Origin: a virus
Reading direction: 5' to 3' (one strand)
DNA length: 22,255 nt
IMG/VR virus record: IMGVR_UViG_3300048835_000909
Location: 1-22,255 of that record
A program made the position numbers and the translations under genes. Shown piece after piece: positions 1 to 22,255 of the stretch. Numbering within the stretch: position 1 is the first letter of the stretch; each line of letters opens with the position of its first letter. The notes below the pieces were generated by a model, which saw nothing but the letters and a program-made list of their open reading frames with translations, was not told the origin of the DNA and searched no databases.

Positions 1-21
1 GCGAAAATAGCGCCCAACACG

Positions 22-27
22 TATACT
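22..27 (+). promoter_or_regulatory. -10 box of a probable leaderless promoter
   Basis: TATACT lies only 8 nt before the ATG at 36, so a transcript started from it would begin at or within a base or two of the start codon. No Shine-Dalgarno sequence is present between them. The -35 element would fall at the window edge and cannot be judged. The box overlaps the palindrome GTATAC, which could allow regulation. Confidence 0.5.
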
Positions 28-35
28 GTCGTATC

Positions 36-473
36 ATGGCCATTCGCCCAGACGACTACCCAACTCCAGGTCAGTACCTTCGCGCCCTCCTTGCTGAACG
101 AGGATGGGACCAGAAAACGCTCGCACACGTGTTAGGACTGGACTACAGGGCCGTGCTCAGCATGGGACGAGACGAGAAACCACTCTCGGCGTTCGTTGCC
201 CTCATGCTCGCAGACGTGTTCGAAGTCTCGGCAGACGGCTTTCTTGAGCTTCAACAAAAGTACGATCTTGCCGTCGCCCGCGCGTCCACTCGGCCGGACC
301 GGAAGCGCGCCCTGCGCGCGGCCCTCTTCGGAAGTCTGCCCGTCTCCGAGATGATCAAGCGCGGCTGGCTCGACGTGCGGGATTTCAAAGACATCGAGAA
401 AGTCGAAAGCGAGGTGGCGCGTTTCTTCGGGGTGGAGTCCGTCGAGAAGATCCCTTCGCTCGCGGCGATCTGA
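36..473 (+). CDS. HigA/ImmA-associated XRE-type helix-turn-helix regulator, possibly truncated
   Basis: The 145-residue protein begins with a helix-turn-helix domain of the HigA/XRE type (about residues 10-75). It includes a PTPGQYLRALLAERGWDQK-like opening helix and the ELQQKYDLA stretch typical of HigA antitoxins and of XRE proteins fused to ImmA/IrrE peptidases. Residues 90-140 (FGSLPVSEMIKRGWLD, then a VARFFGVESVE stretch) resemble the linker that precedes the peptidase domain in those fusions. No HExxH peptidase follows: the frame stops at 473. It is therefore either a stand-alone regulator or a shortened form of the fusion. A HigB toxin would normally lie upstream, outside the window. 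Translation probably starts on a leaderless mRNA. It is convergent with the minus-strand gene at 585-1112. The helix-turn-helix assignment is firm; the biological role is inferred. Confidence 0.75.
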   Translation: MAIRPDDYPTPGQYLRALLAERGWDQKTLAHVLGLDYRAVLSMGRDEKPLSAFVALMLADVFEVSADGFLELQQKYDLAVARASTRPDRKRALRAALFGSLPVSEMIKRGWLDVRDFKDIEKVESEVARFFGVESVEKIPSLAAI

Positions 474-584
474 TCACCTGGAAGCCCGGCGCGAGCGAGC
501 ACCCCTTCGTGCAGATCCGTCACGCCTCCTTCGACTACGGGGCGCTCCTCGTGGCCCTCAACACCGGGCGGCTCGAGGCACTGG

Positions 585-1112
585 TCACGCACGCCGCTTC
601 TTCCCCTGGGGCTTTGGCTTTGGCTCCGGCCGCTGACGCTGCACTTGAGCAAGCAGTTCGGCCTCAGCTTCGCCTTCATCGAACGCACGGCTGAGATCCT
701 CCGCGGTCCGCGGCAGGGCGCCTGTCTGCCGTAGCGCTCCGAGGAACCGGCCGATCTCTGCCTGCTGGTCGATCACGTAGCGCATCATCCCCATCAGTGC
801 GTCCTGCTTCCCACGGAAGTAGCTGACCTGGTCGGCCGTCGGATCTGCGACGCCGCGTGCCTGCCCCCAATGCAGGAGCTTCTCGCGACCGGGACCATAC
901 GGTGTATGCGTCGATCCCTCAGCGATGAAATCGCCCAGGGAGGGATGGCTAATGCCGATGTCCGCGGCGACACGGCGGAGGCTCGATTTCGAGACTGCGG
1001 CGCGCGCGATTTCGCGAATGGCATCAAGGAGCGGGTCGTGACTAGGCAGTGGGAATCCGGGACAGGCGCGCCGAGGGCGGGGGGTTGACAGGTGGAGGGG
1101 TTGGAAGTACAC
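585..1112 (-). CDS. helix-turn-helix protein, probable lysogeny repressor
   Basis: This is the only well-supported minus-strand gene (175 aa). Residues about 28-75 form a DNA-binding helix-turn-helix: SSLRRVAADIGISHPSLGDF, then a basic GPGREKLLHW helix. The middle part is helical (DQVSYFRGKQDALMGMMRYV) and could oligomerise. The tail is Lys/Arg/Pro rich. I chose the GTG at 1112 because GGAG lies 10 nt upstream of it on the minus strand; a later start would leave the domain intact. It is divergent from the ribbon-helix-helix gene at 1154, and its start overlaps that gene's -10 box, as in cI/cro-type switches. The repressor role rests on this layout and the domain only; no peptidase or RecA-cleavage domain is visible, so control would not be by classical LexA-like autocleavage. 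Confidence 0.75.
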   Translation of the reverse strand: MYFQPLHLSTPRPRRACPGFPLPSHDPLLDAIREIARAAVSKSSLRRVAADIGISHPSLGDFIAEGSTHTPYGPGREKLLHWGQARGVADPTADQVSYFRGKQDALMGMMRYVIDQQAEIGRFLGALRQTGALPRTAEDLSRAFDEGEAEAELLAQVQRQRPEPKPKPQGKKRRA

Positions 1113-1113
1113 T
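1085..1113 (+). promoter_or_regulatory. sigma70-type promoter of the divergent switch region
   Basis: A perfect -35 TTGACA (1085-1090) is followed after 17 nt by TACACT (1108-1113), a good -10. The start of transcription would be near 1120, about 34 nt before the ATG at 1154. It is the best promoter in the window and should drive the rightward genes. Confidence 0.75.
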
Positions 1114-1124
1114 CACCAAGTACT
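1106..1124. promoter_or_regulatory. candidate operator overlapping the -10 box
   Basis: AGTAC (1106-1110) and GTACT (1120-1124) form an inverted repeat with a 9-nt centre. It overlaps the rightward -10 box and the start codon of the minus-strand gene. A repressor bound here would block the rightward promoter. AAGTAC also recurs as a direct repeat (1105-1110 and 1118-1123). The short arms make this a candidate only. Confidence 0.4.
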
Positions 1125-1153
1125 CCACACTCTCTCTACCACTAGGGGACACG

Positions 1154-1399
1154 ATGCCCACCTCCACCGCCCGTCGCAAGGGACCACGCCCACGCGTGAA
1201 CATCCCGCTGGCGATGCCGCTGCCGGAGTACGCCGCAGTCGAGCGTGCGGTGAAGCTCACCGGCGTATCGCGCAACTCCTTCCTGATCGAATCCGCGCTG
1301 CAGCGCGCGCGGGAGATCCTCATCGAACACGGCGAGCTCGAGGAGCACGACATCGACGCCTTCGCCGACGACGCACTGCCTGCGGCGCGCTCCGCCTAA
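1154..1399 (+). CDS. ribbon-helix-helix DNA-binding protein
   Basis: The 81-residue protein has the layout of a CopG/DUF1778-type ribbon-helix-helix protein: a basic N-terminus, a beta strand (RVNIPLAMPL), helix 1 (PEYAAVERAVKLTG), a turn, and helix 2 (VSRNSFLIESALQRAREIL). An acidic C-terminus follows (ELEEHDIDAFADD). The start is the ATG at 1154, with AGGGG (1144-1148) upstream; a longer frame begins further left but has no such site. It is the first gene behind the strong promoter and is divergent from the putative repressor, so it may play a Cro-like or early regulatory role. Such proteins also occur as antitoxins, but no toxin partner is seen. Confidence 0.75.
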   Translation: MPTSTARRKGPRPRVNIPLAMPLPEYAAVERAVKLTGVSRNSFLIESALQRAREILIEHGELEEHDIDAFADDALPAARSA

Positions 1400-1481
1400 C
1401 GCGGTGGTGGGCCGCGGCACGCGGGTGCTGGTCGCACGGACGTAGGGCAGGGCATACCACAGTCTTGGACGGGAGGGGGGG

Positions 1482-2036
1482 ATGGCGCGAACAAAGCAGG
1501 CGGCAGGGTTTGTGGGGATGCGGAGCACGGCCCGCTCGCACATCGGGGAGATGGGGCTCTTCGTGCGTGACACCACGCGCGCGGTGCACGCGGCATACCT
1601 CGGGTTGATGCGACGCGCGGCGGTGCGGCGCGCGCTCCACCGCGGCGGCCGCGACCACCAGCTCGATCGCGCGCGCAGCAAGGCGCACGTCGACACGTCG
1701 GCGCTGATGGTCTGTGCGCAGCAGCAGGGCCGGCTGCACGCGGCCGGCGCCACGCTCGCGGAGCTCCTCCTGCCCGCGGAGGTCCTCTATGAGCACGCGC
1801 ACCTGCTCGCCGGCGAGGCGCCGCGCGAGCTCGACGTCATCGATCTCGAGGAAGAGCGGCTAAGCGCCTCGGAGAACGTCCAGCAGATGCGCCGCCGCGT
1901 GCACGGCCCCAACCCCGCGAGCCTGCTCGAGGAAGCGGAGATCCGCACGCGGCTGGCCACGCTCAATACGGAGGCCGCACGCGCGTGTCGCATCCTGGCG
2001 ATGACGGTCGAGTCCCAGGCGCGGAGCGTCGCATGA
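1482..2036 (+). CDS. hypothetical phage protein, highly helical
   Basis: The 184-residue protein is not recognised. The ATG at 1482 follows a purine-rich GGGAGGGGGG, which is an unambiguous ribosome-binding site. The protein is Ala/Arg/Leu rich and predicted to be almost all helix, with no cysteine pairs, signal peptide or membrane segment. The C-terminal third (a SASENVQQMRRRVHGPNP stretch, then LLEEAEIRTRLATLNTEAAR) has coiled-coil character. The stop overlaps the next ATG (ATGA), so the two genes are probably translationally coupled. Codon use is like that of the neighbours. Confidence 0.7.
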   Translation: MARTKQAAGFVGMRSTARSHIGEMGLFVRDTTRAVHAAYLGLMRRAAVRRALHRGGRDHQLDRARSKAHVDTSALMVCAQQQGRLHAAGATLAELLLPAEVLYEHAHLLAGEAPRELDVIDLEEERLSASENVQQMRRRVHGPNPASLLEEAEIRTRLATLNTEAARACRILAMTVESQARSVA

Positions 2037-2677
2037 GCGCCCCCGCGATCCTGCACATCGACGCGCAGGAATGCCTCGCCGCCGCACACGAGCCGGCGGT
2101 GCCTGCCCGCGTGACGCTGGACCTGGCCGCGCTGGCCCGCGTGGTGGAGCGCGAGCCGTTCCCGCTGTACCCACCGCACCCGCTCAGCGCGATGGAGCTG
2201 CAGCTGCTGGAGTCGGCGCGCGCGTGCGCCGCGGACGATCCGGCGATGCACCCGCGGCGTGAGCTCGTGGCGGCGGCCCTGCGCGAGGCGGCGCGCGAGC
2301 AGTACTGGCGCGATCGCGCGGAGCTCGAGGCGGCTCAGGTGCGGGAGCAGGTGCGTGCGCTGCGCACGGCGCGGAGCGAGCTCCTCGGCATCGTGTTCGA
2401 GCTGGTGGCGTGGGCGGCCGTGCAGCTCAACTGCGCGCCCAGCGCGAAGGACGTCCTGACGCGCCTCCGCGCGATGGGAACGGGCCTGGTGCCGACGGAC
2501 ACGTCCGCGGATCACGCCGATCGGATGGATGCCGCGGGTGCCGCGGATGGAGCAGGTCCCGCGTCGACGCGCGCCGAAGAGGGCACGATGGGTGCCCCTG
2601 CCGGACTCCGGGGGGAGGAACGGCTAGGCCGCGTCGATGTCGGGCGCACACACACTTCACCCGTGGGGGCGTCATGA
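2033..2677 (+). CDS. hypothetical phage protein
   Basis: The 214-residue protein has no recognised family. The ATG at 2033 overlaps the preceding stop and is preferred over an in-frame start at 1985. The first 110 residues are Ala/Arg/Glu-rich helix (RRELVAAALREAAREQYWRD). The segment around ELLGIVFELVAWAAVQLN is hydrophobic and may be a buried or weakly membrane-associated helix. The last 60 residues are a low-complexity Gly/Ala/Asp tail, probably disordered. The stop overlaps the next start (ATGA). Confidence 0.65.
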   Translation: MSAPAILHIDAQECLAAAHEPAVPARVTLDLAALARVVEREPFPLYPPHPLSAMELQLLESARACAADDPAMHPRRELVAAALREAAREQYWRDRAELEAAQVREQVRALRTARSELLGIVFELVAWAAVQLNCAPSAKDVLTRLRAMGTGLVPTDTSADHADRMDAAGAADGAGPASTRAEEGTMGAPAGLRGEERLGRVDVGRTHTSPVGAS

Positions 2678-3150
2678 TTCCGCTCGACACGCGCGCGCAG
2701 CGGCGCGCCGCTATCGGCCTTGCCGTGATCCTCACGTTCGGCGCGTGGGTGATGCTGCGCCCCACGCCGACGATCCGCCCCTGGCCGGTGCAGCAGTACG
2801 GCGGCACGACGCTCGCCTGGAACGATTCGATCCGCGCGGCGTGGGCGGACGTGATGCGGTGCGTCGGCTTGGATCCCACGCCGGACACCACGCTGGCGCT
2901 CTACCGTCTGACCGAAGGCTCCAGCGTGATCGTGAGCCCGGTGGGCGCGCCGATCGAAGTGCAGTACGGGTGGTACTTCCGTCGCGAGCACGCGGTGGTG
3001 GTGGTGCCCGGTCCGACCGAGCGTGTGACGTGGCGCCACGAGTTCGTGCACGCACGGCTCCGGTCACCGGCGTCGGTGCACGAGCCGGTGTTCGACGCCT
3101 ACGCCTCGGCCTGCGCGCTCGGGGACCCGACGACCTGGAGCGGGCGATGA
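2674..3150 (+). CDS. membrane-anchored protein with HExxH (zincin-like) motif
   Basis: The 158-residue protein starts with a short basic segment and one hydrophobic helix (about residues 11-28, AAIGLAVILTFGAWVML), i.e. a signal anchor with the rest outside the cytoplasm. The C-terminal half contains WRHEFVHARL, in which H122-E123-x-x-H126 is a complete HExxH zinc-metallopeptidase motif; H138 or D143 further on could be a third ligand. It is much shorter than most metallopeptidases, so the fold is minimal or the protein may bind rather than cut. Start ATG 2674 overlaps the upstream stop. Possible roles are cell-wall or envelope modification, or superinfection interference; none is shown by the sequence. 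Confidence 0.7.
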   Translation: MIPLDTRAQRRAAIGLAVILTFGAWVMLRPTPTIRPWPVQQYGGTTLAWNDSIRAAWADVMRCVGLDPTPDTTLALYRLTEGSSVIVSPVGAPIEVQYGWYFRREHAVVVVPGPTERVTWRHEFVHARLRSPASVHEPVFDAYASACALGDPTTWSGR

Positions 3151-3500
3151 GTCCGGCCAGCGAACGCGACATCGCGGAGCAGCGTGTGCTGGACGCGCGT
3201 GCGGCGGCGGCGGCGCTGCGTGCGCAGTTCCTCTGCCCAGCGCATCCTCCTGGCCGCGCGCGCCGCATCAGTGTTGCGGAGATGTGGGAGGGGTTCCTGC
3301 GCACGGCCATCCCGCATAGCGCGCCGGCCGAGCAGATCACGGAGATGCGGAAGGCCTTCTACTCGGGGGCGTGGTCGCTCTTCCAGGTGCTCACCGGTGT
3401 CGGGCTCGACGAGGGGCAGGAGGCCACGGATACCGACCTCGCGTACATGGATCGGTTGAACGGCGAGCTGCAGGCCTTCATCGCGGAGAAGCACGTATGA
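3147..3500 (+). CDS. hypothetical phage protein
   Basis: The 117-residue protein begins at the ATG overlapping the previous stop (ATGA). Its core SVAEMWEGFLRTAIPHSAP, followed by an EQITEMRKAFYSGAWSLFQV stretch, looks like a small helical phage protein often found among accessory genes; I cannot assign a function. The first 25 residues are a charged Ala-rich helix. There is no membrane segment. It overlaps the next gene by 4 nt. Confidence 0.7.
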   Translation: MSPASERDIAEQRVLDARAAAAALRAQFLCPAHPPGRARRISVAEMWEGFLRTAIPHSAPAEQITEMRKAFYSGAWSLFQVLTGVGLDEGQEATDTDLAYMDRLNGELQAFIAEKHV

Positions 3501-3805
3501 GCGCGCAAGCAGAGTTCGAGGCGCACCTGGATGCGTGCGAGCAGTGCCGAACACAGCCGTTCAATCTCTGCCCGATCGGCGCGCCGATACTCCAGCGCGC
3601 GGCGACCGAGGCCGCCAACACGCGCTCGCCGCGGAACGCGACGTGCGTGCATCAGTTCACGGCCAGCGCCGCCGGCGCTCCGCCGAGTGAGTACATGCCT
3701 CGGCTCGAGGACTCAGTCTGCGCGAAGTGCGGAGTTCCTTTTCAATCCTCAACGCGAACCGACGACCGCCGCGAGAACGATCGCCACCCGGCGAGGCCGC
3801 TGTGA
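3497..3805 (+). CDS. small Cys-rich (putative zinc-binding) protein
   Basis: The 102-residue protein opens with FEAHLDACEQCRTQPFNLC, giving C14, C17 and C25 plus H10 as possible metal ligands. This resembles the short HxxxCxxC element found in many small phage proteins. A second pair (VCAKCGVPF) lies near the C-terminus. Two half-knuckles suggest one zinc site built from both ends. The ATG at 3497 overlaps the upstream stop. Function is unknown; nucleic-acid or protein binding is the usual role of such domains. Confidence 0.65.
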   Translation: MSAQAEFEAHLDACEQCRTQPFNLCPIGAPILQRAATEAANTRSPRNATCVHQFTASAAGAPPSEYMPRLEDSVCAKCGVPFQSSTRTDDRRENDRHPARPL

Positions 3806-4032
3806 TCGCCCAGGGACTCCGGACGCGCAGCCGTGCCTTCGCGGTGCTGGTGCTGCAGGAATCGATGGCGATTGAGCGCGGCGAGGTCTCGGTCGACGAC
3901 GCGGTGGACCGACTCACGGAGGCCTTCTTCACGCCCGAGCCGGGTTCGTCGTGCCCGTCACCGTGCGCCGACGCATCGCGTGTGGCGGCCGTGCGGCCCC
4001 GAACCGGTGCAACGGGGGCCGCATGGCGATAA
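3802..4032 (+). CDS. small hypothetical protein
   Basis: The 76-residue protein starts at GTG 3802, overlapping the previous stop (GTGA). The first 45 residues form a helical unit (RSRAFAVLVLQESMAIERGE, then VSVDDAVDRLTEAFF). The remainder (PEPGSSCPSPCADASRVAA) is low complexity. The 3' end overlaps the next gene by 10 nt. It is not recognised. It could be real only in its N-terminal part, but the coupling and the helical sequence favour a gene. Confidence 0.5.
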   Translation: MIAQGLRTRSRAFAVLVLQESMAIERGEVSVDDAVDRLTEAFFTPEPGSSCPSPCADASRVAAVRPRTGATGAAWR

Positions 4033-4289
4033 CCGATCCTTCACTCGCCGACCGGCTCGCCTTCGACGAGCTGCCGGAGGCCACGCGCGACATGATCATT
4101 CGTCTCTACGGCTTCGACTTCAGGGACGGCGAGCCCGACGATGGCGTCGCGCCGACGGTCGCGTCGCTCAGGGACGCGTATCGTGCCGGCTGGGAAGAGT
4201 GCGCAGAGGAGTTCGAGCAACCGTACTTCAGGGAGTCGGCCTTCGACCGCTGGCAGAAGAATCGTGCGGGTCGCGGGGTCGCTACGTGA
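4023..4289 (+). CDS. small hypothetical protein
   Basis: The 88-residue protein starts at ATG 4023. An upstream in-frame GTG at 3951 would add a low-quality Arg/Cys-rich segment that overlaps the previous gene, so I reject it. The sequence is acidic, with aromatic residues spread through it (FDELPEATRDMIIRLYGFDF, then AYRAGWEECAEEFEQPYF). No domain is recognised. The stop overlaps the GTG of the next gene. Confidence 0.65.
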   Translation: MAITDPSLADRLAFDELPEATRDMIIRLYGFDFRDGEPDDGVAPTVASLRDAYRAGWEECAEEFEQPYFRESAFDRWQKNRAGRGVAT

Positions 4290-4888
4290 CCACCGCACAT
4301 ACCGACAAGCCGCTCGAGGAGACGCTGCGCTTCAGCCTCGACGATCCGGTCGCGATCGACATCGCGTATTGCGACCTCGTGCACGCGCGCGAGCCCAACC
4401 CCAACGGACCCTTCGAGCTCCGCATCCGCGGCACGCGGCAGCCGGATGCGGTGGCGGTGCGCGGCTTCATCCCGCTGCTGCAGGTGGAAGGGTCGCTCCT
4501 GCACTGCGGTGCCCTCACGCAGCCGCTCAACCCGGCACTGCTCCGCTCCGCGGGGGAGCGGAGCCACTACGCCGTGCCGCTGGTGAAATGGGCGCTGACG
4601 TTCACGAAGCGCCGGAAGGGCAACGGCGAGTGGCGGTACGACGTCGCCGTCCGACGCGGCGGGGATCCCGAGGTGGATCTCCGGCACTACCTGCGCTGCC
4701 TGCGCGATGCGGCGGAGCACGCGTTGCCGGTACTCACCGCGCACGGCTTCGCGGTCGGCGCGGCCGAGGTGGTCAGCATTGCCGGCACGCTATTCGGCGC
4801 GCGGGTCTACCACGCGGCGCACCCGGCGTCGCAGCAGGCGACGGACCACACGCAGGATCACACACGGACGGAGGGGAGGGGACGATGA
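4286..4888 (+). CDS. hypothetical phage protein
   Basis: The 200-residue protein starts at GTG 4286 overlapping the previous stop (GTGA). It has mixed beta and helix character (ETLRFSLDDPVAIDIAYC; FELRIRGTRQPDAVAVRGF; YAVPLVKWALTFTKRRKG) and a His/Gln/Thr-rich tail (QQATDHTQDHTRTEGRG). It sits directly before the ParB-family gene, with a 4-nt overlap, so the two may be made together. No catalytic motif is seen. Confidence 0.65.
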   Translation: MTTAHTDKPLEETLRFSLDDPVAIDIAYCDLVHAREPNPNGPFELRIRGTRQPDAVAVRGFIPLLQVEGSLLHCGALTQPLNPALLRSAGERSHYAVPLVKWALTFTKRRKGNGEWRYDVAVRRGGDPEVDLRHYLRCLRDAAEHALPVLTAHGFAVGAAEVVSIAGTLFGARVYHAAHPASQQATDHTQDHTRTEGRGR

Positions 4889-6549
4889 GCAAGGGACGGG
4901 GAGGGAGTGCGGTGCTCGAGGAGCCGGCGGCTGATGAGGACGAGCGCCCCACGGTGCTCGGGGTTGCGCCGGATGCGGTGGCACGGCTGCACGCGAAGAT
5001 GCAGCTCGTGCACATCCCGCTGGAGCAGATCGCGGAGAGCCCGCTCAACACGCGCAAGCGCTTCAACGAGGCGACGCTGGCCGAGCTCGCGGAGTCGCTG
5101 CGCAGCGAGGGGCAGCTCACGCCGGCGCTGGTGCGGCCGCATGCGAGTGGCCACGGCATCTACGAGCTCGCGGCCGGCCACCGGCGCTACCGGGCCGCGA
5201 AGCTCGCCGGCCTGGCGACCCTGGCGGCGATGGTTCGTCCGATGGACGACGAGACGTTCCTCAAGGTGCTCACGATAGAGAACCTGCAGCGCGAGGACGT
5301 CCACCCGCTCGAGGAGGCGGACGGCTACGCGGAGCTCATCGAGGTCCTGCGGTACGACGTCGCCAAGATCGCGAGCTCCGTGGGCAAGTCCGAGCGCTAC
5401 ATCTACGACCGGCTCAAGCTGCGGACGCTCGCGCCGGAAGTGCGCGAGCTCTTCTTTGCGGGGCGCATCGAGTTGGCGCACGCGATCGAGCTCACGCGGA
5501 TTCCGCAGGCGGCGCAGCGCCTGGCCATCGATCCGCACAAGGGCGGACTGTGGGCGGTCGACCACGGCTCTGATTTCTCGCTCTTCACCGAGGACGACGA
5601 GGACTTCGACGACGAGTTCGATGACGATGCGGACGAAGGGAAGCCGCGCGCGCCGACGCCGGCGCAGCTCGAGCACCGCAAGCCGTCGAGCGTGCGTGAG
5701 CTGAAGAAGTGGATCCACGAGCACGTGCGCCTGGATCCCGCGGCCGAGCACCTGACGATGGACCTGCCAGAGACGGTGCAGGAGCTGCAGGCGGCCGCGG
5801 TGGATGCCGTGAAGGTCGTGGAGATCACGGAGCTCAACCACGTGCATCCCGATGCCCGCGGCGAGGGTCGCGTGCTGGGCCCGCGCTCGTGGAAGTGCGC
5901 GGACCCCAAGCGCAACGTGAAGGACTGCGAGCACGCGGTGCTCGGCGTCGTGGTGCTCGGCCCGGGGCAGGGGGCGGCGTTCAAGGTGTGCACGGCGAAG
6001 CAGAAGTGCCGCACGCACTGGGCGGAGGAGATCCGCGAAGCGGCCAAGCGCGCGAAGGCTGTGGTGACGGGGAACGCGCCGGCGGCCGCGGCGCCGAAGG
6101 AGAGTTCGTGGGATCGGGGGCAGCGACTCAAGAAGGAGTACAACGCCAAGGTCGCGCCGGCGCTCCCCGCGCTCCTGCGCGCGTTCGCGGCCGCGGTGAA
6201 GAAGGCCTCGCCGAAGCCGAAGGGTCCGCTCGAGGCGGTGCTGATCGCGCGCGCCGGGTACATCGAGCTTGAGATGCCGTCGAAGGCGGCCGAGGCGCTC
6301 GTGCCGCGCGGGAAGTCCGGAGACGACTTTATGCGCTGGCTCGCGATGGGGCACCTCGCGCGAGAGGTCGAGCTCTCTGAGCACGGCTATGTGCCGAACC
6401 TCCGCGTGGAACTGCCGAAGTTCGGCAAGCTCTTCGGGGTGGACGTGGAGAAGATCGTGAAGGCGGAGGTCGCGGCGCCGACGGTGAAGCCGTCGACCGC
6501 ATCGAGCAGCACCAAGAAGAAGGCCGCGAAGAAGAAGGCCGCGCGGTGA
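4885..6549 (+). CDS. parB: ParB/KorB-family partition-like protein (orphan)
   Basis: The 554-residue protein has a canonical ParB N-terminal CTPase domain. It begins with IPLEQIAESPLNTRKRF, has the nucleotide-binding GHRRYRAA (about 98-105) and the ENLQREDVHPLEEA box (about 132-145). A KorB-like helix-turn-helix follows (VAKIASSVGKSERYIYDRLK). Unusual parts come next: a strongly acidic stretch (EDDEDFDDEFDDDADEG), a cysteine cluster (C338, C348, C369, C375, H378) that could bind zinc, and a Lys/Ala tail (KKKAAKKKAAR) that could bind DNA. GGGGAGGGGACG precedes the ATG at 4885, an excellent ribosome-binding site; longer in-frame starts run into upstream genes. No ParA ATPase is encoded in the window. 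It may partition a plasmid-like prophage, silence or load on phage DNA, or act as a nuclease; the sequence does not decide. Confidence 0.9.
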   Translation: MSKGRGGSAVLEEPAADEDERPTVLGVAPDAVARLHAKMQLVHIPLEQIAESPLNTRKRFNEATLAELAESLRSEGQLTPALVRPHASGHGIYELAAGHRRYRAAKLAGLATLAAMVRPMDDETFLKVLTIENLQREDVHPLEEADGYAELIEVLRYDVAKIASSVGKSERYIYDRLKLRTLAPEVRELFFAGRIELAHAIELTRIPQAAQRLAIDPHKGGLWAVDHGSDFSLFTEDDEDFDDEFDDDADEGKPRAPTPAQLEHRKPSSVRELKKWIHEHVRLDPAAEHLTMDLPETVQELQAAAVDAVKVVEITELNHVHPDARGEGRVLGPRSWKCADPKRNVKDCEHAVLGVVVLGPGQGAAFKVCTAKQKCRTHWAEEIREAAKRAKAVVTGNAPAAAAPKESSWDRGQRLKKEYNAKVAPALPALLRAFAAAVKKASPKPKGPLEAVLIARAGYIELEMPSKAAEALVPRGKSGDDFMRWLAMGHLAREVELSEHGYVPNLRVELPKFGKLFGVDVEKIVKAEVAAPTVKPSTASSSTKKKAAKKKAAR

Positions 6550-6851
6550 TGCAGTTCGAGCTCGGCGTGGAGTTCGTCGTGAGCACGTGTCCCACGTGCC
6601 ACGTCGTCTTCGCGCTCGAGCGCGGCTTCTTCGACGCGCTGGTGGCCGATCACCGATTCTTCTGGTGCCCGAATGCCCACCAGATGCAGTTCAGCCAAGA
6701 GACTCCGGAGGAGGTTCGCATCCGGCAGTTGGAGCGGGACTCCGCCGCGCAGGGTGCGGCGCTGGTGGCGGAGCGGAGGGAGAACGAACGGTTGCTCGCG
6801 ACGATCGCGGATGGGCTCGCAGGACCGGTGACGCTCAAGGAGAACGGATGA
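6546..6851 (+). CDS. small zinc-ribbon phage protein with coiled-coil tail
   Basis: The 101-residue protein carries C15-x2-C18 and C41-x3-H45 (STCPTCHVVF ... FFWCPNAHQMQF), a pattern seen in many small phage proteins that probably bind zinc. The C-terminal half (EEVRIRQLERDSAAQGAALV, then AERRENERLLATI) is a probable coiled coil for oligomerisation. The start may be GTG 6546, overlapping the parB stop, or ATG 6549 immediately after; the difference is one residue. It is followed by a 4-nt overlap with the excisionase-like gene. Function is unknown. Confidence 0.75.
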   Translation: MMQFELGVEFVVSTCPTCHVVFALERGFFDALVADHRFFWCPNAHQMQFSQETPEEVRIRQLERDSAAQGAALVAERRENERLLATIADGLAGPVTLKENG

Positions 6852-7120
6852 ACACACTGACCCCGGCCGCGGATGCGGCCATGCCAGACTTCCTCTCGGA
6901 GTCCGAGCTGCGCGCGTACCTCAAGCTGGAGTCGGCGCGCAAGCGGAGCACCTGGTTCCGCGTGCGGCCGTTCTTCGCGCCGGCGCTCGTGACGTTGCCG
7001 ACCGGATCATCGCGCGGCCACCGGCTCTACGAGACGGCGAAGGTGCGCACGTTGCTCGCTGGGCGGCTCGAGGCCCGGACCCCGCTCGCCCGCGTCAAGT
7101 CGCTGCGGAAGGTCGGATGA
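6848..7120 (+). CDS. excisionase-like (AlpA/Xis-type) helix-turn-helix protein
   Basis: The 90-residue protein begins FLSESELRAYLKLES after a short leader. A beta-rich wing-like segment follows (RPFFAPALVTLPTGS), then RGHRLYETAKVRTLLAGRL. This order matches small winged-helix recombination directionality factors, in which a late basic helix reads RY...VRxxL. Its 3' end overlaps the integrase start by 4 nt (ATGA), which strongly supports an Xis role by context. The start is ATG 6848, overlapping the upstream stop. It should bind DNA near attP and favour excision. Identity by domain is moderate; by context, good. Confidence 0.65.
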   Translation: MNTLTPAADAAMPDFLSESELRAYLKLESARKRSTWFRVRPFFAPALVTLPTGSSRGHRLYETAKVRTLLAGRLEARTPLARVKSLRKVG

Positions 7121-8250
7121 GTCCCTATCGCAAGCAGGGGGAGCGCACCTGGTACCTCACGCTCGCGACCGGTGATGCGGCGCGGCCGTGGTACCGGATG
7201 AGCTCGGGCACGCGCGATCGCGCGACGGCCGAGCAGATGCAGAAGATGCTGGACCTGCTCGGCGTGCGCGGCCGGCGCGAGCTCTGGGTGCGCGACGCCC
7301 TGGTGGCGCGGCGGGTGCACGTGGGCACGGTCTACGACGCCTATGTGAGCGGCACGCTCGAGGCGCTCAAGGCGCAGCTCGCGGACGTCGACCTGGCGCC
7401 GGCGCTGGATCCGTGGGTGGCGACGCTCCGGGCGCGGGTGACAGACGGCACGTTCGCCGAGGAGAGCTTCCGCAAGTACGTGGCGCAGGTGCGCGTGCTC
7501 GTGGGGGCGGCGCTCTTCCGCACGGCCGTCACCGGGCCGGCGCTCAAGGCGCGGCTCGATGCGCTGCCGGGCTCCGGGACCAGCCGCCGTCGGCACGCGG
7601 CTGCGTGGATGAGCTTCCTCGACTACTGCGTGGAGACGGGGCTCCTGGTTGCGAACCCCCTCCGTGCGGTGAAGCTGCCCAAGGAGAACCGCGCGCGGGA
7701 GCGCTACGCGGAGTGGCCGCACGTGCTCCGGCTGCTGCATGCGATGCCTGAGGGCGTGCACCGCGCGTTGGCGGCGGTGCGCCACGGCGCGGGGCTCGAG
7801 ATGCAGGCGGCCCTCGCGATGCGGCGCCGCGATGTGGACCTGGAGACGCGCGTCGTGTGGGCGCACGGACGGAAGACGTCGCACCGGGACCGCCAGGCGA
7901 TCGTGCTCGACGAGGCGTGCTGGGCGATCTTCGCGGCGTACCTCCGCGACGCGCGCTTCATGCCGGAGGTCGAACTCTTCCCCGTGTCACACAAGGAGCA
8001 CGAGGTCGCGCAGCGCGAGGCGGCAGCGACGGTGCGCGCCGAGGGGGTGCCACTCCGCGACGGCTACACCCTCCACGATGCGCGGCATTCGTTTGCGGTG
8101 GAGATGGTACGTCGCGGCCACGAGGCCAAGCTGTTGTCGGCGAACCTGGGGCACGCCAACGAGGCGCTGCTGATGAAGCGGTATGGGAAGCATCGGCCGC
8201 GGGCCGAGGACCTGGTGCGCGCCGCGAAGCGCGCGGGAGGAGCGAGTTAA
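7117..8250 (+). CDS. int: tyrosine-recombinase integrase
   Basis: The 377-residue protein has an N-terminal arm-type domain (SPYRKQGERTWYLTLATG), a core-binding domain (about 105-185) and the catalytic domain. Visible catalytic residues are K253 (HGRKTSHRDR), H320 and R323 (HDARHSF), H346 (ANLGHAN) and Y356 (LLMKRYGKH). The usual first arginine of the TGLRxGE motif aligns with E228 (GAGLEMQAALAMRRRDVD), so this position is atypical. The gene ends 85 nt before a tRNA-Asn-like attP core. This is the standard place for an integrase, so the enzyme most likely integrates the phage at a host tRNA-Asn gene. The ATG at 7117 overlaps the xis-like stop. Confidence 0.95.
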   Translation: MSPYRKQGERTWYLTLATGDAARPWYRMSSGTRDRATAEQMQKMLDLLGVRGRRELWVRDALVARRVHVGTVYDAYVSGTLEALKAQLADVDLAPALDPWVATLRARVTDGTFAEESFRKYVAQVRVLVGAALFRTAVTGPALKARLDALPGSGTSRRRHAAAWMSFLDYCVETGLLVANPLRAVKLPKENRARERYAEWPHVLRLLHAMPEGVHRALAAVRHGAGLEMQAALAMRRRDVDLETRVVWAHGRKTSHRDRQAIVLDEACWAIFAAYLRDARFMPEVELFPVSHKEHEVAQREAAATVRAEGVPLRDGYTLHDARHSFAVEMVRRGHEAKLLSANLGHANEALLMKRYGKHRPRAEDLVRAAKRAGGAS

Positions 8251-8260
8251 TGCGTCGTGC

Positions 8261-8278
8261 TACGGTTTCCGCTACTGG
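8261..8278 (+). repeat. direct repeat, candidate integrase arm site (left)
   Basis: The 13-mer CGGTTTCCGCTAC (8263-8275) recurs at 8470-8482 in the same orientation; over 18 nt the two copies differ at two positions. They lie on either side of the tRNA-like core, which is the expected position of arm-type binding sites. Confidence 0.5.
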
Positions 8279-8288
8279 CCATGAACGT

Positions 8289-8327
8289 CTCGACCCCCAC
8301 TGCACGGTAAGTGCAATGGGGGTCGAG
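8289..8327. terminator. 17-bp hairpin between int and attP core
   Basis: CTCGACCCCCACTGCAC pairs with GTGCAATGGGGGTCGAG around a GGTAA loop, with a single C-A mismatch. It is not followed by a T run on either strand. It lies after int on the plus strand and 8 nt after the tRNA-Asn 3' half on the minus strand, so it could act as a two-way transcription barrier. It might also be a recombinase-related structure. Confidence 0.5.
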
Positions 8328-8334
8328 GGATGCA

Positions 8335-8377
8335 GCTCCGGCGACAGGACTCGAACCTGTGACCCGGTGATTAACAG
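8335..8377 (-). other. attP core: 3' half of tRNA-Asn(GUU)
   Basis: On the minus strand the segment reads anticodon loop CTGTTAA (anticodon GTT), anticodon stem 3' side TCACC, variable GGGTC, T stem ACAGG and CCTGT around loop TTCGAGT, then acceptor CGCCGGA and discriminator G. All parts fit a bacterial tRNA-Asn. The 5' side of the anticodon stem is absent: the bases before the loop (CTTCC) cannot pair with TCACC. Homology to a tRNA therefore begins in the anticodon loop, which is the usual crossover point for tRNA-directed integrases. Integration would rebuild a complete tRNA gene. Confidence 0.85.
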
Positions 8378-8467
8378 GGAAGCCCGCGCCCCTCGGGGCA
8401 TCGGTCGTCAGAGTGGCGCAGCGTTTCACCACGTGCCGAAGCGCGCCCGAAGAGGGCGAGGCTCCGC

Positions 8468-8485
8468 TCCGGTTTCCGCTACGGG
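8468..8485 (+). repeat. direct repeat, candidate integrase arm site (right)
   Basis: Second copy of the repeat at 8261-8278, in the same orientation, on the other side of the attP core. Confidence 0.5.
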
Positions 8486-8521
8486 TAATCGCCGCGCCGT
8501 CGCGATCACGCAGGTGACCCC

Positions 8522-8863
8522 ATGACGGGAGCTCTGCCTTCCGCACCCGGTCCGCTCACGAGCGGCCCCCGTGGCCTCGACATCCCGCTGCGCGTCGAGA
8601 CGGTCGACGAGGCGCGCGCGATCCTCAACCAGCTCAACGACACGGCGGCGGTGCGCGAGCTCACGCGCGCCGAGCGTCACGTGCAGCGCCGGCTGCGGCG
8701 CATGCCTGGGGTGCACCAGCCATCGGCGACCCATGAGTTCACCGCGATCGCGAAGGCGAGACTCCGCCGGCTCTCGAAGGCCGCCAAACGCGCGCGGGCC
8801 GCGCAACGCACGCTCGAGGGCACGCGTCGCCGGTTGCAGGATGCGCCAGGGGGAACCCCATGA
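8522..8863 (+). CDS. hypothetical basic helical protein
   Basis: The 113-residue protein starts at ATG 8522, the first gene after attP. A proline/glycine-rich start leads into VETVDEARAILNQLND and two Arg-rich helices (RELTRAERHVQRRLRRMPG; KARLRRLSKAAKRARAAQR). It is very basic and could bind nucleic acid. No family is recognised. Its stop overlaps the next start (ATGA). Confidence 0.6.
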   Translation: MTGALPSAPGPLTSGPRGLDIPLRVETVDEARAILNQLNDTAAVRELTRAERHVQRRLRRMPGVHQPSATHEFTAIAKARLRRLSKAAKRARAAQRTLEGTRRRLQDAPGGTP

Positions 8864-9153
8864 TGGCCTTCCTGCGCGACGTGCTCTCCGAGCTCGCCTT
8901 CGTCCCCGTCTGGGCGTGGTGGGTGATCACGTGCCTCGCGTGTGCGCTGTGGGGCGCGCTGATGCAGGTGCCGGAGCTGACGACCGACCGTCGCTCGACC
9001 ACGTTCGCGGCGCGGTCGGCCGCGCTCATCGTGGCCGCGGCGGTCGGCATTCTCGTGCCGCTCTACCTCTGGCTGGCGGAGTGGCTGGAAGCGGAGCTCG
9101 GCATCGCCGATCCCATGACCCGACCCGACCCTCTCGACAAGGAGCGTATCTGA
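8860..9153 (+). CDS. small protein with two membrane segments
   Basis: The 97-residue protein has two clear hydrophobic helices (about residues 15-36, PVWAWWVITCLACALWGALM; and about 50-70, AALIVAAAVGILVPLYLWL) and a charged C-terminal tail. The size and topology fit a holin-like or inner-membrane accessory protein. No endolysin is next to it, so a lysis role is not supported by context. The start could be ATG 8860 (overlapping the upstream stop) or ATG 8863. Confidence 0.65.
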   Translation: MMAFLRDVLSELAFVPVWAWWVITCLACALWGALMQVPELTTDRRSTTFAARSAALIVAAAVGILVPLYLWLAEWLEAELGIADPMTRPDPLDKERI

Positions 9154-9449
9154 TGGGCCGACTCCGGCGGTATCTCGTCCTGCTCACGGCGATCGGCGCG
9201 GGGGTGAACCTCTCGCTCACCGCGACCGACGGCGACTTCGTGGCGCTGGCCGCCGCGGCACTCGCGGGCGCCTGTGTGCACGTGCTTCTCACCGATCTGT
9301 GGCAGGACCTCGAGGCCTCGGTCTCCCCGCAGACGCGTGCGGCCCGGCGGCTCGCGCGCGACGTCGAGCAGGCCGTGGCGCGCCGTCGCGCGGCGCAGGA
9401 ACAGGCCGACGCCCACGCGTCGGGCGCGACCGGTGGGGTGCGCGCATGA
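9153..9449 (+). CDS. small membrane protein with cytoplasmic helical tail
   Basis: The 98-residue protein starts at ATG 9153 (TGATG overlap). It has two hydrophobic stretches (YLVLLTAIGAGVNLSL; FVALAAAALAGACVHVLL), followed by an Arg/Ala/Glu-rich helix (RAARRLARDVEQAVARRRAA) that could form a coiled coil. With the preceding membrane gene it forms a pair, which may act together. No family is recognised. Confidence 0.6.
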   Translation: MGRLRRYLVLLTAIGAGVNLSLTATDGDFVALAAAALAGACVHVLLTDLWQDLEASVSPQTRAARRLARDVEQAVARRRAAQEQADAHASGATGGVRA

Positions 9450-9802
9450 GCGACCACCCGCGCGAGATCCGCGCCACCACGACGCGCTGCACCACGTGCC
9501 CGGCGCTGCTCGTGGAGACGCGCGACGCCATCGGACGGCCGCGGCTCCGCTGTCCGGACTGTCAGGGCGTGAACCGCACGCCCGAGCCGGCGGGCACCGT
9601 GGGCCCGCGCAACCGCCAGCTGAGCGCGAACTCGCACGAGCTCCGGTGGTCGCCCCGCGTGCGGACGTGCGTGCGGTGCGATGCACCGTTGCCGGTGCAG
9701 GCGATGGGACGACCGCGCAAGCACTGCGTGGATGCGACGGCGTGCTTCCACCGCGCGGGTGCGCGGCATGGTGCGCGCCCAACCGAGCGGAGGGCAGGCT
9801 GA
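9446..9802 (+). CDS. protein with two CxxC zinc-binding units
   Basis: The 118-residue protein has one complete zinc ribbon (C15, C18, C36, C39; RCTTCPALL ... LRCPDCQGV) and a second set (C75, C78, C94, C100) ending FHRAG. Zinc ribbons of this kind usually bind DNA, RNA or protein. The start is ATG 9446, overlapping the upstream stop. Role in the phage is unknown; its place shortly before the replication genes suggests a nucleic-acid task, but this is inference only. Confidence 0.65.
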   Translation: MSDHPREIRATTTRCTTCPALLVETRDAIGRPRLRCPDCQGVNRTPEPAGTVGPRNRQLSANSHELRWSPRVRTCVRCDAPLPVQAMGRPRKHCVDATACFHRAGARHGARPTERRAG

Positions 9803-10179
9803 TGCGCGGCGTAAAGGGGAGTGGACCGAATGGGAAGAAGGCCCGCGGAGGGCGCGGCACGGGGCATACCGCTGCCGGCGTCGCGCGGCAGGCGTCCTCG
9901 ATCGAGCATGACGATACGGCGACATGCCGGTTGGACGGTGCGGCTCTGGTGAGCGGCAGCTGTCCAAGCTGCCACGCGCGTGCGCAGCGGTTCGCCCGGA
10001 TCCGCGAGCTCGAGGCGGAGCTGCGGGCGCTCAAGCAGCGGCGCTGCGAGATCTGCGACGCCCCGGGCGGCCGCAAGAGCCCGAAGCACCCCCAGGTGGC
10101 GTGCCCGCTGTGCCGGAAGCTGCTCACGCACGAGGCACGGATGAAGGCGCAGCTCGCCAAGGCGAAGGGCCGCACGTGA
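9802..10179 (+). CDS. basic zinc-finger-like protein with coiled coil
   Basis: The 125-residue protein begins with a Gly/Lys/Arg-rich disordered tail and then carries CRLDG...CPSC (C42, C54, C57), a coiled coil (ARIRELEAELRALKQRR), and a second CxxC pair set (C82, C85, C101, C104; CEICDAP ... CPLCRK). The C-terminal treble-clef-like unit resembles HNH-type or RING-type scaffolds in spacing, but no HNH catalytic residues are evident. The start is ATG 9802 (TGATG overlap). Confidence 0.6.
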   Translation: MRGVKGSGPNGKKARGGRGTGHTAAGVARQASSIEHDDTATCRLDGAALVSGSCPSCHARAQRFARIRELEAELRALKQRRCEICDAPGGRKSPKHPQVACPLCRKLLTHEARMKAQLAKAKGRT

Positions 10180-10397
10180 GCCGGCGCTCGAGGATCCTCG
10201 ACGGCCCGCAGGGCCAACGCGTGCAGCGCGCCATCTGCGAGGTGCTGTCGGCCGCGCCGGTGTTCCCTGGCAAGGTTCTCATTGTCGCGGGACCGGAAGC
10301 GCCCGGCAAGCGGCCATACGTCGAGCTCCTCGCCGAGCTCGAGGCGGCCGATGATGCGAGAGATCTCCAGCCGGCTCGCTTCGCGGGGGATGCGTGA
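10176..10397 (+). CDS. small hypothetical protein
   Basis: The 73-residue protein starts at GTG 10176, overlapping the previous stop (GTGA). It includes VQRAICEVLSAAPVFPGKVL and LLAELEAADDARD. No motif is recognised. GTGA coupling at both ends supports it as a gene. Confidence 0.5.
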   Translation: MSRRSRILDGPQGQRVQRAICEVLSAAPVFPGKVLIVAGPEAPGKRPYVELLAELEAADDARDLQPARFAGDA

Positions 10398-10903
10398 GCA
10401 CGCGTCGCCCGCCCGATCGGAGCGCCGCGAAGGCGATCTGCGACGCCCTGGCCGTGCGCTACCAGTGGCCAGAGTGGTTCTTCGCGCGCGAGGCGCGAGC
10501 CGGGCGACGCCTTGGCCACCGCGCGGATTTCGTGCCGCCACCTCCAGTTCCTCGGCCGCCCCGCCACTCCAGGTCGGTCGCATTCATCCCCGATCGCATC
10601 GCGCAGGACCGAGGGCTCTCGTTCCAGGGCCTGCTCGCCTATCTCGTGCTCTCGACCACGAGCGATGCCGATGGCTGGTGCTGGCCGAACGGGCGCGAGC
10701 TCGCGCGACTCGCCCGGCGCGATGCGCGCTTTTCGTCGGTTGCGCTCTCCGAGCTGGAGCGCCGCGGCTACCTCAAGCGCCACCGGGTGCCGTCACCGAT
10801 CGGCCCGCAACTCGTGATCCGCCTCCTGCTCACTGCGGCCGAGCGGCACGCGGTGCTCCGCCTGCCTGCGCTCTCGGCCTCGGTCGACTCACTCTCTGCC
10901 TAG
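10394..10903 (+). CDS. helix-turn-helix (HTH_36-like) DNA-binding protein
   Basis: The 169-residue protein starts at GTG 10394. Residues about 63-140 form a winged helix-turn-helix of the kind found in replication and plasmid initiator proteins: FIPDRIAQDRGLSFQGLLAY, then GWCWPNGRELARLARRDARF and LSELERRGYLKRHRV. The N-terminal part (AAKAICDALAVRYQWPEWFF) is a separate short helical unit joined by a proline-rich linker. It sits immediately before the initiator-like gene and may help recognise the origin or regulate the replication genes. Confidence 0.7.
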   Translation: MSTRRPPDRSAAKAICDALAVRYQWPEWFFAREARAGRRLGHRADFVPPPPVPRPPRHSRSVAFIPDRIAQDRGLSFQGLLAYLVLSTTSDADGWCWPNGRELARLARRDARFSSVALSELERRGYLKRHRVPSPIGPQLVIRLLLTAAERHAVLRLPALSASVDSLSA

Positions 10904-10911
10904 AACCTCAC

Positions 10912-12102
10912 GTGTACGCAAAACTCTCATCGACCATCACGCGCTCGAGCATCTGGCGCGAGCCCCCGGCCACGCGGGTCGTCTGGATCGCGCTGCTCGC
11001 GCTGGCGAACAAGGACGGCTTCGTGAAGGGCGTCGAAGCCTGGTTGGCCAGCGAGGCCAATGTGGAGCGTAGCGAGTGCCGCGAGGCGCTCGAGACGTTC
11101 ATGTCGCCGGACCCGGAAAGCCAGGATCAGGACTATGGCGGTCGCCGACTCGAGAAGGTCGAGGGTGGCTGGCTGGTGCTCAACTACAAGAAGTACCGCG
11201 ATATGCGGACGACGGAGCAGGTGTTGGCCGCTGAGCGTCAACAGCGGAAGCGTAAGCGGGATAAAGGCTTAGACGACTCCGGTGACGTTGGTGTTGAGGA
11301 AGTCACGGCTTGTCACGTGACGTCACGCGACGTCACGACAATTGTCTCTGCTTCTGCATCTGCACCTGCCGTTGTCTCTGCTTCTGCTCCAAAACCGCGC
11401 GCGCGCGCACGAAGCGCGGCCGTGGAGCGTGAGCCTGCGCCGGACGAGGCTGCGGGCAGCGCACCACCGCGGCCCGCTGGCGGTGCACAAACCGCGGGCG
11501 CTGCACAAACGGGCTCGCCACCGCTCTTCGACCGCTTCCAGCATGCGTCGCACCGCGATGCGTACGCCGCGATGCGGTCGGCACACCGCCTGCCGGCAGC
11601 GCTCGACGCCGCCCTGCGTGACATCGCCGAGCCGGTGAACGGCGGACCGGCGTACACCTGGGACGAGATTGGCGGCGCGCTGCTGCAGGTGCTCGGCAAC
11701 GGCGAGACGTTCAACGCGGCCCGATGCCGCGGTTACTGCCGCAGCATCCGGGCGGCGCTGGTATCGCAGGGCCATACGCCGCGACCATCGGCTCGAGGCG
11801 CGGCCACCGCGGTCTCGCCGGCCACCGCGGAGATCGGGGGCACGGCGTGGTCCGCGGCGGACGTCTGGGATCTCTGCGTGCGGAGCGGGCTTGCGAGTCC
11901 GATGCAGTCCCGGGAGGCGCTCGAGGAGCGGGTGCGCACGCTCAAGGCCGACGGGAAGATCCACGACGAGGACGCCTTTCTCTCGCTCGTGCTGCACGTC
12001 CAGCCCTGGGCGCTCGCGGAGATACGCTTCGACCGCACGCGTGAGGAGCGTCTTGCAGCCGCGGTGGCGACGTGGACACCGGCCACGGAGGCTGCACGAT
12101 GA
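10912..12102 (+). CDS. phage replication initiator-like protein
   Basis: The 396-residue protein opens with YAKLSSTITRSSIWREPPAT and WIALLALANKDGFVKGVEAW. A wing-like end follows (RRLEKVEGGWLVLNYKKYRD). This N-terminal winged-helix domain is common in phage replication initiators and helicase loaders. A linker (about 125-190) is low complexity (VSASASAPAVVSASAPK) and contains the repeats at 11302-11337. The C-terminal half is helical (AAMRSAHRLPAALDAALRDI; WSAADVWDLCVRSGLASPM). The start is GTG 10912; its ribosome site is weak. The next gene is a DnaB helicase with a 4-nt overlap, so the likely job is origin binding and helicase loading, as for lambda O or P22 gp18. Confidence 0.75.
   Translation: MYAKLSSTITRSSIWREPPATRVVWIALLALANKDGFVKGVEAWLASEANVERSECREALETFMSPDPESQDQDYGGRRLEKVEGGWLVLNYKKYRDMRTTEQVLAAERQQRKRKRDKGLDDSGDVGVEEVTACHVTSRDVTTIVSASASAPAVVSASAPKPRARARSAAVEREPAPDEAAGSAPPRPAGGAQTAGAAQTGSPPLFDRFQHASHRDAYAAMRSAHRLPAALDAALRDIAEPVNGGPAYTWDEIGGALLQVLGNGETFNAARCRGYCRSIRAALVSQGHTPRPSARGAATAVSPATAEIGGTAWSAADVWDLCVRSGLASPMQSREALEERVRTLKADGKIHDEDAFLSLVLHVQPWALAEIRFDRTREERLAAAVATWTPATEAAR
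11302..11337 (+). repeat. four 10-bp in-phase repeats, candidate origin iterons
   Basis: GTCACG occurs at 11302, 11312, 11322 and 11332, exactly 10 bp apart, so all copies face the same side of the helix. Overlapping palindromes GTCACGTGAC and GTGACGTCAC are also present. The period is not a multiple of three, so it is not a by-product of a protein repeat. A pyrimidine-rich, lower-GC stretch follows (11341-11390). They lie inside the initiator gene. Confidence 0.6.
11342..11387 (+). repeat. pyrimidine-rich direct repeat next to the iterons
   Basis: TTGTCTCTGCTTCTGC occurs at 11342-11357 and again at 11372-11387, 30 bp apart. It encodes repeated VSASA and is in frame, so it may reflect the protein linker; its lower GC and strand bias would also suit an unwinding region. 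Confidence 0.45.
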
Positions 12103-13565
12103 CCGCCACGCCGATGCCGCGAGATGTTCCACGCGACACACCTACAACGCCGTATGTCTCTACCACGGGGCAACACGGCGCGCTGTGGAGCGAGGACGCC
12201 GAGCGCGCCGTGCTCGCCGCGATGCTGATCAGCCCCGTGCAGGCCGCAGTGATTGCCCGTGAGCTCCAGGACAGCCACTTCTACCGCGGCGCCCACCGGG
12301 CGCTCTTCCAGGCGATGCGCGCCCTGCTCGCCGCGGACGTGGTCATCGACCCCGTCACGCTCGCGAACCAGCTGCAGGCCGCAGGACGGCTCGAGGCCGC
12401 CGGGGGGAAGGAGGCGATTGGCGGCCTCTACGACGAGATCCCGACCGCCGATCACGCCGCGCACCACGTCGGCATCCTCCGTGACTTCGCCGCGCGCCGT
12501 GAGACCGTGCAGCTCGCCGCGCAGCTCGCGCGCAGCGCACGCGACCTCTCGGTGCCACTGCAGGCGACGCTCGACGCCGGCAGCCGCGCAATGTTGCGCC
12601 AGGTCTCGGGGACCGGCGAGCAGGGCTTCCGGCCGATCAAGGCCGGCGTCTGGGATGCCGTGTCGCGCATCGAGCAGCGGCAGGCCGGCACGGCCCCCGT
12701 TGGCCTCGCCAGTGGGTGGCCGGAGCTCGACGACCGCCTGCATGGCGGGATCGAGCCGGGTTCGCTCGTCGTCGTGGTCGGCGTGCCATCGAGCGGGAAG
12801 ACCTCGCTGGTCTGGAATCTCCTCTGCAACGTCGCGGTCGAGTCGGGCGCGGCCACGGCGATGGTCTCCGCCGAGATGAAGGAGGAGATGCTCATCGAGT
12901 CCGCGTTCGCCGCGCACGGCGACATCGCCCGGCAGCACATCAAGACGGGCGACCTGGAGCGAGACGAGATCGCGAAGCTCGCGCGCGCCGCGGGTACGCT
13001 GGCGCAGGCGCCGATCTGGATCGACGACACCGTGATGCCGGATGTCGAGGACGTCGTGAACCGCTGCGTGCTGCTGAAGACGCAGCGCCCCGACCTGTGC
13101 GCCGTGGGCGTCGACTTCATCCAGCTCCTGCAGCTGCGCGACAAGGACCGCGGCGAGCTCCACGAGACGACGCTGCGCAAGATTGCGTACCAGCTCAAGG
13201 GGCTCGCGCTCCGGCTGAACATCGTCGTCTTCGCACTCGCGCAGCCAAACGACAAGCAGATCGAGGACCGCCCGGACAAGCGCCCGCAGCTCCGTGACAT
13301 CCAGGGCTCGTCAGGCATCCGGCAGGCCGCCGACGTGATCGGCCTCATCTATCGCGATGGCCTCTACAACTCCTCCTCGAACGACCCGACGCTCGAGGTC
13401 AACCTCGCGAAGAACAAGTTCGGGCCCACGGGGCTCGCTAAGCTCACCTGGGAGGGCTCCTACGTGCGCGTCACAAGTCCGCGCCGTCGGCAGCTTGAGC
13501 TCGAGGCAGAGCGCGCGCGAAACACGCCACTCAACCTGCTCGAGACTGGAGGGCACGCCGAATGA
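12099..13565 (+). CDS. dnaB: replicative DNA helicase, DnaB family
   Basis: The 488-residue protein has the two-domain plan of DnaB. The N-terminal helical domain contains DAERAVLAAMLISPVQ, AVIARELQDSHFYRGAHRAL and AIGGLYDEIPTADHAAHHV. The C-terminal RecA-fold ATPase opens with LASGWPELDDRLHGGIEPGS. Walker A is GVPSSGKTS with K234. The acidic SAEMKEEM, the Walker B-like CAVGVDFIQLL and the IQGSSGIRQAADV motif follow in the usual order. The ATG at 12099 overlaps the initiator stop; an in-frame GTG at 12072 is less likely. The phage thus brings its own helicase and would need only a host primase and polymerase. No primase is seen nearby. Confidence 0.95.
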   Translation: MTATPMPRDVPRDTPTTPYVSTTGQHGALWSEDAERAVLAAMLISPVQAAVIARELQDSHFYRGAHRALFQAMRALLAADVVIDPVTLANQLQAAGRLEAAGGKEAIGGLYDEIPTADHAAHHVGILRDFAARRETVQLAAQLARSARDLSVPLQATLDAGSRAMLRQVSGTGEQGFRPIKAGVWDAVSRIEQRQAGTAPVGLASGWPELDDRLHGGIEPGSLVVVVGVPSSGKTSLVWNLLCNVAVESGAATAMVSAEMKEEMLIESAFAAHGDIARQHIKTGDLERDEIAKLARAAGTLAQAPIWIDDTVMPDVEDVVNRCVLLKTQRPDLCAVGVDFIQLLQLRDKDRGELHETTLRKIAYQLKGLALRLNIVVFALAQPNDKQIEDRPDKRPQLRDIQGSSGIRQAADVIGLIYRDGLYNSSSNDPTLEVNLAKNKFGPTGLAKLTWEGSYVRVTSPRRRQLELEAERARNTPLNLLETGGHAE

Positions 13566-14029
13566 GGTCCACGCTCAACGGCATCACGCTCGGCCCGAAC
13601 TCACCGGCGCGCACGGTGCGACTCAATCGGCCGGAGAAGGACGAGCAGCAGCTCGGCGACGACTTCATCACCAGGCTCGAGGGCGAGGTAATCTCGCTGT
13701 CGCAGACCCGCGAGTCGCAGGTGCACGAAGGGCTGCCTGATCGACGCTATCGCGTCTTCGGCGTGGCCTTCTGGTGGGAGTGGAAAGCCGAGAACGGCAA
13801 GCTCTCGCGGTCGCAGCATGTCTTCCTGCAGCGCGAGATGGACTGCTTCTGCTTCGGCGGCGTCGGCGTGTTCGAGGACCTGGAGGCATTCGTCCGTGTC
13901 GTCAGGTCGAGCCGCTTGGCCAACGATGCGCAGTTGCTGAGCAGGCACTGCACGTCGCTGCTGGCTCGATGGGTCGCCAAGGGATACCGAAGCGAGACGC
14001 GGCCCCGGGGCCGGAGGGGCCGGCGATGA
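13562..14029 (+). CDS. VRR-NUC-type PD-(D/E)xK nuclease
   Basis: The 155-residue protein has the compact VRR-NUC pattern: an N-terminal helix with E28, then GLPDRRYRVFGVAFWWEWKA with D60 and E73-x-K75, then GKLSRSQHVFLQREMDCFCF. These are the residues of the PD-(D/E)xK active site, and the size fits phage enzymes that cut branched DNA or nick DNA ends. The start ATG 13562 overlaps the dnaB stop. Placed between replication and packaging, it may resolve branches before packaging or assist recombination. A basic tail (RPRGRRGRR) may bind DNA. The family assignment is by motif only. Confidence 0.75.
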   Translation: MRSTLNGITLGPNSPARTVRLNRPEKDEQQLGDDFITRLEGEVISLSQTRESQVHEGLPDRRYRVFGVAFWWEWKAENGKLSRSQHVFLQREMDCFCFGGVGVFEDLEAFVRVVRSSRLANDAQLLSRHCTSLLARWVAKGYRSETRPRGRRGRR

Positions 14030-14802
14030 GATACGACGTGCGCACCAACGTCGATGAGCTCATCAAGGACTTCGGCACGATGCAGATGAAGCAGGCACCG
14101 TGGGCGGTGAAGTGGGCCTCCAACGCCGCGGTCGCCGATGCCGCGGACAAGGTGACGCTCCAGATGACTCGCAGCTTCAGCGCGGGCCCGCGCGGCATGC
14201 GGTGGATTCACCGTCATGTGAAGGCGATGAACGTGGGCGCGCGGCTGGCGCGAGAGTACGGTGGCCAGGGCGGGGCGGCACTCGGCATCATTCCGCCGGG
14301 AGGAGCGAAGGTGGCAGCGTGGGAGCGCTACCGCGGATCGCTCGTGGCCACGATGGAGCGCGGTGGTGCGACACCCGGACCACGCCGGTTCGGCGGGGCG
14401 CTCGGCGGCTCCGGGCCGATGAGCGACTTGGGTCGATACCCGATCCCCATCCGGCGGCCTGGGCACCCGGAGCCCTACCCCCGCTCGATGTATCCCATCA
14501 ACCTCGGTCTGTCCGCGCGTACGGGCATCGCCACGCGCACGGTCGGTGGCGCGTTGCGCGGCAAGCGCCGCACCTACCTCGTGCCGATGCTCAACAATCG
14601 CGGCACGTCGATGATCTTCCAGCGGTTCGGCAAGGAGCGCGACGCGACGATGCCGATCTTCTGGGTGCAGCGCGAGACGCGCGTGCCGGCACGCCCCTAC
14701 TTCTTCGACACTGCGCAGCGCTCGATGGCGCAGCGCTTCCCCATCCACTTCGCGCACGCGATGGAACAGGCGCTCTTCGGACGCGGGGCGTACCGTGGGT
14801 GA
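14026..14802 (+). CDS. putative neck or tail-completion protein
   Basis: The 258-residue protein starts at ATG 14026 overlapping the previous stop. The N-terminal helix (VDELIKDFGTMQMKQAPWAV) is followed by a KWASNAAVADAADKVTLQM stretch, and the end reads VPARPYFFDTAQRSMAQRFP. The RPYF...A pattern near the C-terminus is like HK97 gp10-type neck and related minor tail proteins, though this copy is longer than most. A large central segment (100-200) rich in Gly/Pro/Arg is unusual. It lies before the terminase, not after the capsid gene, where such proteins normally are. Function is a moderate-to-weak call. Confidence 0.5.
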   Translation: MRYDVRTNVDELIKDFGTMQMKQAPWAVKWASNAAVADAADKVTLQMTRSFSAGPRGMRWIHRHVKAMNVGARLAREYGGQGGAALGIIPPGGAKVAAWERYRGSLVATMERGGATPGPRRFGGALGGSGPMSDLGRYPIPIRRPGHPEPYPRSMYPINLGLSARTGIATRTVGGALRGKRRTYLVPMLNNRGTSMIFQRFGKERDATMPIFWVQRETRVPARPYFFDTAQRSMAQRFPIHFAHAMEQALFGRGAYRG

Positions 14803-15002
14803 AGTGCTTCGCGTGTCCGCGCACCGTGGCTTCGAGGGGCAGACGCCCCGCGACGGCACGACTGCCGCGTTGGCGGGGGTAGGTACTTCCCGGCATATAA
14901 GCGACGCGGGGTCCGATGACCGCGACATTCATGTGGGTCCGAGCTCACAAATATTCGGCTTCCGTACCCATCGGCCACGCCGTGATGGCGTGATGGCAGC
15001 GG
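14803..15002. other. 200-bp gap before terminase: candidate cos/promoter region
   Basis: No convincing gene is present. The stretch contains AT-rich islands (TATAAG at 14896-14901; ACAAATATTC around 14947-14956), a direct repeat GGGTCCGA (14909-14916 and 14935-14942) and a small hairpin CACGCC-GTGAT-GGCGTG (14976-14992). In lambda, cos lies at exactly this place, just before the small terminase gene. No promoter with both boxes well placed is seen. Confidence 0.4.
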
Positions 15003-15770
15003 GTGGCCGTGGCGACTGAGCTCGCGCCGTCGGAGTTCGCCGCCGCGATCGGCGTGAAGTCGGACGACCTGGCCGCGCTGGAACGCGCCGGCCTGCCGTT
15101 CGTGAATCGGAAGAAGCATGGCCACGCCTATCCGCTGCCGGCGGCCATCAAGTGGTACGTCGAGCACGCGATCGCGACGCGCGTCGGTGGGATCCCGCCG
15201 CGCACCACGCAGAAGGAACTCGCGGCGCTCGTCGGCTACACGCCGCGCACGCTGTCGAATCTCGTCGAGGAAGGCAAGCTCAAGACCGTGGTCGAGAACG
15301 GCCGCCGACTCTATCCGCTCCCGGATTGCGTGCACCAGATCATCGAGCATCGCGAGTCCCAGGCGCGAGGGAAGGCCGGCGAGAAGCTGACCGCGCTCGA
15401 CGAGGCGACACTCCGCGAGAAGCTGGCGAAGGCGGAGTCGGCGGAGCTGACGCTGATGGAGCGGCGCGGCGAGCTGCTCGCCCGGCCGCTGGTCGAGCGC
15501 GCGCTCGCGGACCTGATGCAGGGACTGAAGGCGCAGCTCGTCCAGTTCGCCCCGCGCTATGAGGCCGACCTCATCGGGCTCGACACCCGCGTCAAGGTGC
15601 GCGCCGTGCTCAAGCCGGCGATGCACGCCGAGCTCCTGCGACTCGGCGCCGCCGGCGCCCAGGTCGGCCGCCGGATCCAGATGATCGACGCGACGGTCGA
15701 GCGCGACGAGGACGATGAGTCGAACGCCACCGACACGGAGGAGCCTGATGCTCGTCGCCACGCATCCTGA
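15003..15770 (+). CDS. terS: terminase small subunit (Nu1-like)
   Basis: The 255-residue protein has two helix-turn-helix units: LAPSEFAAAIGVKSDDLAAL at the start, and TQKELAALVGYTPRTLSNLV with KLKTVVENGRRLYPL (about 70-100). A coiled-coil-like region and a conserved ERRGELLARPLVERALADL segment follow, the latter typical of phage DNA-packaging small terminases. It recognises the packaging site and recruits the large subunit. The GTG at 15003 gives the full N-terminal domain. The 3' end overlaps the large subunit gene by 23 nt if that starts at 15748. Confidence 0.85.
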   Translation: MAVATELAPSEFAAAIGVKSDDLAALERAGLPFVNRKKHGHAYPLPAAIKWYVEHAIATRVGGIPPRTTQKELAALVGYTPRTLSNLVEEGKLKTVVENGRRLYPLPDCVHQIIEHRESQARGKAGEKLTALDEATLREKLAKAESAELTLMERRGELLARPLVERALADLMQGLKAQLVQFAPRYEADLIGLDTRVKVRAVLKPAMHAELLRLGAAGAQVGRRIQMIDATVERDEDDESNATDTEEPDARRHAS

Positions 15771-17709
15771 GGCGCAGCGGCTCTTCGGCGTCTCGATCGA
15801 GCAGATGGCGCAACGGATCCTGCAGCCACCGCCGGACCTCAAGCTCAGCGACTGGGCCGAGCAGCATCGGATCCTCGCGAGCCAGGCCTCGGAGAAGGGG
15901 CCCTATAGGCTGTCGCGCGTGCCGTACCTGCGCGAGATCCTGGAGGAGTTCTCGAATCCCGAAGTCCGCGAGATGGTGATCCTCAAGTCGGCGCGCCTCG
16001 GCGTGACCGACGGCGTGATCAACAACGGCGTGGGCTACTGCATCGACCAGGACCCGGGCAACATCCTCGTCGTCTGGCCGACGAAGGAGGACGCGCAGGA
16101 GTGGTCGAAGGAGACGCTCCCCGAGCTCTTCGAGCTGACGACCTGCCTGCGTGGCAAGGTGGCGGACGCCGAGCTGCGGAGCAGCGACAACACGATCCTG
16201 CACAAGCGCTTCGCCGGCGGCTTCCTCACGGCGATCGGCTCCAACAGCCCGCGCGCGCTGCGCCGACGCAATGCGCGCTACGTGTTCGTGGACGAGTACG
16301 ACGCCCTCGACGAGAAGGCCTCCTCGCAGGAGGGCGACGTGGGCCGGCGCGCGGCGCGACGCGCGGACGCGAGCCCGGACGCGAAGATCGTCTTCACCGG
16401 ATCGCCGCGCGGCCGCCGCAGCCGGATCATCCGCGACTACCTCAGCTCCGACCAGCGTGAGTACTTCGTGCCGTGCCCGCACTGCAACCACCTGCAGCCG
16501 CTGACGTGGGACCGCGTACAGTGGGAGAAGAAGAAGGATCCGAAGACGGGCAAGACGATCGAGCACTTCCCGCAGACGGCGCACTATCTCTGCCGCAGCT
16601 GCGAGACGCCGATCCGCGAGGGGCGCGAGAAGCGCACGATGATCGAGCGCGGCGAGTGGATCGCGAAGAAGCCGGGCGCGAGCGTGCGCGGATGGAAGAT
16701 CACCACGCTCTATTCGCTCTTCGTGACGTGGGGGGCACTCGCCGAGCAGCGGATCAAGGCGAAGCGCGCGCTGCAGTCGGGCGACGCGGACCTGATGGTG
16801 GAGTTCTACCAGCAGGTGCTCGCGGAGTACTTCGAGGCGCAGCTCGACAAGCCGGACACCGCGGCCCTGGCGGCGCGCCGCGAGACCTACGCGGCCCCGG
16901 TGCCCGCCGGCGTCGGGGTGCTGACGGCTGCGGTCGACGTGCAGGACGATCGCATCGAGCTGCTGGTGAAGGGGTGGGGCGTCGGGCAGGAGTCGTGGGA
17001 CATCGCGCACCATCGCATCTATGGCGATCCGGAGCAGCCCGACGTGTGGCGCCGCCTGGACCTGCTGCTCTTCAAGCCGTTCGCGCACGAGCTTGGCGGC
17101 GAGCTCCGCGTGCGCTGCACGCTCGTCGACTCGGGGCACAAGGCCGAGACGGTCTACAAGTACACGCAGCGTCGGCGCGCGCTCGGCGTGTGGCCGGTGA
17201 AGGGCGAGCCGACGAAGCGTGGTCGCCCGCTCCTCGCGATGTCGAAGGCCGCCGCGGTAAAGGACCGACTCTGGCTCGTCGACGAGGCGCGGCTCAAGAT
17301 GACGATCCTGCGCCGGCTGCGGATCGAACTGCCACCTGGCGCGACCGGTGCCGCAGGCTACATCCACTTCCCGGCGGCACAGAACGACGGGCTCGACGAC
17401 GACTACCTGAGCCAGTTCGAGAACGAGGTGATGGTGCCGAAGCAGCGGCCCGATGGCACGACATCGTTCGAGTGGAAGACGCTGGGCCCGAACGAGGCAA
17501 TCGACCTGCAGAAGTACGCGCTCGCGGCGCTGCACGTGCTCGGCGATGCGGTGGTCAACAACCTCGGCCACTGGGTGGAGCGCGCGGCCGGCGCCGGGCG
17601 CGTGGCCGGCGGACCACGCGCGGCGCGCGCCGTGCAGGAGACGACCGCGGCGCAGGCAACGCCGAAGAAGAAGCCCCGGAGCCGGATCCGGCACCGGGGG
17701 ATCGATTGA
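15748..17709 (+). CDS. terL: terminase large subunit, GpA family (lambda A-like)
   Basis: The 653-residue protein is the packaging ATPase/nuclease. It opens with SIEQMAQRILQPPPDLKLSD and has a deviant Walker A K80-SARLGVTD, like the KSARVGYSK of lambda gpA. Walker B is YVFVDEYDA (D182, E183). A zinc-binding pair set follows (C243/C246, C282/C285; CPHCNHLQPL ... CRSCETPI), a GpA feature. The RNase H-like nuclease domain begins at AAVDVQDDRIEL (D397). The tail is basic (KKKPRSRIRHRG). I chose ATG 15748 because GGAGGAG lies 5 nt upstream; an alternative ATG at 15715 adds 11 residues. Its stop overlaps a TTG start for a regulatory gene, not gpW as in lambda. Confidence 0.95.
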   Translation: MLVATHPEAQRLFGVSIEQMAQRILQPPPDLKLSDWAEQHRILASQASEKGPYRLSRVPYLREILEEFSNPEVREMVILKSARLGVTDGVINNGVGYCIDQDPGNILVVWPTKEDAQEWSKETLPELFELTTCLRGKVADAELRSSDNTILHKRFAGGFLTAIGSNSPRALRRRNARYVFVDEYDALDEKASSQEGDVGRRAARRADASPDAKIVFTGSPRGRRSRIIRDYLSSDQREYFVPCPHCNHLQPLTWDRVQWEKKKDPKTGKTIEHFPQTAHYLCRSCETPIREGREKRTMIERGEWIAKKPGASVRGWKITTLYSLFVTWGALAEQRIKAKRALQSGDADLMVEFYQQVLAEYFEAQLDKPDTAALAARRETYAAPVPAGVGVLTAAVDVQDDRIELLVKGWGVGQESWDIAHHRIYGDPEQPDVWRRLDLLLFKPFAHELGGELRVRCTLVDSGHKAETVYKYTQRRRALGVWPVKGEPTKRGRPLLAMSKAAAVKDRLWLVDEARLKMTILRRLRIELPPGATGAAGYIHFPAAQNDGLDDDYLSQFENEVMVPKQRPDGTTSFEWKTLGPNEAIDLQKYALAALHVLGDAVVNNLGHWVERAAGAGRVAGGPRAARAVQETTAAQATPKKKPRSRIRHRGID

Positions 17710-18044
17710 CCCTCGGTCATCCCCTCGTCGACGCCGCGCTCGCGGATCTGCGGCTCACGCCGGTCGACCTGAACGTGTTCCGCGTGCTCTGGGGTCAGCT
17801 CGACTTCGAGCGGTTCGTCGAGAAGAAGTCCGACGTGCTTGGCATCGAAGTCGGGTGCAATCCGAGCTATGCGGCCGCCTCGCTACGGAAACTGGTGGAG
17901 TTTGGCTACATCGAGGCGGGTGATCGTGCCGAGAAGGGCGTTGGTACATATCGACTTCCGCGCGCGCTGCCTCTGGTTGTGACTACTTTCACACGGTCTG
18001 TCGCACCGCGCAGAACGCGCCGCCAAGTGCGGGACTCTCTATAG
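17706..18044 (+). CDS. small winged-helix DNA-binding protein between terL and gpW
   Basis: The 112-residue protein begins at TTG 17706, overlapping the terL stop (TTGA); the rare start suggests low production. Its core is a winged helix: LTPVDLNVFRVLWGQLDFER, then NPSYAAASLRKLVEFGYI and the wing GVGTYRLPRALP. The C-terminal 30 residues are basic (RSVAPRRTRRQVRDSL) and include the sequence LVVTTFTRS, which is encoded by the first copy of a 26-bp repeat (17972-17997). Lambda has no regulator between A and W. The protein might bind the repeated dyad and autoregulate or control the head genes. The fold is a fair call; the role is inferred. Confidence 0.65.
   Translation: MTLGHPLVDAALADLRLTPVDLNVFRVLWGQLDFERFVEKKSDVLGIEVGCNPSYAAASLRKLVEFGYIEAGDRAEKGVGTYRLPRALPLVVTTFTRSVAPRRTRRQVRDSL
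17972..17997. promoter_or_regulatory. 26-bp repeat with CRP-type dyad, copy 1
   Basis: Contains TGTGA-CTACTT-TCACA, a perfect 5-bp inverted repeat with a 6-bp centre, the form of CRP/FNR-family sites. The full 26 bp recur exactly at 18088-18113, while flanks differ. This copy lies inside the 3' end of the winged-helix gene. Confidence 0.6.
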
Positions 18045-18195
18045 ATGCGAAACGCCGGAAACTGACGCGCGCGCAGCGGGTGCGACGTCTGGTTGTGACT
18101 ACTTTCACACGGTTCGCTGGTAGAGACTCTTGTTCGCGTCCGCCCGCTAGACGACCCTGCGCCCTGTTCGATGAGCCCACGCTCTCCGAGGCGCG
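18045..18195. other. intergenic region before gpW, carrying repeat copy 2
   Basis: The 151-bp gap is unusual inside a packaging operon that otherwise overlaps gene by gene. It holds the second 26-bp repeat and no clear gene. A TGGTAGAGA (extended -10-like) lies just after the repeat, but no good -35 is found. GAGG (18188-18191) is the likely ribosome site of the next gene. Confidence 0.55.
18088..18113. promoter_or_regulatory. 26-bp repeat with CRP-type dyad, copy 2
   Basis: Exact second copy of 17972-17997, centred about 96 nt before the gpW-like start. The copies are 116 bp apart, i.e. about eleven helical turns, which would allow a regulator to bridge them. Confidence 0.6.
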
Positions 18196-18411
18196 ATGTC
18201 ACTCGAAATCAAGCAGGCGCAGCTCGCATCGGTCCGGTCCGCGATCAACACGATCGAGACCGGCGCGCAGTCCGTCACGGTGCTCGGTCGCAATTACACG
18301 CGCGCCACGCTGCAGAGCCTGTACGACCGCGAGCGCCAGCTGGAGCAGGACATCGCCCGGCTTGAGCGTGGCGGATCCCGGATGCGGCTCGGGGTGCCGA
18401 CGTCGCGATGA
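18196..18411 (+). CDS. gpW-like head-tail connector protein
   Basis: The 71-residue protein matches the small lambda gpW/connector type: an N-terminal helix (LEIKQAQLASVRSAINTIE), a short strand region (QSVTVLGRNYT), and a C-terminal helix (RATLQSLYDRERQLEQDIAR). It stabilises the filled head and joins it to the tail. Its position immediately before the portal gene, with a 4-nt overlap, is the lambda arrangement (W then B). The start is ATG 18196 with GAGG upstream. Confidence 0.8.
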   Translation: MSLEIKQAQLASVRSAINTIETGAQSVTVLGRNYTRATLQSLYDRERQLEQDIARLERGGSRMRLGVPTSR

Positions 18412-20099
18412 TCGACGGCTTCCAGCCCACCTCGCTCTCGCCGCGCCGCGCGCGCGGCGCCGCCGGCATCTACCGCATCGGCGGCGGCTTCGAGGGTGCG
18501 AGCGGAAACCGCCGCGCCACGCAGGACTGGCCGATCCTTGATGGCGGGCCGAACACCGACACGCTCGGCGACCTGCCCGCGCTCCGGGCCCGCTCACTCG
18601 ACCTTGAACGCAATGCGCCGCTCGCGACCGGTGCCTTCAACACGCAGCTCCGCGACGTGCTCGGCGACGGCCTCGTGCCGAAGCCGCGGCTCGACCGCGA
18701 GTATCTGGGCCTGAGCTCCGAGGACGCGGCCGCGTGGTCGCGCCATGCGATGCGCATCTGGTGGCAGCACGCCGGCTCGACGCGCCTCGACATCGCGGGC
18801 CGCCTGCACTTCTCCGAGCTGCAGCGCCAGGCGCTCTTCTCGGCGCTCTCGGGCGGCGACGCCTTCGCGCTCTTCCGGTACCGCGTGGATCCGGGCGACC
18901 TGCTCGGCACCAAGGTCCAGCTGCTGGAGGCCAATCGCTGCTCCCAGCCCGACACGAAGGTGGAGACCGTGCTCTTCCGCGACGGCGTGGAAGTCACCAC
19001 GGACGGCGTCGTCCAGCGGTACTGGTTCTCCAACCGGCACCCGAACGAGCGCTATCTCGTCCCCGGTGGGATCCTCACGTGGGAATCGACGCCGGCGCGC
19101 GATGCGTCCGGCTATCCGCTCGTGCTGCAGCTCATCGACCAGAAGCGGCCGGGACAGCTGCGCGGGATCCCGTACCTCGCGCCCGTCATCGAGACGCTGA
19201 AGAACCTCACACGCTTCAGCGAGGCCGAGCTGATGGCGGCCGTCGTGAGCTCGATGTTCACGGTGTTCATCAAGGGCGGCTTCGCTCCCGGACTCGCCGA
19301 GCTCGATGCCGACGATCCGTCGCCGAAGGGACAGATCAAGCTCGGGACCGGCGCGGTCGTCGACCTCGGTGCGGAGGAGTCCGTCGAGTTCGCGAACCCG
19401 ATGCGCCCGAACTCGCAGTTCGAGCCCTTCTTCCAAGCGATGTGCGAGCAGCTCGGCTCGGCGCTGGAGATCCCGCGCGAGCAGCTGGTCAACTCCTTCC
19501 AGGCCTCCTACTCGGCCAGCCGCGCTGCGTTGCTCAACGCGTGGCGCGCCGTCCGCACGCGCCGCAGCTGGTTCGTGAACCAGTTCTGCCAGCCGATCTA
19601 CGCGCGCGTCATCCGCGAGGCGATCGCGCGCGACCTGCTGTCGGCACCGGGGTTCCTGGATGATCCGATCGCACAGGCCGCGTGGCTGGGCTGCGAGTGG
19701 ACCGGTCCGTCGATGCCGGAGATCGATCCGGTCAAGGCGGTGGTCGCGGCCGGCATGCGCGTGAAGGAAGGCTTCTCGACGCGCGAGCGCGAGTCGGCCG
19801 AGCTCACGAGCTCCGACTACGACGAGAACTTCGAGCAGCGCGTGGTCGAGGAGACGCGCCGCCGCGCGGCCGGGCTCGACGTCGAGGATTCGGCGGAGCG
19901 TGGGCGCGTCGAGCCGATCGAGCCCGAGCAGCCCGGCGAGCCCGGAGGCGAGGGGTCTGACACCGACGACGAGCAGTCGCCGGCGCGGCGCGCACGCCGG
20001 GGCCGCCGCGCGGCCAGTGCGGTGCGGCACGCGCACGAAGAGACCGTCAGCCGCGCGTTCGCGCACGCCCCCGACTCCGACCTGGAGACCGTCTCGTGA
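18408..20099 (+). CDS. portal protein, lambda gpB family
   Basis: The 563-residue protein is a lambda-type portal. It has LDLERNAPLATGAFNTQLRD, WWQHAGSTRLDIAGRLHFSE, SGGDAFALFRYRVDPGDLLG and YLVPGGILTWESTPARD in the family order. The conserved ALEIPREQLVNSFQASYSAS and RAALLNAWRAVRTRRSWFV segments follow. The portal is a dodecameric ring at one head vertex through which DNA is packaged. The tail (about 470-563) is acidic then Arg-rich (ARRARRGRRAAS), and variable in the family. The length agrees with lambda B (533). The start overlaps the gpW stop, and the stop overlaps the protease GTG. Confidence 0.95.
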   Translation: MIDGFQPTSLSPRRARGAAGIYRIGGGFEGASGNRRATQDWPILDGGPNTDTLGDLPALRARSLDLERNAPLATGAFNTQLRDVLGDGLVPKPRLDREYLGLSSEDAAAWSRHAMRIWWQHAGSTRLDIAGRLHFSELQRQALFSALSGGDAFALFRYRVDPGDLLGTKVQLLEANRCSQPDTKVETVLFRDGVEVTTDGVVQRYWFSNRHPNERYLVPGGILTWESTPARDASGYPLVLQLIDQKRPGQLRGIPYLAPVIETLKNLTRFSEAELMAAVVSSMFTVFIKGGFAPGLAELDADDPSPKGQIKLGTGAVVDLGAEESVEFANPMRPNSQFEPFFQAMCEQLGSALEIPREQLVNSFQASYSASRAALLNAWRAVRTRRSWFVNQFCQPIYARVIREAIARDLLSAPGFLDDPIAQAAWLGCEWTGPSMPEIDPVKAVVAAGMRVKEGFSTRERESAELTSSDYDENFEQRVVEETRRRAAGLDVEDSAERGRVEPIEPEQPGEPGGEGSDTDDEQSPARRARRGRRAASAVRHAHEETVSRAFAHAPDSDLETVS

Positions 20100-21709
20100 G
20101 TGACCGACCGGCATTGAAGGTGCTGCAGCTCCTCACCTCGACGCGGTGGGCCATCACGCGCGAGGCGCTGGAGCGCATGGTTGCCATCGCGGAGCGCGAC
20201 ATCGACCGCCTGATGGCGATGCTGGAGTCGCGCGCGTCGGCCGTCGGCACGATGACGCCGCGCGCCGGCGAGGATGATGACGACGGCGTCGATCTTCTGG
20301 CGGCGCCCGAGGATGCGCCGCGCCGCTGGGCGTTGCTCTCGCGTCCCGCCACCTCGCACGCGCAGAGCGAGACGCTCGGCGTGCGCGACGGCGTGGCCAT
20401 CGTCTCCGTCGTCGGTCCGCTCTGCCGCTACGCCTCGTTCTTCCAGGAGATCTGCGGCATGTCGAGCTATCAGCTCATCGCCGAGGACTTCCGGATTGCG
20501 ATGGATGATCCGGCGGTGCGCGCGGTGATGGTGCACCTCGACTCCCCCGGCGGCGAGACCAACGGCTGCGCCGAGCTCGCGGCCATGATCCACGCGCGCC
20601 GCGGCGAGAAGCCGATCGTCGCGATGGTCTCCGATGGCGCCGCGAGCGCCGCCTACTGGATCGCGGCGGCGTGCGACGAGATCGTCGTGTCGCCGTCTGC
20701 CTATGTGGGCTCGATCGGCGTCTACTTCGAGATCCACGACTTCAGTGCGGCCGAGGCCGCGGCCGGCATCAAGCGCTGGCGGATCGTGAGCTCGGTCTCG
20801 CCCAACAAGGTGCCCGATCCTGCGGACGCGGCCGGCAAGGCGGTGCTGCAGCGCGAGGTCGACGAGTTCGCCGACGCATTTGTCGAGGCCGCCGCGTCGT
20901 ATCGCGGCATGACGGTCGAGGCACTCATCGGCGCCGGCGACGGCGGCGCGGTCAGCATCGGGCGTCACGCCGTCGCCAGCGGTCTCGCGGACCGCGTGTC
21001 CACCACGGAAGCAATGCTGGCCGAGCTCGCGGTTCGCGCGACGACGCCGTCCACCACGCCGCGCGGTGCGCGCGGCGCAGCCCAGGAGAGCGCAATGCCC
21101 AAGCAGCAGAAGCCCGCCGTGCCCGTCGCCAGTGCGTCCGACGATCCCTCGAAGGACAAGGACGAGGAGGCGCGCCGCGCCGAGGAGAAGGAGAAGGAAG
21201 AGGAAGCGGCGCGCCGCGCCGCCGAGAACGGCGACGGGCCCGCGGACGACGAGCAGGACGAGGCCGAGGCCGAGTACGACGAGGATGAGGACGAGGCCGA
21301 GGCCGAGGAAGAGACCGACGAGGAGAAGAAGGCGACGCGCGCGTTTGCGGCCCGTCACTCCGCGATGGTGAAGCGCATCCGACGCAACGCCCGCATCGGC
21401 GCGCGGAAGGCCGAGCGCGCGCGCGTCGCGGCCGTGATCGCGCTCGCGCCCAAGGCGATCGCGCCGGCGCTGCGCTCGGCGCTCGAATCCGGCCAGAGCG
21501 AGGGCGAGGCCGCGAAGGCGTTCCTCCAGGCCAGCCAGAAGTCCGGCACCACGGTGCTGGCCGCGATGGCCGGTGCCGAGGCGACGCTCGTCGCGCCGGT
21601 GCACGGCGATGGCACGCCGACCGCCGAGAAGGAAGGCGCCGCGACGATCTCGCTCCTCGAACAGCACAGCCCGAAGCAGCGGCGGCGCGCGGACGCCCGC
21701 CTCAACTGA
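20096..21709 (+). CDS. S49-family head maturation protease (lambda gpC-like) with scaffold region
   Basis: The 537-residue protein has an N-terminal SppA-type S49 domain (about 90-320): VMVHLDSPGGETNGCAELAA, then the nucleophile region MVSDGAASAAYWIAAACDEI with S184, and SPNK with candidate K238. The C-terminal region (after about 334) is highly charged (EEEAARRAAENGDGPADDEQ; EAEEETDEEKKATR) and then helical, as expected of a fused scaffold. The GTG at 20096 overlaps the portal stop. As in lambda C/Nu3, the protease domain should cleave the scaffold and other head proteins during capsid maturation. Confidence 0.9.
   Translation: MSDRPALKVLQLLTSTRWAITREALERMVAIAERDIDRLMAMLESRASAVGTMTPRAGEDDDDGVDLLAAPEDAPRRWALLSRPATSHAQSETLGVRDGVAIVSVVGPLCRYASFFQEICGMSSYQLIAEDFRIAMDDPAVRAVMVHLDSPGGETNGCAELAAMIHARRGEKPIVAMVSDGAASAAYWIAAACDEIVVSPSAYVGSIGVYFEIHDFSAAEAAAGIKRWRIVSSVSPNKVPDPADAAGKAVLQREVDEFADAFVEAAASYRGMTVEALIGAGDGGAVSIGRHAVASGLADRVSTTEAMLAELAVRATTPSTTPRGARGAAQESAMPKQQKPAVPVASASDDPSKDKDEEARRAEEKEKEEEAARRAAENGDGPADDEQDEAEAEYDEDEDEAEAEEETDEEKKATRAFAARHSAMVKRIRRNARIGARKAERARVAAVIALAPKAIAPALRSALESGQSEGEAAKAFLQASQKSGTTVLAAMAGAEATLVAPVHGDGTPTAEKEGAATISLLEQHSPKQRRRADARLN
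21095..21709 (+). CDS. nested in-frame scaffold protein (Nu3-like)
   Basis: Inside the protease gene an in-frame ATG at 21095 follows AGGAG (21084-21088) by 6 nt, an ideal ribosome-binding site. It would yield a 204-residue protein beginning MPKQQKPAVPVAS and containing the acidic and helical scaffold region only. Lambda makes Nu3 in this way from within gene C. The start lies exactly at the junction between the protease domain and the scaffold, which strongly supports it. Confidence 0.7.
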   Translation: MPKQQKPAVPVASASDDPSKDKDEEARRAEEKEKEEEAARRAAENGDGPADDEQDEAEAEYDEDEDEAEAEEETDEEKKATRAFAARHSAMVKRIRRNARIGARKAERARVAAVIALAPKAIAPALRSALESGQSEGEAAKAFLQASQKSGTTVLAAMAGAEATLVAPVHGDGTPTAEKEGAATISLLEQHSPKQRRRADARLN

Positions 21710-21747
21710 CCGCACCCACCCGTCACGTCCACCCGGAGTAGCCTCGT

Positions 21748-22122
21748 ATGACGAATCCCAACTTTTCCACCGCCACCAGCCCGGCGCCCGATCCGCTCAT
21801 CGCGGGCGAGTTCCCCCGGGTCACCACCGAGGTGACGATCTCCTCGGGCCAGAACCTCGCGCGCGGCGCCGTGGTCGGCCGGATCACCGCGACCGGCGAG
21901 TACGTCCTCTCGGCCTCCGCCGCCGGCGACGGCTCGCAGACGCCCGTCGGAATCCTGGTGCAGGACACCGACGCGACCGCTGGCGACACGAACGCCTCGA
22001 TCTACCGCACCGGCGAGTTCAACGAGGACGAAGTGATCCTCGGCGCCGGCCACACGATCGCCTCGATCCGCGACGGCCTGGAGGCCAAGCAGATCTACCT
22101 GAAGTCCACCCTTCCGCACTGA
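21748..22122 (+). CDS. head decoration protein, lambda gpD-like
   Basis: The 124-residue protein matches gpD in size (lambda D is 110) and features: a disordered N-terminus, then GEFPRVTTEVTISSGQNLAR, GAVVGRITATGEYVLSASAA, and TPVGILVQDTDATAGD. It binds the expanded capsid as trimers and stabilises it. GGAG lies upstream of ATG 21748. It stands between the protease/scaffold gene and the major capsid gene, as in lambda (C-Nu3-D-E). Confidence 0.9.
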   Translation: MTNPNFSTATSPAPDPLIAGEFPRVTTEVTISSGQNLARGAVVGRITATGEYVLSASAAGDGSQTPVGILVQDTDATAGDTNASIYRTGEFNEDEVILGAGHTIASIRDGLEAKQIYLKSTLPH

Positions 22123-22130
22123 TCCCCACG

Positions 22131-22152
22131 GGGGCCGGTGACCGCCGGCCCC
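22131..22152. terminator. hairpin between decoration and major capsid genes
   Basis: GGGGCCGG (22131-22138) pairs with CCGGCCCC (22145-22152) around a TGACCG loop. No T run follows. It may act as an attenuator, an RNA-processing or a stability element before the most highly expressed head gene. Confidence 0.4.
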
Positions 22153-22171
22153 ACCATCCCGGAGCCAAGCA

Positions 22172-22255
22172 ATGGACCTGTTCAGCACCAACTATCTCGC
22201 CGGGGTCGTGCGGGAGCTGCGTACGCCCCCGTCGTTCCTCCTCGACACCGCGTTC
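22172..22255 (+). CDS. major capsid protein, lambda gpE-like (5' end only)
   Basis: The gene is cut by the window end after 28 codons. GGAG precedes the ATG at 22172 at the usual distance. The visible N-terminus (MDLFSTNYLAGVVRELRTPP, then SFLLDTAF) matches the start of lambda E-type major capsid proteins, where LxxVVRxLRxPxxFLLDxxF is characteristic. The position directly after the decoration gene is that of lambda E. Confidence 0.85.
   Translation, partial: MDLFSTNYLAGVVRELRTPPSFLLDTAF

Follow-up and report, generated by a model that had tools for sequence, protein, structure and literature searches.

Operators of the CRP/FNR superfamily, such as those of E. coli CRP and of actinobacterial CRP/GlxR, have the consensus TGTGA-N6-TCACA, and the actinobacterial CRP/GlxR proteins are known to bind it. 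The gal operators OE and OI are twin operators that form a loop. In lambda, the R sites of cosB are repeated sites near the terminase genes, and the terminase small subunit (TerS) has a helix-turn-helix (HTH) (PMC4856287). The DNA analyzed here, referred to as the window, is a phage record of 22,255 bp in which two identical copies of a CRP-type dyad lie between packaging and head genes.

The repeat pair and its genome setting

The original prediction of two exact 26-bp copies, each containing TGTGA-N6-TCACA, was confirmed: TCTGGTTGTGACTACTTTCACACGGT is present as R1 at 17972-17997 and as R2 at 18088-18113. The copies had been described as 116 bp apart, which is correct from start to start but not as the gap between them, which is 90 bp. 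The setting in a packaging operon was also borne out, with genes for a terminase large subunit (TerL), a gpW-like connector, a portal, an S49 protease and a lambda-D-like decoration protein. As proposed, R2 lies in the gap before gpW, and the gpW-like start codon is 82 bp past its end. The features of the window are the following:

36-473, HigA-like repressor
4885-6549, ParB-like protein with ParB HTH
7117-8250, tyrosine integrase
12072-13565, DnaB-like helicase
15003-15770, plus strand, terminase small subunit (phrog_57), two tandem HTH-like units
15715-17709, plus strand, terminase large subunit of lambda gpA type (PF05876, E 2e-70; PF20454, E 8.6e-68)
17706-18044, plus strand, small ORF of 112 aa whose TTG start overlaps the terminase stop; codon signal up to about 17969
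17970-18195, no strand, stretch without coding signal that includes R1 and R2 (codon log-odds scan)
17972-17997, no strand, repeat copy R1, TCTGGTTGTGACTACTTTCACACGGT, with the dyad TGTGACTACTTTCACA at 17978-17993
17998-18087, minus strand, 90-bp middle, a long imperfect hairpin on the bottom strand
18000-18007, plus strand, left arm GTCGCACC of a perfect 8-bp inverted repeat, 2 bp inward of R1
18079-18086, minus strand, right arm GGTGCGAC of the same perfect 8-bp inverted repeat, 1 bp inward of R2
18088-18113, no strand, repeat copy R2, identical to R1, with the dyad at 18094-18109
18196-18411, plus strand, gpW-like head-tail connector (phrog_118, E 1.6e-10)
18408-20099, plus strand, portal protein of the lambda family (PF05136, E 1.1e-83)
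20096-21709, S49-type protease
21748-22122, lambda-D-like decoration protein

At 26 bp, R1/R2 exceeds every other exact direct repeat in the record; the maxima in 100 first-order Markov shuffles were 14-19 bp. TGTGA-N6-TCACA occurs in the record at R1 and R2 only, and in none of 100 dinucleotide shuffles. By our own estimate, a match to the CRP consensus is expected about 0.004 times per record of such composition. The repeat has a GC content of 46% and the record one of 70%. The dyad by itself, with its 5-bp arms, is a modest feature; an exact repeat combined with a CRP consensus match in a 70% GC record is beyond chance. Each dyad is also part of an extended motif, TGTGAC-N5-TCACACGG, which reads in the direction of the genes. 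No third copy of R was found in the record with up to three mismatches allowed, and the other R-like matches there were no better than 15/26, which is within chance.

R1 had been placed in the 3' end of a winged-helix gene. It is formally inside ORF 17706-18044, but the coding signal of this ORF, +0.93 bits per codon up to 17969, is followed by an anti-coding signal of -0.98. R1 is thus at or past the true end of the gene. The codon log-odds scan found no coding-like frame from there up to 18195, which places both repeats in about 226 bp of non-coding sequence. The product had been called a winged-helix protein from its appearance; Pfam, NCBIfam and PDB sequence searches did not confirm this. 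Its one weak match was to phrog_8102, a replication-initiation family (E = 0.079), and an AlphaFold model was of low confidence (mean pLDDT 58.5) and gave no informative structural match.

An 8-bp inverted repeat as near to both edges of the middle segment as the one listed above had a frequency of about 0.1% among dinucleotide shuffles and 0.14% among the record's 90-bp windows. Folding of the middle was significant for the bottom strand (z about -2.6 to -2.9) and not for the top strand (z -0.8 to -1.2). An Rfam search of the repeat region gave no match, and no tRNA was detected.

Elsewhere in the record, the terminase small subunit apparently carries two tandem Nu1-like HTH units, since it has two phrog_57 stretches and its halves align with each other (E 9e-5). 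The ParB-like protein and the DnaB-like helicase co-occur with a tyrosine integrase in this phage. The scanned ORFs of the record included no CRP-family gene.

Relatives of the window phage and an unrelated locus

Queries with single proteins (TerL, portal and the small ORF) recovered no close relatives, and the nearest loci from alignment and motif queries were at most about 40% identical. TerL similarity tilts weakly toward Pseudomonadota. A search for the 26-mer in related phages, which had been proposed originally, was negative: TGTGA-N6-TCACA was present in 0 of 50 records of terminase relatives, which total about 1.7 Mb and the nearest of which shares only about 40% identity in TerL, and the 26-mer core had no match in the other viral contigs and genome contigs. 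The whole unit of repeats and middle had no further copy in viral contigs, genome contigs, and phage and plasmid collections. A degenerate 26-mer query returned three single matches, which were chance-like.

In lambda-type relatives, the junction between terminase and gpW/portal is a variable slot for accessory genes, of about 0-2.8 kb. Repeats of the R1/R2 kind are rare at this junction, and most relatives lack them. A different repeat is found in L084 (5866-6130), where 24-bp exact direct copies of TATGTTAAACAAAAAGGAGTCAAA, 241 bp apart, lie between terminase and portal and include a ribosome-binding-site-like AAGGAG.

An arrangement like that of the window was seen in L241 (60% GC), a short contig unrelated to the window phage. 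Its pair of dyads, spaced 111 bp, occupies exactly the terminase-portal junction, and the first dyad overlaps the terminase stop codon. Both are TGTGAC-N5-TCACACGG and are oriented with the genes, as in the window. Among 319 loci, this extended motif was present besides L241 only in L182, which was itself selected by pattern, and in L184. L241 is the best outside evidence that the arrangement in the window is non-accidental, but it is a single post hoc case.

The extended motif was also considered as a host-wide element in 695 bacterial genomes. Among the matches listed, there were three in 346 Actinomycetota and three in 349 Pseudomonadota genomes, and the reversed control gave two and five, respectively, in the same genomes. 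Since the motif was no commoner than its control, this idea was rejected for those genomes.

Dyads in other uncultured phages

Viral contigs were scanned for two TGTGA-N6-TCACA dyads 85-115 bp apart. This gave at least 119 loci from phages unrelated to that of the window, chosen for having such pairs. The 119 listed loci held 488 dyads with a 6-bp spacer, which is partly a selection effect (two per locus) and leaves some 250 extra, and 0-4 dyads with spacers of 3, 4, 5, 7, 8, 9 or 10 bp. Many records among the matches listed are rich in dyads, with 5-15 each clustered within a few kilobases, and the dyads are mostly intergenic in phages with the genome-wide type. Dense non-coding arrays of 5-12 dyads were seen at L242:11623-11754, which has an exact 29-bp period, L202:6247-6434, L236:10769-10956 and L256:1026-1663; these look like an origin, a centromere or a multi-operator region. 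WhiB-like proteins are encoded in seven dyad-pair loci, and a protein of one dyad-rich phage matches Streptomyces phage proteins at about 50% identity; actinobacteria are therefore probable hosts for some of these phages. Of the named actinophages related to the dyad-rich phages, 2 of 10 have the dyad.

After dereplication, 271 dyads from 93 loci were used to examine promoter offsets. Downstream sigma70 promoters were concentrated at four distances from the dyad center to the start of the -10 element: 41.5 (19 cases), 52.5 (18), 62.5 (11) and 72.5 bp (13), compared to a background of about 1-4 cases. The TTCACA of the dyad resembles a -35 element; this led us to discount another peak at 24.5-26.5 and also blurred a simple Fourier test of the offsets, which leaves the four peaks above as the basis for helical phasing. 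Our literature search found no paper describing these promoter-linked dyads in the phages concerned (L183-L301). In the window, no sigma70 promoter-like site was found in 13500-20500 with the sigma70 consensus, from which the host's promoters may differ. The sole -10-like hexamer, TATAGA at 18040-18045, is without a -35 element and starts 54.5 bp from the center of R1, missing the recurrent phage offset by 2 bp.

The largest protein cluster beside the dyad pairs, among the matches listed, is the terminase large subunit phrog_38. At least 22 loci have a pair 101-125 bp apart that precedes a phrog_38 terminase by about 330-600 bp, with fast-diverging flanks. The pairs in L201, L209, L220, L222, L230, L234, L239, L249, L252, L262 and their relatives lie in non-coding DNA upstream of this terminase, and the same regions contain further conserved blocks, TTTCTGTTATA and TGTTCGGTTT...TTTGAACAGGTT. 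Perhaps this type of region is a late promoter or a cos region.

The dyads of the window are unusual in their spacer, CTACTT with a central AC, whose score falls within the bottom 2% of 265 phage dyads; their flanks are ordinary (82nd percentile of the same set). Among 295 dyad pairs of other phages, the six spacer bases are identical in 37 and a run of at least 26 bp is shared in 6. Operator pairs elsewhere thus rarely share the spacer or 26 bp, and the exact identity in the window fits a copying event. The identity had been taken originally as the sign of a selected binding site; these counts indicate copying at least as much.

Explanations and comparison with known systems

Our tentative explanation, to which we give somewhat less than even chances, is that R1/R2 is a duplicated CRP/FNR-type operator in the late-gene gap. 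The regulator, a dimer, would most likely come from the host. Upstream of the putative operator are the packaging genes (TerS, TerL and the small accessory ORF), and downstream of it are those for the head (gpW, portal, protease and decoration). The second copy would have come from copying of the whole 26-bp segment. Bound dimers would be 11 helical turns apart (116/10.5 = 11.05) and could act on head-gene transcription by activating a promoter invisible to the sigma70 consensus scan or by looping. The CRP-type reading of the original prediction is upheld in part. It is supported by the rarity of the dyad (two in the 22 kb of the window, none in the 50 relatives), the position of the pair in sequence that lacks coding signal, the spacer-specific and promoter-linked dyads, the terminase-adjacent pairs and L241. 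The lack of an in-register sigma70 promoter, the atypical N6, the 26-bp identity and the absence of a CRP-family gene from the scanned ORFs argue against it.

The strongest competing explanation sees in the repeats a functionless trace left by recent micro-duplication or by a small insertion. A 116-bp unit (the 26-bp R and the 90-bp imperfect palindrome) would have come to be flanked by two copies of R in the accessory slot behind the terminase, and the dyad would be a coincidence. We consider this possible but somewhat unlikely. It would account for an identity that covers all 26 bp, spacer and flanks included, which is unusual for operator pairs, and for the start of R1 where the coding signal of the small ORF collapses. 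The inverted repeat adjoining the inner edges of both copies and the variable junction of the relatives, most of them without such repeats, also fit. However, no other copy of the unit was found in the viral and genome contigs or the phage and plasmid collections, a 26-bp target duplication is atypical for known small elements, and both the CRP consensus match and L241 are left unexplained. The dyad fits any symmetric dimer, and DNA-binding proteins are encoded nearby, so the operator could instead be that of a phage-encoded regulator acting on the late genes: the product of ORF 17706-18044, which ends at R1, or the HigA-like or ParB-like protein. Since the dyads are confined to R1/R2, with no copy otherwise near any of these three genes, and the fold of the small ORF product is unconfirmed, this is improbable.

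Two explanations do not involve transcription. R1/R2 could be putative sites for the terminase small subunit, by analogy to the R sites of lambda cosB. The adjoining terminase genes, the HTH units of the small subunit and the dyad pairs beside terminase genes in other phages are consistent with this, but terS lies 2.2 kb upstream of the repeats, and in Lily, among the closest named relatives, the genome end is placed upstream of terS. Upstream of terS in the window there is no R-like repeat, the best dyad match having two mismatches, which is within chance, and the dyads of many other phages are spread across kilobases. A packaging role is therefore quite improbable. Very improbable is a pair of core sites for a tyrosine recombinase, with inverted arms around a 6-bp overlap and an excisable 116-bp segment. 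The 26-bp direct repeats do have inverted 5-bp arms around a 6-bp center, and the record encodes an integrase, but arms of just 5 bp are short for this, no second cassette is present and no R-like sequence was found near the integrase gene.

Returning to the host-regulated operator, a broader form of it may be considered, which we regard as doubtful. Pairs of CRP-type dyads, spaced about 100-125 bp and placed where the packaging/head block begins, would be a regulatory device that recurs among uncultured phages whose terminases are unrelated, and the host's cAMP/CRP (or GlxR-like) state would gate the late switch. The window would be a GC-rich case with a pair copied from one 26-bp site. If a host CRP-family regulator binds the sites, head-gene expression would report the nutrient state of the host. 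This would be a simple link from host physiology to the burst, and the phages with dyads near terminase genes would make the question general beyond one phage.

Compared to known systems, the locus is similar to CRP/FNR operators in its exact TGTGA-N6-TCACA core and its non-coding position ahead of a gene block. It differs from them in lacking an in-register sigma70-type promoter, in its atypical N6 and in having copies identical over 26 bp. As at lambda cosB, there are repeats near terminase genes and an HTH-bearing TerS; in contrast to cosB, the repeats are downstream of terL, there are two copies only and no cosN-like site was seen. MITE-type elements have terminal inverted repeats, as the 8-bp GTCGCACC/GGTGCGAC pair provides here, and more copies in the same or other genomes, which were not found. 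The dyad pairs of the uncultured phages L183-L301, some of which bear WhiB, have a similar gap of 85-115 bp, and many adjoin terminase genes. Their GC content is mostly 37-47% compared to 70% for the window, their terminase families are different, and their spacers usually differ between copies, unlike the identical spacers of the window. Finally, the window is without the demonstrated promoter between the sites and the known repressor of gal OE/OI, but like that pair, R1 and R2 are two similar operator-like sites about 11 helical turns apart.
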